This document shows positions 1 to 64,000 of a DNA stretch of 64,000 nucleotides, piece by piece (position 1 is the stretch's first letter; the number at the start of each line of letters is the position of its first letter). Location of the stretch: contig NZ_FONG01000017.1 of the NCBI RefSeq assembly GCF_900112845.1, forward strand, positions 1-64,000, in the 5' to 3' direction. The stretch is from Actinacidiphila alni. GTDB lineage: Bacteria > Actinomycetota > Actinomycetes > Streptomycetales > Streptomycetaceae. Below the pieces are notes generated by a model. The model saw nothing but the letters and a program-made list of their open reading frames with translations, did no database searches and was not told where the DNA came from. The position numbers and the translations under genes were made by a program.

Positions 1-260
1 CCACCGGCGAACTCTGGCTCTACGCCGGCACCGGCAAGACCGCCGCCCCGTACGCCCGCCGCACCCCGATCGGCCCCGGCTGGAACACCTACACCCACCT
101 CCTCGGCGTCGGCGACCTCCACGGCGACGGCCACAACGACCTCCTCGCCACCGACCCCACCGGCCTCTGGTACTACGAAGGCACCGGCAACCCCCAAGCC
201 CCCTTCAAACCCCGCACCAAAATCAGCGACGGCTGGCAGGCCTACAACACCCTCCTCTGA
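1..260 (+). CDS. FG-GAP/VCBS repeat protein, C-terminal fragment
   Basis: This is the 3' end of a gene entering from the left, read from base 3 to the TGA at 258-260, so about 85 residues are visible. It shows repeats of the form LWLYAGTG and LWYYEGTG, separated by a GVGDLHGDGHNDLLATD segment. That is the Ca-binding FG-GAP/VCBS beta-propeller repeat (GDxxGDGxxDL). Such repeats usually form the C-terminal propeller of secreted Streptomyces proteins, for example esterases or peptidases. The catalytic part lies outside the window, so the enzyme class cannot be named. Confidence 0.8.
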   Translation, partial: TGELWLYAGTGKTAAPYARRTPIGPGWNTYTHLLGVGDLHGDGHNDLLATDPTGLWYYEGTGNPQAPFKPRTKISDGWQAYNTLL

Positions 261-496
261 CCCACCACCATCCTTTCTCGAACGCCCTTCGAAGCGCCGG
301 TCCGGCATTTTTCCTCGGACGCCCGGGCCGGCGCCCCATGCTGCTCGGTAGTCGGCAGAGGCGAGATCGGCCCGGCCGTCTTCGCGCTCGATGGATCAGA
401 GACGGCCGTGTTCTCGAAATCGGATGTCTGCGCATGGGAATGCACAGGCAATACGTGCCGATCAACCCGAAATTCCAAGGATCTTCAAAACAAGAA

Positions 497-527
497 AGCC
501 CGGTCCGGACAATGTCCGAACCGGGCT
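497..527 (-). terminator. Intrinsic terminator of tRNA-Thr
   Basis: A near-perfect hairpin has arms AGCCCGGT and ACCGGGCT, with an inner CCGGAC/GTCCG stem. On the minus strand it is followed by a T-rich tract (TTTCTTGTTTTG). It lies just downstream of tRNA-Thr and is a canonical rho-independent terminator, uncommonly T-rich for this genome. Confidence 0.8.
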
Positions 528-535
528 CCAAGCCG

Positions 536-609
536 AGCCGCCTTCGGGATTCGAACCCGAGACCTACGCATTACGAGTGCGTTGCTCTGGCCAACTGAGC
601 TAAGGCGGC
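536..609 (-). tRNA. tRNA-Thr (anticodon CGU)
   Basis: A complete cloverleaf is visible on the minus strand. The acceptor stem is GCCGCCT pairing with AGGCGGC (603-609 and 537-543). The D arm contains AGCTCAGTTGGCCAGAGC. The anticodon stem ACGCA/TGCGT encloses loop CTCGTAA with anticodon CGT. The T arm is TCGGG-TTCGAAT-CCCGA. The 3' CCA is not encoded. It reads ACG threonine codons. Confidence 0.95.
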
Positions 610-718
610 GCGCTGCGCGCGTGGGTGCCAGGGTGGCAGGCGCAGCGGGGGAAAGTCTACAGGGTTGTGGGGGGTGGTCAGGACCAGGTGGGGATCATGG
701 GGGGTGCAGGTCAGGGGG

Positions 719-2284
719 TCAGGTGCACTTCTGGTCCTTCGGGGGGACCTTGCCCTGGAGGAGGTAGGCGTTGACGGCGGTGTCGATGCAGTCGGAGCCG
801 CGGGCGTAGGCGGTGTGGCCGTCGCCGTCGTAGGTGAGGAGGTGGCCGGAGGAGAGCTGGTCGGCGAGGGAGACGGCCCAGGCGTACGGGGTCGCCGGGT
901 CGCGGATGGTGCCGACGACCAGGATCGGGGCGGCGCCCTTGGCCTCGATGCGCTGGGCGTGGCCGGTGGCGGGCAGCGGCCAGTAGCCGCAGATCAGGGA
1001 GGACCAGGCCAGGGTCGTACCGAAGTGCGGGGAGGCGGCGCGGAAGGCGGGCAGGGCGCGTTCGACGTCGGCCGGGGAGGACAGGGCCGGGGGCAGGTCG
1101 AGGCAGTTGACGGCGGAGTTGGCGTACATCAGATTGCTGTACTTGCCCTTGTCGTCCCGCTCGTAATAGCTGTCCGAGAGCTGGAGCAGCGGGCCGCCGT
1201 CACCCTTGAAGGCGCTGGTCAGCGCGGTGCGCAGGGACGACCACGCGCCCTCGTCGTACATCGCGGCGATCACCCCTGTGGTGCCGAGCGCCTCGGTGAG
1301 GGGGCGCTTGGTGCCGGTGGAGAGCGGTGTGGCGTCCAGCGAGGAGAAGAGGCCGTCCAGGCGCTTGCCCGCGTCGGCGTACGAGGTGGTGCCCAGCGGG
1401 CAGTCGGAGCGCTTGACGCAGTCCTCGGCGAACGCCTTGAACGCGGTCTCGAAGCCGCCCGCCTGCGCGCGGCTGCTCTCCAGCGCCCCGACGGACGGGT
1501 CCATCGCGCCGTCGAGCACGAGGCGGCCGACGCGCTGCGGGAAGAGGCCGGCGTAGGTCGCGCCGAGGAAGGTGCCGTACGACTTTCCGACGTACGTCAG
1601 CTTCTGGTCGCCGAGCAGCGCCCGCAGCACATCCATGTCACGGGCCGAGTCGACGGTCGAGACATGCCCGAGGATCTTCGCGGACCGCTGCTCGCAGCCC
1701 TTGGCGAAGTCGCGGTCGGCGGTGGTGAGCTTGGTGATCTCGGCCTTGTCGTCGGGGGTGGTGTCGACGGAGGTGTACGCGTCCATCTGCTGGTCGGACA
1801 GGCACTCCACGGGCTCGCTGCGGGCCACACCGCGCGGGTCGACGGCCGCCATGTCGTACCGCGACGTCACCGGCGCGGGGTAGCCGAGCGCCGCGTACTG
1901 CAGATAGTCGATCGCCGAGCCGCCGGGCCCGCCCGGGTTGACCAGCAGCGACCCGAGCCGCTTGCCGGGGCCCGCGGCCTTCTTGCGCGCGACGGCAAGC
2001 TTGAGGTCGTCGGCGGGGACGGGGTGCGCGTAGTCCAGCGGGACCTTCATGGTCGAGCACTGGAAGCCGGGCACACCGCAGTCGTGCCAGGACAGCTTCT
2101 GCCCGTAGTACGGCGCCAGGTCCGCGGGACTACCCGACGGCAGCGGCTTGAGCGAGGTCGTCGCGGGCACCGGCGAGGACGCGGCGGCCTTGTGCCCGCC
2201 GCCCTCGGAGGTGCATGCGGACAGCAGCAGGCCGGTCACCGCGATCACGGTGGCCGGGATGCGGAGCAGGCGCTTGGGGTGCAT
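719..2284 (-). CDS. Secreted alpha/beta hydrolase lipoprotein, tripeptidyl aminopeptidase (TAP) type
   Basis: The 521-residue protein begins with a lipoprotein signal peptide ending in lipobox LLLSAC (Cys24). It should therefore be exported and lipid-anchored. The nucleophile elbow GKSYG (Ser235) follows an oxyanion-type NPGGPGGSA segment, and the C-terminus carries the TAP-like region (WSSLICGYWP, DPATPYAWA, GDGHTAYARG with the likely catalytic His). Length and motif order match the SlpD/SlpE/TAP mycelial peptidases of Streptomyces, which remove N-terminal tri- or tetrapeptides or hydrolyse esters. The exact substrate is not visible. It is monocistronic and transcribed towards tRNA-Thr. Confidence 0.88.
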   Translation of the reverse strand: MHPKRLLRIPATVIAVTGLLLSACTSEGGGHKAAASSPVPATTSLKPLPSGSPADLAPYYGQKLSWHDCGVPGFQCSTMKVPLDYAHPVPADDLKLAVARKKAAGPGKRLGSLLVNPGGPGGSAIDYLQYAALGYPAPVTSRYDMAAVDPRGVARSEPVECLSDQQMDAYTSVDTTPDDKAEITKLTTADRDFAKGCEQRSAKILGHVSTVDSARDMDVLRALLGDQKLTYVGKSYGTFLGATYAGLFPQRVGRLVLDGAMDPSVGALESSRAQAGGFETAFKAFAEDCVKRSDCPLGTTSYADAGKRLDGLFSSLDATPLSTGTKRPLTEALGTTGVIAAMYDEGAWSSLRTALTSAFKGDGGPLLQLSDSYYERDDKGKYSNLMYANSAVNCLDLPPALSSPADVERALPAFRAASPHFGTTLAWSSLICGYWPLPATGHAQRIEAKGAAPILVVGTIRDPATPYAWAVSLADQLSSGHLLTYDGDGHTAYARGSDCIDTAVNAYLLQGKVPPKDQKCT

Positions 2285-2440
2285 CGGCGGCTCGGGTCCT
2301 CCCGTCGGGTGTTTGCGAGCGTATCTGCCGGTGGGCGGGGGCGCCGGGTACGGCTGTCCCCTAATGAGTGACTCGCAGGGTTGTGGGGGGCTTACGGGGA
2401 GGGCTGTGCGGAGAGCTGCGCTGACGGCTTGTGCGGGGTC

Positions 2441-3460
2441 CTATCGGGTGCGGGCCGCCGCCGGCTTCGTACCCGCCGTCCCCGTACGGCTCGGGCCGTC
2501 CAGCTTCTCCGTCAGATACGTCGCCACCAGCGCGTACAGCTCGCGCCGCGACCGTACGCCGTCGATGATCCGTACCTGGTCGCCGTGCGCGCGCAGCGTC
2601 GTACGCAGCCGCAACGCCGAGGCGCGCGGGGCCTGTTCGCCCGTCGTGGACGCCAGCAGCAGCGACGCGTGCGGGCCCGCGGCGGGCGCGGGGGGCGGGT
2701 AGACGCCGGAGATTCCGGCGGCGGCGCGGTAGCGGTCCGGGTGGGCCAGCGCGTCGTGCACCGCGCAGGGTGCCTGCGTGCCGGCGCCGATCACGGCGTG
2801 GGCGCCGGTCGCGGGCAGCAGCCGGAAGTGGCGGGCCGCCGCGGTCAGGGCGGCCTCCGGGGCCTGGGGCTGCTGAGGTTTCTGCGGCTGCCGGCCGCCG
2901 CAGCCGGGCGGCAGCACCAGCACGAACGGATCCGCCAGGCCGCGTTTCGCCTGGACGGCGAAGCCCTCGTACGCGGCGGCGCTCTCGCTCGCGCTGTCGG
3001 GGAGTTGGGCCACCACGGCCGGGTACGCGAGGTCCGCCGCGCCCGGCGAGTCGTAACGCGGCGGCAGCCACACCCGTACACCGTCCCGCAATTCCATCAG
3101 CGTGCCGCCGGCCGGGTGACCGACCGTCCGCATCTCCGGCGGGGGCGGGGCCGGCGCCGGGGTGCGGCGCGGCGCGGGCGGCGGCGCGCTCGGGGCCGCG
3201 GCGGCCCGGCCCTCGGGCGCGCGGTCCGCGTCGTGGCCGGTCAGCAGCGGTACGGCCAGGCCGACGGCGGCCAGCGCCGCCGCCCCCGCCGCTCCGGCCC
3301 GCAGCGCGGTGCCGAGCCGGTCCGCCGGCAGCTCGTACGGGCGCCCCGCCCGCTCGGCCCACCAGTGCCGCAGGGCGCGGTGCGCCAGCAGCGCGGTCGC
3401 GGCGAGCGCCGCGAGCAGGAGCACGGACAGAACGGCGGTCGGGACGGCGTCGTCGGCCAC
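2441..3460 (-). CDS. Membrane-anchored alpha/beta hydrolase-like protein
   Basis: I chose the GTG at 3460, which follows CGGAGGG at good spacing. An ATG further upstream would add about 130 arginine/proline-rich residues that look like out-of-frame sequence. The 339-residue product has an N-terminal membrane segment (about residues 5-27) and a second hydrophobic stretch (about 50-75). A proline-rich linker follows, then a soluble domain with an esterase-like beginning (VRVWLPPRYD). The usual GXSXG elbow is replaced by something like GAGTQAPCAV, so activity is uncertain. It follows holB in the same direction after a 426-bp gap. This is an esterase/putative-hydrolase fold by resemblance only. 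Confidence 0.6.
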   Translation of the reverse strand: MADDAVPTAVLSVLLLAALAATALLAHRALRHWWAERAGRPYELPADRLGTALRAGAAGAAALAAVGLAVPLLTGHDADRAPEGRAAAAPSAPPPAPRRTPAPAPPPPEMRTVGHPAGGTLMELRDGVRVWLPPRYDSPGAADLAYPAVVAQLPDSASESAAAYEGFAVQAKRGLADPFVLVLPPGCGGRQPQKPQQPQAPEAALTAAARHFRLLPATGAHAVIGAGTQAPCAVHDALAHPDRYRAAAGISGVYPPPAPAAGPHASLLLASTTGEQAPRASALRLRTTLRAHGDQVRIIDGVRSRRELYALVATYLTEKLDGPSRTGTAGTKPAAARTR

Positions 3461-3886
3461 GGCGGGAACCCTCCGGGGTACGGGTGCGGCGCGCTTCCCG
3501 CGGGGGGTGGTGGGGTGGGGACGGTGCCGGGGTCGTCCGTACGGTCGGGTCCGGGGCTCCGGACATCGTCCGGAGGTCGTCCGGGGGCGCCCGGTGGGCG
3601 GGAGTCCCTTGTTCCGGGCCGGTACCGGGGGTCGGTGCCGGGTCCGTCCGTACGGCGGCGGGGTGCGGGAACGCTGTCTGCACCTTGCAACGGCGGTGGG
3701 CCACGGGGCGGGAGCCGTAACGCGGCGGGGCGCGCGATCACCCGAAGGCACCAAGGGGTGGGGCTCCGGGCGGGTGGTTCGCCCCACGTGGGGACGGCCG
3801 CCCCCGCGGCCGACGCTCTCGCCGGGAGGGACGGCCCGATTCCGCAATCTCTATGTGGGCACTTCCGGCGGCGGTCCGGGCGGGGT
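3461..3886. other. Gene-free interval between holB and the hydrolase
   Basis: No reading frame here has a believable start and protein-like composition. The only structure noted is a perfect 12-bp palindrome CCCCACGTGGGG at 3782-3793 and general GC-rich inverted sequence that could end holB transcription. No T-tract terminator is seen. Confidence 0.5.
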
Positions 3887-5098
3887 CTATCCCGCCCGGA
3901 GGGCAAGGGTCAGGGCCTCCACCGCCAGCAGCGGCGCGACATTGCGGTCCAGTGCCTCGCGGCAGGCGAGCACCGCCTCGATCCGGCGCAGGCTCTGCTC
4001 CGGGCGGGAGGCGCCGGCGATCTGCTCGATGCCCTCGCGCACCTCGACGTTCGCGATGCCGGACGGCGAGCCGAGCTGGAGCGACAGCACGTCGCGGTAG
4101 AAGCCGGCGAGGTCGGTGAGGGCGAGGTCCAGCGTGTCGCGCTGGGTACGCGTCGAGCGGCGCTTCTGGCGGTCCGCCAGTTCCTTCATCACGCCCGCCG
4201 TGCCGCGCGGCATCCTGCTGCCCGCGCCCGCCGCGGCGCCGAGCGCCGCCCGCATCTCCTCCGTCTCCTTGCTGTCGACCTCCTCCGCGACGGCCTTCGC
4301 GTCCTCCTGCGCCGCGTCCACCAACTCCTGCGCCGCGCGCAGGCACCCGCCGATGTCCGCCACCCGCAGCGGCACCCGCAGCACTGCGGCGCGGCGCTTG
4401 CGCGCGGCCTCGTCCGTCGCCAGCCGCCGGGCACGCCCTATGTGGCCCTGTGTCGCCCGCGCGACCTGCGCCGCCAGCTCGGGCTCGATGCCGTCGCGCC
4501 GCATCAGTACGTCCGCGACGGCCTCCGCGGAAGGTGTGCGCAGGCTCAGCAGCCGGCACCGCGAGCGGATCGTCGGCAGCGCGTCCTCCACGGACGGGGC
4601 GCACAGCAGCCACACCGTACGGGGTGCGGGTTCCTCGACGGCCTTGAGCAGCACATTGCCCGCGCCTTCGGTGAGGCGGTCCGCGTCCTCCATCACGATG
4701 ACCTGCCAGCGGCCGCCGGCCGGGGACATCGCGGCGCGGCGCACCAGGTCGCGGGTTTCCTTGACGCCGATCGAGAGGAGGTCGGTGCGGACGAATTCCA
4801 CGTCGGCGTGGGTGCCGATGGTGGTGGTGTGGCAGCCGTCGCAGAAGCCGCAGCCGGGTTCGCCGCCGAGGGCGCGGTCGGGGCTGACGCATTGGAGGGC
4901 GGCGGCGAAGGCGCGGGCGGCGGTGGAGCGGCCGGAGCCGGGGGGGCCGGTGAAGAGCCAGGCGTGGGTCATGCGGGAGGTGGGGGGCGGGGGGTGGCCC
5001 TCGTCGTGGGCCGTGACCTGGGCGTCGGCGTCGGCCGCGGCTCCTCGCAACTCGGTGACCACTCGTTCCTGGCCGACCACGTCGTCCCACACCGGCAT
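3887..5098 (-). CDS. holB: DNA polymerase III subunit delta'
   Basis: The start at 5098 (MPVWDDVVGQ) is supported by a strong AAAGGAGGG Shine-Dalgarno and gives 403 residues. The protein is the clamp-loader delta' subunit, which helps load the beta clamp in replication. An AAA+ ATPase core is evident: the P-loop variant GPPGSGRST at about 51-59, four zinc-type cysteines (CVSPD...CGFCDGC), the VLLKAVEEP motif and the sensor TIRSRC. In Streptomyces the gene normally lies close to tmk and topA. Neither is present upstream here, where a degenerate asparagine-synthase-like gene sits instead. Confidence 0.93.
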   Translation of the reverse strand: MPVWDDVVGQERVVTELRGAAADADAQVTAHDEGHPPPPTSRMTHAWLFTGPPGSGRSTAARAFAAALQCVSPDRALGGEPGCGFCDGCHTTTIGTHADVEFVRTDLLSIGVKETRDLVRRAAMSPAGGRWQVIVMEDADRLTEGAGNVLLKAVEEPAPRTVWLLCAPSVEDALPTIRSRCRLLSLRTPSAEAVADVLMRRDGIEPELAAQVARATQGHIGRARRLATDEAARKRRAAVLRVPLRVADIGGCLRAAQELVDAAQEDAKAVAEEVDSKETEEMRAALGAAAGAGSRMPRGTAGVMKELADRQKRRSTRTQRDTLDLALTDLAGFYRDVLSLQLGSPSGIANVEVREGIEQIAGASRPEQSLRRIEAVLACREALDRNVAPLLAVEALTLALRAG

Positions 5099-5463
5099 CG
5101 CGCGCCCTCCTTTCCGGTCCCGCTCGCGTTCGTCCTCTACCACCGCCCATTCTGCGGTACGCCACTGACAAGTCCTGCTTTCCCTGGCTCCCGGGGTGCG
5201 CTTGCCCTTGTCGTCGGGGGTCGGTGCCGGGCCGGGGTGTCTCCTCGAGCTGCGTGCGGAGCCCTTCGTACGTATTCGGCACCCATGTGTCTGCACGCAA
5301 ATCTGCGGGGACACCCCGACCCGGCCCCTCCAGGTACATCGGCGGCGAACGGTCGTCTTCGCTACCCGTACCGGGGACGGGTGGGCGGGAACAATACGTC
5401 GACGGCGGTCGGTTCCACAGACTTCCCGCAGACCCAGGACGGCAGGAGGGGGGCGGGGGCGCA

Positions 5464-5568
5464 GGGAGAGGGGGTCGAAATGATGCCGGATATTTGTGGC
5501 GGGGAAGAGGGCACCGTTACGGAAGAACCAGAAGCGCCGTAAATATACCGATTTCGACCCCCTCTCCC
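5464..5568. repeat. 104-bp long inverted repeat in the holB upstream interval
   Basis: An 18-bp perfect inverted repeat (GGGAGAGGGGGTCGAAAT at 5464-5481 and its complement at 5551-5568) bounds an inner, slightly bulged stem pairing GGATATTTGTGGCG with CGCCGTAAATATACC. The rest of the 5099-5656 interval has no credible gene; it holds the holB promoter area and a short CACGGAA triplicate near 5602-5622. The palindrome could be a terminator for the gene to its right, a structured RNA or a small mobile-element relic. There is no T-tract on either side. Confidence 0.6.
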
Positions 5569-5656
5569 GGAGCACCCGCACCCCGACCCCCGCACCGGCA
5601 CACGGAACACGGAACACGGAACACGGCACCCGGCACCCGCACAGCCCGCGCCCGAG

Positions 5657-7957
5657 TCACAGCGAAAGCCGCTGAACGCCCCCCGCCACCGCCCGCGGCT
5701 CCGCCGCGTCCTCCGCTCCGGTCCACCAGCACGACCCGCGCCGCGCCAGCAGCCGCCGCAACCACACCTCGGTGGCGACGAGTTCGCCGACCCCGTCGAG
5801 GTCGGCCGCGGAGCCGCCACCGTCCGCGGCGGCGGCCAGCACTCCCCGTACCATCCTCGCGTCGACCAGCCCCGCGTCGGCCAGCAGCGGCGCCTCGAAG
5901 AGGTCGAGGACGTCGTCGAGCGAGGCCCGCAGCCCGGTGCGCGCCGCCGCCACCGAGGCGCCGGGCGAGCCGCTGCCCCAGCCGGCGGGCAACTCCCGTA
6001 CGCCGGCGCCCTCCAGGACCTCGCGCAGGACGTCCGCGCGGGCGGTGGGCCGGACGCGCAGGGCGCCGGGGAGGGCGAGGCAGGCGCGGACGACCTGGTT
6101 GTCGAGGAAGGGCGCGTGCAGCCGCTGGCTGGGGACGGCCGCGGCCTGTTCGAAGGTGCGGAAGTCGGCGGCCTGCCGGGCGAGGGCGGCGCGGGCGCGC
6201 CGCTCGCCTGGCCGGTCCATGGGCCAGGGCCGCCGCGCCGCGTCCTGGAGCCGCACCGACACCTCGGCGAGCGCCTCACCGGTGAGCCAGCGGGCGGCGG
6301 GCCCGGGCCGCACCCAGGTCATGGCGGCCAGCGACGCGCCGAGCGGCCCGCCGCCCCCTGAGCCGCCGGAAGACCCGGAACCCCCGAAGTCCCGCCGCAG
6401 CAGCCGCGCCGCCGCGTCCTCCACGCCCTGCTGGTACGGGGTGCGGGCGAGCCGCCGGGCGGCCCGGTAGACGGTGACGGGCACGGTGAAGGGGACGAGC
6501 GCGGGGTGTCCCCCGGCGGCCCCGTCCGCGCGGGTGAGCGCGGCGACGGGCCGGACGAGGTGGCGGCGCCGCCGGTCCATCAACAGGTCGGCGAGCCGCG
6601 CGGGATGCGCGTCAAGGACCTGCCGGGCGCCGAAGCCGATGAGGTGGTCGGCGCCGCCCGCGGCGAGCCTGCGCCGGTTGCGTTCGGCGTCGATGAGGGA
6701 CGGGCCCGGCTCGTCGGTGAGCGGGCCGCCGGCGAGGTCGGCGTACGGGAGCGCCTCGGCGCCGCCCGGTACGACGACGTGCCGCAGCCGGGGGTCGCCG
6801 CCCATGGCCCGGGCCCTCTCCAACTCGGCGTCGCGGTCCCGGAATCCGCCGGCGGCGAGGTCGTTGAAGGTGACGGCGAGCAGCCGTTCGCCGGCGAGCG
6901 AGCCGGGGGCGCCGGGCAGCAGCCCGGGGTTGCCGGGGAGTCCGGCGGCGAGCAGCGCGAGGGTGGCGGAGGCGCTGCCGCCGGACAGGTCGGCGCCGAT
7001 GCCGGGCGCGACGCCGTCGCCCTCGCCGGTGGGGTCGGGGACGAAACGCGCCTGGTCGAGCCGGGCGCGGACGGCGTCGACGAGCGCGTCCCGTATGCCG
7101 TCGATCGCGGCGGCGGCGTCGGCGGTGCTGGTGGGCTGGTGGCCGACGGCGAGCGAGGCGGTGGGTTCGTAGCCGCTGACGTCGGGAACGCCGTCGCGCA
7201 GGATGAGCGCGTGACCGGGCGGCACGCGGCGCACGCCGAGGTACGGGGTGCCGTCGCCGAGCGCCTCGGGCGAGTCGGGGCAGGCGAGCAGGGCGGCGAG
7301 GTGGGTGACGTCGAGCCCGGCCTCGATGAGGTCGGCGAGCGGGAGCGCGGCGGTGGCGTACGCGGTGCCGCCGGACCAGCGGGTGTGGAAGACCGGCCGG
7401 GCGCCGGCGAGGTCGCCCAACACGGTGATGCGGCGGCCGAGTTGGAGGACGGCGGTGTAACTGCCGGACCAGGCCGTCAGATGGCGCAGCGCGCCGCCGC
7501 GGGCGGCGACCAGGCCGAGCCGCAGCTCGGAGTCGCTGGCGCCGCAGCGGCCGACGATCGCGAGCCGCGCGATGCTGTGCGGGGCGCCGCCGTACGGTCC
7601 GGGGCCCGGGCCGTGCCCGTTGGACGAGGCGCCGTTCTGGCCCCCGCGGTAGCCGTAACCGTCGCCGTACGCCGCGCCGTTGCCATGAGTTCCGGAGCCG
7701 TTCCCGTACGCCGCCGCCCCGTTGCCGCCGCCGTACGCGTACGTCCCGCCGCCCGCGTCGGCGTGCACGACGCGGATCTCGTCGGGGCGCCAGTCACCGA
7801 CCACCCACAGCGGATCGGGCTCGGCCCACAGGAGTTGGGCACCGACGGGCAGCGGCGTACGGCCGCGCGCACCCGGGCCCATGCCAGGACGCGAGCCGGC
7901 GCGGACATCGGTAACGGGACCCGCGGTGGCACTGCTCCACCCCACCAACCACCGCAT
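5657..7957 (-). CDS. Asparagine-synthase/lasso-cyclase-like protein, degenerate active sites
   Basis: The chosen ATG at 7957 is preceded by GGAGG and gives 766 residues; longer frames to the right are arginine-rich and unlikely. The N-terminal half resembles a class II glutamine-amidotransferase (Ntn) fold with a low-complexity Gly/Tyr/Asn insertion (about residues 75-125). The C-terminal half resembles the AsnB ATP-pyrophosphatase domain. The start MRWLVGW lacks the catalytic Cys2, and the pyrophosphatase loop reads LSGGSASAT where active enzymes have SGG(x)DS. It may be a lasso-cyclase-like amide ligase or a non-catalytic relative. No precursor peptide, B-type protease or transporter lies nearby, so a lasso cluster is not supported. 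Confidence 0.65.
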   Translation of the reverse strand: MRWLVGWSSATAGPVTDVRAGSRPGMGPGARGRTPLPVGAQLLWAEPDPLWVVGDWRPDEIRVVHADAGGGTYAYGGGNGAAAYGNGSGTHGNGAAYGDGYGYRGGQNGASSNGHGPGPGPYGGAPHSIARLAIVGRCGASDSELRLGLVAARGGALRHLTAWSGSYTAVLQLGRRITVLGDLAGARPVFHTRWSGGTAYATAALPLADLIEAGLDVTHLAALLACPDSPEALGDGTPYLGVRRVPPGHALILRDGVPDVSGYEPTASLAVGHQPTSTADAAAAIDGIRDALVDAVRARLDQARFVPDPTGEGDGVAPGIGADLSGGSASATLALLAAGLPGNPGLLPGAPGSLAGERLLAVTFNDLAAGGFRDRDAELERARAMGGDPRLRHVVVPGGAEALPYADLAGGPLTDEPGPSLIDAERNRRRLAAGGADHLIGFGARQVLDAHPARLADLLMDRRRRHLVRPVAALTRADGAAGGHPALVPFTVPVTVYRAARRLARTPYQQGVEDAAARLLRRDFGGSGSSGGSGGGGPLGASLAAMTWVRPGPAARWLTGEALAEVSVRLQDAARRPWPMDRPGERRARAALARQAADFRTFEQAAAVPSQRLHAPFLDNQVVRACLALPGALRVRPTARADVLREVLEGAGVRELPAGWGSGSPGASVAAARTGLRASLDDVLDLFEAPLLADAGLVDARMVRGVLAAAADGGGSAADLDGVGELVATEVWLRRLLARRGSCWWTGAEDAAEPRAVAGGVQRLSL

Positions 7958-8939
7958 CGCCGCCTCCACAGGCTGTGGACAGCCGGTGCGCCGGGGGGAC
8001 CGCCCCACTGCCGCACCGCCGCGCTGCCACGTCTGAAGTCCGAAAGACCATGCTGCCACGTGAGAGCGCGCAAAGCGGCGCATGGGTGCACCAAGGAGCG
8101 CCGGGTCGCACGCGGGAGGCAGCCGCGGGGCGAGCGGGGAACGCGCATCGGCCGAAACGTCTGATTCGCGCCAAAGTCCGCGGCACATGCCGCAGTTGAT
8201 ATGCCGGTCACCAAGTCCGGTGACGGGGACCGGCCGAGGACGATTCGGGGCCGGTTCGAGGTCGGAGGGCGGGACGCTCAAGACTCTTTCCGGCCGCGCG
8301 GAGGCAGTGGCGGGGCACGGAAGCGGAGCACGGACGTGATCGTGGAGGAGGTGTGGAGCAGATGTGGACCGCCGGTGGAGCACCTCCCGGAGCCGTCGGG
8401 ATACGGGGCGCGGGCCCGCCGCCGTGGCAGGGCGTCGGCGCAGGGCGAGGTCCACGGCCCGGGAGGGCCCACAGGCGCCTCCCGGGCCGGTCCGCCGCCC
8501 GCGGGGATTGTGGCAACGGAACCCCCTGGCCCGCCGTGCCACCGCCATAGCCGCCTGCCGGGGCCGCGGGCCGACCCACGGTCCCCATGCAAGCGCCGCG
8601 GCCCGTGACGGCACAGAGCGCACGGCCGGGCGCACGGCCACATATTCCGGGAGCACGGTCCACCGCACCGATGAGTCGCCTGTGCGTCCGTGGCGAGTAA
8701 GGGGCAGGAATCTCGCCATCCGGGACGAGACTCTTAACGGTCGGGATGCGGCGAACTACGCTGGGTGTACCCGGTTCGCACACGTACGCGCGGCTCGGGT
8801 GTCCGGCGCATGCGCCGCACCGGCCGTGCAGCGGTCACCGCGGTGGCTGAATCGGACTCCAGGGGAGGGCGACCCCCGCACCCCACGACAAGACCAGGCC
8901 GGCCGGCCTGCCCCCAGCGGCATCACGAGGTGAACCGCA
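7958..8939. other. Long divergent intergenic region
   Basis: About 980 bp separate two divergent genes. None of the open frames inside has a plausible start, Shine-Dalgarno and protein-like composition. The left part should carry the promoter of the asparagine-synthase-like gene. The right part carries a recognisable promoter for the regulator at 8940. The large size is unusual for this genome, so an unrecognised small RNA is possible. Confidence 0.5.
8734..8762 (+). promoter_or_regulatory. Vegetative promoter of the TPR regulator
   Basis: TTAACG (8734-8739) is followed after exactly 17 bp by TACGCT (8757-8762), a good HrdB-type promoter. Transcription should begin near 8769, leaving a 5' leader of about 170 nt before the GTG at 8940. 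Confidence 0.55.
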
Positions 8940-10355
8940 GTGAACAGAGAACACCGCGGGCCGAACGAGAAGCTCGGCACCCTTCTCGCCGCGGCCGGCA
9001 TCAGCAACGCCGGACTCGCCCGCAGGGTCAACGACCTTGGTGCGCAACGTGGTCTGACGCTGCGTTATGACAAGACGTCGGTCGCCCGGTGGGTGGCCAA
9101 GGGCATGGTCCCGCAGGGCGCGGCGCCGCATCTGATCGCGGCGGCGATAGGCGCCAAGCTGGGCCGTCCCGTGCCGCTGCACGAGATCGGTCTGGCCGAC
9201 GCCGACCCGGCGCCGGAGGTCGGTCTTGCCTTCCCCAGGGACGTCGGCGAGGCGGTGAAATCGGCCACCGATCTCTGGCGGTTGGATCTCGCCGGACGGC
9301 GCGGCCCGGGCGGCGGGGGCATCTGGCAGAGCTTGGCCGGATCTTTCGCAGTGAGCGCTTACGTGACCCCCGCCTCGCGCTGGTTGATCACCCCCGCGGA
9401 CGCCACCGTGGCCCGTGACGCGCCCGCGCCGGGGATGAATCACGTGGGGCACAACGATGTCTCCAAGCTCCGCGAGGCCGCCGAGGACGCCCGCCGCTGG
9501 GACTCCAAGTACGGGGGCGGCGACTGGCGTTCGGGCATGGTGCCGGAGTGCCTGCGGGTCGAGGCGGCGCCGCTGCTGCTCGGCTCGTACAGCGACGACG
9601 TGGGCCGCGCGCTGTTCGGCGCGACCGCCGAACTCACCCGGCTCGCCGGGTGGATGGCCTTCGACACCGGTCAGCAGGAGGCGGCGCAGCGGTACTACAT
9701 CCAGGCGCTGCGGCTGGCCCGCGCCGCCGCCGACGTGCCGCTCGGCGGTTACGTCCTCGCGTCGATGTCGCTCCAGGCCACCTACCGCAACTTCTCCGAC
9801 GAGGGCGTCGACCTCGCGCAGGCCGCCCTGGAGCGCAACCGGGGCCTGGCCACCGCCCGCACGATGAGCTTCTTCCACCTCGTCGAGGCCCGCGCGCACG
9901 CCAAGGCGGGCGAGGCGGCGGCCTGCGGGGCGTCGCTGGCCGCCGCCGAGGCGCTGCTGGAGCGCTCCCGGGACGGCGACGCGGACCCGCAGTGGCTCGG
10001 CTTCTACTCCTACGACCGGCTCGCCGCCGACGCCGCCGAGTGCTACCGCGACCTGCGCATCCCGCGCCAGGTGCAGCGCTTCACCGAGCAGGCGCTGGCC
10101 AAGCCCACCGAGGAGTTCGTGCGCTCGCACGGCCTGCGGCTGGTCGTGTCGGCCGTCGCCGAACTGGAGTCGGGGAATCTGGACGCGGCGTGCGCGGCCG
10201 GCACCAAGGCCGTCGAGGTCGCGGGGCGGATCTCCTCGGCCCGCACCACGGAGTACGTCCGCGACCTGCTGCACCGCCTGGAGCCGTACAACGACGAGCC
10301 GCGCGTGCTCGAACTCCGGGAGCGGGCACGGCCGTTGCTCGCGGCGCCCGCGTAG
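8940..10355 (+). CDS. TPR-type regulator, sporulation-associated/NsdA-like family
   Basis: The GTG start at 8940 is preceded by GAGGTGA and gives 471 residues. The first 80 residues contain a HTH-like segment ([12 protein letters not shown]...[12 protein letters not shown]) typical of the NsdA/NsdB and sporulation-associated proteins of Streptomyces. The remainder is a helical tetratricopeptide-like array with the motif [27 protein letters not shown], which recurs in this family. Family members affect differentiation and antibiotic onset; a direct DNA target is not visible. It probably stands alone, and LhgO follows after 147 bp in the same direction. Confidence 0.8.
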
Positions 10356-10502
10356 CCGGCCTGTCGGCCGTCGGTTTCGTCGGTCCGTCGGTCCGTCAGT
10401 CCGGGGGCGTGCTTTCCGGACATGCCGACAGCAAATTCCGCACCCGTCCGATGTTTGAGAGCTAACCTGCCCGGCTATGAGGGCCCACAGGCAGGAGGCG
10501 TC

Positions 10503-11765
10503 ATGACCCGCACCGGACCTCTCGGCTCCTCTCCGGAGGACGTCGTCATCGTCGGCGCGGGCATCATCGGCCTGTCCACCGCGTACGCCCTCACGCGCGC
10601 GGCCCCCGGCACCCGGATCACGGTGCTGGAGAAGGAGCCGGGCCCGGCGCGGCACCAGACCGGCCGCAACAGCGGGGTGATCCACAGCGGCATCTACTAC
10701 CGGCCCGGTTCGCTCAAGGCGCGGTACGCGCTCGCCGGGTCGGCGGAGCTCGCCAAATTCTGCGCCGAGCACGGCATCGCGCACGAGATCACCGGCAAGC
10801 TGATCGTCGCGACCGCGCCCGCCGAACTGCCCCGGCTGCACGCCCTCGTCCAGCGCGGCCGGGAACACGGCTTAGCCGTACGGGAGTTGGGCCCTGCCCA
10901 GATCGCCGAGCACGAACCGAAGGTCGCGGGGATCGCCGCCATCCATGTCGCCGCCACCGGCATCTGCGACTACCGGGCGGTCGCCGCCGCCTTCGCCCGG
11001 CTCGCCACGGACGCTGATACGGACGCCGGCTGCCGGATCCGGTACGGCGAGCAGGTCCGTACGATCGAGCGCCGCGCGGACGGTCTGATCGCCGTCGGGA
11101 CGGCGGACGCCGAGGGGCGGCCCGGGGCCGCACTCCGTACGAAGGTGCTGGTCAACTGCGCGGGCCTGCACAGCGACCGGATCGCCGAGCTGGCCGGGGA
11201 CGACCCGGGGATGCGGATCGTGCCTTTCCGGGGCGAGTTCTACGAGCTGGTGCCGGTACGGCGCGGGCTGGTGCGCGGGCTGGTCTATCCGGTGCCCGAT
11301 CCCGAATTCCCCTTCCTCGGCGTCCACTTGACGCGTGACGTGCACGGCGGCGTGCATCTCGGGCCGAACGCCGTGCCCGCGCTGGCCCGCGAGGGCTACC
11401 GGCGCAGCACCGTACGGCTGGCCGATCTCACCGCGACCGCGCGCTTCCCCGGCACCTGGCGGATCGCCCGGCGCCACTGGCGCCAGGAGGTCGGTGAGAT
11501 CCACCGTTCCCTGTCCAAGCGCGCCTTCACGGCGAACGCCCGCCGCCTGCTGCCCGACCTGCGCCCCGGCGACCTCGTCCCGGCCCCGGCCGGCGTCCGC
11601 GCCCAGGCCGTCCTCCCGGACGGCACCCTCGTCGACGACTTCCTCTTCGGCGGCTCCGGGCCCTTCGTCCACGTCCTCAACGCGCCGTCGCCTGCGGCGA
11701 CCGCTTCCCTCCCCATCGGCCGCGAGGTCGCGCGGCGCGCGCTCGCCGCACTGCGGGACGCGTAG
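10503..11765 (+). CDS. lhgO: L-2-hydroxyglutarate oxidase
   Basis: The ATG at 10503 follows GCAGGAGGCG. The 420-residue protein begins with an FAD Rossmann motif GAGIIG (residues 18-23). The family signature follows: HQTGRNSGVIHSGIYY, then the middle segment FRGEFYELVP and VPDPEFPFLGVHLTRDVHGGVHLGPNAVPAL. The C-terminal FAD-binding end contains GVRAQAV and HVLNAPSPAATASLPIG. LhgO oxidises L-2-hydroxyglutarate to 2-oxoglutarate and passes electrons to the membrane quinone pool. Length is standard, and no partner genes are adjacent. Confidence 0.92.
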   Translation: MTRTGPLGSSPEDVVIVGAGIIGLSTAYALTRAAPGTRITVLEKEPGPARHQTGRNSGVIHSGIYYRPGSLKARYALAGSAELAKFCAEHGIAHEITGKLIVATAPAELPRLHALVQRGREHGLAVRELGPAQIAEHEPKVAGIAAIHVAATGICDYRAVAAAFARLATDADTDAGCRIRYGEQVRTIERRADGLIAVGTADAEGRPGAALRTKVLVNCAGLHSDRIAELAGDDPGMRIVPFRGEFYELVPVRRGLVRGLVYPVPDPEFPFLGVHLTRDVHGGVHLGPNAVPALAREGYRRSTVRLADLTATARFPGTWRIARRHWRQEVGEIHRSLSKRAFTANARRLLPDLRPGDLVPAPAGVRAQAVLPDGTLVDDFLFGGSGPFVHVLNAPSPAATASLPIGREVARRALAALRDA

Positions 11766-11955
11766 TCGCCTGCGGCGGACGGGAGTTCGTGCATCGGCGC
11801 CCACGCCGGACGGTCCGCCTCCGGCGGAAGGGCTGCGCGGGCGGCGGCACGGAGTCACCTTCCGCCGGGCGGGGGTTGGGGTCGCGCAGGCGGCGGTCGC
11901 CGCCGGACGGGCGGGGGTCGGGGGCGCCGGCTCCCGCGGTCACCGACGCCCCCTG

Positions 11956-13653
11956 TCACGGCAGTTCGATCCGCGCGAACAGCGGCGCCGGGCGCGGGAG
12001 TACGCCGTCCGCGTCCGGCGTGCACTGCCGCGCGATCCGGCCCGCCGCGTCCGGGAGGAACGGGGCGAGCTGGTCGGCGAGTTGGCGGCACGCGTCGAGG
12101 AGGACGACGAGGACCACGTCCAGACGTCCGGCGCCGTCCGGGTATCCCGCCACGGCCAGACGTCCCGTCGTGTCCGGGCTTCCGGCCAGGCCCAGGCTCG
12201 CGGCAGCGTGGGCATGTCCGGCGGCGGCCGGGCTTCCGGCAGGGCCCAGGTGCGGGCCGGCGGCGGGCGGCGCGGCCGCTGCCTCCGCCTTTGCCAGGTC
12301 CCAGGGTCGGGTGGACTCGATGCAGCGGTTGGCCTCTTCCAGGATCGTCCAGACGGCCGCCGCGGCGCGGCGGAAGTCGTGGCGGGCGAGGGCGGCGGTG
12401 ACGCGGTCGCCGGCGGTACGGCAGGCGGTCGCGAGCGGGGCCGTATCGGGTGAATCGGGGGCGCCCGTACGGTCGGGGCGGCCGCCGCGGTAGCGGTGAA
12501 TCATCGTCACCACGCGGTGCACCAGATTCCCGAGGCCGCCCGCGAGGTCGGAGTTGGCGCGGGCGATCAGCCGCTCGACGGTGAAGTCCGCGTCGCCGAC
12601 GCGCGGTACGTCGCGCAGCAGCCACCAGCGGACCGCGTCCGTACCGTAAGCGGCGACGAGTTGGGCCGGGTCGACGGCCGAACCAACGCCCGTACCTGCC
12701 GACTTGCTGATCTTGCGGCCGTCAACGGTCAGATAGTCGTGCACGAGCACATCCGTCGGCAGCGGCAGGCCCGCGGACAGCAGCATGGCGGGCCAGTACA
12801 CGGCGTGGAAGCGGACCACCCCTTTACCGACGAGGTGGACGCGGCGCCCCTCCCCCGCCCACCAGCGCTCGTACGCGTCGCCGCCACCGCCCTCCGGGGC
12901 CGACCCGTAACCGAGGGCGGTCACGTAATTGCCGAGCGCGTCCCACCAGACGTAGACGACCTGGTCCGGGTCGTCCGGCACCGGGATGCCCCAGCCGCGG
13001 GCGCGGGCGACCGAGCGCGAGACCGAGAAGTCGCGCAGGCCGCCGTCGATGAGGGCGAGCACTTCGTTGCGGCGGGCGGCCGGTTCGACACGGAGCCGAC
13101 CGCTGGTGATCAGCGCGCGCAGCCGGTCGCCGTACTGCGAGAGCCGGAAGAACCAGTTCTCCTCGGCGACCGGCCGCGGCACGGTGCCGTGCTCGGGACA
13201 GCGCCCGTCGACCAGTTCCTCCGGCGTCCAGAACTGCTCGCAGCCGACGCAGTACAGCCCCTCGTAATGCTTCCGGTACAGGTCGCCGGCCGCCGCGCAC
13301 CGCCGCCACAGCGCCTCCACGCCGGTGCGGTGGCGCGGGTCGCTGCTGGTGCGGATGAAGTCGTCGAAGGAGAGCGCGAGGGGCGCGCGCAGGGCCGCGA
13401 AGGCGGCGGCGTTCCGGTCCACGAACTGCTGGACGGGGACGCCCTCGGCCTCGGCGGCCAGCACGTTCTTCAGCGAATTGTCGTCCGTGCCGGACAGGAA
13501 GCGGACGGGGTGGCCGGCCCGGCGGCGGTGGCGGGCCAGGACGTCTGCCTGGACGAGTTCGAGCGCGAAGCCGAGGTGGGGGCGGGCGTTGACGTACGGG
13601 ATGGTGGTGGTGACGTAGTACGGGAGCTTCGCGGGCGTACGGGCTGCGGTCAT
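11956..13653 (-). CDS. metG: Methionyl-tRNA synthetase
   Basis: The ATG at 13653 follows AAGAGG and gives 565 residues. Class I signatures are clear: the HIGH-like PHLG at 25-28 after YYVTTTIPYVNARPHLG, a zinc-type knob (CVGC...CPEH), and the KISKS loop at 314-318. An anticodon-binding helical domain follows, with NRCIESTRPWDLAK. A low-complexity Ala/Gly/Pro linker of about 50 residues interrupts the C-terminal domain and is unusual. Expression is probably controlled by the Met-codon attenuator directly upstream. Whether this is the only MetRS or a second, inducible copy cannot be told from the window. Confidence 0.92.
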   Translation of the reverse strand: MTAARTPAKLPYYVTTTIPYVNARPHLGFALELVQADVLARHRRRAGHPVRFLSGTDDNSLKNVLAAEAEGVPVQQFVDRNAAAFAALRAPLALSFDDFIRTSSDPRHRTGVEALWRRCAAAGDLYRKHYEGLYCVGCEQFWTPEELVDGRCPEHGTVPRPVAEENWFFRLSQYGDRLRALITSGRLRVEPAARRNEVLALIDGGLRDFSVSRSVARARGWGIPVPDDPDQVVYVWWDALGNYVTALGYGSAPEGGGGDAYERWWAGEGRRVHLVGKGVVRFHAVYWPAMLLSAGLPLPTDVLVHDYLTVDGRKISKSAGTGVGSAVDPAQLVAAYGTDAVRWWLLRDVPRVGDADFTVERLIARANSDLAGGLGNLVHRVVTMIHRYRGGRPDRTGAPDSPDTAPLATACRTAGDRVTAALARHDFRRAAAAVWTILEEANRCIESTRPWDLAKAEAAAAPPAAGPHLGPAGSPAAAGHAHAAASLGLAGSPDTTGRLAVAGYPDGAGRLDVVLVVLLDACRQLADQLAPFLPDAAGRIARQCTPDADGVLPRPAPLFARIELP

Positions 13654-13730
13654 CGGAGCCTCTTCCTTTGCCTTCGGTGATCGGCGAGTGCCGTCGGTGA
13701 TCGGCGAGGGGCGGGGTTCCGGACACAAAA

Positions 13731-13756
13731 ACGAGGCCCCGTTCCCGGGGCCTCGT
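13731..13756 (-). terminator. Attenuator terminator upstream of metG
   Basis: A perfect 11-bp stem (ACGAGGCCCCG / CGGGGCCTCGT, loop of four) is followed on the minus strand by TTTTTGTG. It lies 77 nt before the metG start and downstream of the leader peptide. It is therefore placed to stop transcription before the synthetase gene. Confidence 0.8.
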
Positions 13757-13836
13757 GTGTCGTGTGCGGTGGTCGCACGCGCGCGTCAGTGGCTGCCCCG
13801 GTGGCGGGGCATCATCTGCGGTGCGCGTGTGATCAT
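13745..13836 (-). promoter_or_regulatory. Candidate Met-tRNA-sensing transcription attenuator
   Basis: Three mutually exclusive pairings are visible. Arm 1 TGCCCCG (13805-13811) overlaps the second Met codon of the leader peptide and pairs with arm 2 CGGGGCA (13794-13800). Arm 2, extended to CCGGGGC (13795-13801), can instead pair over 7 bp with GCCCCGG (13745-13751), the core of the terminator's 5' arm. Ribosome stalling at the two consecutive Met codons would mask arm 1, favour the antiterminator and let metG be transcribed. This is the classical trp-type logic inferred for methionine; structure and regulation are untested. Confidence 0.7.
13786..13836 (-). CDS. Methionine leader peptide of metG
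   Basis: A 16-codon frame encodes MITRAPQMMPRHRGSH and stops with TGA 132 nt before metG. It contains adjacent Met codons at positions 8-9. The promoter box TACCCT (13843-13848) ends 6 nt before the ATG, so transcription should begin at the A of ATG and the peptide would be translated leaderless, as is common for actinobacterial leader peptides. Its position before an overlapping hairpin set and a U-tract terminator is the reason for calling it a regulatory peptide rather than a functional product. Confidence 0.7.
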   Translation of the reverse strand: MITRAPQMMPRHRGSH

Positions 13837-13842
13837 GTGCCG

Positions 13843-13848
13843 AGGGTA
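13843..13848 (-). promoter_or_regulatory. -10 box of the metG leader transcript
   Basis: TACCCT on the minus strand fits TANNNT and ends six bases before the leader-peptide ATG, predicting transcription from that A. No clear -35 hexamer is seen. Confidence 0.5.
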
Positions 13849-13911
13849 ACAGGGCCGTACGGCCACGGGCCCGGGGATTTCCGGCGGCCGGGGGCGTACG
13901 CGGCCGACCCC

Positions 13912-13917
13912 GTAGAA
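13912..13917 (+). promoter_or_regulatory. -10 box of trmB
   Basis: TAGAAT lies 11 bp before the GTG of trmB, so the mRNA should have a very short leader carrying CGGGAG. It is divergent from the metG leader promoter about 65 bp away. Confidence 0.55.
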
Positions 13918-13928
13918 TCGGGAGCATT

Positions 13929-14738
13929 GTGTCCAGCTCACCCACTCCCCCCACGACGGTCACCGTCACCGACCGCGCCGACATCCTCGTGAAGCAGCGG
14001 CGGTTCCCGAACGGTCCCGCGCCCGATCCGGCCGCCTCCCGCGAGGAGCACCGGATCAGGTCGTTCCATGCCCGGCGCGGGCGGATCACGCAGGCGCAGG
14101 CCGCGGCGATCGACGCGCACTGGGACGCGTGGGGCGTCGAGCTGGACGGCAGCCCGCTGGACCTGCCCGCGCTGTTCGGCTCGGCCGACCTCCCCGTCGT
14201 CCTGGAGATCGGCTTCGGGATGGGCGACGCGACCGCCGCGATGGCCGCCGCCGACCCGGCGACCGGCATCCTCGCCGTGGACGTGCACACCCCCGGCCAG
14301 GGCAATCTGCTCGCGCTCGCCGACCGCCTCGGCCTGACCAACGTCCGGGTGGCCAACGGCGACGCCGTCGTCCTGCTGCGCGACATGCTTCCGCCCGCCT
14401 CCCTCGCGGGCCTGCGCGTCTACTTCCCCGACCCCTGGCCCAAGGCCAAGCACCACAAGCGGCGGCTGATCCAGCCGGATTTCCTGGCCATGGTCACGCC
14501 GCTGCTGCGGCCGGGCGCGGTCGTGCACTGCGCGACGGACTGGGAGCCGTACGCCGAGCACATGCTGGAGGTGCTGTCGGCGGCGCCGGGGCTGGTCAAT
14601 CAGTATCCGGCCGGTCCGAATTCGCGGCCCGCGGAAGGTTTCGCGCCGCGTCCCGATTTCCGGCCGCTGACGAAGTTCGAGCGGCAGGGGCTGGCGAAGG
14701 GCCACGTCGTACGGGATCTGCTGTTCACACGGGTGTGA
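13929..14738 (+). CDS. trmB: tRNA (guanine-N7-)-methyltransferase
   Basis: The 269-residue protein carries the SAM-binding motif EIGFGMG (93-99) and the TrmB signature YFPDPWPKAKHHKRR (165-179). The end LTKFERQGLAKGHVVRDLLF is typical. TrmB methylates G46 in the variable loop of tRNAs. About 50 N-terminal residues precede the family core, as in other actinobacterial forms. The GTG at 13929 is used; a TTG two bases upstream is in another frame. It is divergent from metG, and the PrsW gene follows. Confidence 0.93.
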   Translation: MSSSPTPPTTVTVTDRADILVKQRRFPNGPAPDPAASREEHRIRSFHARRGRITQAQAAAIDAHWDAWGVELDGSPLDLPALFGSADLPVVLEIGFGMGDATAAMAAADPATGILAVDVHTPGQGNLLALADRLGLTNVRVANGDAVVLLRDMLPPASLAGLRVYFPDPWPKAKHHKRRLIQPDFLAMVTPLLRPGAVVHCATDWEPYAEHMLEVLSAAPGLVNQYPAGPNSRPAEGFAPRPDFRPLTKFERQGLAKGHVVRDLLFTRV

Positions 14739-14842
14739 TCCGCCGCCGGTGAGCGCCGGACCGTACGGGGGCCACCGTATCGGGCCGGTCACCTGCGGGG
14801 ATCGATTCGTACGCACCCTCGCGCGGGGCCGCCCGGCCCCCG

Positions 14843-14848
14843 TACTGT
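14843..14848 (+). promoter_or_regulatory. -10 box for a leaderless PrsW transcript
   Basis: TACTGT is followed by six bases (CGACGG) and then the GTG start, so transcription should begin at the start codon itself. There is no Shine-Dalgarno. Confidence 0.55.
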
Positions 14849-14854
14849 CGACGG

Positions 14855-16300
14855 GTGTCCACGTATTCGCACCCGGCTGCCGGGGCCGCGGGTCCGTACG
14901 GAGTGGGCTCGCCCGGTGCGGCCGGGCTGCCCGCGGCTCCCGTACGGCCCGGCTCCGACGTGACGCCGGTGTCGGCCCCCGCTTCCGCAGCCCCCGCACC
15001 CGCCCCCGCTCCGGAGGACTGGCAGTACGCGCCACGGCGGCCCTTCTGGGAGAGCCGGGCGGTCCGGACGGGCGCGCTGTTCACGGCGCTCGCGGTCTGC
15101 GGTGTGATCATCCTCGCGGTGGTGCGCCAGCACATCGGCACCGAGAGCTTCCTGGTCGGCCTGGCGCTGGCGATCCTGCCCGTACCGCTGCTGCTCTGGG
15201 CGTTCCTCTGGCTCGACCACGTGGCGCCGAGCCCCTGGCAGAACGTCGTCTTCGCCTTCTCCTGGGGCGCGTGCGCGGCCACGCTCGTCGCGCTGTTCGC
15301 CAATGAGTACGGGGCGAAGCTGCTGGCCACGACCTTCTCGGCGAGTCAGACCCAGACCGACAGGTGGGGTGCGACCTTTGTCGCGCCACTGGTCGAGGAG
15401 ACGGCGAAGGGCGCGGCGCTGCTGCTCCTGTTCGCCTTCCGGCGGCGGCACATCGAGTCGATCGTCGACGGCATCGTGCTGGCGGGCCTGGCCGCGACCG
15501 GCTTCGCCTTCACCGAGAACATCCTCTACATAGGTTCCGCCTTCGGCGAGGACAAGGCCCTCGGCTCCTCCGTCCTCGGCTCGGCGACCGCCGCGACCTT
15601 CTTCGTCCGCGTCCTGATGACGCCTTTCGCGCATCCGCTCTTCACATCCATGACCGGGATCGGCTTCGCGATCGCCGCCACCAGCCGCCCGCGCAGCGTC
15701 TGGCGCCGGCTCGCCCCGCTGTGCGGCTGGCTCGTCGCGATGTGCCTGCACGGGCTGTGGAACAGTTCCTCGCAGCTGTCCCCGATCGGTTTCCTGACGG
15801 TGTACGTGGCCGTGATGCTGCCCGTCTTCGGGCTCGTCGTCTGGCTGGCCTTCTGGGCCCGGGCGCGCGAGCTGCGCACCGTACGCTCCCACCTGCCCGT
15901 GTACGCCGCGGCCGGCTGGCTCACCCTTCCCGAGCCGGTCGCGCTCGCGTCCATGAAGTCGCGCTCCCGGGCCCGCGACATCGCCCGCCGCCACCACGGC
16001 GAGGCCGGCGCCCGCGCCGTACGCGACTACGCCGTCTTCGCCACCCACCTCGCCTTCCTCCGCGCCGCCGCGACCCGCGGCGCGGCCCCCGCCGACTTCA
16101 CCGCCCGCGAGGCCGAACTCCTCCACCACCTCTGGCACCGCCGCCCCCTGGCCCAACCCGCCCTGACCTCCGCCGCCCACCCCTTCCCCCTCTGGCCCCC
16201 ACCCCTCCCAACCCCGCGCCGCCCCCCGATGTGGCCCCCACCCCAGTCGTCCCCACCCCCCTGGGGCCCTCCGGGGCCGGGTGCGGGCAAGCATCCGTGA
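14855..16300 (+). CDS. PrsW-family intramembrane metalloprotease
   Basis: The 481-residue protein has a Pro/Ala-rich cytoplasmic N-terminus (1-65) and about eight membrane segments from residue 71 on. It carries the PrsW motifs EETAKG (181-186), FTENILY (219-225), a conserved HPLFTSMTGIGF and HGLWN. In PrsW proteases the paired glutamates and histidines bind the catalytic metal, and the enzyme clips anti-sigma factors or other membrane proteins at site 1. The last 45 residues are a proline-rich tail (PPPLPTPRRPPMWPPPQ) that may bind partners. No anti-sigma factor gene is adjacent, so the substrate is unknown. Confidence 0.88.
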   Translation: MSTYSHPAAGAAGPYGVGSPGAAGLPAAPVRPGSDVTPVSAPASAAPAPAPAPEDWQYAPRRPFWESRAVRTGALFTALAVCGVIILAVVRQHIGTESFLVGLALAILPVPLLLWAFLWLDHVAPSPWQNVVFAFSWGACAATLVALFANEYGAKLLATTFSASQTQTDRWGATFVAPLVEETAKGAALLLLFAFRRRHIESIVDGIVLAGLAATGFAFTENILYIGSAFGEDKALGSSVLGSATAATFFVRVLMTPFAHPLFTSMTGIGFAIAATSRPRSVWRRLAPLCGWLVAMCLHGLWNSSSQLSPIGFLTVYVAVMLPVFGLVVWLAFWARARELRTVRSHLPVYAAAGWLTLPEPVALASMKSRSRARDIARRHHGEAGARAVRDYAVFATHLAFLRAAATRGAAPADFTAREAELLHHLWHRRPLAQPALTSAAHPFPLWPPPLPTPRRPPMWPPPQSSPPPWGPPGPGAGKHP

Positions 16301-16457
16301 CGCCGTTTCTCCTTATTTGTCCACATCAGCGGAGCTTCACCCGATAATGACGGCAAGCCCAAGGAAAGCAATGACGCTGCGGTGGCTCACTAGGGCTGTC
16401 AGAGCCTCGCGTTAGTGTGATCCTCATACTTTTCCACACGCGACATTTGGGGGCACC

Positions 16458-17348
16458 GTGGACGTCGTCGTAGGAGCGGAACTCAGACGTACAGAAGCTC
16501 ATGACATCTACGGCGGCAGCCGACAGGGCGGCATCTGCCCCAGCCGTACGACTCCCTCCGTCATGCTTTTCACCGACCCCACACGGGGGCACCGACACGG
16601 CTACTTCGATGGGTGGGGCGCTGACGGCTGCTACTACTACTCCGGCGAAGGCCAGACCGGCGACCAGCAGTTCACCAAGGGAAACAAGGCGATCCTCGAA
16701 CACGTCAAGGATGGCCGCACCCTACGCCTCTGGGAAACGGTAGCGAGAAGTGTCGTTGCCTATCGCGGAGAATTCGTCGTCGACAAGGAAAGGCCGTACT
16801 ACACAACGGATGCTCCCGACACCAACGGGGACATCCGAAGCGTGATCATGTTCCGCCTGCACCCCGTCGCCGCTATCCCCCACCAGGGACCGACCATCGC
16901 TCATACCCCTGTCGCGCAGAACATCGTGGAGGATGTCTCGACAGAGCAGCGGAACACCGAGCGGATGACGGTCAACCCGAGTGCTGAGCCCCGTGAAGCC
17001 GAGCGCCGGGAAGCTGCACTGGCTGCCAACTACGAACGCCATCTGTCCGGTCTAGGGCACACAGTCACACGGAAGAAGATCATCCCGTCAGGCGACCAGA
17101 GGCCCCTCTTCACCGATCTCTTCGATGTCACGGACAACGTCCTCATCGAGGCCAAAGGTTCGGTTGCGAGGGAGGCCGTCAGGATGGCGCTGGGCCAACT
17201 CTTCGACTATCGCCGATTCATCGCCCCCACGCCCTCCCTCGCCATGCTGCTGCCCACTCGTCCACGGCAAGACCTCATCGATCTCTGCTCAACCGCATCT
17301 ATCGCGGTGGTCTACCCCGATGGGATGGGGTTCCAGATCGAACAGTGA
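16458..17348 (+). CDS. Putative modification-dependent restriction nuclease (SRA-like + PD-(D/E)XK)
   Basis: The 296-residue protein has two parts. Residues 1-140 resemble the SRA-like reader domain of ScoMcrA-type enzymes: DIYGGSRQGGICPS, GYFDGWGADGCYYYSGEGQ and KGNKAIL. Residues about 190-260 form a PD-(D/E)XK-like nuclease core with D220/D223, the IEAKG strand (E231, K233) and a following ALGQLFDYRR helix. Together these suggest a type IV enzyme that reads modified DNA (methylcytosine or phosphorothioate) and cleaves it. The gene is alone and its codons are less GC-rich than the neighbours', suggesting transfer. The domain reading is by eye, so the reader specificity is unknown. GTG start after GGGGGCACC. 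Confidence 0.6.
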   Translation: MDVVVGAELRRTEAHDIYGGSRQGGICPSRTTPSVMLFTDPTRGHRHGYFDGWGADGCYYYSGEGQTGDQQFTKGNKAILEHVKDGRTLRLWETVARSVVAYRGEFVVDKERPYYTTDAPDTNGDIRSVIMFRLHPVAAIPHQGPTIAHTPVAQNIVEDVSTEQRNTERMTVNPSAEPREAERREAALAANYERHLSGLGHTVTRKKIIPSGDQRPLFTDLFDVTDNVLIEAKGSVAREAVRMALGQLFDYRRFIAPTPSLAMLLPTRPRQDLIDLCSTASIAVVYPDGMGFQIEQ

Positions 17349-17350
17349 TC

Positions 17351-17671
17351 TCAACTGAGCGCGGCCTGCGCCAGTGTGTTGAGTCGTTCCAGTACATGCC
17401 CGATGGCGTCCACTCCTCGCTTCTCGGCGTCCGGTCTGATGTCGCGCCAGTTCACTGGCATGGTGTGAGCGAAGGTGGCCGGGACGACTTCCACAGAGAT
17501 CAGGATGATGTCTCGGTCGTCAAGGAGTTGATAGATCCAGACGTCCCGGAGCACGCCGTGCTCGTGGGCGGTGGTGAGGAGTGGCTCCAGGCAAAAGGAA
17601 TCGCTCCACGTGGCCACGGTGTCGGTGAAGTCCGCGCTGATGGCGGCGAGTTGGTCAACCGAGGGGATCAT
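17351..17671 (-). CDS. Conserved small protein of a WhiJ-like locus, unknown function
   Basis: The 106-residue acidic soluble protein starts with ATG at 17671 (MIPSVDQL), which overlaps the end of the upstream HATPase gene by 17 bp and suggests translational coupling. No known domain is recognised. The fold looks alpha/beta, with a hydrophobic strand DRDIILISVEVVP. Its stop lies 2 bp from the end of the nuclease gene, tail to tail. Context (downstream of an anti-sigma-like ATPase, divergent from an XRE/DUF397 pair) suggests a regulatory accessory role. Confidence 0.65.
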   Translation of the reverse strand: MIPSVDQLAAISADFTDTVATWSDSFCLEPLLTTAHEHGVLRDVWIYQLLDDRDIILISVEVVPATFAHTMPVNWRDIRPDAEKRGVDAIGHVLERLNTLAQAALS

Positions 17672-18320
17672 TGGTCGGGTCCGGCTCTCCTTGGGTTTCG
17701 GCCTCGAAACGCATCTGTGCGTGGTCGAGAACGGTGTCCGGGTCACGGCCGTTGGCCGCGAGCCAGTGGAGGAGGTCGGCGATGAGGTCCACGGTGAGGG
17801 AGTCGGCGGCGTGGAGCGCAGCCGAAGACGCGGTATCGGGTGTAGTGCGTCGGAGGACGTAGCGTTCGACGGCCTCGGCTCCCCGGACAGCGTAGGGATT
17901 GTGCCGGCGTTGGTCGGTAGAGCGAGCGAATTCGCAGGAGACCGTCTTGCCGGTCGGCGTGGGGAAGGCGGACCAGCCGGTGGAGACGCCGGAGACAAGA
18001 GTCAAGCCGCGGCCGTCGATGTCTTCGGGCCGGGAGTGCCCGGCGTGGGGCATGGCGCCGCCGGTGTCGTGGACTTCGAGTCGGATGGCGTCCTCGCGGG
18101 ATTCAAGGACCAGGGCAGCGGGCGTGCCCGCACCTACGTGACGGATGACATTGGTCGCCAATTCCGAGGCGGCCAGAGTCACGGCTTCGATGAGGTGAGC
18201 GGCATCCCAGGTGGCCAGATGTAAGCCGACGAGGTGGCGTAGTTCACCCACGACCTGAGGATCGGCCTCGAACGGAAGAAGGCAGCGGCGGGACGGACGA
18301 ATGGGCGGGCAGTCGTACAT
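17655..18320 (-). CDS. HATPase (RsbW/SpoIIAB-like anti-sigma family)
   Basis: The ATG at 18320 gives 221 residues. The GHKL fold is shown by the N-box segment AASELATNVIRH, the G1 motif VHDTGGAMP and the G2 motif DGRGLTLV. Proteins of this class bind ATP and usually sequester sigma factors or partner with anti-anti-sigma proteins. The last 75 residues form an extra helical region not found in minimal members. It is divergent from the XRE regulator at 18518, with a 27-bp palindrome between them, and overlaps the next gene by 17 bp. Confidence 0.8.
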   Translation of the reverse strand: MYDCPPIRPSRRCLLPFEADPQVVGELRHLVGLHLATWDAAHLIEAVTLAASELATNVIRHVGAGTPAALVLESREDAIRLEVHDTGGAMPHAGHSRPEDIDGRGLTLVSGVSTGWSAFPTPTGKTVSCEFARSTDQRRHNPYAVRGAEAVERYVLRRTTPDTASSAALHAADSLTVDLIADLLHWLAANGRDPDTVLDHAQMRFEAETQGEPDPTNDPLG

Positions 18321-18398
18321 GAGGAGGCAGCCTCTTCTCACAGCAAGGCAGTCACATGGTGTGTGCGCCTGGTGGCGCTCCGAGTACGAGTATGCCAC

Positions 18399-18425
18399 TG
18401 AGAAGTTTCTTCGTGTAACTTCTCA
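18399..18425. promoter_or_regulatory. 27-bp palindromic operator between HATPase and XRE genes
   Basis: Perfect 9-bp arms TGAGAAGTT and AACTTCTCA flank a 9-bp spacer in the divergent interval. The position, about 80 bp from the HATPase start and 93 bp from the XRE start, suggests binding by the XRE/DUF5753 regulator to control both directions. Confidence 0.65.
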
Positions 18426-18517
18426 TGAAAACTCCTCCCAAGAGATTCGGTAGATCGCCAACTGCCCCACGACATAGCCTCGTCCTGGCATCGAGCACAG
18501 GAACGAGGCGCGGCAGC

Positions 18518-19366
18518 ATGACATCTGGGCCCACCACTCGTCGCCGCCAGTTGGGCGCAACGATGCGCAAGCTGCGCGAGCGCAAGGGCATGACGTTGGA
18601 AGAGGCCGGGACGCGTGTCGGCGTATCCAAGGCGACGGTGAGCCGGTACGAGACGAAGGAAGGCCCGGTCAAGTGGCCGATCGTCGACGCACTGTGCCGT
18701 GAGTACGACGCGACCGAGGCCGAACGCCGGGCAGTGGTCGAGTGGGCGAAGTCTGCAAAAGAGCAAGGCTGGTGGGGGTCCCTGTCCGGCCCGCTCCCCG
18801 AGACGCTGAACCTGCTGCTGACGTTGGAAGACGAGGCTACCCGCGAGGACCACTTCGCTACCGTCTACGTACCTGGCCTGCTTCAGACCCGGGGATATAC
18901 GGAGGCGGTTCTCCACGCTTCGGAGATGCGACTGTCGGCCGCTGAAACGGAACGACAGGTCACGATCCGCCTCAAGCGACAGGGGATCCTCGATCGAGTC
19001 GATCCTCCGCACATCTGGGCTGTCCTGGACGAGTCCGTCATCCGTCGCGTCGTAGGTGGGCCAGCCGTCATGCGGGATCAACTTACGCATCTCGCATCGT
19101 GTGCGGAGTCGCCCAACATCACCGTGCAGATCCTCCCCTTCTCTACCGGTGCGCACGCCTCGGCCATGGGCAGCTTCGTCATCATCGGAGGCGCCGAACC
19201 GTCGCTGGACGTTGTCTACCTTGACATCCACACCGGCGCTCTGTTCATGGAGAAGGAAGACGAATTGGATACCTACCGCCGAGCCTTCGACTACCTACGC
19301 GCGCAAGCCCTCGGCCCAGCCGATTCCACAGCATCGATCCTCAAAGCCCGCGAGGAGATGCTGTGA
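18518..19366 (+). CDS. XRE-family regulator with DUF5753 domain (WhiJ-like)
   Basis: The ATG at 18518 (MTSGPTTRRRQLG) gives 282 residues. A frame-open extension to 18425 would run into the palindromic operator and is rejected. Residues about 14-67 are a lambda-repressor-type HTH (LEEAGTRVGVSKATVSRYE). Residues about 95-275 are the DUF5753 sensor domain with YVPGLLQTRGYTEAVL and FSTGAHASAMGSF. This is the large Streptomyces WhiJ-like family that controls development or responds to partner DUF397 proteins. It overlaps the DUF397 gene by 4 nt. Confidence 0.88.
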   Translation: MTSGPTTRRRQLGATMRKLRERKGMTLEEAGTRVGVSKATVSRYETKEGPVKWPIVDALCREYDATEAERRAVVEWAKSAKEQGWWGSLSGPLPETLNLLLTLEDEATREDHFATVYVPGLLQTRGYTEAVLHASEMRLSAAETERQVTIRLKRQGILDRVDPPHIWAVLDESVIRRVVGGPAVMRDQLTHLASCAESPNITVQILPFSTGAHASAMGSFVIIGGAEPSLDVVYLDIHTGALFMEKEDELDTYRRAFDYLRAQALGPADSTASILKAREEML

Positions 19367-19566
19367 CCGCCAACCGCAGGAAATGGTTCAAGTCCTCATA
19401 CAGCGGTGGCGCAAACACCGATTGCGTCGAGGTCGCGGTCAGCGGCGACGGGCTGCTGGTGCGGGATTCAAAGGATGCGGAGGGGCCCGTGCTTGGGTTT
19501 TCGCGGGATGCCTGGGGGGCGTTCCTGCGGGAGGTACGGGGTGGTGAGCTGGTCGATGAGGGGTGA
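19363..19566 (+). CDS. DUF397 protein (WhiJ partner)
   Basis: This 67-residue protein starts at the GTG of a GTGA overlap with the XRE gene. It has the DUF397 pattern: WFKSSYSGGANTDCVEVA, VRDSKD, then FSRDAWGAFLREVR. DUF397 proteins are encoded beside XRE/DUF5753 regulators and are thought to modulate them; some authors treat the pair as toxin-antitoxin-like. Its 3' end overlaps the next gene. Confidence 0.9.
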   Translation: MTANRRKWFKSSYSGGANTDCVEVAVSGDGLLVRDSKDAEGPVLGFSRDAWGAFLREVRGGELVDEG

Positions 19567-20101
19567 GCTTGCGATCGTCCGGTGGGCCGGGGGCGGGCCC
19601 GGTGACGACGGTGGGGTGGGGCGGTTGTTGGCGGGTTATCACCTGCGGACCGAGGCCGAGAAGGGGAGGGCCGTTGTGGGTGTGGGGGAGTTGCCGGAGA
19701 GGTATCGGGGGGAGGTCGTGGACCCCGGGGCGGCGTTCCGGGGGGATGCGGTGCTGGTGGCCGTGAGTGGGGGCGCCGCGGTGGGGTGCGTGGTGGTGAC
19801 CGCGCCGGACGGCGGGCGCGCGGAGATCAAGAGGCTGTGGACGGAGCCGGAGTTCCGGGGGCGGGGGGTCGCGTCCGGGCTGGTCGGGGCGGCGATCGAG
19901 CATGCGGCGGCGAGCGGCGTCAGCACCGTACGGCTGTCGGTGTGGGAGTGGCGGACGGGGGCCGTCGCGCTCTATGAGCGGCTGGGGTTCCGCGTCGTGG
20001 AGTCATGGGACGCGCGGGACCGCCTGGTGTGCATGGAACGGGGTACGGTCCCGGGCCGCGGAGCGGGTGAGGGTGCGGTGGGCGCGGTGGAGGAGGAGTA
20101 G
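19556..20101 (+). CDS. GNAT-family N-acetyltransferase
   Basis: The ATG at 19556 overlaps DUF397 by 11 bp and gives 181 residues. The GNAT acetyl-CoA-binding motif A is evident in RLWTEPEFRGRGVASGLVGAAIEHA (Q/RxxGxG/A as RGRGVA), followed by the ALYERLGF motif B. The substrate is unknown. The last 99 bp overlap antisense with the end of the membrane-protein gene at 20003-21106, and the final 20 residues are Gly/Glu-rich and may be an extension. Confidence 0.85.
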   Translation: MRGELAIVRWAGGGPGDDGGVGRLLAGYHLRTEAEKGRAVVGVGELPERYRGEVVDPGAAFRGDAVLVAVSGGAAVGCVVVTAPDGGRAEIKRLWTEPEFRGRGVASGLVGAAIEHAAASGVSTVRLSVWEWRTGAVALYERLGFRVVESWDARDRLVCMERGTVPGRGAGEGAVGAVEEE

Positions 20102-21106
20102 GGCGGCCAGGGAGAAGAGGGCACTGCCGGTCAGGGCCGTGGGGAGCGGGGTGTCCAGGGACGGGGACTGGGTGAAGCCGACCCAGATGTAGGTGAGGAC
20201 GGCGGCGGTCGCGAGGGCCAGGCGGTGGGCGGGGGTCCAGGCGGGGCTGCGGGTCCAGCGCAGGGTGAGGGTGACGAAGGCGGCGGCGACCAGGAGCCAG
20301 AGGGCGCTGTCGTACCAGTCGGGGACGCCGGACGGGAGCAGGCCGCCGCGGGCCCAGTGGAAGGAGGCCGCGGCGAAGGCGACGGCGCCGACCGTACGAG
20401 GGCGGGGGACGGTGCGGCCGGCGTGCGGGGTGGGGCGGGCCGGGAGGCGGAAGGCGACGGCGATCAGGGCGAGGATGACGGCGCCGCAGCCGATGAGCTG
20501 TGCGGGCGAGGCCATGAAGTGCTCGCTGTGCTGCTGCTCGTAGGAGAGGAAGACGGAGTCGGCGAGGAAGGCGAGGGCGACCAGGGGCAGCCCGATCCGG
20601 CCGCCGAGCCAGGGGCGGGGGCCGCCGGCCTGGTACGAGTCGCGTGCGAAGGTTTCGACGAGGACGATCGGGACGCAGATGCTCCACACGGTGTGAATGG
20701 CCAGCACGTCCTGGATCATCCCGAGGCTGGTGCCGAGGAAGGGGACGTACGTGCCCGCGTACGCGCCGGCCATGTCGTAGCCGCCGTAGTGCGGATTCCA
20801 CAGCATCTGGTCGATGGGGCCCTCCTCGACCAGGGCGTACGCCGACGCGAGCACGATCATCGTCGGCCAGCCGCGGCCGGCCCTGCGGGTGACCTCGCGG
20901 ATCAGTACGGCGCCGCCGCCGTACATCGGCGCCAGGAGCAGGACGAACGGCAGCGCCGTCAGCGGCTGATTGCCGAGCAGATACTCCCCGATGAGCGGTG
21001 CGAGGAAGAAGAGGGCCAGGGCGAGGCGGATCCGGTGGTATGGCCGGGGCGCGGAAACGGCGGTCCGTTCCGCTTTCGCGCCCGTCGGCGATGTCCTTGA
21101 AGGCAT
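20003..21106 (-). CDS. Polytopic membrane protein, unknown function
   Basis: The ATG at 21106 (MPSRTSPTGAK) gives 367 residues. After a charged N-terminus of about 25 residues there are roughly nine or ten hydrophobic segments (for example LALALFFLAPLIGEYLLG and FVLLLAPMYGGGAVLI). Conserved-looking loops EEGPIDQMLWNP and YDMAGAYAGTYVP lie between them. No transporter or enzyme signature is recognised. Its 3' end overlaps the convergent GNAT gene by 99 bp, so one of the two C-termini could be longer than in relatives. Confidence 0.7.
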   Translation of the reverse strand: MPSRTSPTGAKAERTAVSAPRPYHRIRLALALFFLAPLIGEYLLGNQPLTALPFVLLLAPMYGGGAVLIREVTRRAGRGWPTMIVLASAYALVEEGPIDQMLWNPHYGGYDMAGAYAGTYVPFLGTSLGMIQDVLAIHTVWSICVPIVLVETFARDSYQAGGPRPWLGGRIGLPLVALAFLADSVFLSYEQQHSEHFMASPAQLIGCGAVILALIAVAFRLPARPTPHAGRTVPRPRTVGAVAFAAASFHWARGGLLPSGVPDWYDSALWLLVAAAFVTLTLRWTRSPAWTPAHRLALATAAVLTYIWVGFTQSPSLDTPLPTALTGSALFSLAALLLLHRAHRTLTRSAARDRTPFHAHQAVPRVP

Positions 21107-21212
21107 GCTCCCGACGCTAGGCACGCCCCGGCGCCGCGGCCTCGGCCGATCGGCCGGACCCGTTGGCCGGTCGGCCAGACCCCCTTGGCCGGTCGGCCGG
21201 AAAAGCTCCCCC

Positions 21213-21884
21213 CTACTCCCCTGCGTCGTGCGCCAGCAGCGCCAGCTGGATCCGGTTCTCGACCCCGGCCTTGCCGAGCGCGCTCGACAGATGCACCTTC
21301 ACCGTGCCCACCGACAGATGCAGCCGGGCGCCGATCTCCGTGTTGGACAGGCCCTCCGCGACGGCCGCGGCGACGGCCCGTTCCCGTTCGGAGAGGCCCG
21401 CGAGCCGGGCCCTGGCGGCCTCGGCCCGGGTGTCGGAGGCGGAGGCGGTGGAGGCCGAGGCGGCGTGGGCGATGAGGGCGCGGGCCGCGTCGGGCGAGAG
21501 CGCGGGGTCGCCGTGCGCGGCGCGGCGGACGGCGGCGACGATCTCCTCGGGCTCGGTGTGCTTGAGCAGATAGCCCGCCGCGCCGGCCCGTACCGCCTCC
21601 AGGACGGTGTCCTCGGCGCCGAAGGTGGTCAGCACGATGACTTGGGGCGCCGGGTCGCGGCCGGTGAGCGCGCGGGTGGCGGTGATGCCGTCCATGACGG
21701 GCATGCGGATGTCCATGAGGACGACGTCGGGGCGGTGCTGCCGTACGGCGCCGGGTACGGCCGCGCCGTCCGCGACCTCGCCGACGACCTCGATGCCGTC
21801 GGCGCCGCGCAGCATCATCTTCAGGCCCGCGCGGACCAGCGGGTCGTCGTCGACCAGCAGGACGCGGACGGTGCTCTCGTTCAC
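21213..21884 (-). CDS. NarL/LuxR-family response regulator
   Basis: The GTG at 21884 overlaps the kinase stop by 4 nt and gives 223 residues. The receiver domain has acidic pocket VDDDP, phospho-acceptor Asp58 in VVLMDIRMPVMDG and Lys in YLLKH. An Ala/Ser-rich linker leads to a LuxR HTH (LSERERAVAAAVAEGLSNTEIGARL, VKVHLSSALGK). It acts with the adjacent sensor kinase as a two-component system. The signal and targets are unknown. Confidence 0.93.
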   Translation of the reverse strand: MNESTVRVLLVDDDPLVRAGLKMMLRGADGIEVVGEVADGAAVPGAVRQHRPDVVLMDIRMPVMDGITATRALTGRDPAPQVIVLTTFGAEDTVLEAVRAGAAGYLLKHTEPEEIVAAVRRAAHGDPALSPDAARALIAHAASASTASASDTRAEAARARLAGLSERERAVAAAVAEGLSNTEIGARLHLSVGTVKVHLSSALGKAGVENRIQLALLAHDAGE

Positions 21885-23215
21885 CGGCTCACCTCGCTCG
21901 CGGGCCACGGTAGCCGGACGCGTACGGTGAACACGCCGTCCGCGGCGCCGTGTTCGAGGGTGCCGCCGTCCAGCGAGACGCGCTCGCCGAGGCCGACGAG
22001 CCCGGCGCCGGCGCCGGGCAACACCCCCGTCGGCGTACGGGGACGGCAATCCGGCCCCGGCGGAAGCGAGTTGGCGACCGTCACGACGAGGTCCGCGCCG
22101 GGAGTGCCGCTCAGCCGTACGGTCGTCCGCGAACCGGGCGCGTGCTTGCGGGAGTTGGTCAACGCCTCCTGGACGGCGCGGTACGCGGTCCGCTGGAGCT
22201 GCGGGCGCAGGCCCGCGACGGCGGAGGGCTCGGTGTCGTCGCGGAAGTCCACGGACTGGCCTGCGGCCCGCGCCTCCGTCACCAGGGCGGCGACGTCGGC
22301 GAGCCGGGGCTGCGGGGCGGTGGGCGCCGGGCCGTTCGGGGAGTCGTCGGAGCGGAGCACCACCAGCACTTCGCGCAGTTCCTCCAGCGCCTGGTGGGCG
22401 TTGTCGCGGATGACGCGGACGCTCTCCTCGGCCTCGGCGGCGTCGAGAGCCGGGCCTCCCCCGTCGCCCCTCATGCGGTACGCGAGCGCGCCCGCGTGCA
22501 TCGACAGCAGCGAGATCCGGTGCGCGAGCACGTCGTGCATCTCCCTTGCGATGGCGGTGCGTTCGGCGCGGCGGGTGTCGGCGAGGCGGCGGGCGTGCTC
22601 GGCCCGTTCACGGATCGCGTCCGCCCTTTCACGGATCGCGTCCTGACGTTCCCGCTCGGCGTCGGCGCGTTGCCGCTCGGCGTCGGCCCGCTCCCGTTCC
22701 GCGTCCGCCCGCAGCCGGACGAGGAGTTGGCGGCGCGAGCGCAGGGCGCTGCCCCAGGCGAAGAAGACCAGGTAGTACGTGACGGAGAAGGCCGCCGCCG
22801 TCCAGTCGGCGTGGTGCGGGTCGGACAGCAGCAGCGCGTCGGGCACGGACGCGGCCACGAACAGGCCGAGCACCGGCAGCGCGCGGCGCGGCGGCTCGTA
22901 CAGCGCGAGGTTCGCCGTGATGACCATGCCCGCGCCGAACACGCTGTTGGACATCGCGAGCGCCGGCACGGCCAGCAGCGCGACCGCCATCGGGTGGCGG
23001 CGCCGCCACCACAGCGACAGGCAGGCGAGCGCGCCGAGCGGCAGGTCGACGGCCTGCATCCACACCGGCCGGTCCTCGTGCGCGGCGGCGATCCCGTACA
23101 CCACCATGCCGACCAGGACGGCGAAGCACAGCGTGGCCGCGTCCACGGCCAGGTCGCGGGCGGTGCGGCGCCACGGGGTGTCCTGGAGGTGGGTACGGGG
23201 GTCGGCGGCGGTCAT
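21881..23215 (-). CDS. Sensor histidine kinase (HisKA_3 type)
   Basis: This 444-residue kinase has about five N-terminal membrane segments (roughly residues 24-155) with no large external domain. A long charged coiled coil follows (about 165-215), made of near-repeats of ADAERER and DAIRERA. The dimerisation helix carries phospho-acceptor His227 in REMHDVLAHRISL. The HATPase_c domain has NSRKHA and GAGLVGLGER. It probably senses a membrane or intracellular cue through the helices. It overlaps the PfkB gene upstream and the regulator downstream by 4 nt each. Confidence 0.92.
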   Translation of the reverse strand: MTAADPRTHLQDTPWRRTARDLAVDAATLCFAVLVGMVVYGIAAAHEDRPVWMQAVDLPLGALACLSLWWRRRHPMAVALLAVPALAMSNSVFGAGMVITANLALYEPPRRALPVLGLFVAASVPDALLLSDPHHADWTAAAFSVTYYLVFFAWGSALRSRRQLLVRLRADAERERADAERQRADAERERQDAIRERADAIRERAEHARRLADTRRAERTAIAREMHDVLAHRISLLSMHAGALAYRMRGDGGGPALDAAEAEESVRVIRDNAHQALEELREVLVVLRSDDSPNGPAPTAPQPRLADVAALVTEARAAGQSVDFRDDTEPSAVAGLRPQLQRTAYRAVQEALTNSRKHAPGSRTTVRLSGTPGADLVVTVANSLPPGPDCRPRTPTGVLPGAGAGLVGLGERVSLDGGTLEHGAADGVFTVRVRLPWPASEVSR

Positions 23216-24297
23216 TCCCCGAGCGTAGGGGTGGCGGGGTGCGGGACCGGGGAGCCCTCGCGCATCCAGGCGCGCGTGCCGAAGGAGGCGCAGGAGGCGG
23301 TGGCCACGGCGGAGGCGTACGCCAGGGCCGTACGGAAGGCGCCGGCCGTGAGGCGGCCGCCGGTGAGACGGTCGGCCGTGAGGCGGTCGGCCGTGAGCTG
23401 GTCGGCTGTGCGGCGGTCGGCCGTGAGCTGGTCAGCCGTGAGGGGGTCGGCGGGAGGCGCCGCGAGGACGTACGCGAGGGCGCCGTGCAGGACGTCGCCC
23501 GCGCCGAGGGTGTCGGCGATACGGGCGGCGGGGGCGACGGGCAGTTCGCCGCGGGCGCCCCCGGGCCCGGCCCAGACCACCGGGTCGCCGCCGTGCGTGA
23601 CGGCGGCCCACGGGACCCCGGCACCGGAGGACGCCAGAAAGTCCAGCACCTGAGCGGGAGTTGACGCCTCAGGCGGCCGGAAGTCCGCCGAGCAGACGGC
23701 CACGTCGATGAACGGCAGCAGCTCCTCCGTCCCCGGCTTCCAGCTCCCGCCGTCGAGGACGGTACGCCGCCCGGCGGTACGGGCCGCCCGCGCGACGGCG
23801 ATGGCCGGCCCGATGTGGTGGCCGTCGCACTCGACCACGTCGGCGCCCGCGACCAGCTCCGCCACGTACGGGCCGGGCGGTACGGCGACGGGCCGGCCGG
23901 TGGTGTTGAGGGACGCGACGGCGCGCTCGCCCGTGGCGGCGGTGACGAGGATCGAGGAGACGGCGGGCGGCGCATCGGAGTCGGCGGCCAAGTCCACGAC
24001 GCGGACGCCGAGTTGGGCCAGGTCGGCGGTGACGCCCGCGGCCAGCGGGTGGCCGCCGACCGCCGTGAGCAGGGTGGCCTCGCCGCCGAGATGGCTGAAA
24101 GCCGCGGCGGCGTTGGCGGCCGGGCCGCCCGCGGCGACGGTCTGCGCGCGGGCGGTGACCTTCTCGTTCGCGGCGGGCACGTGGTCGACCAGCTGGATGA
24201 TGTCGAGCGTGGTGAGCCCGACGAACAGGCCGCGCGGCGGGCGGCGTCCGCCGCGTACGGTCGGGTCCCCTGTCACGTCCTCCGGATCTCGCGTCAC
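23212..24297 (-). CDS. PfkB-family carbohydrate kinase
   Basis: The 361-residue protein shows the PfkB N-terminal glycine motif GGPAANAAAAFSHLGG and the C-terminal signature DTLGAGDVLHGAL, in which the Asp is the catalytic base. It would phosphorylate a sugar or nucleoside; relatives include ribokinase-like enzymes. Between about residues 295 and 330 a run of LTADR/LTADQ pentapeptides is inserted, encoded by a 15-bp tandem repeat. The gene overlaps the histidine kinase by 4 nt, an unexpected partnership. Confidence 0.88.
   Translation of the reverse strand: MTRDPEDVTGDPTVRGGRRPPRGLFVGLTTLDIIQLVDHVPAANEKVTARAQTVAAGGPAANAAAAFSHLGGEATLLTAVGGHPLAAGVTADLAQLGVRVVDLAADSDAPPAVSSILVTAATGERAVASLNTTGRPVAVPPGPYVAELVAGADVVECDGHHIGPAIAVARAARTAGRRTVLDGGSWKPGTEELLPFIDVAVCSADFRPPEASTPAQVLDFLASSGAGVPWAAVTHGGDPVVWAGPGGARGELPVAPAARIADTLGAGDVLHGALAYVLAAPPADPLTADQLTADRRTADQLTADRLTADRLTGGRLTAGAFRTALAYASAVATASCASFGTRAWMREGSPVPHPATPTLGE
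23346..23450. repeat. 15-bp tandem repeat inside the PfkB gene
   Basis: About seven near-identical 15-bp units (GTGAGGCGGTCGGCC type) encode LTADR/LTADQ pentapeptides on the minus strand. The repeat keeps the frame, so copy-number change would lengthen or shorten a surface loop without frameshift. Confidence 0.75.
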
Positions 24298-24348
24298 CCG
24301 CCCATGGTGCCGCGCCCCGCCGCGCGCCGGGCGTCCGGCGCAGGCGCG

Positions 24349-25110
24349 TCAGTCGGAAGTGGAAGCGGAGGCCGAGGCGGAGACGGAGGCCGGAGTCGAA
24401 GCGGTGTCCACGAGGAGCTGCTGGAAACGCCGCTCGAAGTCGCGCGGATCGGCGCTCAGCGATTCCTTGACCATCGCCGCGAACTCGTCGACGACGACCT
24501 CGTACGCCCCGTCCCGCACGCCGTCGAGGGCGCGCCGGGCCACGTCGGCCGGGGCCACCTTGGGCACGTCGAGCCCCCTGGTCATGTCGGTGTCCGCCGC
24601 TCCGAGGTGCACCGAGGTGACGGCGGTGCCCTGGGCGGCCAGTTCCTGGCGCAGGGCGTTGCCCATGCTCCAGACCGCGGCCTTGGAGACGGCGTACGCG
24701 CTGCTGCCGGGGAAGACGAACCATGACGCGGAGGACGCGATGTTCAGCATGGCGCCGCCGCCGTTGGCGGCCAGGACCGGCGCGAAGGCGCGGGCCATGG
24801 ACAGCGTGCCCCACAGGTTCACCTCCAGGGTGGCGCGGACGGCGGCCAGGTCCCCGAGCAGGAGGCCGCCGCCGATTCCGGCGTTGTTGACGAGCAGGTC
24901 GACGTCGTGTGCCGTACGGGCGGCCGCCGCCACGGCCGCGGGGTCGGTGATGTCCAGGGCGAGGGTCTCGACGCCGTCGAGGTCGATCGCCTCGGGGCGG
25001 CGGGCGGTCGCGTAGACCTTCGCGCCGCGCCGGCGGAGTTCGGCGGCGAGGGCGCGGCCGATGCCGCGATTGGCTCCGGTGACGAGCGCGGTGGCTCCGT
25101 GGATGTCCAT
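24349..25110 (-). CDS. Short-chain dehydrogenase/reductase
   Basis: The 253-residue protein has the classical SDR motifs: the NAD(P)-binding TGANRGIG near residue 11, NNAG, the catalytic Ser in NIASSASW, and YAVSK (Tyr-x3-Lys). The C-terminal 20 residues are a Ser/Ala/Thr repeat tail. The start at 25110 appears leaderless: the TAGCGT box ends 7 nt upstream. The promoter has a MerR-type long spacer and dyad, and the MerR gene at 25264 is divergent, so this enzyme is probably its target. The substrate is unknown. Confidence 0.9.
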   Translation of the reverse strand: MDIHGATALVTGANRGIGRALAAELRRRGAKVYATARRPEAIDLDGVETLALDITDPAAVAAAARTAHDVDLLVNNAGIGGGLLLGDLAAVRATLEVNLWGTLSMARAFAPVLAANGGGAMLNIASSASWFVFPGSSAYAVSKAAVWSMGNALRQELAAQGTAVTSVHLGAADTDMTRGLDVPKVAPADVARRALDGVRDGAYEVVVDEFAAMVKESLSADPRDFERRFQQLLVDTASTPASVSASASASTSD

Positions 25111-25117
25111 GGCACGT

Positions 25118-25149
25118 ACGCTAGAACCTGACGTTGGCGTGAGGTTCAA
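25118..25149 (-). promoter_or_regulatory. MerR-type promoter/operator of the SDR gene
   Basis: On the minus strand TTGAAC (-35) and TAGCGT (-10) are separated by 20 bp, the stretched spacing that MerR activators compensate. An inverted repeat AACCT...AGGTT (25125-25146) fills the spacer. The -10 box ends 7 nt before the SDR ATG, implying a leaderless mRNA. Confidence 0.65.
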
Positions 25150-25256
25150 GTCGGATCGGGCGGGATGTCCACGTCGGACCGGGCGCGAGGTCCGGGTCAG
25201 CCCGGGGGGAAAGGTTCGAGTCCGACCGGGCGGGAGGCCCGAGTCGGACGGGCGGG
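25142..25256. repeat. Five tandem 22-24-bp repeats upstream of merR
   Basis: Five degenerate units of the form AGGTTCGAGTCCGACCGGG begin at 25142, 25165, 25188, 25212 and 25235, ending just before the merR Shine-Dalgarno. They sit in the divergent SDR/merR interval and partly overlap the SDR -35 box. Confidence 0.7.
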
Positions 25257-25263
25257 AGGTCGT

Positions 25264-25659
25264 ATGCGGATCGGAGAGGTCGCCCGCGGTGCGGGCGTGA
25301 GCGTGCGCGCGCTGCGGTACTACGAGGAGCAGGGGCTGCTCGTGGCCGAGCGCATGCCGAGCGGTCACCGGCGGTATCCGAAGTCGGCGGTGGAGCGGGT
25401 GCGGTTCATCCAGCTGCTCTACGCGGCCGGGCTGAACAGCAGGACGATCCTGCAGATCCTGCCGTTCCTCGACACCCTCGTCGCCACGCCCCGGATGACG
25501 CAGCGGCTCAGGGACGAACGCGACCGGCTCCGGACGCAGATCGACGATCTGACCACGGTGTGCGACCGGCTCGACGAGCTGATCGGCCTGGCCGTACGGG
25601 CGGAGTCCGCGCCGGCCGAATGCGCCGCCCGGGAAGAGGGGAAGCCGGCGGATCCGTAA
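25264..25659 (+). CDS. MerR-family transcriptional regulator
   Basis: The 131-residue protein starts at ATG 25264 after GGGAGG. The winged HTH is standard (MRIGEVARGAGVSVRALRYY, then GHRRYPKSAVERVRFIQ). A coiled-coil dimerisation helix and a short C-terminus with a single Cys (AECAAREE) follow. The absence of a Cys-rich metal loop suggests an organic or redox ligand. It is divergent from the SDR gene, whose promoter has the expected 20-bp spacer. Confidence 0.92.
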   Translation: MRIGEVARGAGVSVRALRYYEEQGLLVAERMPSGHRRYPKSAVERVRFIQLLYAAGLNSRTILQILPFLDTLVATPRMTQRLRDERDRLRTQIDDLTTVCDRLDELIGLAVRAESAPAECAAREEGKPADP

Positions 25660-25706
25660 GCCCGCAGGCCCGGGTCTGCGGGCCCGTAAGCGAGCCCCAA
25701 CTCCCC

Positions 25707-26717
25707 TCACCTCCACGGGTCGAGAGCGTGCTTGCCCTCCGTGCGCCCGGCGGCGAGAGCCGTGAGGACGGCAGGGCCGTCGGCGAGCGGATGGACGGCG
25801 GGGCCGCCGGGCGGCCGGACACCGGCGGCGGTCAGGACGTCCAGCTCGTCGAGCAACGAACGGTAGAGGGACGGGAGTTCGGTGGCGAGGGCGCCGATGT
25901 GGAGGCCCTTGAGCTGGACCCGGTGGGTGAAGACCAGCTCGTGGGTGGTGACGGTGGCGTCGCCGGACGCGGCGCCGTAGACGACGACGCGGCCGAGGAA
26001 GGGTTTGGCGACGGTCAGGCTGACCGGGAAGGTGGCGCGGCCCACCGATTCCAGGACGAGGTCGACCCCGGCGCCGTCCGTCAATTCCATGATGTCGGCG
26101 GCGAGTTCGGGTGACGTGGCGTCCAGGACGGCGTCGGCGCCGAGGGCCGCGACCGTACCGTGCTTGGCGGGCGAGGCGGTGGCCAGGACGCGGGCGCCGT
26201 AGTGGCGGGCGAGGCGTACGGCGGCATGGCCGACGCCGCCCGCTGCCGCGTGGACGAGGACGGTCTCGCCCGCCGCGAGGCCGCCCAGGGGGCGCAACGC
26301 GGCAAGGGCGGTGGCCCAGTTGAGGACCGTACCGAGCGCGGCGGCGTCCGGCCGGCCGGGCGGCACCGGCAGCGCGCCCACCGCGGGCATCGTCATGTAC
26401 GGGGCGAAGGCTCCGGGTCCCGTGCCGATGACGTGGGTGCCGGGCGGGAACGGGTCCGCGATCCCGGGTCCCGCGCCGACGATCTCGCCCGCCGCCTCGA
26501 AGCCCGCCACGTACGGCGGGCACGGGCCGTCCCCGTATCGGCCGTACGCCCGCATGGCGTCGGCGAAGTTGAGGCCGGCGGCGGTGACGCGGATCAGGTA
26601 GTCGCCCGGCCCCGGGACCGGGCGCGGCGCGTCCTCGACGAGCGTCAGGTCGCGCGGTCCGCGCCGCGAGAGCTGTACGAGGGCGCGCATGGTCGGTGTT
26701 CCGCTGTCGTGGTCCAT
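25707..26717 (-). CDS. Zinc-type alcohol dehydrogenase-like / quinone oxidoreductase (MDR family)
   Basis: The 336-residue protein is a medium-chain reductase: an N-terminal GroES-like domain (GLNFADAMRAYGRYG, GFEAAGEIVGAG) and a Rossmann domain with VHAAAGGVGHAAVRLARHYGA. The catalytic-zinc cysteines are absent, so the quinone oxidoreductase-like (NADPH-dependent) subfamily fits best. The start at 26717 is exactly 7 nt after the TACGGT box and should be leaderless; MRALVQL nine codons later is an alternative. It lies downstream of, and is likely controlled by, the MerR protein at 26753-27130. Confidence 0.88.
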   Translation of the reverse strand: MDHDSGTPTMRALVQLSRRGPRDLTLVEDAPRPVPGPGDYLIRVTAAGLNFADAMRAYGRYGDGPCPPYVAGFEAAGEIVGAGPGIADPFPPGTHVIGTGPGAFAPYMTMPAVGALPVPPGRPDAAALGTVLNWATALAALRPLGGLAAGETVLVHAAAGGVGHAAVRLARHYGARVLATASPAKHGTVAALGADAVLDATSPELAADIMELTDGAGVDLVLESVGRATFPVSLTVAKPFLGRVVVYGAASGDATVTTHELVFTHRVQLKGLHIGALATELPSLYRSLLDELDVLTAAGVRPPGGPAVHPLADGPAVLTALAAGRTEGKHALDPWR

Positions 26718-26723
26718 GGCCGG

Positions 26724-26756
26724 ACCGTAGAAGCCTGACACTTGCGGCAGGGTCAA
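26724..26756 (-). promoter_or_regulatory. MerR-type promoter/operator of the MDR gene
   Basis: TTGACC and TACGGT are separated by 21 bp on the minus strand. The spacer contains the imperfect dyad CCTGACACTTGCGGCAGG (26734-26751). The -35 box overlaps the end of the upstream merR gene, so the dehydrogenase can be induced independently of merR read-through. Confidence 0.6.
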
Positions 26757-27130
26757 GCGCCCGCGCCGGAATCCCCCATTCCCGAATCCCTCAAATACGC
26801 GTCGAGAGCGGCCTGTTGGGCGGACAGCGCGGCGACGCGGGCGGCGAGCCGGTCGCGGTGGGCCCGTACCTCGCGCAAGAACTCCGCATCGGTGCACGCG
26901 GGGCGACGGCCGTCCGGGTCGTCGGGACCCGGCAGCGCCTGCCGGATCAGCCGTACGGGCAGGCCGGATTCGAGCAGCGCGCGGACGAGGAGGACCCGGT
27001 CGACGGTCGAACGGCAGTAATCCCGGTAGCCGTTGCTGTGACGGCCGGGCACGATCAGGCCCTCGTCCTCGTAGTGGCGCAGCGACCTCGCGGTCGTGCC
27101 GCTCAGCCGGGCTGCCTCACCGATCCTCAT
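26753..27130 (-). CDS. MerR-family transcriptional regulator
   Basis: The 125-residue protein starts MRIGEAARLSGTTARSLRHYEDEGL and continues through the second wing (NGYRDYCRSTVDRVLLVRALLESGL) to a coiled-coil helix. One Cys in a PACTDAEF segment and no metal-binding C-terminus argue against a metal sensor. It is placed immediately upstream of the dehydrogenase, in the same direction and separated by a stretched-spacer promoter, the standard arrangement for a target gene. Confidence 0.92.
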   Translation of the reverse strand: MRIGEAARLSGTTARSLRHYEDEGLIVPGRHSNGYRDYCRSTVDRVLLVRALLESGLPVRLIRQALPGPDDPDGRRPACTDAEFLREVRAHRDRLAARVAALSAQQAALDAYLRDSGMGDSGAGA

Positions 27131-27216
27131 GTACGGCGCCAACGCCCGCCTGCCGCGCGGGCATTCCGCGGCCGGTCCACAGCCGGTCCATTGGCCGTTC
27201 CGCGGCCGGTCCACGG

Positions 27217-27825
27217 TCAGTCCGTGATGTACCAGTCGTTCTTGAGGTACTCCAGCGTGGAACTGCCGATCTCGCTGTCGGTGAAGGTGACGGAGGCGCG
27301 GACCGAGTCGGCCGGCATCTCGATCTTGTCGGGCGTCTCCACGACCACGCGCGCCGGATCGACCGTCGCGCTGCGCAGGGCCTTCTTCTGCGGGGGCGAG
27401 ATCATCTTGAACGTGACGGGGAACGTCGACCGGCACGGCCCGAGCCCCTCGTCCTCCGCCTTCTTCGCGGCGGGCCCGGCCACGTCGCAGACCGTGTCGA
27501 GGTCCTCGCGGCCGACGGCGTGGAGGAACTGCTCGTACCGCTGGATCGCGCCCGCCTTCGTCCTGGGCGCGTGCCCACCGCCGGCCGGCGCGGTGGACGG
27601 CGCCGTGGCCGACGGGGTCGCGGACGGGGTGGTCGCGGTCGGGGTGGGCGACGCGGACGTCCGCGAAGTCGCCGTGGCGGTGGGCGTGTGCGAACCCTCG
27701 CTCTGCGTCGACTTCTTCGGGCCGCACCCGCTCGCCACCAGCACCACGCACGCCGCCACGGCCACGCCCGCCGTCACCCGGGTCGTCGTCCTAGCCATCA
27801 TCCGCGTCACCGTTCGCGTACTCAT
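27217..27825 (-). CDS. Lipoprotein with Ser/Thr/Pro-rich linker
   Basis: The 202-residue protein has a signal peptide ending in lipobox VASGC (Cys34 if translation starts at the first ATG; two further in-frame Mets follow). A 50-residue Thr/Ser/Ala/Pro linker leads to a C-terminal domain resembling the NTF2/SnoaL-like fold common in actinobacterial lipoproteins (IQRYEQFLHAVGREDLDTVCDVA). It would be displayed outside the membrane; the function is unknown. Confidence 0.8.
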   Translation of the reverse strand: MSTRTVTRMMARTTTRVTAGVAVAACVVLVASGCGPKKSTQSEGSHTPTATATSRTSASPTPTATTPSATPSATAPSTAPAGGGHAPRTKAGAIQRYEQFLHAVGREDLDTVCDVAGPAAKKAEDEGLGPCRSTFPVTFKMISPPQKKALRSATVDPARVVVETPDKIEMPADSVRASVTFTDSEIGSSTLEYLKNDWYITD

Positions 27826-28020
27826 CCGGTCCCCCTCCGGTCGCCTCGCCGGTTCACAGTCGCCGCACAGTCACGACACATCAACAGGAGGTCACGCAGG
27901 ATCCGGGGGAACGGTTCCCACGGATCCCGCCCCGGGACGGTGACGGCGTGCCCGCCGAGGGCGACGCGAGGGGCGAGGGTTAGCCTCGGAGCCGAGCGGC
28001 GGCTCCCACCGGGCCGGCGC

Positions 28021-28090
28021 GACGACGACCAGTACGAGATCAGCGCGGGACCAGTACGACCAGTACGAGACCAGTGCGACGACCAGGAGG
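28021..28090. repeat. Short direct repeats GACCAGTACGA
   Basis: Four partial copies of an 11-bp unit (GACCAGTACGA and variants) run up to the Shine-Dalgarno of the gene at 28096. They may be polymorphic or serve as regulatory half-sites. Confidence 0.55.
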
Positions 28091-28095
28091 ACGGC

Positions 28096-28398
28096 ATGGC
28101 AGGGATTCCGGCAAGTGTGGTCGCGGCCGGCGGGCTCGTCGGCGGCTATGGCGTCGCCCGCTGGACCCGCAAGCGGGCGCTCGGCGGTGTCGCGCTCGCC
28201 GCGGCGGGCACTCTCGCCGCCCGCGACTGGCACGCCCGCTCGGGCCCGGTCGTCGCGACCGCGCTCACCACCACGTACGTCGCGGCCTTCGCCGGTTCGC
28301 ACCCGCTGGCCCGCAGGCTCGGCGCCTGGCCGTCGGTCTTCACCGTCGCGACCGCGGTCGCCGCCGCGTCCTGGGCCGTGAGCGACCGGCACCGGTAG
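28096..28398 (+). CDS. Small hydrophobic conserved protein
   Basis: ATG 28096 follows CCAGGAGG and encodes 100 residues. It has an N-terminal hydrophobic segment (about 3-20), a basic stretch RWTRKRALGG, and three further moderately hydrophobic helices. No family is recognised. It is likely a small integral membrane protein. It is flanked on both sides by short tandem repeats. Confidence 0.7.
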   Translation: MAGIPASVVAAGGLVGGYGVARWTRKRALGGVALAAAGTLAARDWHARSGPVVATALTTTYVAAFAGSHPLARRLGAWPSVFTVATAVAAASWAVSDRHR

Positions 28399-28399
28399 C

Positions 28400-28545
28400 C
28401 GCACCAACGCCAGTGGCCGTACCGAGGCCAGTGGCCGTACCGGCACCGGTAGCCGTACCGACACCGCCGGCCCGGTGGCCGTACCGACGCACGCCGGTGG
28501 CCGTACCGGCACCAGCAGCCGTACCGGCACCGGCCGGCGCCCGTG
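28400..28545. repeat. Degenerate GTGGCCGTACCG repeats
   Basis: Six copies of GCCGTACCG, in 12- and 24-bp registers (GTGGCCGTACCGGCACC type), lie directly after the small membrane-protein gene. No coding function is apparent. Confidence 0.65.
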
Positions 28546-28646
28546 ATCGACGGGCGCCGGTCAACCTCGTGGGGCCTGTGTGCGTCCTGTGAGGTAGCGG
28601 CAACCGGACGGGTCGCACGAGGAGACGACCGCGGAGAGGGGGGAAC

Positions 28647-29474
28647 GTGACTCGGCGGGAGCTCTACGCGTATCCGCTGCGCGCAGGCGCGGCGACGGCC
28701 CGGTTCGTCTGGCGCACGCTGTACCGCGAGTGGCAGGGCATCATCGCCGATCCCGTACGGCAGCTCTTCCGGCGCGGGCCGTCCGCGCTGCTGCTCGCCG
28801 CCATCGCCGCCTCCGGCGTCATCTTCTTCCACGACCTGGCCCAGCGGCAGGCCGGCGCCACCGCCGTACGCGTCCTCGGCGGGGTCTACGGCAGCCTGCC
28901 GCTGTGGCTTGAACTGCTGCGGACGCCGGTCTCCCTCTACGTCCCCGCGCTCGACCTGCCGGTCTGGGCCGGGATCACCCAGCTCTTCCTCGCCTTCGCG
29001 CTCGCCGAGTTGGTGCTCGGCCGGTTCCGTACGCTGCTGATCGCGTACGTCACCACCCTCGCCGGGACCCTCACCGTCCGCGTGATGATCGCGATCGGGC
29101 CCGACTCGTGGCGGTTCGGCCTTCCGCCGGAGGCCGGCGCCGTCCTCGACACCGGGCCGTCCGCCGCCGTCGTCGGCCTCTTCACCTACATCTCCGTCGT
29201 CCGCCGCGCCCCAATCGTCTTCGCGCTCACCGGCGGCTCGATGGTCTGGGAATCCATCGCCGTCCCCAATCTCGCGGGCCGCGAACACCTCATCGCCGTC
29301 GGCACCGCCCTCGTCCTCGGCCTCCTCCACAGCCGCCCCCTCCCCCGGCCGCCCCGCCTCACCCCCTGGCGCCGCCGCCCGGCCCCCACGGTCGTCGTGG
29401 CCCGCAGCGACGAAGCCACCCTCAGCACGACGCCCTCGACCGCGCTGCCCCAGGACGCCTGCGAGGCGGACTGA
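28647..29474 (+). CDS. Rhomboid-like polytopic membrane protein
   Basis: The GTG at 28647 follows GAGAGGGGGG and encodes 275 residues with about six membrane segments between residues 45 and 235. A cytoplasmic tail rich in Pro/Arg and Thr follows. The segment LPVWAGITQLFLAFALAELVLGRFRTLL and later helices resemble the actinobacterial rhomboid-like family. I do not see a convincing GxSG/His catalytic pair, so it may be an inactive relative. Confidence 0.6.
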   Translation: MTRRELYAYPLRAGAATARFVWRTLYREWQGIIADPVRQLFRRGPSALLLAAIAASGVIFFHDLAQRQAGATAVRVLGGVYGSLPLWLELLRTPVSLYVPALDLPVWAGITQLFLAFALAELVLGRFRTLLIAYVTTLAGTLTVRVMIAIGPDSWRFGLPPEAGAVLDTGPSAAVVGLFTYISVVRRAPIVFALTGGSMVWESIAVPNLAGREHLIAVGTALVLGLLHSRPLPRPPRLTPWRRRPAPTVVVARSDEATLSTTPSTALPQDACEAD

Positions 29475-29490
29475 CCGCGACCGGCATCCT

Positions 29491-29544
29491 GGGCCCCAGC
29501 CTCTCCGCCGCCTCACGCATACGCACCGGCGCGGCTGGGGCCCC
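29491..29544. terminator. GC-rich hairpin after the rhomboid-like gene
   Basis: GGGCCCCAGCC and GGCTGGGGCCC form an 11-bp stem with a loop of about 31 nt, starting 17 bp after the stop codon. No T-tract follows, as is usual for Streptomyces terminators. The adjoining stretch to 29709 shows no gene. Confidence 0.5.
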
Positions 29545-29709
29545 GCGGGGCGGCCGGTGCCCGTGGGACCGGTGCTCCGATCACTTGGCGTCGGGAACGG
29601 TCAATTCCGGTCGGCGTACATCCCCGGGCACCCGTCGGTGGTCAGATACGTACCCGCGTACGTATCGGGCGGGGATCGAGCAGCATCAAGCAGGGGGGAG
29701 AGCGACGAC

Positions 29710-30270
29710 ATGGTGGATTCGGGGAGATCGAGGGGCGGGCGGCGGGCACCCGGGGGGATACGGGTGCGGGCCGGGGCCGCGGTGGGGGCCGTGCTGCTGG
29801 CCGTGCTGGCGGTGGGGTGCGGGGGCGGCAACTCCGGGAAGGACGACGGGGCTTCCGGCGAGGTCGTAGCGGCCAGTACGTCGAGTACGTCACCGACACC
29901 GAGCGTCGTGCTGACGGTCGCCCCGACGACCGAGGCGCCCACGACGGCGCCGCCGACCACCGCCCCGACCACCGCGCCGCCGACCACGACCGAGGCGCCC
30001 GAGCCCGTCGTGACGACGACGAAGCCGGCCCCCAGGCCGACGACGCACCGGCCGGTGACGCCGAAGCCGGTCACGCACAAGCCGGTCACGCACAAGCCGA
30101 CCGTGGCGCCCCCGCCGGACAGCGGGGACATCCTCGCGCCGAGCGGAAACCATTACGCGGCGGGCCAGTTCTGCAAGAAGGCGCATTTGGGGCTGACGAC
30201 GCATGACGCGCACGGCGCGGTGATCAAGTGTGAGCGGGACGGCAGTTACAACCGCTGGACGCACGTCTGA
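29710..30270 (+). CDS. Lipoprotein with Thr/Pro linker and small C-terminal cysteine domain
   Basis: The 186-residue protein has a signal peptide ending in AVGC (lipobox LAVGC) and a very long Pro/Thr linker with imperfect APTTAPPTT and VTHKP repeats. A 45-residue C-terminal domain (YAAGQFCKKAHLGLTT...IKCERDGSYNRWTHV) has two cysteines likely to form a disulfide. This small domain recurs at the ends of surface proteins in Streptomyces; its role is unknown. The composition suggests O-mannosylated, cell-wall-spanning display. Confidence 0.75.
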   Translation: MVDSGRSRGGRRAPGGIRVRAGAAVGAVLLAVLAVGCGGGNSGKDDGASGEVVAASTSSTSPTPSVVLTVAPTTEAPTTAPPTTAPTTAPPTTTEAPEPVVTTTKPAPRPTTHRPVTPKPVTHKPVTHKPTVAPPPDSGDILAPSGNHYAAGQFCKKAHLGLTTHDAHGAVIKCERDGSYNRWTHV

Positions 30271-30280
30271 GACATGCCGA

Positions 30281-30314
30281 CGGCCCTGGCGTCGGGGGGG
30301 AGTCGCCAGGGCCG
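30281..30314. terminator. Bidirectional terminator
   Basis: CGGCCCTGGCG and CGCCAGGGCCG form a perfect 11-bp stem with a 12-nt G-rich loop between the convergent lipoprotein and M23 peptidase genes. Confidence 0.6.
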
Positions 30315-30370
30315 CCGGGGTTTGCGGAGGGGTGGTTCGCGGAGGGGTGATCCAGGGGGGTGCGCAGGGA

Positions 30371-31549
30371 TCAGATGGCGATGTCGTGGGCGCGGAGCCA
30401 GGGGGCCGGGTCGATGGGGGCGCCGCCGCCCGGGCGGACCTCGAGGTGGAGGTGCGGGCCCATGACATTGCCGGTGGCGCCGACGCGGCCGATGGTGTCG
30501 CCGGTGGTGACCTTGCCGGAGGTGACGACCATGGTGGAGAGGTGGCAGTACCAGAGCTCCGTGCCATCGTCGAGGGTGAGGACCACGCGGTAGCCGTACG
30601 AGCCCGCCCAGCCGGCCGAGGTCACCGTGCCGCTGTGGACCGCGTGCACCGGAGTGCCGGTGGGGGCGGCGAAGTCCAGGCCGGTGTGGGTGTTGGCCCA
30701 CAGCGAGCTGACCTCGCCGAAGCCGGCGGTGAGCGTGTACGAGGCGACGGGCTTGATGTACGACGCCGCGAGCTTGGCGAGCCGCTCGGCCTCGGCCTTG
30801 GCGGCGGCCTCCGCGTCGGCCTTCGCCTTCGCCTCGGCGGCGGCCTTGGCCGCGGCGGCCTGCTCGCGCACCTTCTGCGCGGCGGCGTCGCGGGCGGCCT
30901 GCTGGGCGGCGGCCTGCTCGGCCGCCTCGCGCTCGGCCTTCGCCGCGGCGTCCTTCTGCCGCGTGGCCTGGTCGAGGATGCGGGCGCGCAGGGCCTCGCC
31001 GGGGTCGGCGGCGACCGGGGTGGCCGCCGTGTCCTCCACGACCGTCGCCGCCGTGTCGGCGGCCGGCACCGCACCCGTACCCGCGTCCGAGTTCGTGCCC
31101 GCGTCCGTGGAAGTGGACGGAGAAGGGGCAGCGGAGCCGAAGAGGTCCCCGAGGACCGGGACGGCGGACGGTACGGAGGGCGGTGCGGAGACCTTCGGCA
31201 GGTCGGGGAGGTCGGGCTGCTCCGGGAGGTCAGGGACCGCTATCGGCGCGGGCACGGCGTCCGCGGCGGCGGCCACACCGCCGGCGCCCACGGCGGCCAT
31301 CGCGGCGACGCCGAGCACGGCGGAACCGCGGGCCATGCCGCGCTGGCGGGGCAGCCGGTGCCGGTTCTCACCGGAGGCGAGTCCGGAATCGGGGCCGGAA
31401 TCGGGGCCGGAAGAACCGGCGGGACCAGAGGCGGCGGAAATCCCGTATCCGGCAACGGAATCGGGGGAATTCCAGTCGTCCCACCCGGCGGGGGGCTCGG
31501 CCGCGGGGGCCGCCGGAGCAGGAGCGTAGGCAGGCTGGTTGGACGCCAC
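30371..31549 (-). CDS. M23-family cell-wall endopeptidase under c-di-AMP riboswitch
   Basis: The GTG at 31549 follows AAAGGAG and encodes 392 residues; a start further upstream would lie inside the riboswitch. The order is: a Pro/Ser-rich cytoplasmic N-terminus, a hydrophobic export/anchor segment (about 72-97), a Pro/Asp-rich region, an Ala/Lys/Glu coiled coil (about 190-260), and an M23 LytM domain with zinc-site motifs HTGLDFAAPTG and HLHLEV. It should cleave peptidoglycan cross-bridges or stems. The riboswitch upstream ties it to c-di-AMP, as for other Streptomyces cell-wall hydrolases. Confidence 0.92.
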   Translation of the reverse strand: MASNQPAYAPAPAAPAAEPPAGWDDWNSPDSVAGYGISAASGPAGSSGPDSGPDSGLASGENRHRLPRQRGMARGSAVLGVAAMAAVGAGGVAAAADAVPAPIAVPDLPEQPDLPDLPKVSAPPSVPSAVPVLGDLFGSAAPSPSTSTDAGTNSDAGTGAVPAADTAATVVEDTAATPVAADPGEALRARILDQATRQKDAAAKAEREAAEQAAAQQAARDAAAQKVREQAAAAKAAAEAKAKADAEAAAKAEAERLAKLAASYIKPVASYTLTAGFGEVSSLWANTHTGLDFAAPTGTPVHAVHSGTVTSAGWAGSYGYRVVLTLDDGTELWYCHLSTMVVTSGKVTTGDTIGRVGATGNVMGPHLHLEVRPGGGAPIDPAPWLRAHDIAI

Positions 31550-31574
31550 TCGGGCGCACTCCTTTCCTTCCTTC

Positions 31575-31725
31575 TCGCCTACCGGGTTAGCTGACGGGTT
31601 CGGAGCAGGAAGGTCTCCTACGGGCCTGACGGCTGCCCGATTCACCCCATGGATCCCCTCCCGTACGCCTGACTGCGACGTGCGAAAGGTCGGGTCCCCG
31701 GTTCCCGCGGACGGGATTCGGCAAG
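31575..31725 (-). ncRNA. ydaO/yuaA (cyclic di-AMP) riboswitch
   Basis: The minus strand carries the conserved family segments in order: GCGGGAACCGGGGACCCG, ATCCATGGGGTGAATC, then CCGAACCCGTCAGCTAACC ending GGTAGGCGAG. CTTGCC and GGCGAG close the outer P1 stem. It lies 26 bp before the M23 peptidase GTG. In Streptomyces these switches turn off resuscitation and lytic genes when c-di-AMP is high. The ends given are those of the P1 stem. Confidence 0.9.
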
Positions 31726-32133
31726 CGCGCGGTGCCGCCTCTGTGGCGGTGGTGACGACCGCGCTGCGTTATCGAACGTTAATAGAGCCGGAGGCGTTTT
31801 CCAAGCCGAATCCAAGAGTTGACGTCGGGAACCAAACGGTCACGGCATGCGTAGTACGGGTAAAACCGGCACCGGATGTGGCCGGGCGGTGATGTGAGTG
31901 TGTGTCAGTTGTTATCCGCCGTTATCCACAGGGGGACGGCGTGACTACGGACGGTCAGCGTACGGTGGCGGTACGGGGCGGCGGCGCCACCGGTGTGGAC
32001 CTCTGCCAATTCGTGAATCCCTTGGCAGGTCACGTAGCCCGGCCGCACCATGAGCAGGCCCGCATTTCTGTCATGCACTCGTCCGCTCCAACTCGCCCCA
32101 CCCCGCCCGATCCACGACCACGAGGGAGCCTTC
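31726..32133. other. Divergent interval between M23 peptidase and amidase
   Basis: No gene is seen. The left part must hold the riboswitch promoter. It is unusually AT-rich near CGTTATCGAACGTTAATAG (31767-31785). At 31912-31930 two DnaA-box-like 9-mers, TTATCCGCC and TTATCCACA, lie in tandem. The right part is the 5' leader of the amidase. Confidence 0.5.
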
Positions 32134-32823
32134 ATGGCGCGCGCCGACGAGCACCAAGCACCCGAACCCGCACGCTCGTTGACGGACACCGGGACGCACA
32201 CCGGGACGGCCGGCACCCCCGGCGCGCCCCCGACCCGCCGCTCACTGTTGCGCGGGGGCCTCGCCTTCGGCGCCGCGGCGGCGGTCGGCGTCGCCGCCGA
32301 CCTGACCTCCGGGATCGGCCGCGCCTCGGCCGCCACCGTGGACTACCCGGGCGCCACCTGGGCCCCGGCCAGCACGAGCAACTACACGGCCGCGAACCGC
32401 CCTTCGACGTATCCGATCAACATGGTCGTGATCCACGTCACCCAGGAGACGTTCACCGACACGATCCGCCTCTTCCAGGACCCCTCGCACGCGGCGGCGG
32501 CGCACTACGTCGTACGGTCCGGCGACGGCGCGATCGACCAGTGCGTACGGGAGCACGACGTCGCGTGGCACGCGGGCAACTGGGACTACAACACGCGCAG
32601 CATCGGCATCGAGCACGAGGGATGGGTCGACCAGCCCGCGTACTTCACGACGGCGATGTACCACGCCTCGGCGGCGCTCACCCGGGAGATCTGCCTCAAG
32701 TACGCGATACCGATGGACCGCAACCACATCATCGGGCACGTACAGGTGCCCGGGACCGATCACACCGATCCTGGGCCGTACTGGGACTGGGTGCGGTACA
32801 TCAGGCTGGTCAACGGCACGTGA
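32134..32823 (+). CDS. Tat-exported N-acetylmuramoyl-L-alanine amidase
   Basis: ATG 32134 gives 229 residues. A twin-arginine signal (TRRSLLRGGLAFGAAAAVG, Arg35-Arg36) ends near ASA, about residue 67. The rest is an Amidase_2 (PGRP-like) domain with zinc ligands in VVIHVTQ and GHVQVPGTDHTDPG and a conserved SIGIEHEG. It would cleave the MurNAc-L-Ala bond in peptidoglycan. It is divergent from the M23 endopeptidase; the two probably cooperate in wall remodelling. Confidence 0.92.
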   Translation: MARADEHQAPEPARSLTDTGTHTGTAGTPGAPPTRRSLLRGGLAFGAAAAVGVAADLTSGIGRASAATVDYPGATWAPASTSNYTAANRPSTYPINMVVIHVTQETFTDTIRLFQDPSHAAAAHYVVRSGDGAIDQCVREHDVAWHAGNWDYNTRSIGIEHEGWVDQPAYFTTAMYHASAALTREICLKYAIPMDRNHIIGHVQVPGTDHTDPGPYWDWVRYIRLVNGT

Positions 32824-32919
32824 CACCCTCCGGGCGGGTCGCTCGATTCGAGCTTGGCCCCCACCGGGGCGGTGATCCGCTACCACCCGTCTGCCCCACG
32901 GGGGGGGGTGGGTTCTTGG

Positions 32920-32972
32920 GCCGCTGGCACGCGTCGGTTGCGCGCGCAGTTCCCCGCGCCCCTGAAAAGTCC
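32920..32972. repeat. Dispersed Streptomyces intergenic element
   Basis: The sequence around GCGCAGTTCCCCGCGCCCCT followed by GAAAAG is a motif I recognise as scattered in many copies through Streptomyces intergenic regions. Here it precedes the amidase terminator. Function unknown; recognition is from memory. Confidence 0.5.
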
Positions 32973-32988
32973 CCTCGAACCGTCCTTC

Positions 32989-33020
32989 CACGGCCCCGCT
33001 GCCCTTCCCGGCAGCGGGGC
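32989..33020. terminator. Terminator after the amidase
   Basis: CGGCCCCGCTGCC and GGCAGCGGGGCCG form a perfect 13-bp stem with a short CTTCC loop, followed by TTGTC. Confidence 0.7.
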
Positions 33021-33042
33021 CGTTGTCATGGGCGTTGACAGA

Positions 33043-33064
33043 ATGGTCAAGAGTCGTTGACCAT
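33043..33064. promoter_or_regulatory. Palindromic operator of the ArsR/MFS operon
   Basis: Perfect 8-bp arms ATGGTCAA and TTGACCAT flank GAGTCG, just before the regulator start. A TTGACA hexamer lies immediately upstream (33036-33041). This fits auto-repression by the HTH protein encoded downstream. Confidence 0.65.
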
Positions 33065-33071
33065 TACTGGC

Positions 33072-33683
33072 ATGCAGCCACAAGGACCCGAGGAACCGGC
33101 CGAGGGCGTCGAGGACGTCGTGCGGCTCACGACGGACGAGCAGTTGCGGGCCGTCAACAATTTGGTGCGGCACCGGATCATCCGGCTGCTGCGGGACGGG
33201 CCCGCGACGATCAGTCAGGTCGCGGAGAAGCTCGGCTTGTTGAAGGGCAGTTCGAGCTACCACGTGCGGGTGCTGGAGCGGGCCGGAGTGATCAAGGTGG
33301 TCCGCACGCGGAAGGTGCGCGGGGTCACCGAGCGGTATTACGCGCCGACGTCGCGGCAGATCGAGCTGCCGGATCCCGGGCAGGGCCAGCCGGACGTGCT
33401 GATGCGGCACGCGCTGGCCGACCTGGAGGCGGCGCCCGCCGACCCGGCCAGGGTCGTGCGCCTTCAGCACGCGCGGATCGGGGCGGCGAAGTTCGCCGAG
33501 TTCGCGGACCGGCTGACGGCGCTGATGGACGAGTTGGGTGCGGCGAGCGAGCCGGAGGAGGGGGACGCCGAGCTGGCGGTGGCCTTCTTCCGGCCGCAGG
33601 ACGCCGGGCCGGTGCGGCAGGACACCGCGGACGGCGAAGAGCGCGACGAAGAGGGCAACACCAACGGGGAGCAGGGGATATGA
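33072..33683 (+). CDS. ArsR/HTH_20-type transcriptional regulator
   Basis: I use ATG 33072 (203 residues); a TTG at 33057 inside the operator is an alternative. The winged HTH spans about residues 20-95 (VNNLVRHRIIRLLRDGPATISQVAEKLG, SSSYHVRVLERAGVIKVV, the wing, then YYAPTSRQIEL). A helical C-terminal domain follows. There are no metal-binding cysteines. The stop overlaps the MFS start by 4 nt, so it probably represses its own efflux operon through the palindrome upstream. Confidence 0.88.
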   Translation: MQPQGPEEPAEGVEDVVRLTTDEQLRAVNNLVRHRIIRLLRDGPATISQVAEKLGLLKGSSSYHVRVLERAGVIKVVRTRKVRGVTERYYAPTSRQIELPDPGQGQPDVLMRHALADLEAAPADPARVVRLQHARIGAAKFAEFADRLTALMDELGAASEPEEGDAELAVAFFRPQDAGPVRQDTADGEERDEEGNTNGEQGI

Positions 33684-35017
33684 CGGGGATTCAGAAAGTA
33701 ACGGGCGGTCTGCCGCCGGCGTTCCTGCGGCTGTGGGCGGCCTCCGGGGTGTCCGGGCTCGGCGACGGCGTCTATCTGGCGGCGCTGCCGCTGCTCGCGT
33801 CGTCACTGACGCACGACCCGTTCACGCTCAGCCTGGTGGCGGCGACCGCGCTGGTGCCGTGGCTGCTGTTCGGGCTGATCGGCGGTGCGCTGGTGGACCG
33901 TTGGGACCGGCAGCGCACGATGTGGACGGTGGACGCCGGGCGCGCGGTGCTGCTGGCGGTGCCGGTGGTCGCGGCGGCTTTCGACGTACTCAGCATTCCG
34001 CTGCTCGTCGGCGTCGCCTTCCTGCTCGGCACCGGGCAGTTGCTGTTCGACACGGCGGCGCAGGCGTACATCCCGGAGCTGCTGAGCCGCGAGCCCGCGG
34101 GGTTGCGGGTCGCCAACTCCCGCCTCCAGGCCACCACTTCGGCCGGTGAGGGCTTTGTCGGACCGCCGACCGGGAGTGTGCTGTTCACCATCGGGCGGGC
34201 GGTGCCCTTCGCGCTGGACGCGCTGTCCTTCGCGCTGAGCGCGATCCTCATCCGTACGCTGCCGGCCGGGCCGAAGCGCGCCGAGGCATCGGACAAGGCC
34301 AAGGACGGTGCGCGCGGCGGCATTTGGGCCGAGGCGCGGGCCGGGGCGTCGTACGTCTTCCACCACCGGGTGCTGCTCGGGCTGGCGCTGCGGCCCGCGA
34401 TCGGGAACATCGCCTTCATGGCCGGTGAGGGCGTCCTCGTCCTCTTCGCGCACGAGCGGCTGCACATCTCGTCGTCCGGCTACGGTCTGCTGCTGGCCTG
34501 CGAGGCCGTCGGCGGGCTCGCGGGGTCCACGTTCGCCGGGCGGATCGGCGAACGGCTCGGCACCGGCGGCGCGCTCACCGCGACCGCCGCCGTCGAGGGG
34601 CTCGCGCTGCTCGGCTTCGCCGTCTCCCCCGGCGCCGTCCCGGCCGGCTGCTGCCTCGCCGTCCTCGGGGCCGCGATGGGCGCGACGATGGTGCTCGGCG
34701 CGACCGTCCGCCAGTCCATCGTCCCGGCCGAACTCATGGGCCGCGTCACCGCCGTCACCCGCCTGCTCGCCGTCTCCGCGGCCCCGCTCGGCGCTCTCCT
34801 CGGCGGCTTCCTCGCCTCCTCCTACGGCCTGCGCGCGCCCTTCCTCGTCGGCTCCGCCCTGCTGATGGCGATGACCTTCGTCACCGCCTCCCTCACCACC
34901 AACCACCGCGTGGAGGATGCCCTCGCGGCCGCCCGGCCGCGCCCGACGACGGCCGAGGTCACGGAAGACGTCGAGGTCACGAAAGCGGTCGCGGTCACGG
35001 AAGCGGCGGCCTCCTAG
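33680..35017 (+). CDS. MFS transporter (enterobactin-exporter/MdfA-like efflux family)
   Basis: The 445-residue protein starts at an ATGA overlap. It has about 12 hydrophobic segments and the MFS motif A variant GGALVDRWDRQRTMWTVDAGR between helices 2 and 3. It belongs to the actinobacterial MFS_3-like group, to which tetracycline/macrolide-type exporters also belong. A Val/Glu/Thr-rich cytoplasmic tail ends the protein. Co-expression with the HTH regulator suggests substrate-inducible export; the substrate is unknown. Confidence 0.88.
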   Translation: MTGIQKVTGGLPPAFLRLWAASGVSGLGDGVYLAALPLLASSLTHDPFTLSLVAATALVPWLLFGLIGGALVDRWDRQRTMWTVDAGRAVLLAVPVVAAAFDVLSIPLLVGVAFLLGTGQLLFDTAAQAYIPELLSREPAGLRVANSRLQATTSAGEGFVGPPTGSVLFTIGRAVPFALDALSFALSAILIRTLPAGPKRAEASDKAKDGARGGIWAEARAGASYVFHHRVLLGLALRPAIGNIAFMAGEGVLVLFAHERLHISSSGYGLLLACEAVGGLAGSTFAGRIGERLGTGGALTATAAVEGLALLGFAVSPGAVPAGCCLAVLGAAMGATMVLGATVRQSIVPAELMGRVTAVTRLLAVSAAPLGALLGGFLASSYGLRAPFLVGSALLMAMTFVTASLTTNHRVEDALAAARPRPTTAEVTEDVEVTKAVAVTEAAAS

Positions 35018-35086
35018 GCCCGCGGCGACCCACGTAGGGCATGCTGTCCGCCTGACCGTTGATCCGACGGTCCGAGGGGGGATCGC

Positions 35087-35311
35087 ATGGGGAATCACAT
35101 GGGAAAGAAGATCGGGTTCGTGGCGCTCGGTGTGCTCATGGCCGTCATGGCCGTCATGAGTTTCGTCGGGAGCGTACGCAGCCTGCACACGTTGGTGCTG
35201 ATTCCGCCCGGCGTGGCTACGGCTGTGGCGTCCTGGTACGCCTTCCGGGCAGCGTTCGCGCGACCGGTGCCCGCGACTGAGCAGGCTCCTCGGCAGACCT
35301 GGTACCGCTGA
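35087..35311 (+). CDS. Small two-helix membrane protein
   Basis: ATG 35087 follows AGGGGGGATCGC; MGKKIG four codons later is an alternative start. The 74-residue product has two hydrophobic segments (about 8-28 and 34-52) separated by a short polar turn and ends in a basic/polar tail. No family is recognised. A strong terminator follows 26 bp later. Confidence 0.7.
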   Translation: MGNHMGKKIGFVALGVLMAVMAVMSFVGSVRSLHTLVLIPPGVATAVASWYAFRAAFARPVPATEQAPRQTWYR

Positions 35312-35337
35312 GATCCGCGGCCACCGCAGCGCATACG

Positions 35338-35372
35338 CCGACGGCCCCGGGCATCGTGCCCAGGGCCGTCGG
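35338..35372. terminator. Bidirectional terminator
   Basis: CCGACGGCCC...GGGCA and TGCCC...GGGCCGTCGG pair over about 15 bp with one mismatch, between convergent genes ending at 35311 and 35411. Confidence 0.7.
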
Positions 35373-35410
35373 TGTGCCGCCCGTCAGGCCGTCAGGGGAT
35401 CAGGGGGGGA

Positions 35411-35989
35411 TCAGGGCTTGATGACGACGGTGTGGACCATCTTGTCCGCGAAGGTCTGCCTCTTCTCGTCCCACGCCGGCCACAGGAAGCCGAGGTAGCA
35501 GGGCAGGGCGTCGAGGATGTGCAGCAGGCGGCGGCCGAAGGCCGTGCCGAAGCCGACGATCTGGCCGTCGGCCTCGCGCAGCAGCCGGGTGCCGACCACC
35601 TTGCGGCCGGGGGTCTGGCCGGTGGTGCCGTCCATGTACGACAGCCACACGGCGCCCACCAGGCCGACCAGCCCGCCCAGCAGCGTGCCCGCGATGCCGC
35701 CGATGCCGAAGCGCAGGACGGCGTACGGCACACCGACGATCAGGCTGTCGATCAGGTAGGAGCCCGCGCGCTCGCCCCAGTTGGCCAGCGGCGGCATCCC
35801 GGTCGGCTGCTGGCCGTACGCCGCCTGGTCCGGCTGGCCGCCGCCGGGGTAGGAGGGTATGCCGCCGCCCTGCCCGTACGGGTTCTGCTGACTGTAGGGG
35901 TCGGGGGTCTGTCCGGCCGGGTCGTGCTGCCACGGACCCGACTGCCCGCCGGAGGCACCGTCGTACGGGGGTGGCTGTCTGTCGCTCAT
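35411..35989 (-). CDS. RDD-family membrane protein
   Basis: ATG 35989 gives 192 residues. The first 75 are a Gln/Pro/Tyr/Gly-rich cytoplasmic region (QNPYGQGGG, YPGGGQPDQ). Then come the RDD hallmarks, here as LANWGERAGSYLIDSLIVG (the first R-D-D variant) and TTGQTPGRKVVGTRLL, with three to four membrane helices. RDD proteins are small membrane proteins, some linked to ion or solute exchange. The disordered N-terminus is typical in Streptomyces. Confidence 0.85.
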   Translation of the reverse strand: MSDRQPPPYDGASGGQSGPWQHDPAGQTPDPYSQQNPYGQGGGIPSYPGGGQPDQAAYGQQPTGMPPLANWGERAGSYLIDSLIVGVPYAVLRFGIGGIAGTLLGGLVGLVGAVWLSYMDGTTGQTPGRKVVGTRLLREADGQIVGFGTAFGRRLLHILDALPCYLGFLWPAWDEKRQTFADKMVHTVVIKP

Positions 35990-36139
35990 GCGGGCCAGTA
36001 CAGCGGCTGTGACCGGGCACGGACAAGGCTGTGGGTGCAACGTTTTCGCGCCGTATCCGTATATGTAAGCTCCGGGCCCCGTCCGGGGCAGGTGCTCGCG
36101 GCGGCGGGAAATCGGGATGCGGCCGCCGGACGGCCTGGC

Positions 36140-36145
36140 TAGCGT
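36140..36145 (+). promoter_or_regulatory. -10 box of a leaderless GNAT transcript
   Basis: TAGCGT is followed by 7 nt (CCGGACC) and then the ATG at 36153, predicting transcription from the start codon. Confidence 0.5.
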
Positions 36146-36152
36146 CCGGACC

Positions 36153-36797
36153 ATGGCCCACACGTATCCCCCGCTGAACGTCGAGATCCGCACGCCGCGC
36201 CTCACCCTGGCGGGCGCGACCGACGACCTGCTGGAACGGCTCGTGCCGCACGTGCGGGCCGGGATCGCGGACGGCGAGCCGTGGCCGTTCGACGACCCGA
36301 GTTCGTTCTACGCCGACAGCCCGGAGCGCGAGTGGCGCTGGCTGCGCTCGGTCTGGACCGGCCGCGGCCGGGTCGGCCCGGACGCCTGGCGGCTGTACTT
36401 CGCGGTGGTCCTCGACGGTGAGCCGGTCGGCATGCAGGACCTCACCGCGAGCAATTTCACGCGCTTCGGCACCGTCTCCAGCTTCTCCTGGCTCGCGCCA
36501 GGCGCCCGCGGCCGGGGCCTCGGCAAGGAAATGCGCGCCGCCGTCCTGCACCTGGCCTTCGCCGGTCTCGGCGCCAAAGAGGCGGGCAGCGACGCCTTCT
36601 TCGACAACGCGGCCTCCAACGCCGTTTCCCGCGGCCTCGGTTACCAGGCCAACGGCACCGACTGGGACACCCGCCGCGGTGCCCCGGCCCTCATCCAGCG
36701 GTGGCGCCTCACCCGTGAGGTGTGGGAACGGTCGCGCCGCGACGACATCGAACTCTCCGGCGTCGAGGCGTGCTTGCCCGTCCTGGGCATCGGCTAG
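36153..36797 (+). CDS. GNAT-family N-acetyltransferase (RimJ/RimL-like)
   Basis: The 214-residue protein begins VEIRTPRLTLAGATDDLLERL, typical of RimJ/L-type acetyltransferases, and has motif A in FSWLAPGARGRGLGKEMRAAVLHLAF, with RGRGLG binding acetyl-CoA. The end AFFDNAASNAVSRGLGYQANGTD is the usual motif B. Substrates of this group are protein N-termini or small amines; none can be assigned. It converges with the HATPase gene with a 4-bp overlap. Confidence 0.88.
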   Translation: MAHTYPPLNVEIRTPRLTLAGATDDLLERLVPHVRAGIADGEPWPFDDPSSFYADSPEREWRWLRSVWTGRGRVGPDAWRLYFAVVLDGEPVGMQDLTASNFTRFGTVSSFSWLAPGARGRGLGKEMRAAVLHLAFAGLGAKEAGSDAFFDNAASNAVSRGLGYQANGTDWDTRRGAPALIQRWRLTREVWERSRRDDIELSGVEACLPVLGIG

Positions 36798-37228
36798 CCG
36801 GCGGCGCCGACATGGGCCCACACGAGCTTGCCGATGCCGTCGCGCTCGCTCACGCCCCAGTTGCCCTCGGTGAGGGCGTCCACCAGCAGCAGGCCGCGGC
36901 CGTGCTCGTCCAGCGACGCGGGGTCGGCGGGGCGTAATTCCGGTGCCTTCACCGACACGTCGTGCACCTCGATGCGGACGGCCCCGTCCGGCAGCCGGAG
37001 GAATCGGGCGCCGATCTCGCTGCCGACGACGGCGTCCGCCGAACGGTCGGCGTGCTGGATCGCGTTCGCGAGGAGCTCGGACAGGACGAGGGTTGCCGCG
37101 TCGGCCAGTTGGGGCAGCTCCCACGCGGTGAGCGTCCGGACGAGCCAGTGCCGCGCCGGGGCGACGGACGCCTCGGCGGCGGGCCAGAGGCGGAGGGCTG
37201 CCGCCGGCTCCGTGAGGGTGTGTTGCAT
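36794..37228 (-). CDS. HATPase (RsbW-like anti-sigma family)
   Basis: This 144-residue stand-alone GHKL domain has an N-box LVLSELLANAIQHA, G1 VHDVSVKAP and G2 DEHGRGLLLVDAL. It would bind ATP and a sigma or anti-anti-sigma partner. It is divergent from the XRE/DUF5753 gene at 37284, with only 55 bp between the start codons and a promoter palindrome there. The two are therefore probably co-regulated, mirroring the locus at 17.6-19.6 kb. Confidence 0.88.
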   Translation of the reverse strand: MQHTLTEPAAALRLWPAAEASVAPARHWLVRTLTAWELPQLADAATLVLSELLANAIQHADRSADAVVGSEIGARFLRLPDGAVRIEVHDVSVKAPELRPADPASLDEHGRGLLLVDALTEGNWGVSERDGIGKLVWAHVGAAG

Positions 37229-37271
37229 GGGCTGACCTTCCGGTTTCGGTCACGTCGGTGACTGGTTACTC

Positions 37272-37284
37272 CTAGCCTGGCTAG
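37272..37284. promoter_or_regulatory. Palindrome overlapping the promoter of the second WhiJ-like gene
   Basis: CTAGCC-T-GGCTAG is a perfect 13-bp palindrome. It contains the putative -10 box TAGCCT (37273-37278) and ends at the first base of the GTG start codon. A bound regulator would block initiation. Confidence 0.6.
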
Positions 37285-38195
37285 TGGCGACAGTGAGTGA
37301 CAGAGCCACCGGTGAGACAGAAGCAACTGTCCAGACAGCGCGGAAAGCCCCTATGAGTGCTGAGACCGAGAACACGGACCCGGACGACACCTCGACTTCC
37401 CCCCTCAAACACTTCGGCCACGAGGTCAAGCTCGAACGCGAGCGACAGGGCATGTCACGAAGCGAGTTGGGCAAGCTGGCGAGCTGCGGCTACTCGCTCG
37501 TGGCGAAGATCGAGGCGGGCGACCGCATGCCCGCGCTGGACTTCGCGGAGTCGTGCGACCGTGCGTTCCCGCACTCCAACGGGCGGTTCGTGCGGCTGTG
37601 GCCGCTGGTGATCCGGTACGCGTACCCGTCGTGGTTCCGACCGTTCGTGGACCTGGAGGCCGCGGCGGCTTCCATCAGGTCGTTCGAGGTGCAAGTCGTC
37701 CCAGGCTTGCTCCAGACGCCCGAATACGCGCGCGCGGTGATGGAAGCGGGCCGGTTGCGCCTGGGCACGCAGCGCGTGGACAACCTGCTCACCGCCCGGA
37801 TGGAGCGTCAGCGCATCCTCAACCGGCCCGATCCGCCCGACCTTTGGGTGATCCTGCACGAGAACGTGCTGCGGGTGCGCGTGGGCACGGCCGACGTGTT
37901 CGGCGCCCAACTCGCCAAGCTGCTCCAGGCGGCCGAAACGCCGAGCACGGTGATCCAAGTGGTGCCTTACGCGGCCGGCGGGCACGCCGGGCTGGCTGGT
38001 CCGTTCGCCATACTCTCGATGGACGAGGGCCCCGACGTGGTCTACGCCGACAGCTTCGCGCAGGGCCAGATCGTCGCTGATCCGGCCGAGGTCAAGGGAG
38101 CGCTGCGGGCCTATGATTTGCTCACCGCAGTGGCTCTGTCACCAAGTGACTCGCTGGACCTGATCCGGATCACCATGAAGGAACTGAACAGATGA
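37284..38195 (+). CDS. XRE-family regulator with DUF5753 domain (WhiJ-like)
   Basis: I take the GTG at 37284, which sits 6 nt after a TAGCCT box and would be leaderless (303 residues). ATG 37353 (MSAETEN) is the conservative alternative (280 residues). The HTH lies at about residues 45-100 (RERQGMSRSELGKLASCGYSLVAKIE) and DUF5753 at about 115-295 (VVPGLLQTPEYARAVMEAG, VVPYAAGGHAGLAGPF). It overlaps the first of two DUF397 genes by 4 nt. Confidence 0.85.
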   Translation: MATVSDRATGETEATVQTARKAPMSAETENTDPDDTSTSPLKHFGHEVKLERERQGMSRSELGKLASCGYSLVAKIEAGDRMPALDFAESCDRAFPHSNGRFVRLWPLVIRYAYPSWFRPFVDLEAAAASIRSFEVQVVPGLLQTPEYARAVMEAGRLRLGTQRVDNLLTARMERQRILNRPDPPDLWVILHENVLRVRVGTADVFGAQLAKLLQAAETPSTVIQVVPYAAGGHAGLAGPFAILSMDEGPDVVYADSFAQGQIVADPAEVKGALRAYDLLTAVALSPSDSLDLIRITMKELNR

Positions 38196-38407
38196 GCAAC
38201 GCCGACAGCCTGCCCGTCCTCGCCTGGCGCAAGTCCTCGTACAGCAGCGACAACGGCGGCAACTGCGTGGAAGTCGCCGTCAACGTGCCCGGTCACGCGC
38301 CCGTACGCGACTCCAAGGACCCCCAGGGCCCGGCTCTCATCTTCTCCACCGCCGCCTGGGCGGCGTTCATCACCGCCGTGCGGTCGGGCAAGTTCCCCAC
38401 CAGCTGA
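38192..38407 (+). CDS. DUF397 protein, first of a tandem pair
   Basis: This 71-residue protein has LAWRKSSYSSDNGGNCVEVAVNV, VRDSKDPQGPALIF and FSTAAWAAFITAVRSG, the complete DUF397 pattern. Its ATGA start overlap couples it to the XRE/DUF5753 gene. It is about 75% identical by eye to the next gene, so the two arose by tandem duplication. Confidence 0.9.
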   Translation: MSNADSLPVLAWRKSSYSSDNGGNCVEVAVNVPGHAPVRDSKDPQGPALIFSTAAWAAFITAVRSGKFPTS

Positions 38408-38424
38408 ACCCACAGGGAGCGCGT

Positions 38425-38619
38425 ATGAGCACTGTGACCTGGCGCAAGTCCTCGTACAGCAGCGACAACGGCGGCGACTGCGTCGAGGTCGCCGTCAACA
38501 TCCCCGGCACCGCCCCCGTACGCGACTCCAAAGACCCCCAGGGCCCCGCCCTGACCTTCACCGCCGCCGCCTGGGCGGACTTCATCACCGACGTACGGGC
38601 CGGACACTTCCCCAGCTGA
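38425..38619 (+). CDS. DUF397 protein, second of a tandem pair
   Basis: The 64-residue copy starts at ATG 38425 after AGGGAGCGCG, with its own Shine-Dalgarno. It keeps VTWRKSSYSSDNGGDCVEVAVNI and VRDSKDPQGPALTF but diverges at both ends from the first copy. Two paralogues behind one regulator may allow heteromeric or graded control. Confidence 0.9.
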   Translation: MSTVTWRKSSYSSDNGGDCVEVAVNIPGTAPVRDSKDPQGPALTFTAAAWADFITDVRAGHFPS

Positions 38620-38632
38620 GCCGAAGAGACGT

Positions 38633-38667
38633 CGGCCCCGCCGTCCACCTCTCGGGCGGCGGGGCCG
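38633..38667. terminator. Bidirectional terminator
   Basis: CGGCCCCGCCG and CGGCGGGGCCG form a perfect 11-bp stem with a 13-nt loop, between the convergent DUF397 and oxidoreductase genes. Confidence 0.7.
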
Positions 38668-38676
38668 GCGTATGGG

Positions 38677-39093
38677 CTAGACGCGGGTCAAGGCGACCAC
38701 AGGGATGGTGCGGCCGGCGCGGGCCTGGAAATCGGCGAAGAAGGGGGCCGTACGGAGTTGGGCCGCCCAGAGGCGGTCGCGTTCGGCGCCCTCGGTGATG
38801 GTGGCCCTGACGTCGAAGGAGTCGGTGCCGACTTCCACGTGAGCATCGGGCGCAGCCCGGAGGTTGTGGAGCCAGTTCGGGTTCTGCGGGCGGCCGCCGT
38901 TCGCGGCGAAGACGATGAGGCGGTCGCCGTCGGTGGCGTAGGCCATCGGAGAGGTGAGGCGGCGGCCGGTGCGGGCGCCGGTCGTGGTGAGCAGCAGCAT
39001 GGGGAGCCCACCGCCGCCGAGGACGCCTCCGTTGGCGCGGAACTGGTTGATGACTAACTGATTGCGCTCGACTCGCTCGGTTGCCTCGGACAC
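38677..39093 (-). CDS. Deazaflavin (F420)-dependent nitroreductase-family protein
   Basis: The GTG at 39093, after TGGAGG, encodes 138 residues. The Ddn-type split beta-barrel signature is clear: LLLTTTGARTGRRLTSPMAYATDGDRLIVFAANGG, PNWLHNLRAAPDAHVEVG, then RDRLWAAQ and PFFADFQARAGRTIPVVALTR. Family members bind F420 (or heme/FAD relatives) and reduce quinones, nitro compounds or other small molecules. F420 use is inferred from the family, not proven. Confidence 0.9.
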   Translation of the reverse strand: MSEATERVERNQLVINQFRANGGVLGGGGLPMLLLTTTGARTGRRLTSPMAYATDGDRLIVFAANGGRPQNPNWLHNLRAAPDAHVEVGTDSFDVRATITEGAERDRLWAAQLRTAPFFADFQARAGRTIPVVALTRV

Positions 39094-39169
39094 CGGCCCG
39101 GTCCTCCAGAAATCGCGGACGCCCCCGTTGGGCGTGACCTCGGGTCCGAACCTACCCAGGCACGGACGG

Positions 39170-39370
39170 CTACGCCCACGTATCGGCGCCGCCGCCGAGC
39201 CACTGGATGAGATCCGTCTGCTCGACCTCGACGTCGTCCAGGCCGGCCCGGCGGAGGAATTCCACGAGGTCGGCGATGCGGTGGGCGCGGCCCACGTCGG
39301 TGCCGCGGATCGTGACGCGGCGCCCGCCGCCGGGGCCCGGCGGATGCACGGTGATCGGCGGAGTGTCCAT
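39170..39370 (-). CDS. Small conserved hypothetical protein
   Basis: ATG 39370 starts a 66-residue protein with no membrane segment. It has a basic glycine-rich strand (PGGGRRVTIRGTDVG) followed by a helix (HRIADLVEFLRRAGL) and an acidic strand DVEVEQTDLIQWLGG. This looks like a compact beta-alpha-beta fold. No family is recognised. Confidence 0.6.
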   Translation of the reverse strand: MDTPPITVHPPGPGGGRRVTIRGTDVGRAHRIADLVEFLRRAGLDDVEVEQTDLIQWLGGGADTWA

Positions 39371-39573
39371 GTCACCAGCCTGCCCCGCGCGGCCCGGGTC
39401 CGCACCCCCGGGCCACCCCCGTAAAGCCGGCCCACTCCCCTGACCTGCGGAAAGACGGAAACGCGGGCAGGACACGGCCGCCGCCGTCAAGACGGTGTCA
39501 ACGTCACGGCCGCCCGCGCCAGGGAAGCGTTAACAACGGCGATACGGGCCCGGACGGGGCCTCTCATGGAGAC

Positions 39574-39591
39574 GCGGGTCGGCCGACCCGC
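39574..39591. promoter_or_regulatory. 18-bp perfect palindrome upstream of kdp
   Basis: GCGGGTCGG-CCGACCCGC lies 38 bp before the first small kdp-leader gene. It could be an operator for a kdp regulator or part of a hairpin; the surrounding 39371-39628 interval otherwise holds no gene. Confidence 0.5.
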
Positions 39592-39628
39592 TCCGTCCCT
39601 TCTCCTTAACGATCCGGGGTCCTCGCCC

Positions 39629-39712
39629 ATGTCCGATGTTGTCTTCGTCCTCGTGACGATCGCGGTGTTCGCCGTGCTCGCCCTGGTGGTCAAGGGGGTC
39701 GAGAAGCTGTGA
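39629..39712 (+). CDS. 27-residue membrane protein heading the kdp operon
   Basis: ATG 39629 encodes [20 protein letters not shown] followed by VKGVEKL: a single membrane helix with a short basic end. Its TGA overlaps the kdpF GTG (GTGA). Tight coupling and membrane character suggest a Kdp accessory peptide rather than a chance frame. It is too short for standard gene finders. Confidence 0.65.
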
Positions 39713-39798
39713 GTGTCGAGAACGTCGTCGGTCTTGTCGTGGCTGTCTGCCTGCTCGGCTACCTCGTGCTGGCCCTGATCTTCCCGGAGAAGTTCTAG
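39709..39798 (+). CDS. kdpF: Potassium-transporting ATPase subunit F
   Basis: The GTG at 39709 encodes 29 residues with one hydrophobic helix ([20 protein letters not shown]) and the KdpF-type ending FPEKF. KdpF is a lipid-like stabiliser of the KdpFABC complex. It overlaps the preceding small gene by 4 nt, and its TAG shares a base with the kdpA GTG. Confidence 0.9.
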
Positions 39799-41462
39799 TG
39801 AACGACACTCTCGCGGGCTGGCTGCAGATCACCGTGCTGATCGCGGCCCTGGCGCTGTCCTACCGCCCGCTGGGCGACTACATGGCCCGTATCCTCACCA
39901 CCGCCAAGCACCTGCGGGTCGAGCGCGGCATCTACCGGCTCGGCGGTGTCGACGCCGACGCGGACCAGAAGTGGTCGGCGTATCTGCGCAGCGTGCTCGC
40001 GTTCTCCGCGGTCTCTGTGCTGTTCCTGTACGCCTTCCAGCGGCTGCAGAATCATCTGCTGCTCTCGCTCGGCTTCGCGCCGGTCAAGGCGGACCAGGCG
40101 TTCAACACGGCCGCCTCCTTCGTGACGAACACGAACTGGCAGTCGTATTCGGGCGAGGTCACGATGGGGCACCTGGTCCAGATGATGGGCCTTGCCGTGC
40201 AGAACTTCGTGTCCGCGGCCGTCGGCATCGCCGTCGTCGCCGCGCTGATCCGCGGCTTCACCCGCAAGCGCACCGACCGGGTCGGCAACTTCTGGGTGGA
40301 CCTGACGCGGATCGTCGTACGGCTGCTGGTGCCGATGGCGTTCGTCTTCGCGGTCGTGCTGGTCGCGTGCGGAGCCGTGCAGAATTTCCACGGCATCCAC
40401 GAGATCTCGACGCTGATCGGCGACAAGCAGTCGGTCACGGGCGGCCCTGTGGCCTCGCAGGAGGCCATCAAGGAGCTGGGCACCAACGGCGGCGGCTTCT
40501 ACAACGCCAACTCCGCGCATCCCTTCGAGAACCCCAACGGCATCTCCAACATCCTGGAGATCTACCTGCTGCTGGTGATCTCCTTCTCGCTGCCGCGCAC
40601 CTTCGGCCGGATGGTCGGCGACCACCGGCAGGGCTACGCGATCCTCGCCGTGATGGGTCTGATCTGGGCCGCGTCGGTGGCGATCATCACCGTCAACGAG
40701 CTGCACAGCGTGAGCAGTTCGGCCGGTCACGCGGCCGGCGGGATGATGGAGGGCAAGGAACAGCGGTTCGGGATCTGGGCGTCGACGCTCTTCGCGGCGT
40801 CCACGACGCTCACCTCGACCGGCGCCGTCAACTCCTTCCACGACTCGTTCTCGCCGGGCGGCGGCGGCATGACGATCTTCAACATGATGCTCGGCGAGAT
40901 CGCGCCGGGCGGTACGGGCTCGGGCCTGTACGGCATCCTGATCCTCGCGATCATCGCGGTGTTCGTGGCCGGGCTGATGGTCGGCCGCACCCCCGAGTAC
41001 CTGGGCAAGAAGCTCGGCGCGCGCGAGATGAAGTTCGCCTCGCTGTACATCCTGGCCACCCCCGCCGTCGTCCTGATCGGCACCGGCCTGGCGATGGCGC
41101 TGCCCGGCGAGCGCGCCTCGATGCTCAACTCCGGGCCGCACGGCTTCTCCGAGGTGCTGTACGCGTTCACCTCCGCCGCCAACAACAACGGTTCGGCGTT
41201 CGCGGGCATCGGTGTCAACACCGAGTGGTACAACACCGCGCTCGGCCTGGCGATGCTGCTCGGCCGTTTCCTGCCGATGATCTTCGTGCTGGCGCTGGCC
41301 GGTTCGCTGGCCCGGCAGCAGCAGGTGCCCGTCACCGCGGGCACCCTGCCCACCCACCGGCCGCAGTTCGTCGGCCTGCTCACGGCCGTGATCATCGTCG
41401 TCGTGGGCCTCACCTACTTCCCCGCACTCTCGCTGGGCCCGCTCGCGGAAGGTCTGCACTGA
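39798..41462 (+). CDS. kdpA: Potassium-transporting ATPase subunit A
   Basis: This 554-residue channel-like subunit has about ten membrane helices. It carries the selectivity-filter regions of the SKT superfamily: [36 protein letters not shown] and [14 protein letters not shown]. KdpA binds and moves K+ in the high-affinity Kdp pump used under potassium limitation. GTG start, overlapping kdpF by one base; its stop overlaps the kdpB start by one base (TGATG). Confidence 0.96.
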
Positions 41463-43606
41463 TGTCCCTGACCACTGACCGGCCGCCGGCCCCGACCGGA
41501 GGCCGTGACGCCGCGGCGGCCCAGCCGTCGCACCGCGTCTCCGGCGGCCTGCTCGACCCGAAACAACTGCTCGTCTCGCTGCCGGACGCGGCCAAGAAGC
41601 TCGACCCGCGCGTCATGGTCAAGAACCCCGTGATGTTCGTGGTCGAGGTGGGCGCCGTCCTGACGACGCTGTCCGCGATCAAGGACCCGAGCATCTTCGC
41701 CTGGGTGATCACCGCGTGGCTGTGGCTGACGGTGGTCTTCGCCAATCTGGCGGAGGCCGTTGCCGAGGGCCGCGGCAAGGCGCAGGCCGAGACGCTGCGC
41801 CGCACCAAGACCGAGACGGTCGCGCGCCGCCTCACCGACTGGCGGCACGGCTCCACCTCTTCCCCGGAGGAGTCGGTGCCCGCAGCCGAACTGCGGCTCG
41901 GCGACCACGTGGTGGTCGAGGCCGGCCAGATCATCCCCGGCGACGGCGATGTCGTCGAGGGCATCGCCTCGGTCGACGAGTCCGCGATCACCGGCGAATC
42001 GGCCCCGGTCATCCGGGAGTCGGGCGGTGACCGGTCCGCGGTGACCGGCGGCACCCGCGTGCTGTCCGACCGCGTCGTCGTCAAGATCACCTCCAAGCCG
42101 GGCGAGACCTTCATCGACCGGATGATCGCCCTGGTCGAGGGCGCGTCCCGGCAGAAGACGCCCAACGAGATCGCGCTGAACATCCTGCTGGCGTCGCTGA
42201 CCGTCGTCTTCCTGCTGGCCGTGGTCACCCTCCAGCCGCTGGCGATCTACGCGGGCGCCGAGCAGTCCCTGGTGATCCTGGTGGCGCTGGTCGTGGCGCT
42301 GATCCCGACGACCATCGGCGCGCTGCTGTCCGCGATCGGCATCGCGGGCATGGACCGGCTGGTACAGCGCAATGTCCTGGCCATGTCCGGCCGGGCCGTC
42401 GAGGCCGCGGGCGACGTCAACACCCTGCTGCTGGACAAGACCGGCACCATCACCCTCGGCAATCGGCAGGCCGCCGAATTCCTGCCCGTCTCGGGCGTAG
42501 GCATCGAAGAGCTGGCGGACGCCGCCCAGTTGTCGTCGCTGTCCGACGAGACGCCCGAGGGCCGCTCGGTCGTCGTGCTGGCCAAGGAGCGGTACGGGCT
42601 GCGGGGTCGGGCCGAAGGGCAGTTGCCGCACGCCGAGTTCGTGGCGTTCACGGCGCAGACCCGGATGAGCGGTGTCGACCTGGTCGAGGACGGTGACCAG
42701 CGCGCGCTGCGCAAGGGCGCGGCGACCGCCGTCATGAAGTGGATCCGTGACGCGGGTGGCCACCCGACCGCCGAGGTCGGCGAGATCGTGGACGGCATCT
42801 CGGCGAGCGGCGGCACCCCGCTGGTCGTCGGCGAGGTCGTCACCCGTGACGGGCGCGCCTCCGCGACGGTGCTGGGCGTCATCCACCTCAAGGACGTCGT
42901 CAAGGCCGGTATGCGGGAACGTTTCGACGAGCTGCGCGCCATGGGCATCCGTACGGTGATGATCACCGGCGACAACCCGATGACGGCCAAGGCCATCGCG
43001 CGGGAGGCGGGCGTGGACGACTTCCTCGCCGAGGCCACGCCCGAGGACAAGATGGCGCTGATCAAGCGGGAGCAGGCGGGCGGCAAGCTCGTCGCGATGA
43101 CCGGCGACGGCACCAACGACGCGCCCGCGCTCGCGCAGGCCGACGTCGGCGTGGCCATGAACACCGGCACCTCGGCCGCCAAGGAGGCCGGGAACATGGT
43201 GGACCTGGACTCCAACCCGACCAAGCTCATCGAGATCGTCGAGATCGGCAAGCAACTGCTCATCACCCGGGGCGCGTTGACGACTTTCTCGATCGCCAAC
43301 GACGTCGCGAAGTACTTCGCGATCATCCCGGCGATGTTCACGGTCGCCTATCCGGGCCTGGACAAGCTCAACATCATGGGCCTGCACAGCCCGCAGTCGG
43401 CGATCGCGTCCGCGATCATCTTCAACGCGCTGATCATCGTCGCGCTGATCCCGCTCGCGCTGCGCGGCGTCCGCTACCGGCCGTCGTCGGCGTCGGCGCT
43501 GCTGAACCGCAACATTTGGGTGTACGGGCTCGGCGGCCTCGTGCTGCCCTTCGTCGGCATCAAACTCATCGACCTGATCGTCCAGTTCATCCCCGGACTG
43601 CGCTGA
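41462..43606 (+). CDS. kdpB: Potassium-transporting P-type ATPase subunit B
   Basis: The 714-residue catalytic subunit has the P-type ATPase marks: the actuator TGESAP, the phosphorylation site DKTGTIT (Asp325), and the hinge [20 protein letters not shown]. About seven membrane helices carry the transport path. It hydrolyses ATP to drive K+ uptake through KdpA. The N-terminal 35 residues are a Pro/Ala-rich extension usual in actinobacteria. Confidence 0.97.
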
Positions 43607-43634
43607 CCGGCTCCTTGGAAGGAGAGAGCGAACC

Positions 43635-44264
43635 ATGTCGAAATTCCTCACCAGCGCGGTCCGCAGGCACCTGTCGGCGCTCCGCATGCTGCTCCTGCTG
43701 ACCGTGGTCACCGGGATCGTCTATCCGCTGGCCGTCACGGGCGTCGCCCAGGCCGCGTTCAGCGACAGGGCCAACGGGTCGGAGGTGAAGCAGAACGGCC
43801 ATGTCGTCGGGTCGAGCCTGCTCGGGCAGAGCTTCAACCTGCCGAAGAAGGATCCGAACAACGCGGACGAGGTCGCCAAGCCGGACCCGAAGTGGTTCCA
43901 GCCGCGGCCGTCCGCGGGCGGCTACGACCCGCTGGCGTCCGGCGCGTCCAACCTCGGGCCCAACAACCCGGACCTGATCACGTCGATCAAGGACCTGCGC
44001 AAGGCCGTCGCCGCCTTCGACGGCGTCGACCCGGCGTCCGTACCGGCCGACGCGCTGACCTCCTCCGGGTCCGGCCTGGACCCGGACATCTCGCCCGCCT
44101 ACGCGTACGAGCAGGTCAACCGGGTCGCCAAGGCCCGCGGCCTGACCGCGGACACCGTGCACAAGCTGGTCGCCGACCATGTCGTCAACCGCGATCTGGG
44201 CTTCCTCGGCGCCAAGCGCGTCAATGTGCTCGACCTGAACCGGGCGCTGGCCACGCTGCGTTGA
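43635..44264 (+). CDS. kdpC: Potassium-transporting ATPase subunit C
   Basis: ATG 43635 follows GGAAGGAGAG. The 209-residue protein has one N-terminal membrane helix (about 15-38) and a periplasm-side domain with the KdpC signatures: VVGSSLLGQSF, WFQPRPSAGGYDPLASGASNLGPNNPDL, and SGLDPDISPAYAYEQVNRVAKARGL. It stabilises the pump and raises ATP affinity. The operon ends here; kdpD/kdpE are not in the window. Confidence 0.95.
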   Translation: MSKFLTSAVRRHLSALRMLLLLTVVTGIVYPLAVTGVAQAAFSDRANGSEVKQNGHVVGSSLLGQSFNLPKKDPNNADEVAKPDPKWFQPRPSAGGYDPLASGASNLGPNNPDLITSIKDLRKAVAAFDGVDPASVPADALTSSGSGLDPDISPAYAYEQVNRVAKARGLTADTVHKLVADHVVNRDLGFLGAKRVNVLDLNRALATLR

Positions 44265-44381
44265 TCCGCGGCCCTGCCATGACGCCCGACACCCGGCGCC
44301 GGCAGGACCGCCCGACCCGGCGCCATCGGGACCGCCGGCCTCCCCGCCGTAATCCCCCGTGCGCCGTCCGCCCCTCGGGAT

Positions 44382-44408
44382 ACGCTTCCGCCTGCAGACG
44401 GAAAGCGT
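44382..44408. promoter_or_regulatory. Inverted repeat upstream of the CATRA operon
   Basis: ACGCTTCCG and CGGAAAGCGT are inverted with one bulged base around CCTGCAGA, 41 bp before the first gene of the operon. It is a candidate operator or leader hairpin. Confidence 0.5.
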
Positions 44409-44448
44409 GTCCCGGGGGGCTCCGCGTTCTCCGGGCAGGGGGAGGACC

Positions 44449-44805
44449 ATGTCCGACCGGCTCAATGTGCGGGGCGTATTACGGCGGGTCGAGGCGATCG
44501 AGGACTGGTCGCTGACCGACGCCGAGTGGCGGGCGGTGGGCGCCGCCCTGGAGGCGCTGGGCGGCGCGCTCGCCGACGGCGACCGTGAGGCCGACGTCGA
44601 GGGCGTACGCGCCGCGCTCGGCACGCTCCAGGAGGTGGAGGAGGCGCGGCGGGCGCTGGCCAGGCCGGGACCGGTGCGTACGTACATCCCGCAGCAGCAG
44701 CGGGAGCAGCGCAACATCCTGGTGCGGCGGCTCACCCTCGACCTGAACCGGGAGGGCGCCGTGCCGCCGTCGGGTGTGCCGCCGGCCCCCGGGCAGTCCG
44801 GGTGA
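44449..44805 (+). CDS. CATRA-system-associated small protein
   Basis: ATG 44449 follows GGGGGAGGACC; 118 residues. It is an acidic, wholly helical protein: VRGVLRRVEAIEDWSLTDAEWRAVGAALEALG, then a helix with EADVEGVRAALGTLQEVEEARRAL. The end has a conserved-looking VRTYIPQQQREQRNILVRRL. Size, helical character and position before a CATRA protein and a CHAT protease match the small associated protein (CATASP) of the caspase-and-TPR-associated conflict systems described by comparative genomics. Its role in those systems is not established. Confidence 0.7.
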   Translation: MSDRLNVRGVLRRVEAIEDWSLTDAEWRAVGAALEALGGALADGDREADVEGVRAALGTLQEVEEARRALARPGPVRTYIPQQQREQRNILVRRLTLDLNREGAVPPSGVPPAPGQSG

Positions 44806-44824
44806 TGCGCGCGGCGGCCCGCTG

Positions 44825-46471
44825 ATGCGCGGGATCGACAAGCCGGCGCTGCTCGTCGCGTGCTTCGTGCCGACCGCGCCGGTGGACGACGCGCTGCCCG
44901 ACTCCGGTGCCCCGCACGGCGATTCGGCACACGCCTATCTCGACGACCTGTGGCGGGCGTGCCGCGCGCTCGGCATGACCGCGCCGATCCCCGGCCTCCC
45001 GCTCCCGGCCGAGCATCTGCCCGCGATCCCTTCGCGGACACGGGAGTTGGAGATCCTCGCGGCGGCCGACCGGGGCGGCGGCACGGCCGTCTACTCCGTC
45101 TACGTCTTCGCCGAGCACGACACGGCGGGCCTGGTCGCGCTGCTCGCGCCCAATGACACCGACGCGGGCCTGGACCGCTGGGGCGAGCTGCTGGCCGAAT
45201 GGCGGGCGGCGCTGGCCGGGATCGGGCGGCCCGGCGGCGGGCCGCCGACGGAGAGCGTCCTCGGCGAGTTCCACGTCTACGAGGCGCTGCGGCGGCGGAC
45301 GTTCACCGGCACCGAGCAGGCGCTGTGCGAGGCGGTCCGGCGGTACGCGCCGGGGGCGGGTCCGTCGGCGGCGGGCAGCGGTCCAACGGCCAGTGGCACG
45401 GCGGGCAGTGATCCAACGGGCAGCGGGGCCGCGGGCGCCAACTGGTGGCGCGGCTACGACCGTACCGACCACGGCTTCAGCGTGTGGCGGCGCGAGGAGG
45501 ACCACACCCGCGACCTCGTCTCCGACCTGTACGTGGTCGCCCCGGCCCGCCTGGAGGCCGAACTCGACGCCTGGGCCTGGGCGGTGGACGGCGAGAGCGG
45601 CCTGCGTCCGCTGACCCGCTATCTGCTGCACACCGCGAAGCTGCGCTACGAGGCCCGGCAGTACGCGGCGGCCGACCCGGTCGTCGCCCACGTCGATGTC
45701 ACTGATCGTCAGACCCGGGAGCTGCTACAAGAGTTGGAGCCAGCGGCGGCCGGTGAACCGATCTCGCTCGGCCGTGTCCTGCGGGCCGCGAATCTGCTGG
45801 ACCGTACGCAGCTCGGCCCGCAGGGCATGACGTGGACGATCACCGGCCTGCGCCAGCTGAGCCGTACGGTGGCGATCGCGGCGGCCAACATGCGCATCCA
45901 CGCGCCGGTCGTGCACCGCCAGGGCCCCGGCGTGCCGTGGCCGGCCGCCGACCTCGCGGCCGCCGAGGCGTTGGTCGCGCAGGCCGACAGCGACCAGGTC
46001 TATCTGGAGACCACCCGCGAACGGGCCGAGGCGGCACGGGCGTTGGCCTCCACCATCGTGGACCGCGCCTTCGACGACCGGCGCGGCAAACTGACGCTCA
46101 TTCAGGGCTCGGTACTGGGCGCGGTGGTGACGGCGCTGACCGTCGTCCAGTCGTTCCAGTACACGATCCCGCTGTCGCACATCGTCCAGTCCCCGACCAT
46201 CGCGGTGCTCACCGCGCTGGCCCTCGCGCTGCCGCTGACCGTGCTGCGCTGGGCCGGGGTCCGGGCGACCACCTCGTACACCTGGCTGATGTCCTGGGCG
46301 GCGGGCCTGGTCGGCGCGTCGCTGGGCTGGCTGGTGACCGTGCTGATCCGCCGCCATCTCGACCAGGGCCCGTTGCCGGCCGCCGTGACACTGGCCTGCG
46401 CCGCGGTGTCCGGCCTGCTCGCGTACGGCGCGTCCCGCCTGCTGACCCGACGACACGGAGGTGCCCCATGA
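44825..46471 (+). CDS. CATRA conflict-system protein, membrane-anchored
   Basis: ATG 44825 gives 548 residues. The N-terminal domain (ALLVACFVPTAPVDD..., LDDLWRACRALGMTAPIPG) and the central region (YRTDHGFSVWRREE-like, LYVVAPARLEAELDAWAWAVD, LLHTAKLRYEARQY) resemble CATRA proteins. A helical stretch leads to four C-terminal membrane helices (about 428-450, 458-479, 486-509, 518-536). The protein would sit on the cytoplasmic face, tethered to the membrane. It overlaps the CHAT protease gene by 4 nt, implying a stoichiometric complex. A Gly/Ser/Thr/Ala low-complexity loop (about 180-205) is present. Confidence 0.7.
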   Translation: MRGIDKPALLVACFVPTAPVDDALPDSGAPHGDSAHAYLDDLWRACRALGMTAPIPGLPLPAEHLPAIPSRTRELEILAAADRGGGTAVYSVYVFAEHDTAGLVALLAPNDTDAGLDRWGELLAEWRAALAGIGRPGGGPPTESVLGEFHVYEALRRRTFTGTEQALCEAVRRYAPGAGPSAAGSGPTASGTAGSDPTGSGAAGANWWRGYDRTDHGFSVWRREEDHTRDLVSDLYVVAPARLEAELDAWAWAVDGESGLRPLTRYLLHTAKLRYEARQYAAADPVVAHVDVTDRQTRELLQELEPAAAGEPISLGRVLRAANLLDRTQLGPQGMTWTITGLRQLSRTVAIAAANMRIHAPVVHRQGPGVPWPAADLAAAEALVAQADSDQVYLETTRERAEAARALASTIVDRAFDDRRGKLTLIQGSVLGAVVTALTVVQSFQYTIPLSHIVQSPTIAVLTALALALPLTVLRWAGVRATTSYTWLMSWAAGLVGASLGWLVTVLIRRHLDQGPLPAAVTLACAAVSGLLAYGASRLLTRRHGGAP

Positions 46472-49266
46472 CCCATGACGTACCCGCCGAGCCGATGCCC
46501 GCGCCGCGCGCCCCGGACGGCGCCTTACCCCCCGGCCCCGCACCGGGACCCACTCCCGATCCCGCACCCGCACCCGCACCCGCACCCGATCCCGGCGCGG
46601 CCATCCGCGCCTTCGTCGACGCCCTCGACGTCGAGGACCTGATCACCCGCTTCGACGTCGACTTCGACGTGCCGATGCGGCAGTCCGACGCCGTCGGCAT
46701 GCTGCGGCTGGCGGGCGCGTACGCCCCCGTCCCGGACGGCGGCGACATCCGTTCGGTGGCGCGGCGCGTCGGCGCGTACTGGTGCGAGATCGTCCAGGCC
46801 GACATGGCGTACGAGCCGCTGACCGGGCTGCGGCTGATCGAGGCGTCCCGGGCGGACGCCGAACGGCTGCTGGCCCACCTCACGGCGCGCACCGCGGGGG
46901 TGCGCGCCGTGCCGGACGACTTCCTGTCCTACGTGGCCGCCCGCTGGTACGACGGCGTCGGCAGGATCCGCTACCGGCTCGGCGACTACACGCCCGCCCG
47001 GATCGCCTTCGGCACCGCCACGCAGACCGCGATGGCGGCCGGGCTGTGGTGGGTGCTGCCGGACCTGCGCAGCAACCGGATGCGCGCGGATTTCGAGGAG
47101 CGCAGCCAGACCGCGCGCGACCGCCCCGAGGGCACCGACTCCTTCGGTCTCGTCCCGCAGTTCAGGGCGCTGTGCTCGGCGCTGCTGTCGCAGGCCCGGA
47201 CGTACCATGTCGCGCTCGCCGTGCCCGAGGAGGGCCCGCCCCGGCACCGCGAATTCCTCCGCGGCTACGCCAACGCGCTGCACAATCTGGCGACCGCGCT
47301 GCGCCAGGACGGCGACATCGAGGGCGCGTTGGACGTCACCGCCGAGTCGCTGGCCGTCGCCCGCGCGCTCGGCGACACCTACCGCGTCGCGCAGACGGTG
47401 AATCTCCGCGCGCAGTGCGACCCGGCCAACGCCGTCACGTACTACGAAGGGCTGCTCGACCAGCCGTGGCCGCGCGGCGCGCGGATCGCCCGGCAGAATC
47501 TCGCCATCCGCAAGGGAGGCCCGCGGGGTCTGGCCGAACTCGGCGCGATGCTCGACGACTTGGAGCGCGACGAGGGCGGCACCGGCCGGCAGACCGGCAT
47601 GGACGTCGACTTCTACGCGTACACGGTGCGCGGATACGCGCGGGTCGCCGGTCAACTGCCCCCGGACGCACGCCCGTCCGATGTGCTGGAGCGGCGGCTG
47701 ACGATGGCCAGGACGGTACGCGGCGCCGTCGCGCTGCCCGTCTACAAGCGGGCCTACGCCCGGCACATGCGGCCCGCCTACCTCCAGGCGATCGCCGCGG
47801 CCGTCCTGACCGGCGACGGGTCGCGGGAGAATCTGGAGCAGGTCCTGTCGCTGGTCGAGGAGTCCTCCGGCCGCGAACTGCTGGATCTGCTCGGCTCGTC
47901 CAGGCCGCCGGTGCTCGCCCCGCCCGGACCCGGACAGCGCCAGCCGGGCGCCGCCGCGCCCGACCCCGAACCCTGGAACGCGCCGGGCGAGGGGCGGCGG
48001 GCGGCGCCGCAGCCGCTCGCCGAGGAGGAAGCGGACGCGCTGCGCGACCTGATCGTGCGGCGCGAGCAGGAGTACGAGGAGTGGTTCCTCCAGCACCCGC
48101 TGACCTCCGTCACGCACGACGAGGACATCGCCCACCAGCTCGTGCAGTACACCCTCAACCACCAAGGCGCCTGCGTGGTGCGCTACTTCGGCTACGCGGC
48201 GCCCGACGGGGTGCGCGGCGACGGCGGCGAGGCGGTACGCGACCGGCTCGGCGTCATGGTCTGCCGCGACGGCCTGCTGACGCTCGCGCCCGCGGTCCCG
48301 TACGAGGACGTCAGGGCGCTCTCCGTCCAGGTGGCCGCCGACCTCGCGGCGGGCGCGCCGACCCCGGAGACCTGTCACCGGATCTGGGAGCTGCTGATCG
48401 CACCCGTGTGGGACATCGCCTCCGCCGGCGGCCCGTTGACGCATCTGACGCTGATCCCGACCGACGACCTGTTCGCGATGCCGCTGCACGCGGCGGCCGA
48501 GCCGGGCGACGACCGGCCGCTGGCCGCCCGCGTCCCGCTGTCGCACTCGGTCAGCGTCGCCGCCTTCGTCAGCCGCGGACGGCACCTGCTCAAGCGGCAG
48601 TTGATGGAGCGGGACGACGACCTGGCGGCGCTGCTGGTCACCGACGCCGACGCGACGGGCCGCGAGGTCGTCGCCACCGGCTGGGACCCGGAGCACATCG
48701 TGCTCGCCGGTGACGTCTTCGGCGGCTTCCCGGACCCTTCGGCGGCGCCGGAGGAGGCGCACCGCCATCCGGCGGACTGGTCGGGCGTCGCGGCCCTCGT
48801 GGAGTGCAAGCCGGAATTCTTCGTCTACGCCGGGCACGGCACGTACGTGGAGACCGGCGAGGCCACCGGGCCGCTGCTCAACCTCGGCGAGGAGGACGTC
48901 CTGACGCAGTTCGACCTCGCGCTGCACCTGAGCCTGCCGCGCAACAAGCTGACCGTGCTCGGCGCGTGCCTGGCGGGCCAGGGCATGCGCTCGGACGGCG
49001 GCGACGTGCTCGGCTTCATGCGGTCGCTGATGGTCAGCGGCGCCGGCGCGATCGGCGTGCCGCTGTGGAAGGTGCTCGACACGACGATGGTCGCCACCGT
49101 GCGCGCGCTGCTGCGCGGCAGCCGCGCGGTGCTGGCCCCCGGCGCGTCCGGCACCGGCGTCTTCGACGTCGTCGAGGCGCTGCACCGGCACTACCGCGAC
49201 GACATCGAGACGTACGACGGGCTCGCGGCGCGCATCGAACGGCTGCCGCTGGCGCTGTACTTGTGA
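46468..49266 (+). CDS. TPR-CHAT caspase-like protease of the CATRA system
   Basis: The 932-residue protein opens with a Pro/Ala/Asp low-complexity tract. A long helical TPR-like array (about 100-500) includes FLRGYANALHNLATALRQDGDIEGALDVTAESLAVARALGD. The C-terminus (about 540-932) is a CHAT peptidase domain with the caspase-type dyad His790 (FFVYAGHGTYVE) and Cys834 (LTVLGACLAGQG). The family logic is that TPRs sense a ligand or partner and the peptidase cleaves a cellular or system target. Together with the two genes before it, this forms a complete conflict module. No signal peptide, so cytoplasmic. Confidence 0.85.
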   Translation: MTHDVPAEPMPAPRAPDGALPPGPAPGPTPDPAPAPAPAPDPGAAIRAFVDALDVEDLITRFDVDFDVPMRQSDAVGMLRLAGAYAPVPDGGDIRSVARRVGAYWCEIVQADMAYEPLTGLRLIEASRADAERLLAHLTARTAGVRAVPDDFLSYVAARWYDGVGRIRYRLGDYTPARIAFGTATQTAMAAGLWWVLPDLRSNRMRADFEERSQTARDRPEGTDSFGLVPQFRALCSALLSQARTYHVALAVPEEGPPRHREFLRGYANALHNLATALRQDGDIEGALDVTAESLAVARALGDTYRVAQTVNLRAQCDPANAVTYYEGLLDQPWPRGARIARQNLAIRKGGPRGLAELGAMLDDLERDEGGTGRQTGMDVDFYAYTVRGYARVAGQLPPDARPSDVLERRLTMARTVRGAVALPVYKRAYARHMRPAYLQAIAAAVLTGDGSRENLEQVLSLVEESSGRELLDLLGSSRPPVLAPPGPGQRQPGAAAPDPEPWNAPGEGRRAAPQPLAEEEADALRDLIVRREQEYEEWFLQHPLTSVTHDEDIAHQLVQYTLNHQGACVVRYFGYAAPDGVRGDGGEAVRDRLGVMVCRDGLLTLAPAVPYEDVRALSVQVAADLAAGAPTPETCHRIWELLIAPVWDIASAGGPLTHLTLIPTDDLFAMPLHAAAEPGDDRPLAARVPLSHSVSVAAFVSRGRHLLKRQLMERDDDLAALLVTDADATGREVVATGWDPEHIVLAGDVFGGFPDPSAAPEEAHRHPADWSGVAALVECKPEFFVYAGHGTYVETGEATGPLLNLGEEDVLTQFDLALHLSLPRNKLTVLGACLAGQGMRSDGGDVLGFMRSLMVSGAGAIGVPLWKVLDTTMVATVRALLRGSRAVLAPGASGTGVFDVVEALHRHYRDDIETYDGLAARIERLPLALYL

Positions 49267-49383
49267 GGCAGTCGTGAGGCGCTTATGAGGGCCGGCCGGG
49301 CGGGGCCTCCCCCGCCCGGCCCGTACGATCCGGGTGACGACCAGCGGGTGACCAGCGGCAGCGCGCCGGGCAGGAGACGTGGC

Positions 49384-50187
49384 ATGGACGGGACGGACGG
49401 TATCGACCTCGCCGAGGACGGCGCCCAGGACTCCGACGGCGAGGCCGACCGGGTACGGGAGCGGCGCCGGGCGCGGCTGGCCGCGTACGACGAACTGCGC
49501 GCCCGGCGGCCGGAGTTGTTCACCAATCCGGAGGGCGCCGCCTTCGAGATCCTGCTCGACCCGGCCGAGCAGGCGGCGGTGACCCGGCAGACCGCCGAAC
49601 TCGCCGCCGCCCTGGGCCTGTCCGACGACGTCGCGGACATCGGCGTCGTCCACCAGGACCCGTACATCCGGCTCGTCCGGGACGCGGTGCGGTTCGCGGA
49701 CGGCCGCACCGGCACGTACATCCGTATCGTCGGCGACCGCGCCACCGGCGGGGCCGCCGCGCTGCCGGTGCTGGACGACGGCCGGATCGTCCTGCTGCAC
49801 CACTTCCGGCACGCCGACCGCCGCCGGCACTGGGAGATCCCGCGCGGCTTCGGCGAAGCGGGCGAGGACGGCGCCGCCACCGCCCGGCGCGAGGCGGGCG
49901 AGGAACTGGGCTGCGCGGTGCGCGAGAGCGTCCTGCTGGGTCCCTACGCCGCCGACTCCGGCATCGGCGACAACGTCAACGAGCTGCACCTCGTACGGAT
50001 CGACACCGCCGCCTTCCGCGAGGAACCGGAGGACGGCGCCCGCGCGGAGGGCATCAGCGAACGGCGGGCGCTGGACCCCGGCGCCTTCCACGCGATGCTG
50101 CTCGGCGGGGAGATCACGGACGGTTACACGCTGGCGGCGTACGGACTGGCCGTCGCCCGTGGCCTGTTGGCGCCGCCCGGCCGCTGA
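49384..50187 (+). CDS. NUDIX hydrolase
   Basis: ATG 49384 gives 267 residues. A charged helical N-terminus of about 110 residues (RERRRARLAAYDELRARRPELF) precedes a NUDIX domain with the complete box GFGEAGEDGAATARREAGEELG, where the glutamates bind the divalent metal. The nearest functional analogy is ADP-ribose or nucleoside-diphosphate-X hydrolase. It follows the CATRA operon in the same direction by 117 bp and might be co-transcribed; nucleotide-processing genes often accompany conflict systems, but that link is inference. Confidence 0.88.
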   Translation: MDGTDGIDLAEDGAQDSDGEADRVRERRRARLAAYDELRARRPELFTNPEGAAFEILLDPAEQAAVTRQTAELAAALGLSDDVADIGVVHQDPYIRLVRDAVRFADGRTGTYIRIVGDRATGGAAALPVLDDGRIVLLHHFRHADRRRHWEIPRGFGEAGEDGAATARREAGEELGCAVRESVLLGPYAADSGIGDNVNELHLVRIDTAAFREEPEDGARAEGISERRALDPGAFHAMLLGGEITDGYTLAAYGLAVARGLLAPPGR

Positions 50188-50338
50188 CGGCTTCGGGGCG
50201 GGCCCTGACACCGGTCCCATTCACCTTAATGGTCGGCGCTGTTCGTCAAACGGGTTCCCGCGTTCCGGTTGCGCGGACACCGCGCGTGACGGTGGACTGG
50301 ACACCAGCCGTCACACGACCACCCGGAAGGCACAGCGC

Positions 50339-51241
50339 ATGGCCACGTCACGCGGCCTCGACGTCTCCTCGTTCCAGGGCACCCAGGACTGGAAGGCCCT
50401 GGCAAGAAGCGGCATCACCTTCGCCTTCGCCAAGGCCAGCGAGGGCGAGCACACCAGGGACAGCCGCTTCGCCGGCCACATCGGCGGCATCATCGCCGCC
50501 GGACTCGTACCCGGCGCCTACCACTTCGGCTGGCCGAACCAGAACGCGGCCAAGGAGGCGGCCAATTACGTCGCCGCCGTCAAATCCCATGCCAGACGCG
50601 GCTTCGTGCACGTCCTGGACCTGGAACGGCGCAGCGACGGCGCCAACTACTCCGGCCGCACCGCCGCCCAGATCCGCGCCTACGCCTCGGCCTGGATCAC
50701 CGCCGTGGCCAAGGCGTTCCCCGGCCAGCGCGTCGGCGTCTACACCTCTGCCGACGACATCACCAACAAGCACGTACCGGCCAACTCCGGCTTCCTCTGG
50801 TACCCGGCGTATCCGTCCGGCGCCATGTCGTACGCCGAGGCCGAGAAGCACGCCCGCCCCGCGCCCTCGGGACAGCACCCGCTGTTCTGGCAGTTCACCT
50901 CGACCCCCCTCGACCGCGATCTCGCCTACCTCTCCCCCGCCGACCTGCGCACATGGGCGGCCAACGACCCGGAGGACACCTTGCCCGAGCCCTTCGACGT
51001 ATGGGCCTACAAAGGCCAGTTGAACGGAAAGACCGACCCGCACGACGCCTACTCCTACCTGCGCGGTACCAACGCCGACGTCAAAACCCTCGCCCGCCGC
51101 CTCGACGCCCTCACCGCCACCGTCAACACCCTCGCGAAGGCCCTGGCCGCCGCGAACCCCGCGATCGACGCCGACACCCTGCTGACCCAGGTCCACCAGG
51201 CCATCGACACCGCGGTGACCGCCGGGGAGGCGCCGGAGTAG
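50339..51241 (+). CDS. GH25 lysozyme-like muramidase without signal peptide
   Basis: ATG 50339 (after GGAAGG) encodes 300 residues starting MATSRGLDVSSFQG, directly on the first beta strand of the GH25 barrel, so there is no export signal. Catalytic-type residues appear in GLDVSSFQG and HVLDLER (DxE), with FAFAKASEG and WQFTSTPLDRDLAY further on. The last 75 residues are a helical tail (VKTLARRLDALTATVNTLAKALA) like those of phage endolysins. This suggests a prophage-derived endolysin or a holin/contractile-system-released lysin. An inverted repeat GTGACGG/CCGTCAC lies 25-53 bp upstream. Confidence 0.85.
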   Translation: MATSRGLDVSSFQGTQDWKALARSGITFAFAKASEGEHTRDSRFAGHIGGIIAAGLVPGAYHFGWPNQNAAKEAANYVAAVKSHARRGFVHVLDLERRSDGANYSGRTAAQIRAYASAWITAVAKAFPGQRVGVYTSADDITNKHVPANSGFLWYPAYPSGAMSYAEAEKHARPAPSGQHPLFWQFTSTPLDRDLAYLSPADLRTWAANDPEDTLPEPFDVWAYKGQLNGKTDPHDAYSYLRGTNADVKTLARRLDALTATVNTLAKALAAANPAIDADTLLTQVHQAIDTAVTAGEAPE

Positions 51242-51347
51242 CCCGTGCCCGCGAGGCCGGAGTAACCCCCGCTCGTGGGGCCGGAGTTGCGCGCGGGGCA
51301 CTCCGGCCGGTATGCACAGCGGTAAAGCTGCGGGGGAAGGTGACACC

Positions 51348-52244
51348 ATGGCGGGACTGGCGGTTGCCTGGAGGCGCTCCGCGATCGGACGGCTGGTCAA
51401 GCAGGCCACCCACATCGAACTGATGCACCGTTCGATGGGATTCGCCGCGCTCGGTTTCGTCACCCTGATGCCGCTGCTGGTGGTGGTGGCCGCCGCGACG
51501 CCGTGGGAGCACCGGCCCGGTTTCGCGCAGTGGGTCGTGGACGGCATGGGCCTGGACTCCGCCGGATCGCACAGCGTCCGCAGCCTGTTCGCCGCGCCCC
51601 GCAACGTACTGAGCGCCACCAGTGCCTGGAGCCTGGCCTCGCTCGCCTACTTCGGCCTCACCTTCGTGGCGAGCGTGGAGACCGGCTACCGCAAGATCTG
51701 GGACCTGCCGTCCGGGCCCTGGCACCGCGACTGGCGGCGCGCGGTGTGGCTGACGGTGCTCACCGGTTATCTGTTCTGCGAGTCGCAGAGCGCCGCCCTC
51801 ATGGGCAGCGGGCTGCTGCGCGGCGGCGTGCGGATCGCGCTCACCTTCCTGCTGGGCGTGGTCTTCTTCGCCTGGGGCCAGCACTTCCTGGTCGGCGGGC
51901 GGGTGCGCGTCCGTACCGCCCTGCCGGGCGCGGTCTTCACCATGCTCGGCCTGGCGGGTCTGCGGATCTTCTCGCACCTGTTCTTCGCGCCGATGATCGT
52001 CTCCAACGCCGGTACGTACGGCCCCGTCGGGACGGTGCTCACCGTCGTCACCTGGCTGGTCGGCGTCGGCTTCGTCGTCTTCGGCGGGGCGCTGCTCGGG
52101 CGGCACGTACGGGACGGGCGGATGCTGCGGCGGGGCGCCGAGATTCCCCGGCCGCAGCGGCCGGGCGACTGGTACGAGGAGCCGGTCGAGACGGCTCCGG
52201 GTGTGCTGTGGCGGTCGGACGGGTCGGGCGGAGCGATCGACTAG
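51348..52244 (+). CDS. YihY/virulence-factor-BrkB-like membrane protein
   Basis: ATG 51348, after GGGGGAAGGTGACACC, gives 298 residues with about six membrane segments (starting SMGFAALGFVTLMPLLVVVAA and ending GTVLTVVTWLVGVGFVVFGGALL). The layout fits the YihY/BrkB (formerly RNase BN) superfamily, though the typical central motif is weak. The cytoplasmic tail is charged and ends WRSDGSGGAID. It converges with the ATP-grasp gene, overlapping by 4 bp. Confidence 0.7.
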   Translation: MAGLAVAWRRSAIGRLVKQATHIELMHRSMGFAALGFVTLMPLLVVVAAATPWEHRPGFAQWVVDGMGLDSAGSHSVRSLFAAPRNVLSATSAWSLASLAYFGLTFVASVETGYRKIWDLPSGPWHRDWRRAVWLTVLTGYLFCESQSAALMGSGLLRGGVRIALTFLLGVVFFAWGQHFLVGGRVRVRTALPGAVFTMLGLAGLRIFSHLFFAPMIVSNAGTYGPVGTVLTVVTWLVGVGFVVFGGALLGRHVRDGRMLRRGAEIPRPQRPGDWYEEPVETAPGVLWRSDGSGGAID

Positions 52245-53401
52245 CCCGCGGCCGCGGCCGTCGCCGCCGCCGGGGTGAGGTGGACGGGGTCGGGCCGGAC
52301 GGCTTGCTCCGGCAGGACGGCTGCCGGCTCGGGCAGGAGCGCCGGCTCCGGGTGGGTGGCCGGGCGGCCGGGGGCGACCTCCAGCACGCTCTCGGTGACC
52401 GCGATCCTCCCGCCGAGCCGCGGCACCGGAAGCGTTCCCGGGTCGCCGGTCAGCAGCAGCCGTACCGCCGCCCACGGGAGGTTGAGCCCGCTGAAGGCTG
52501 TCTGGAAAATGCCCGCGGACGGCCGCGGGTTGGCCTCGAGGAGCACCGGGCGGCCCGCGCGGTGCCGGAGCTGGACGTTGGACAGATACGCAAGCCGGAA
52601 GTGCCCGACCAGCCGGCGCGCGATCGCGACCAGGGCCGGGTCGTCGAGCAGATGACGGTAACGCCCCTGCTTGGAGCGGGCGATGCCCGCGATCATCGCG
52701 CCGCCCGGGGCCGACAGGCAGTCCACGCTGATCTCGGGTCCCTCCAGATACGGCATCACCAGGAATTCCGGTACGGCCTCCCCTTCGTCGGCCGCGCGCC
52801 GCATCGCGCCCGCCACCGACGCGACCGACGCCAGCGGCAACGGCGCGGCCAGCAGGTCCTTCAGGCGCAGCGGCCGGTCGTCCAGGATCCGGAAGCCGAA
52901 CGCCGAGAATTCCCCGGCGGGTTTGACGCACAACCGTTCACCGGCCGTGTCGGCGGCCAACTCCTCGACAGCGGTGAGGAATTGGTCGGCGTCCGACACC
53001 ACCCGCCACGGCGGCACCGGCACCCCGGCCGCGCGGGCCGCCTCGTACGTACGGCCCTTGCTCGTCAGGACGTCCACGGCCGCGGGCGGCGAACACATCA
53101 CCCGCGTACCGATGTCGGCGAACTCCCCGGTGCGGCCGGCGAGGGCGGCCAGCCGGCGGGGCGGTACGAGGACGTCGATCGCGTGCCGCCGGCAGAAGTC
53201 GAGCGCGAAGGCGGCGTAGTCGGCGTCCCCGACGTACCGCGGTTCCGGCTCCCCCACATCGCATGCGGCGAGCGCCGGCGCGTCCCGCTGCACATTGGTC
53301 CCGTAGATCCGTACGTCCACCGCGTCGGGGTTGTCGCGCAGCATCCCCATCACCTGCGCCGACGCGACTCCCGCGCTGCTGAGCCATATCCGAAGTGCTA
53401 T
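52241..53401 (-). CDS. ATP-grasp protein with apparent ATA start codon
   Basis: The frame up to codon ATA at 53401 has an ideal AAAGGAG Shine-Dalgarno 7 nt upstream. It adds an N-terminal strand (LRIWLSSAGVASAQ) that matches what ATP-grasp relatives carry at their start. The first ATG/GTG in frame lies about 45 bp inside. The 386-residue protein has the pre-ATP-grasp segment (DVLVPPRRLAALAGRTGEF), ATP-binding strands (ERLCVKPAGEFSAFGFRIL, EFLVMPYLEGPEISVD) and the metal-site end VLLEANPRPSAG. It is a carboxylate-amine ligase by family; the substrate is unknown. The C-terminal 60 residues are Pro/Ala-rich. Confidence 0.75.
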   Translation of the reverse strand: MALRIWLSSAGVASAQVMGMLRDNPDAVDVRIYGTNVQRDAPALAACDVGEPEPRYVGDADYAAFALDFCRRHAIDVLVPPRRLAALAGRTGEFADIGTRVMCSPPAAVDVLTSKGRTYEAARAAGVPVPPWRVVSDADQFLTAVEELAADTAGERLCVKPAGEFSAFGFRILDDRPLRLKDLLAAPLPLASVASVAGAMRRAADEGEAVPEFLVMPYLEGPEISVDCLSAPGGAMIAGIARSKQGRYRHLLDDPALVAIARRLVGHFRLAYLSNVQLRHRAGRPVLLEANPRPSAGIFQTAFSGLNLPWAAVRLLLTGDPGTLPVPRLGGRIAVTESVLEVAPGRPATHPEPALLPEPAAVLPEQAVRPDPVHLTPAAATAAAAG

Positions 53402-53706
53402 GGCGATTCTCCTTTGCCGTCCCTGCGAGCCCCCCGAGGCCGCCGTCCGAGCATGCGGGCGCGGGGCACGGACGGCCCAAGTCCCCGCAGGCCGCGCGCC
53501 CTTTCCCGATCATGTGTGAGCGCACCCTAACGCTTCACTGTGACGCGGAGATTTCCGACCCACGTCAACTCGCCAACATCACGGGACGGGTTCCGGTGTG
53601 CGCTGGGGATTCCTGGGGCTGGACGGTTCAGACGGCGCCGTGGTGCGCGATGCCGAGCACCAGGACAAAGCGCCTTCCGCTACCGTCACGCTGCGCGGCG
53701 GCCGGC
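53402..53706. other. Gene-free interval before DoxX
   Basis: About 305 bp with no credible gene. It contains the Shine-Dalgarno and presumed promoter area of the ATP-grasp gene (a TAGGGT box near 53525-53530 on the minus strand) and the 3' side of the DoxX gene. No strong hairpin is seen. Confidence 0.5.
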
Positions 53707-54069
53707 TCACCACGCCGTGGCGAGCCACACCGTCACCGCGGCCGCCACGATCAGGGCCGCATTGAGCCCGGTGTCCTTCGCCTCGCCGCGCGACAAGTGG
53801 AGTGCGGCGGCGAGGAGTTGGAGGACGAGGAAACCGGCCGCGGCGACGAGGGCGAGGGCGGGCGCGACACCGGTGAGCGGGGGCAGCAGCAGCCCGGCGG
53901 CGCCGAGTATCTCGACCGCGCCGATGCCCCGGACGACCGGCATCGGCACGGTGTCCACCCAGCCCATCATCGGCGCGAGCCGCTCCTTGCTCTGGACGGC
54001 CTTCTTGCCGCCCGCGTAGAGGTAGAAGGCGGCCAGCAGGGCCGCGACGATCCAGTAGGCAGTCTTCAT
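53707..54069 (-). CDS. DoxX-family membrane protein
   Basis: ATG 54069 after GAGGAGACGCAC encodes 120 residues with four membrane helices. The start is YWIVAALLAAFYLYAGGKKAVQSKERL, followed by IGAVEILGAAGLLLPPLTG. DoxX-like proteins are small quinone- or thiosulfate-linked membrane proteins; the role here is unknown. It is divergent from the HxlR regulator with shared half-sites in between, so it is its likely target. Confidence 0.88.
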   Translation of the reverse strand: MKTAYWIVAALLAAFYLYAGGKKAVQSKERLAPMMGWVDTVPMPVVRGIGAVEILGAAGLLLPPLTGVAPALALVAAAGFLVLQLLAAALHLSRGEAKDTGLNAALIVAAAVTVWLATAW

Positions 54070-54106
54070 GTGCGTCTCCTCCGACGTCATCGGTCATGGT
54101 TACGAC

Positions 54107-54149
54107 TTGTAAGCAGCCACATGATCGGTGACGATGGAAAGGCTTACAA
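54107..54149. promoter_or_regulatory. HxlR-type half-sites between doxX and hxlR-like genes
   Basis: Perfect inverted 8-mers TTGTAAGC (54107-54114) and GCTTACAA (54142-54149) lie in the divergent interval, 27 bp apart. They are suited to a winged-HTH dimer pair. Confidence 0.6.
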
Positions 54150-54195
54150 AAGGCACACGGGTGTGCGTGACGCACACCGCCCACGGGAGATTCCG

Positions 54196-54591
54196 ATGTC
54201 GACGTACCGCCGTTCCTGCCTGATCCGCGGCGACGGCGGCCGCGCGATCCGCGGCCTCCTGGACCGCGTCGGCGACAAATGGACCCTGCTGGTCGTCACC
54301 ACCCTCGACGGCGAACGCCTGCGCTTCACCGAACTCCAGCACCGCGTCCCCGGCATCTCCCAGCGCATGCTGACCCGCACCCTGCGCCACCTCGAACGCG
54401 ACGGCCTGATCACCCGCACCGCCTACCCCGAGGTCCCCCCACGCGTCGAATACGCCCTCACCCCCCGCGGCCGCACCCTCATCGCCCCTGCCGTCGCCCT
54501 CGCCGAATGGGCCGTCGACAACGACCCGGCCATCACCGCCAGCCAGGCGGCGTACGACGCCGCACACCCGTCCGCCGCCGCGACGGACTGA
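54196..54591 (+). CDS. HxlR-family transcriptional regulator
   Basis: The 131-residue winged HTH starts MSTYRRSCLIRGDGGRAIRG. It has the typical LLDRVGDKWTLLVVTTL, RFTELQHRVPGISQRMLTRTLRHLERDGLI, and YALTPRGRTLI. Cys8 is in the position where redox- or electrophile-sensing HxlR proteins (YodB/HypR type) carry their reactive cysteine. That would fit a DoxX partner, though this is inference. Confidence 0.92.
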   Translation: MSTYRRSCLIRGDGGRAIRGLLDRVGDKWTLLVVTTLDGERLRFTELQHRVPGISQRMLTRTLRHLERDGLITRTAYPEVPPRVEYALTPRGRTLIAPAVALAEWAVDNDPAITASQAAYDAAHPSAAATD

Positions 54592-54646
54592 CGGCACGTC
54601 AATTGCTGTGATCCGTAAGGGCGTCACGGGCGTCCGGGCCGGGGTC

Positions 54647-56014
54647 TCAGCGTGACGGCGCCGGCCGGCCGATCTGGAGGAGGGAAGCCGGCGCCGGAGC
54701 GGCACAACAGCCGCTGTTCTGCTGGGTGTTGGCGGAGTCGGTGAGGAGGCCGGGGCCGCCGCAGACGCCGGTTTCGGGGAGGGTGAGGACGACGCGGTCG
54801 GCCGCTTCGGTGTCGCCGGCGAGGGCCGCGGTGATCGAGCGGACCTGCTCGTAGCCGGTCAGGGCGAGGAAGGTCGGGGCGCGGCCGTAGGACTTCTGGC
54901 CGGCGATGTAGAAGTCGGGTTCGGGGTGGGCGAGTTCGCGGTGGCCGTGGGGGCGGACGGTGCCGCAGGAGTGCTGGTTGGGGTCGATCTCCGGGGCGAG
55001 GGCGGCCGGGGCCTGAAGGCGTTCGTCGAGGCCGAGGCGGAGTTCGGCCAGGAAGGACAGGTCGGGGCGCAGGCCGGTCAGGACGATCACCTCGTCCACC
55101 GGGTCCAGGCGGCGGCCGTCGTCCCCGACAAGGACCAGGCGGCCGTCGGCGGCCCGTTCGACCGCCTCGGTGCGGAAACCGGTGACCGCCTCGGCGTGGC
55201 CGTCGTCCACCGCCGCCTTGGCGGCCAGGCCGAGGGCGCCGCGCGCGGGCAACTGGTCGGCGCTGCCGCCGCCGTACGTGGCGCCGCCCAGTGCCCGGCG
55301 CAGCACCCACACCGCGCGGGTGCCCGGGATGTCCCGGGCGAGTGCGGCGAGTGCCGCGAGCGCGGTGAAGGCGGAGGCGCCGGAGCCGATGACGGCGGTG
55401 CGCCGGCCCGCGTACCTGGCCCGTACGGCCGGGTCGCCGAGGTCGGGGACGCGGTACGCGAGGCGGTCGGCGGCGGCGCGTTCGCCCAGCGCGGGCAGGC
55501 CGTTGCCGCCCGCCGGGGCCGGCAGCGACCACGTACCGGAGGCATCGATGACGGCCCGGGCCCGTACGCGTTCCTCCCGGCCGTCCGCCGTCACGCGGTC
55601 GACGGTGAAGGGCCGCCCGTCCCGGCCCTCGTCCACCACCCGGTCGCGGCCCGCGCGGGACACCCCGGTGACGGTGGCCCCGTACGTCACGGCGGCGCCG
55701 AGCGCGTCGGCGAGCGGCTGGAGGTAGCCGCTGACCCACTCGGCGCCGGTCGGATACGCCTCGGGGTCCGGCGCGTCCCACCCTGCCGTGGCGAGCAGCC
55801 GCTCCGCGGCGGGGTCGGTCAGCTCGGCCCACCGCGAGAACAGCCGTACGTGCCCCCACTCCCGTACCGCCTGTGCGGCCTTCGCACCGCGCTCCAACAC
55901 CCGTACGGGCAGGCCGCGTTCGGCCAGATGCGCGGCAGCGGCGAGGCCGACGGGGCCGGCCCCGATGACGACGACGGGCAGGCCGGAGGCGGGGCTGGCG
56001 GCAGGTGATGACAC
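54647..56014 (-). CDS. FAD-dependent oxidoreductase of arsenic-type locus (ArsO-like)
   Basis: The GTG at 56014 after AAGAGGTG gives 455 residues. It is a flavoprotein monooxygenase-type fold with FAD motif GAGPVG, a second Rossmann motif GSGASAF and the ATG-like VIVLTGLRPD. Its division from an ArsR gene with CxC metal site, across a tandem-repeat operator, matches the ArsO-type flavoproteins of Streptomyces arsenic clusters. The C-terminus contains Cys-rich pieces (TGVCGGPG, NSGCCAAP) that could bind metalloid. No arsenate reductase, ArsB or Acr3 gene is nearby. Confidence 0.75.
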   Translation of the reverse strand: MSSPAASPASGLPVVVIGAGPVGLAAAAHLAERGLPVRVLERGAKAAQAVREWGHVRLFSRWAELTDPAAERLLATAGWDAPDPEAYPTGAEWVSGYLQPLADALGAAVTYGATVTGVSRAGRDRVVDEGRDGRPFTVDRVTADGREERVRARAVIDASGTWSLPAPAGGNGLPALGERAAADRLAYRVPDLGDPAVRARYAGRRTAVIGSGASAFTALAALAALARDIPGTRAVWVLRRALGGATYGGGSADQLPARGALGLAAKAAVDDGHAEAVTGFRTEAVERAADGRLVLVGDDGRRLDPVDEVIVLTGLRPDLSFLAELRLGLDERLQAPAALAPEIDPNQHSCGTVRPHGHRELAHPEPDFYIAGQKSYGRAPTFLALTGYEQVRSITAALAGDTEAADRVVLTLPETGVCGGPGLLTDSANTQQNSGCCAAPAPASLLQIGRPAPSR

Positions 56015-56039
56015 GACGACACCTCTTGATTCGACGTTT

Positions 56040-56096
56040 GTCTATGTCCGATGCCTTCGACGGTTGCACGACACATAGACGAGCGTCAACATAGAC
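56040..56096. promoter_or_regulatory. ArsR operator repeats
   Basis: One GTCTATGT (56040-56047) and two inverted copies ACATAGAC (56073-56080, 56089-56096) lie between the divergent flavoprotein and arsR genes. The last copy ends 2 bp before the arsR ATG. Confidence 0.7.
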
Positions 56097-56098
56097 GT

Positions 56099-56461
56099 AT
56101 GTCGAAGTCCTTGCCCGTCGTCGAACTGCCGGTCCTCCAGGACGCGGCGCAGTGCTGCCCGCCGATCACCGCGGGCGCGCTGCCGGTCGCCGACTCCGAG
56201 CGGATGGCCGCCCTCTTCAAGGCCCTGTCGGACCCGGTCCGGCTCCGCCTCTTCTCCCGGATCGCCTCCCACCCCGGCGGCGAGGCGTGCGTCTGCGACA
56301 TCCAGGACGTCGGCGTCTCCCAGCCAACCGTCTCCCACCACCTGAAAAAACTCCGCGAGGCCGGCCTGCTCACCTCGCAGCGGCGCGGCACCTGGGTCTA
56401 CTACCGCGTCGAGCCGGCCGCGCTCGCCGGCATGAGCCAACTGCTGGCCGTGCCTTCCTGA
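56099..56461 (+). CDS. ArsR-family metalloid-responsive repressor
   Basis: ATG 56099 gives 120 residues. The winged HTH is standard (MAALFKALSDPVRLRLFSRIAS, VSQPTVSHHLKKLREAGLL, RRGTWVYYRVEP). Cysteines Cys19-Cys20 (AQCCPP) and the alpha3 motif CVCD (Cys64, Cys66) are those expected for As(III)/Sb(III) sensing. It should repress itself and the divergent flavoprotein gene through the GTCTATGT sites. Confidence 0.93.
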   Translation: MSKSLPVVELPVLQDAAQCCPPITAGALPVADSERMAALFKALSDPVRLRLFSRIASHPGGEACVCDIQDVGVSQPTVSHHLKKLREAGLLTSQRRGTWVYYRVEPAALAGMSQLLAVPS

Positions 56462-56482
56462 GCCGCTCAGGAAGGCACGGGC

Positions 56483-56911
56483 TCAGACGCGCTCGCGCAC
56501 CCACGCCGGATCGGGATTGGTGTGCGCGGTCCCGGCCACGACCACCGTCGGCACCGTCTCGTTGCCGTCGTTGACGGCCCTGACCGCCGCCGCGGCCTCC
56601 GCGTCCCGCCAGATGTTCACCCAGTGCAGCCGCCCCGCCCGCGGGCCCAGCCGTATCCGCAGCCGCAGGCAGTACGCGCACCCCGGCCGCCAGAACACCA
56701 CCGGCCGCCCGTCCGCCGCGCTGCGCCGCCGCGCCTCGGCGACGCCCACCGACCGCGGGAAGACCATCGGCGAATACACGGCGGCGAGCAGCGCGCACGC
56801 CACCAGTACGACCGCGGCCCCGCCGCCGTCCCCGCCCGCGGCCATCGCCCCCGCGACCACCGCGCCGCCGAGCAGCGTCAGCCCCGACAACCTCCACACC
56901 CGCCACCACAT
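56483..56911 (-). CDS. Membrane-anchored glutaredoxin/mycoredoxin-like protein
   Basis: The 142-residue protein has two N-terminal membrane segments (about 8-26 and 31-50) and a glutaredoxin domain. The active site is CAYC (Cys78, Cys81) in FWRPGCAYCLRLR, followed by a cis-Pro-type VPTVVVAG. Mycoredoxins reduce mycothiol mixed disulfides and serve some arsenate reductases. Adjacency to an ArsR/flavoprotein locus is suggestive, but the gene is convergent with arsR. Confidence 0.88.
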   Translation of the reverse strand: MWWRVWRLSGLTLLGGAVVAGAMAAGGDGGGAAVVLVACALLAAVYSPMVFPRSVGVAEARRRSAADGRPVVFWRPGCAYCLRLRIRLGPRAGRLHWVNIWRDAEAAAAVRAVNDGNETVPTVVVAGTAHTNPDPAWVRERV

Positions 56912-57026
56912 GCTGCCGCAGGTTACTCCCCGGTTCCGGGGGCCGGACGCGCGCGCGTCCTCAGCCGCAGTGGCCGCCCGACAGGCACGGCGGGACGCCG
57001 TACGTCGTCGTCGGCCGCGGTCGGGG

Positions 57027-57896
57027 TCACGGCCGCACGGTGGCGCGGTCGCCGGTCCCGGGCTGGGCGGCGTACGTGTCGACGAGGGAGAAGGCGACGA
57101 GGTAGCGGTGGTCCGCGTAGGCGGAACGGCTCACCGCGCGCGTCCACAGCGGGTGCCAGGCCACGTAGTACGTGCCCTCGACGGCGGACTTCCGTGGCGG
57201 GCCGTCGAGTTGGAGGTCCCCGGTGTCCGCCTCCGGCGGGCACGGGCGCTCCGCCACCGCAGCCTGGAGACCGACCTCGGCCCCCGTCGGGGCGGCGGCC
57301 TGCGCGGCCGGGACGTACCCCGTGGACAGGCAGATCGGCCGCGACCCCGGCGGTTCCGTGCTGCCCCGCTGCACCGCGGAGGGCGAAGCATCGCCGCCGG
57401 CCTCGCTCAGCCATGTGGCCATGGCGGTCAGCGTGTTCCGGCCGGCGTCCGTGCCGGCCCACTTCTTCTCGGCCAGTACGGCGTCGAGTTGGCGCAGGCG
57501 CGTGCGGATGTCCCCGTCGAACGCGAGGTAGAGGACGGTGTTGCGGGTGCAGCGGATCGGCGACCAATTCCTCGGCCCGAACATCGCGCCCTGTTCCAGC
57601 GTCCGGCAGGAGTCCGCCACCGACGTGCCGACCGGCACCGCCCAGGGCAGCGCGGCCCTCAACTCCCCCAGCCGCGCGGCCCCTTCCCGCGCCGCGTCCG
57701 CACCCGCACTCCGCGTGGCCGCCGAGCGCGCGAAGGCACCGACATCCGGCGGCGGCCGGTCCCACGTCCGGTGGATCTGCCACAGCGCACCGAGCACGAC
57801 CGCGCACACCACGAAGAGCACGAGCGACACGACGCCCACACACCCACGTACCCATGCCGGCGACCCGCCCCGCGCCACCCCCGCCGAATGCCCCAT
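57027..57896 (-). CDS. Single-pass membrane protein, unknown function
   Basis: I start at ATG 57896 (MGHSAGVARGG); an ATG 66 bp upstream is possible. The 289-residue protein has one hydrophobic helix (about 19-43), so the rest is outside the membrane. The extracellular part has about four cysteines (DSCRTLEQG, SPIRCTRNT, RPICLSTG, RPCPPE) probably in disulfides. No family is recognised. A secreted or anchored role is inferred from the topology only. Confidence 0.65.
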   Translation of the reverse strand: MGHSAGVARGGSPAWVRGCVGVVSLVLFVVCAVVLGALWQIHRTWDRPPPDVGAFARSAATRSAGADAAREGAARLGELRAALPWAVPVGTSVADSCRTLEQGAMFGPRNWSPIRCTRNTVLYLAFDGDIRTRLRQLDAVLAEKKWAGTDAGRNTLTAMATWLSEAGGDASPSAVQRGSTEPPGSRPICLSTGYVPAAQAAAPTGAEVGLQAAVAERPCPPEADTGDLQLDGPPRKSAVEGTYYVAWHPLWTRAVSRSAYADHRYLVAFSLVDTYAAQPGTGDRATVRP

Positions 57897-58096
57897 GCCC
57901 GCATGATCCCTGCCCCGTACAGGAGTTGCGGCAACGACCGGATCTCCTTCCGGTCTCGCCATCCGGAATGCCGGCCGCCGGTCCGTACGGCCCCGCTCCT
58001 CCCGGCCGCACTGTCAGTGCCACGATCTACGGTGCGGCCATGTCCTTCCCCTGACCGGAGCCGGCAGTTCGGCCGGACCGCCGGTGCCCGCCCCGC

Positions 58097-58807
58097 TCAC
58101 TCGTCGTCTCCGCCGACGAAGTCCACGCCGCCGCTGCCGGAGAGCGTGACGTAGCCGTTCTCCCACCGGAATCGCCATCCTCCGGCATCGCTCACGCATG
58201 ACGCGCGCGTCCATTGGCACTGGTACCGGGTGGGTTTCCCCGCGTCCTCGACACGGACCGTCTTCGGCAGCCGGTCGCATCGGGCCGGGCCCTTGTCCGC
58301 GCGCTGCCGGGCGGCCTCGTACACCGCGTCGGCCGTCAACGTACCGCTGACCACCACGGCGTCGTACTGGCTGAGGCCGTCCCCGAGAGAGGTGGAATAG
58401 ACCCTCCACACGAGGTCGAGACCACTGCGGATCACCGTGCAGCGTTCGACCGTCTGGGCGCCGATGGACCCATCGGCCTCGCACGTGCCGGGCCGAACCT
58501 CGCCGGAGGCCGACTGCGCCGCCGTGCGGTGCACCAGGTCGCGCATCACCTCGTCCGTGTCCGGAGGCAGGACGACCTTGGACCCCTCGCCGGGCGGAGC
58601 GGCGGAGTCGTCGGCGTGCGGCGGGACCTCCATTGCCAGCGGCGCCCCTTCGACGCGGGACGGGGCAGTCGGTTCGCTCCGGTCGCAGACCGACGCGGTC
58701 CCCGGCGAGCAGGCCGCGAGCAGCAGTACGACGGGTACGGCGGCACCCGCGGCGACCGGCCCGAGCGCCCGTCCCGCGGCGCCAGTGCGCCACACCGCCA
58801 CCGCCAC
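58097..58807 (-). CDS. Lipoprotein, unknown function
   Basis: The GTG at 58807 starts a 236-residue protein with a signal peptide ending in lipobox LLAAC (Cys33). The mature part has six or more cysteines (SVCDR, GTCEAD, ERCTVI, ARCDRL, YQCQW, ASCVSD) likely to form disulfides. The C-terminus is acidic. It runs in the same direction as the previous single-pass protein and may be functionally paired with it. The 58808-59072 interval to its right holds direct repeats (CATGGCCC, CCGGTCCT) but no gene. Confidence 0.75.
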   Translation of the reverse strand: MAVAVWRTGAAGRALGPVAAGAAVPVVLLLAACSPGTASVCDRSEPTAPSRVEGAPLAMEVPPHADDSAAPPGEGSKVVLPPDTDEVMRDLVHRTAAQSASGEVRPGTCEADGSIGAQTVERCTVIRSGLDLVWRVYSTSLGDGLSQYDAVVVSGTLTADAVYEAARQRADKGPARCDRLPKTVRVEDAGKPTRYQCQWTRASCVSDAGGWRFRWENGYVTLSGSGGVDFVGGDDE

Positions 58808-59072
58808 GTCCCCACGTCCCTTCCCCAGCCCTCACCCGGTCCTCGCCCGGTCCTTGCATGGCCCCCCCCTGCATGGCCCGTGCCCGTATGCACGGCGGGG
58901 GCCCAAGGGTAGCGAGCGGGGATCGGGTGCTGAAGGCTCCCGCGGTGCGCCCGGTCCTCGGGCTTCGCCCGACACACGTCGCCGGGAGCCTTGGTGACCT
59001 CGGTCTTGCCGTCCGCCCGGGAGGCGCACTCCGCGGTCCTTCCGGTGGGACCGACCGTCGACGACCGGAGCG

Positions 59073-59119
59073 TTGACATCCCTAGCTAACAGCATTAGCT
59101 TTAAGTTAATGACGTTAGC
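59073..59119 (+). promoter_or_regulatory. Promoter with 35-bp TetR-type palindrome
   Basis: TTGACA (59073-59078), exactly 17 bp, TAGCTT (59096-59101) is a near-consensus vegetative promoter. A 35-bp imperfect palindrome GCTAACAGCATTA...TGACGTTAGC (59085-59119) covers the spacer, the -10 and the start site, so a bound repressor would occlude RNA polymerase. The TetR gene in the operon is the obvious ligand-responsive repressor. Confidence 0.75.
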
Positions 59120-59146
59120 CACTCAGTCGTTCCGACGGAGGACCCC

Positions 59147-59980
59147 ATGCCCGAGTACCTGACCATCGGTGAACACACCCTCGCCTACGACCTGACCGGC
59201 GAGGGCCCCCTCGTCGTGCTGGCGCACGGGCTGGGCGACAGCCGGCACTCGTACCGCTTCGTCGCCCCGGCGCTGGCCGCGGCCGGTTACCGGGTCGCGA
59301 ACGTCGACGTCCGCGGCTGCGGCGACTCCGGTCTCGGCTGGGACGGCTACAGCCGCACCGACATCGCCGGCGACTTGGTCGCTCTCGTACGGCACCTCGG
59401 CGGCCCGGCCGTGATCGTCGGGCACTCGATGAGCGGCGGCGCGGCGACCATCGCCGCCGCCACCGCTCCCGACCTGATCAACGGCGTCGTCGAACTGGCC
59501 CCGTTCACCCGCAAGCAGGCCGCCGACCTCGGCGCCCTCGTCCGGGTCAAGCCGTACCGGAAGGGTGCCCTCCTGATGGCCCGGGTCGCCATGCTCGGCA
59601 GCCTGCCGGCCTGGAAGACGTATCTGGACCTGGCGTACCCGGCCAAGCCCGCCGACTGGGACGCCGAACTGGCCCGTATCGACGCCAAGATGAGCGAGCC
59701 CGGCCGGATGAAGGTCCTCCAGGCCATGTGCCAGTCGGCGGCCGACGCCGGCGCCCAACTGCCCCACGTCGCCTGCCCCGTGCTGATCGTCGAGGGCAGC
59801 GCCGACCCCGACTGGGCCGACCCGCGCGCCGAGGGGGAGCGGATCCTCGCCGAACTGCCCCAGGGCCTCGGCGAACTGGCGGTCATCGAAGGCGCCGGAC
59901 ACTACCCGCACGCCCAAACCCCGCAGGAAGTCGTTGAGTTGACCCTGTCCTTCCTGGCCAGGACGACCGCCCGTGCCTAG
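59147..59980 (+). CDS. Alpha/beta hydrolase
   Basis: ATG 59147 follows CGGAGGACCCC; 277 residues. The nucleophile elbow is GHSMSGG (Ser94), with the oxyanion segment LAHGLGDSRHSYRF and a late VEGSADPDWA acid and GAGHYPHAQ histidine. There is no signal peptide, so it acts in the cytoplasm, as an epoxide hydrolase, esterase or lactonase. It overlaps the TetR gene by 8 nt, and the two are co-transcribed from the palindromic promoter. Confidence 0.9.
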   Translation: MPEYLTIGEHTLAYDLTGEGPLVVLAHGLGDSRHSYRFVAPALAAAGYRVANVDVRGCGDSGLGWDGYSRTDIAGDLVALVRHLGGPAVIVGHSMSGGAATIAAATAPDLINGVVELAPFTRKQAADLGALVRVKPYRKGALLMARVAMLGSLPAWKTYLDLAYPAKPADWDAELARIDAKMSEPGRMKVLQAMCQSAADAGAQLPHVACPVLIVEGSADPDWADPRAEGERILAELPQGLGELAVIEGAGHYPHAQTPQEVVELTLSFLARTTARA

Positions 59981-60551
59981 GGCGGGACTTGACCCGGCGC
60001 AGGTCACCGAGGCCGCCGCCGCGCTCGTCGACGAGGTCGGGTTCGACCGGCTCAGCATGGGACTTGTCGCCGAGAGGCTCGGCGTCAAGACGCCCTCGCT
60101 CTACAAGCACGTCGCCGGCCAGGCCGACCTCGCCCACCGGATCGCCGTCCTCGCGGCCACCCAACTCGGCGACGCCGTACGCGACGCCACCCAGGGCCGG
60201 GCCGGCGGTGACGCCCTCTTCGCCGCCGCGCAGGCCATGCGGACGTACGTACGCGCGCACGCCGGACGGTACGCGGCGCTCAACAGCGCCCGCCCGGACG
60301 GGCCCGACGATCCGTTCGCCGCGGCCGCCGCCCGGGCACTGGGCTCCCTCGCCGCCGTCCTGCACGGCTACGACCTCGACCCCGACCAGGAGACCCACGC
60401 CCTGCGCATGCTGCGCAGCATGCTGCACGGATTCTCGACCCTCGAAGTCGCGGGCGGCTTCCAGCTGGACACCGACGTCGACGACAGCTTCACCTGGATG
60501 ATCACCTTCATCGACCGGGGACTCCGGGCCGCCACACCGCCCGCCCACTGA
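59973..60551 (+). CDS. TetR-family transcriptional regulator
   Basis: The GTG at 59973 overlaps the hydrolase stop and gives 192 residues. The N-terminal HTH reads VTEAAAALVDEVGFDRLSMGLVAERLGVKTPSLYKHVAGQADLAHRIAV, followed by an all-helical TetR C-terminal domain (WHG-like) for ligand binding. It probably represses its own operon at 59085-59119, responding to the hydrolase substrate or product. Confidence 0.92.
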   Translation: MPRAGLDPAQVTEAAAALVDEVGFDRLSMGLVAERLGVKTPSLYKHVAGQADLAHRIAVLAATQLGDAVRDATQGRAGGDALFAAAQAMRTYVRAHAGRYAALNSARPDGPDDPFAAAAARALGSLAAVLHGYDLDPDQETHALRMLRSMLHGFSTLEVAGGFQLDTDVDDSFTWMITFIDRGLRAATPPAH

Positions 60552-60573
60552 CGACCGAAAGGCGGTCACGGCC

Positions 60574-60939
60574 GTGACCGACAACACCCGAGGCGCTTTG
60601 CGCTTCCTCGCCGAACTGATCGCCTGGGTCGCCACCCCCTGGGCCCTGTGGCCCCACTCACCGGCCCTCGCGATCGGCGCCGTCCTCCTCCTGATCGGCC
60701 TGCCCACCCTCTTCAGCACCCCCGGCGACCGCCCGGGCGGCGACAGCCCCTTCCCGGTCCCCGGCGCCGTAACGATCCTCCTGGTCCTCCTCCAACTCGC
60801 CGCCGCCACCGCCTCGTCCTGGACCCTCCTCCCCACCTGGCCCGCCGCCGCGATCACCGCCCTCTGCCTCACCATCCCCCTCACCGACCACCCCCGCCGG
60901 CACCGCCTCCTCACCACCCCTCCAGCCCCGACCAGGTAG
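60574..60939 (+). CDS. Small membrane protein of the hydrolase/TetR operon
   Basis: The GTG at 60574, 22 bp after tetR, encodes 121 residues with four hydrophobic helices (starting ALRFLAELIAWVATPWALW) and a basic tail. It may belong to the YrdB-like/DUF2568 group but I cannot confirm that. Same-direction close spacing suggests the same transcript. Confidence 0.65.
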   Translation: MTDNTRGALRFLAELIAWVATPWALWPHSPALAIGAVLLLIGLPTLFSTPGDRPGGDSPFPVPGAVTILLVLLQLAAATASSWTLLPTWPAAAITALCLTIPLTDHPRRHRLLTTPPAPTR

Positions 60940-60945
60940 CCACCC

Positions 60946-61190
60946 GTGTCCATGCCCCGCATCCCATACGACCGACTTCCCGCCGACGTCCGCCAAGCGG
61001 TCGCCGTCAGGACCGGCGCGATTCACGAGGCGACGACCGCGCCCGGCGGCATGAATTCCGGGGTCGCCTCCGTCCTCACCACCGCCGGCGGCCCCGTCTT
61101 CGTGAAGGGCATCCCGACCGGCCATCCCCAAGTGACCGCCCAGCGCCGCGAGCCCGCGATCGCCCCGCACCCGCCCGCCTCGTGCGACCC
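60946..61190 (+). pseudogene. Phosphotransferase gene truncated at a tRNA remnant
   Basis: From GTG 60946 about 80 residues read as the start of an aminoglycoside-phosphotransferase-like kinase (DRLPADVRQAV, GMNSGVASVL, GGPVFVKGIP, TAQRREPAIAPH). The match stops abruptly at CDP, where the antisense tRNA-Lys sequence begins. The catalytic loop and most of the usual ~270 residues are missing. The frame stays open through the tRNA (to 61443) by chance. The gene was cut by integration or deletion at the attachment site. Confidence 0.8.
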
Positions 61191-61192
61191 CA

Positions 61193-61237
61193 TAGGCCGT
61201 GTGGGACTTGAACCCACAACCAGTGGATTAAAAGTCC
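61193..61237 (-). other. tRNA-Lys(UUU) 3' remnant, probable attachment site
   Basis: On the minus strand 45 bp match the 3' half of a tRNA-Lys gene: anticodon loop CTTTTAA, variable loop, a perfect T arm GTGGG-TTCAAGT-CCCAC, and acceptor strand ACGGCCT plus discriminator A. The anticodon-stem 5' strand is wrong (CAGGA cannot fully pair with TCCAC) and no D arm or 5' acceptor exists, so it is not a working tRNA. Such 3' tRNA halves are left by site-specific integration. The orientation places the inserted element to the right. The following 61238-61513 interval has no gene. Confidence 0.75.
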
Positions 61238-61513
61238 TGGTCAGAGAGTGCCGGGGGGTGGTGGACAGTGGGTCGCCATCCGAAACCCGCAGGTCAGGCC
61301 GACAGCTGTTGGCCGCCCCGTCCGCTACGTACCGCCCAGTGCCAGCACATCCGCTCACGCATCGCTCACGCATTCGGCCGTGCGGCTGGCCTCGTTCCAT
61401 CGCTGCCCCGTCGCCTTGCCCGATACTCGTCAGTATGACGTGAAGTCACCCTGAACGGCAGCCCAGCAGTCCCGGATCTGGGATGCTGAGGGCGATCGAG
61501 AGGGGCCGCAGCG

Positions 61514-62047
61514 ATGCAGTGGAAGATCCATGGGGAACGTCCGATCTACGAGAACCCTTGGGTGAACGTGTGGTTGGTCGATGTCGAGCAGCCGGACGGG
61601 CGGCGGTGGGAGCACCACGTGCTCAAGCTGCGACACCTGGCAGTGGCAGCCGTGGTGAACAACGAGAAGCGGGTCCTGATGATGTGGCGCCATCGCTTCA
61701 TCACGGACTCATGGGCCTGGGAACTGCCCATGGGCCTGGTCGAGGCCGATGAGACTCCGGCCGAGGCTGCCGGGCGCGAGGTCATGGAGGAGACCGGTTG
61801 GCGCACCAGCGAGATGAAGCCGCTCATCTATGCCCAGCCGGCCAACGGAATCACCGACTCGGAGCACTTTGTCTTCCGCGCCGACGCGGTCGAGTACGCC
61901 GGTCCGCCGACCGAACTCAACGAGTCCGACCGGCTTGAATGGATCCCGCTGTCCGAATTGCGCGGCATGATCGACCGGCGTGAAATCGTCAGCAGCGGGA
62001 CACTCGTGGGAGTTCTCTACCTGCTTCTGGACGAGGCCGGACTCTGA
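61514..62047 (+). CDS. NUDIX hydrolase
   Basis: ATG 61514 gives 177 residues starting MQWKIHGERPIYENPWVNVW. The NUDIX box GLVEADETPAEAAGREVMEETG is complete, and the layout (YENPWVNV, HHVLKLRHLAVAAVV) matches ADP-ribose pyrophosphatase-like members found next to Streptomyces XRE/TPR regulators. It ends back to back with the convergent TPR regulator (TGATCA). Its codons are less GC-biased than those of the core genes. Confidence 0.9.
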   Translation: MQWKIHGERPIYENPWVNVWLVDVEQPDGRRWEHHVLKLRHLAVAAVVNNEKRVLMMWRHRFITDSWAWELPMGLVEADETPAEAAGREVMEETGWRTSEMKPLIYAQPANGITDSEHFVFRADAVEYAGPPTELNESDRLEWIPLSELRGMIDRREIVSSGTLVGVLYLLLDEAGL

Positions 62048-63394
62048 TCAACCTGCTGTCTCCGCCAGCCGGGCGTCCAGTTCCGCGACTGGCCGGAATG
62101 TGCGGAACGGCATGAGCAGGTGACGGAAGTCCCGCAAGTGTGAGGTCACACGGGGCGAGTCGACGGTCGCAGACAGGTTCAGGGCGTCATTCGCCGCTCG
62201 GCATGCCTCCTCCACCTGGCCACGTTGCAGCTGGGTCCTCGCCAGCCAGAAGGAATGGAAGGCCCGGCCGCGCAGATTCGTCTCCGGCTCATCGCGCAGC
62301 GCTTCCGCGATCAACGGCTCGGCGGCACCCGCATCCCCGAGCTGCCCGAGCGCGATGCCGATGTCCACGGTGAGTTTGGTGCGGTCGAAGTAATTCACCC
62401 ACGGTGGGTCGTCGTCTGCGAATCCGACCCGCCCGAACTGCAACTGCGCCTCAGCGATGGCTGCATGGGTCGCCGGCCGGTCACGTGCGCTGGCGTGGCC
62501 GAACGCTTCGCGGACGTACAGCATCGCCATCAGTCTCGGAGTGCCACCGTCGTGGCGGGCAACGTCCTGGGCAGTCCGTGCCAATGTGACAGCTTCCTCG
62601 GCCCGGTCCTGATAGGTGGCTTGGAGGCTCAAACAAGCGAGGACGTTGGCGACGAAGGCCCGGTCGTCGATCGCGCGGGCCAGGCGCAGGGACTGGGTGA
62701 AGTACGCCCTCGCTGTGCTGTACTGCCGTGCGTCGAAGAGCGTCCAACCGGCCAGCCGGGCGAGTTCCGCAGCGATGCCGTGCAGACTGCGCCGGTAGTT
62801 CGGATCCGTACTGTCGGCCAGTAAGCCCAGGACGTACCTGAGTTGCGCAATCACAGCCGGCCGTAGGGCCTCGCCGCCGTGCTCGTCGTCCCGCCGCCAG
62901 TAGTCTTCGATCGAGGTCTGGAGGGACCGAAGCGTGCTCGGCGTTACTTTCGTGGCCGCCGCGATGGCGAGAATGCCGTCCAGATCCTCTGGCTGTCCCG
63001 GGAGGAAGCTCAGTCCAGGGGTCTCCTCGGCGAATCTGCGCACGGGCGGAGCGGGGGCCGGAGTTCGTTCCTCCCAGTCCCGCGGCGCGAGGCCGAGCAT
63101 GTGACCGGGAACCCGTAGGCCGTCCGCTACGCGTTCGATCACGTTCATGTTCGTGATGGTCCGGCGACCGGAAACGACCTCACCGACCCTGCTCGGTGTC
63201 AGCTCACATTGGCGGGCGATGCGGGAGACGTGAATACCGCCCCGTGCTTTCGCCAAGCCGAAGATCTTGGTGAAGTCCCGCGCGGCGCAAGCCTCGATCA
63301 TCTCGGGATCTGCCAGCAGACGAGCGGGCAGGCCGATCGCTGCTGTGGGTTCGATCATGCCGGCGCCCCCTGGTACGGGAGTGTGATCGCTCAT
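62048..63394 (-). CDS. HTH/TPR regulator (XRE-like)
   Basis: ATG 63394 (MSDHTP) is used, giving 448 residues; a GTG two codons earlier or ATG 63358 (MIEPTAA) are alternatives. The N-terminal HTH lies in ARDFTKIFGLAKARGGIHVSRIARQCELTPSRVGEVVSGRR. The rest is a TPR-like helical array similar in plan to the 8.9-kb regulator (RLAGWTLFDARQYSTARAYFTQSLRLA). This type is frequent on Streptomyces accessory elements beside NUDIX and HATPase genes. Direct targets are unknown. Confidence 0.88.
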   Translation of the reverse strand: MSDHTPVPGGAGMIEPTAAIGLPARLLADPEMIEACAARDFTKIFGLAKARGGIHVSRIARQCELTPSRVGEVVSGRRTITNMNVIERVADGLRVPGHMLGLAPRDWEERTPAPAPPVRRFAEETPGLSFLPGQPEDLDGILAIAAATKVTPSTLRSLQTSIEDYWRRDDEHGGEALRPAVIAQLRYVLGLLADSTDPNYRRSLHGIAAELARLAGWTLFDARQYSTARAYFTQSLRLARAIDDRAFVANVLACLSLQATYQDRAEEAVTLARTAQDVARHDGGTPRLMAMLYVREAFGHASARDRPATHAAIAEAQLQFGRVGFADDDPPWVNYFDRTKLTVDIGIALGQLGDAGAAEPLIAEALRDEPETNLRGRAFHSFWLARTQLQRGQVEEACRAANDALNLSATVDSPRVTSHLRDFRHLLMPFRTFRPVAELDARLAETAG

Positions 63395-63583
63395 CGTCAC
63401 ACGGGATCACTTACTGCGAGTTTACCCAGCATGGGTGTCCACGCTGGCCTTATCCCAGGACGGGTCCCTGGAGCAGTCTGAGATTCCCTCCAGGAGCTGG
63501 CCTCCGGAGAAAACGACAAGCCCCGTGCTGCACCGAAGTCAGCGGCATGGCACGGCATCCAGCGTCTCGAAAGGTCCCCAGCG

Positions 63584-64000
63584 ATGTCCGACACCATCTC
63601 GGATACCTGCCCTCCTACATTCGGATTCCGCGTCGAAGCCGAGTCCGAGGCGGTGTCCGAAGCCCGGCGGAAGATCGTCGCGTTAGTGCGGGGCTGGGAT
63701 GTGCCGGTGTCTGACAACACCTTGGACGACTTGGAGTTGCTGTCCACCGAGCTGATCACGAATGCCGTCCGGCACACCGATTCGTCCTGTGCGGTGGCCG
63801 TGCGCTGGACCGGCGAGCGCGTCCGGGTCGAGGTCACCGACGTGAGTCCTGCGCGCCCGTACCGGCGCCACAGCTCGCCAGAGGCGGAGGGCGGACGCGG
63901 CCTGCTCTTGGTCGAGTCCCTGGCCACCGCTTGGGGAAGCGCCCCCGATCCGGCAGGGAAGGTCGTCTGGTTCGAACTCGGACCGTCCGACGGGACGCCT
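63584..64000 (+). CDS. HATPase (RsbW-like), 3' end outside window
   Basis: From ATG 63584 the frame is open to the window end (139 residues seen). GHKL motifs are present: N-box LLSTELITNAVRHT, G1 VTDVSPARP, G2 EGGRGLLLVESLA. It is the third stand-alone HATPase in the window and is divergent from the HTH/TPR regulator. No palindrome as clear as those at the other two loci was found in the 189-bp interval. Confidence 0.88.
   Translation, partial: MSDTISDTCPPTFGFRVEAESEAVSEARRKIVALVRGWDVPVSDNTLDDLELLSTELITNAVRHTDSSCAVAVRWTGERVRVEVTDVSPARPYRRHSSPEAEGGRGLLLVESLATAWGSAPDPAGKVVWFELGPSDGTP

What the first reader, a model, noticed from the sequence alone, without database searches (positions are those of the whole stretch)
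13731..13848. Methionine-codon attenuator controlling a methionyl-tRNA synthetase
Directly seen: a 16-residue leader (MITRAPQMMPRHRGSH) with adjacent Met codons, a -10 box placing transcription at its ATG, a 7-bp hairpin beginning inside the second Met codon, a 7-bp alternative pairing with the terminator's 5' arm, and an 11-bp terminator followed by five Ts, all 77-195 nt before metG. This is complete trp-type attenuation logic for sensing Met-tRNA charging. Leader-peptide attenuators are known in actinobacteria for Trp, branched-chain and Cys genes; I am not aware of a described MetRS case. A nearby Met supply signal would make synthetase expression self-correcting.
Basis: partly seen in the sequence, partly recalled or inferred. 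Interest (0 to 1): 0.82.

Follow-up and report, generated by a model that had tools for sequence, protein, structure and literature searches.

The report
Methionine-sensing switch on spare methionyl-tRNA synthetase
In front of a second, back-up copy of the enzyme that loads methionine onto its tRNA, this bacterium carries a tiny gene with two adjacent methionine codons and switching RNA hairpins, almost certainly a sensor that turns the back-up enzyme on when loaded Met-tRNA runs short; the same device precedes the gene's relatives across many actinobacteria and has counterparts on Rhizobium plasmids, and I found no earlier description of it.

Summary
The 16-residue leader MITRAPQMMPRHRGSH starts 6 nt after a -10 box (leaderless) and precedes an auxiliary MetRS: the genome encodes another MetRS, about 30% identical, with no such leader. 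Across 66 related leaders from many actinobacterial families the -10 box sits 6-7 nt before the leader start in 64 (background 3/389), all 64 keep the frame at six different spacings, and 66/66 keep at least one Met codon. A covariance model finds the element only directly upstream of this gene (12/12 strong hits in 297 genomes). Met-rich leaders also precede extra metG genes on Rhizobiaceae plasmids.

Corrections: the gene is a back-up MetRS. The 'terminator' has a T-run of four or more in only 9 of 66 relatives. The family-wide output appears to be a hairpin hiding the metG ribosome-binding site (strands 5:6), released when a ribosome stalled on Met codons frees strand 2. The window carries both outputs. 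ON-state wiring is unresolved, and covariation is mostly not significant under a phylogeny-aware null. No MetRS attenuator was found in the readable literature; Lopatovskaya 2010 could not be read.

The parts
13843..13848 (-). -10 box TACCCT
   Evidence: Direct reading; TANNNT 6-7 nt before the leader start in 64/66 relatives against 3/389 background start codons.
13786..13836 (-). Leaderless leader ORF MITRAPQMMPRHRGSH (16 aa plus TGA)
   Evidence: Direct reading; frame conserved 64/64 at six spacings.
13810..13815 (-). Adjacent regulatory Met codons ATG ATG
   Evidence: At least one Met codon kept in 66/66, both in 52/66.
13805..13811 (-). Strand 1 (TGCCCCG), 5' arm of hairpin 1:2, covered by a ribosome stalled at the Met codons
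   Evidence: 1:2 stem present in 66/66; cognate duplex -11.4 vs -6.5 shuffled.
13794..13800 (-). Strand 2 (CGGGGCA), the switching strand (pairs with 1, 3 or 5)
   Evidence: Begins 15 nt after the first base of the first Met codon here, mean 15.2 across 66.
13746..13756 (-). Strand 3 (ACGAGGCCCCG), 5' arm of the terminator-like hairpin
   Evidence: 3:4 helix, 4 of 10 aligned pairs invariant.
13731..13741 (-). Strand 4 (CGGGGCCTCGT), 3' arm of the terminator-like hairpin
13727..13731 (-). T-run (five Ts, the first in the stem): termination signal in the window lineage
   Evidence: Direct reading; T-run >=4 in only 9/66 relatives, longest here.
13712..13722 (-). Strand 5 (CCGGAACCCCG), complementary to strands 2, 4 and 6
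   Evidence: Conserved GGAGCCCC-type block in the alignment; 5:6 cognate -13.5 vs swapped -11.5 vs shuffled -9.4.
13654..13660 (-). Strand 6 (GGCTCCG), between the Shine-Dalgarno sequence and the metG ATG; pairs with strand 5 (CGGA/TCCG plus CC/GG around one A-C mismatch)
   Evidence: Present in the predicted fold of the window leader; 5:6 supported across relatives.
13659..13668 (-). Shine-Dalgarno region AAGGAAGAGG of metG
   Evidence: Direct reading.
13669..13708 (-). Tandem 20-nt repeat between strands 5 and 6, not seen in the relatives aligned
11956..13653 (-). Auxiliary methionyl-tRNA synthetase gene (565 aa)
   Evidence: TIGR00398 metG 380 bits over the 336 cutoff; second, ~30% identical MetRS on G000:C13.

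Best explanation
A ribosome-mediated attenuator that senses charged elongator Met-tRNA and controls an auxiliary MetRS. Transcription starts at the leader ATG (inferred from the -10 spacing). A 70S ribosome translates the leaderless 16-codon ORF. With Met-tRNA plentiful, the ribosome passes the two Met codons and ends at the TGA; hairpin 1:2 forms, 3:4 forms (in the window with a T-run, so transcription can stop there), and strand 5 pairs with strand 6 to hide the metG ribosome-binding site: OFF. With charged Met-tRNA scarce, the ribosome stalls with a Met codon in the A site, its footprint covers strand 1 but not strand 2 (15 nt away), and strand 2 pairs downstream (with 5 by equilibrium folding; with 3, freeing 4 to take 5, is the alternative), so strand 6 is free and/or 3:4 is prevented: ON. 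The back-up synthetase is then made only when the resident MetRS cannot keep tRNA-Met charged. Shown from sequence: ORF, Met codons, frame and promoter conservation, complementarity, exclusive linkage to this gene. Inferred: stalling, switching, direction of response, physiological trigger.
For: Frame and Met-codon conservation with variable spacing, and -10 spacing. Leader with Met codons in at least 95 of 118 unique related metG loci: 66 canonical, 15 Micromonospora-type, 14 Frankia-type. Strand 2 starts 13-17 nt from the first Met codon, as expected for a ribosome edge about 12-13 nt past the A-site codon (general knowledge). Complementarity above composition for all helices; cognate better than species-swapped for 1:2 (z -8.6), 3:4 (z -8.4) and 5:6 (z -6.9); 0/500 shuffles reach the covariation score of the OFF structure. 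Folding with strand 1 masked raises 2:5 from 0.29 to 0.71 (0.55 when strand 5 is shuffled). Covariance model: 12/12 strong hits directly upstream of this gene in 297 genomes, one hit in the own genome. Controls: no MM leader upstream of 30 other MetRS loci (some starts approximate) nor in the Mycobacterium metG upstream regions inspected (same MetRS type). Different sequence solutions with MMM leaders on Rhizobiaceae plasmids.
Against: No expression data. Cores of strands 2-5 are nearly invariant, so the ON pairings cannot be tested by covariation; under a phylogeny-aware null only one pair (columns 181-245 in 5:6) reaches p about 0.02, and 134-187 in 4:5 about 0.07. Equilibrium RBS openness rises only from 0.43 to 0.49 on masking. 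In the window, strand 5 carries a change that weakens 5:6 and a 40-nt repeat separates 5 from 6. Met limitation may also lower the fMet-tRNA needed to start the leader.
Confidence: 0.9

Rival explanations
1. Purely trp-type transcription attenuation: 2:3 antiterminator versus 3:4 terminator decides, and the RBS helix is incidental.
For: 11-bp GC-rich hairpin with a T5 run in the window. Rhizobiaceae, Reyranella (L082), L087 and Chloroflexi (L077) versions have hairpins with T-runs.
Against: Only 9/66 actinobacterial relatives have a T-run >=4; 5:6 is conserved and complementary; folding gives little 2:3 even when strand 1 is masked (0.08).
Confidence: 0.22
2. Purely translational attenuation with 3:4 only a spacer, also in the window.
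For: 5:6 helix across the family and in the window fold; 3:4 stays formed in both states by folding (0.86/0.82).
Against: The window lineage has a real T-run and a weakened 5:6; GC-rich actinobacterial hairpins may terminate without long T-runs (general knowledge).
Confidence: 0.35
3. Arrest peptide: the nascent peptide MMPRxRGC itself stalls the ribosome, perhaps in response to a ligand.
For: Peptide motif MMPRxRGC recurs in many relatives.
Against: The motif changes whenever the hairpin shifts (MMRPxRGC in Streptacidiphilus, MMAP-stop in Nonomuraea, MMxMxSGLxRxS in Frankia), and only Met codons plus hairpin remain common.
Confidence: 0.05
4. A ligand riboswitch or T-box rather than a translated sensor.
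For: Structured 5' leader of a MetRS gene.
Against: No Rfam match here nor in tested relatives; frame and start spacing are kept, which a riboswitch would not need.
Confidence: 0.02
5. Fortuitous small ORF plus an ordinary hairpin without regulatory role.
For: GC-rich DNA forms hairpins easily; the terminator scan alone is near chance.
Against: Conservation across many families and exclusive linkage to this gene.
Confidence: 0.01

Closest known systems
Auxiliary TrpRS1 of Streptomyces coelicolor, ribosome-mediated transcriptional attenuation (Vecchione and Sello 2010, J Bacteriol 192:3565, doi 10.1128/JB.00290-10; title read in a reference list, text not held)
   Same: Auxiliary actinobacterial aminoacyl-tRNA synthetase controlled by ribosome-mediated attenuation, that is, by a leader peptide with codons for its own amino acid.
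   Different: Tryptophan there, methionine here; by title the known case is transcriptional, whereas most relatives here lack a T-run and carry an RBS-hiding helix; antibiotic resistance of this MetRS is untested.
Leader peptides before trpS, leuS, alaS, thrS and metNIQ in Streptomyces lividans (PMC8079986) and before trpS/leuS in Seliverstov 2005 (PMC1262725)
   Same: Leaderless leader peptides upstream of synthetase genes in Streptomyces, often without a U-tract; one proposed Met leader (metL before metNIQ).
   Different: Neither lists a MetRS leader in the text read; metL (MSTTSDRTPATEATTTPGARCMCRRMCAF) has scattered Met codons and precedes a transporter.
Polycysteine leaderless ORFs of mycobacteria (Canestrari 2020, doi 10.1111/mmi.14498; title and a short description read in PMC13236596)
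   Same: Leaderless short ORF with runs of one codon; described there as translation attenuation.
   Different: Cysteine genes, not a synthetase.
Translation attenuators of erm/cat type (from general knowledge)
   Same: A stalled ribosome on a leader ORF frees a hidden ribosome-binding site.
   Different: Those respond to antibiotic-induced arrest, not to charging of a tRNA.

Membership tests
Ribosome-mediated (leader-peptide) attenuator | Short translated ORF with clustered codons of the controlled pathway's amino acid | tested here: met
   Frame 64/64, at least one Met codon 66/66. Translation itself not measured.
Ribosome-mediated (leader-peptide) attenuator | Regulatory codons placed so that a stalled ribosome covers strand 1 but not strand 2 | tested here: met
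   Strand 2 starts 13-17 nt from the first Met codon, mean 15.2.
Ribosome-mediated (leader-peptide) attenuator | Mutually exclusive RNA structures | tested here: met
   Complementarity above shuffles for all helices; the ON wiring is not resolved.
Ribosome-mediated (leader-peptide) attenuator | Downstream gene concerns the same amino acid | tested here: met
   MetRS, TIGR00398 above cutoff.
Ribosome-mediated (leader-peptide) attenuator | Expression responds to charging of the cognate tRNA | not testable with these tools
   Needs a reporter or RNA experiment.
trp-type transcription attenuator | Regulated intrinsic terminator with U-tract | tested here: inconclusive
   Terminator present in the window, but T-run >=4 in only 9/66 relatives and 2:3 is weak by folding.
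Translational attenuator | Alternative helix hides the ribosome-binding site of the controlled gene | tested here: met
   5:6 cognate -13.5 vs -11.5 swapped vs -9.4 shuffled; present in the window fold, weakened by one mismatch.
T-box or SAM/other riboswitch | Match to a curated Rfam family | tested here: not met
   Only c-di-AMP and tRNA in the window.
Arrest peptide | Peptide sequence conserved independently of the RNA fold | tested here: not met
   Residues after MM change with the hairpin register in Streptacidiphilus, Nonomuraea and Frankia-type leaders.

The most novel reading that the evidence does not exclude
Auxiliary MetRS genes with Met-codon leaders form a mobile emergency cassette (chromosomes of many actinobacteria, Streptomyces and Rhizobiaceae plasmids) that is kept silent until the resident MetRS fails, for instance under natural MetRS inhibitors, using a sensor for the very amino acid that also starts every protein. 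The leader code evolved more than once, with a chain of up to six alternating RNA strands linking the stalled ribosome to the distant ribosome-binding site.
Probability: 0.3. Interest if true: 0.78.

Novelty: new variant of a known kind. Interest (0 to 1): 0.64.

Why it matters
No Met-tRNA-sensing leader-peptide attenuator of a MetRS was found in the readable literature. Its wide conservation suggests back-up MetRS genes are emergency genes, which points to natural selection by agents that block MetRS or starve cells of methionine; that bears on MetRS as a drug target. It also poses a testable puzzle: how a leaderless leader that needs fMet-tRNA to start can report shortage of Met-tRNA. The covariance model gives a ready way to find such genes.

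Tried and rejected
Linker helix between the 2-3 and 4-5 linkers: long in some species but no better than species-swapped partners overall (cognate -10.1, swapped -10.8), dropped. Wiring by covariation for 2:3, 4:5 and 2:5: cores too invariant. Out-of-group tests with automatic strand finding: 5:6 supported in Micromonospora-type (mean z -1.8, 12/15), not in Frankia-type or Rhizobiaceae, where strand assignment was crude; 2:5 not supported in any of the three. Weak covariance-model hits (22-27 bits) away from metG: treated as noise after one inspection. Rfam: nothing. Proteobacterial order scan with the Reyranella MetRS: returned mostly 43-46% MetRS; my motif did not locate their starts, so their upstreams were not read. 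One family search failed on the server and was repeated. Papers: ten searches, no MetRS attenuator; Vecchione and Sello 2010 and Canestrari 2020 are not held, and Lopatovskaya 2010 was seen only as a citation.

Full report
What is there. On the - strand a -10 box TACCCT (13848-13843) lies 6 nt before the ATG of a 16-codon ORF, MITRAPQMMPRHRGSH (13836-13786), so the transcript should be leaderless. Two Met codons (13815-13810) are followed by a 7-bp hairpin that begins in the second Met codon, then by an 11-bp GC hairpin with a T-run, then by metG (ATG 13653). The leader folds far better than shuffles (z -5.8).

What the gene is. The 565-aa product is a MetRS (TIGR00398). The genome has a second MetRS of 577 aa, about 30% identical, on another contig; its upstream region has no Met leader. 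I call the window gene auxiliary and the other housekeeping because close relatives of the latter (82-92% identical) occur in all seven other genomes of the window's genus that were tested and in several other genomes of the family, including G049, which had no match to the window-type MetRS, whereas only 8 of 34 genomes of the genus carry the window type.

Conservation. At least 95 carry a Met leader: 66 of the canonical kind, 15 Micromonospora-type (MMRPxxGxxxVR) and 14 Frankia-type (MMxMxSGLxRxS). In the canonical set, 64/66 have TANNNT 6-7 nt before the start codon, against 3/389 background start codons; taking the start from the -10 box alone, the distance to the Met motif is a multiple of three in 64/64, at six different lengths; all 66 keep at least one Met codon and 52 keep both. 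The Mycobacterium metG upstream regions inspected, same MetRS type at about 43%, show no Met leader.

Structure. The alignment shows six conserved complementary strands, two more than reported: strand 5 (GGAGCCCC-type block) and strand 6, between the Shine-Dalgarno sequence and the metG start. 1:2, 3:4 and 5:6 make one state; 2:3, 4:5 and 2:5 are alternatives. All pair better than shuffled partners, and 1:2, 3:4 and 5:6 pair better with their own partner than with another species' partner (z -8.6, -8.4, -6.9). No shuffle of 500 reached the covariation score of the OFF structure; 16 of 500 reached that of the ON structure. These controls ignore relatedness. A simulation along the MetRS tree leaves one pair at p about 0.02 and one at about 0.07, the others not significant, largely because most core pairs do not vary. 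Examples of matched 5:6 pairs read from the alignment: GGAGCC/GGTTCC, GGAGCC/GGCTCC, GGTCCC/GGGACC, CAGGC/GCCTG, GGAAGC/GCTTCC.

Mechanism. Strand 2 begins 15 nt from the first Met codon (mean 15.2), so a ribosome waiting for Met-tRNA would cover strand 1 and leave strand 2 free. Folding the leader with strand 1 masked, before strand 6 is made, raises 2:5 pairing from 0.29 to 0.71 while 3:4 stays formed; shuffling strand 5 still gives 0.55, so part of this is composition. Pairing with 5 would keep the ribosome-binding site open. Only 9/66 relatives have a T-run of four or more after 3:4, the window having the longest. I conclude that RBS hiding is the general output and that the window lineage has added or kept a terminator; its 5:6 helix has one mismatch and a 40-nt tandem repeat in its loop. 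Which ON wiring is used is open.

Exclusivity and spread. A covariance model built from 42 sequences was run on 297 genomes of the class: 12 strong hits, all directly upstream of the window-type metG, and one hit in the own genome. Plasmid-borne window-type metG occur in Streptomyces, Embleya and Rhizobiaceae; the Streptomyces and Embleya copies have canonical leaders and six of six Rhizobiaceae copies read have MMM leaders, most followed by a hairpin with a T-run. Reyranella (L082), L087 and a Chloroflexi MAG (L077) also have Met-rich leaders with terminator-like hairpins.

Known or new. S. lividans leaders precede alaS, thrS, trpS, leuS, trpE, leuA, ilvB and metNIQ, not metG; the abstract of Seliverstov 2005 lists Trp, Cys and Leu/Ilv cases and ileS T-boxes. 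The closest system is the auxiliary TrpRS1 of S. coelicolor, known to me here by title only. Lopatovskaya 2010 covers synthetase operons and could not be read, so the novelty claim is conditional. I rate it a new variant of ribosome-mediated attenuation: new amino acid, RBS-hiding output in most members, wide conservation. The sensing step and its physiological trigger remain inferred.

Noticed in passing
window 31562-31733 (-): c-di-AMP riboswitch (RF00379, 88 bits).
   Followed up: no
window 536-609 (-): tRNA gene (RF00005).
   Followed up: no
window 13669-13708: Tandem 20-nt repeat (95%) between strands 5 and 6, absent from the aligned relatives.
   Followed up: partly
L243-L248: Rhizobiaceae plasmids carry a window-type metG with MMM leaders (e.g. 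MNRSLANATMMMPRS); a strand after the terminator looks complementary to it.
   Followed up: partly
L092-L103, L209, L210: A second architecture in Frankia-type loci: Met codons inside a CCGGATG...CATCCGG hairpin, apparently on the only MetRS of most of these genomes.
   Followed up: partly
L075 upstream of metG: GGGTGGTACCACG, a T-box-like core before a Thermomicrobiales MetRS; no Rfam match at gathering threshold.
   Followed up: partly
canonical leaders, linker between strands 2 and 3: A GGACG motif recurs in many families; its role is unknown.
   Followed up: no
plasmids search: 188 Escherichia plasmid records match the window MetRS weakly (<60%); not examined.
   Followed up: no
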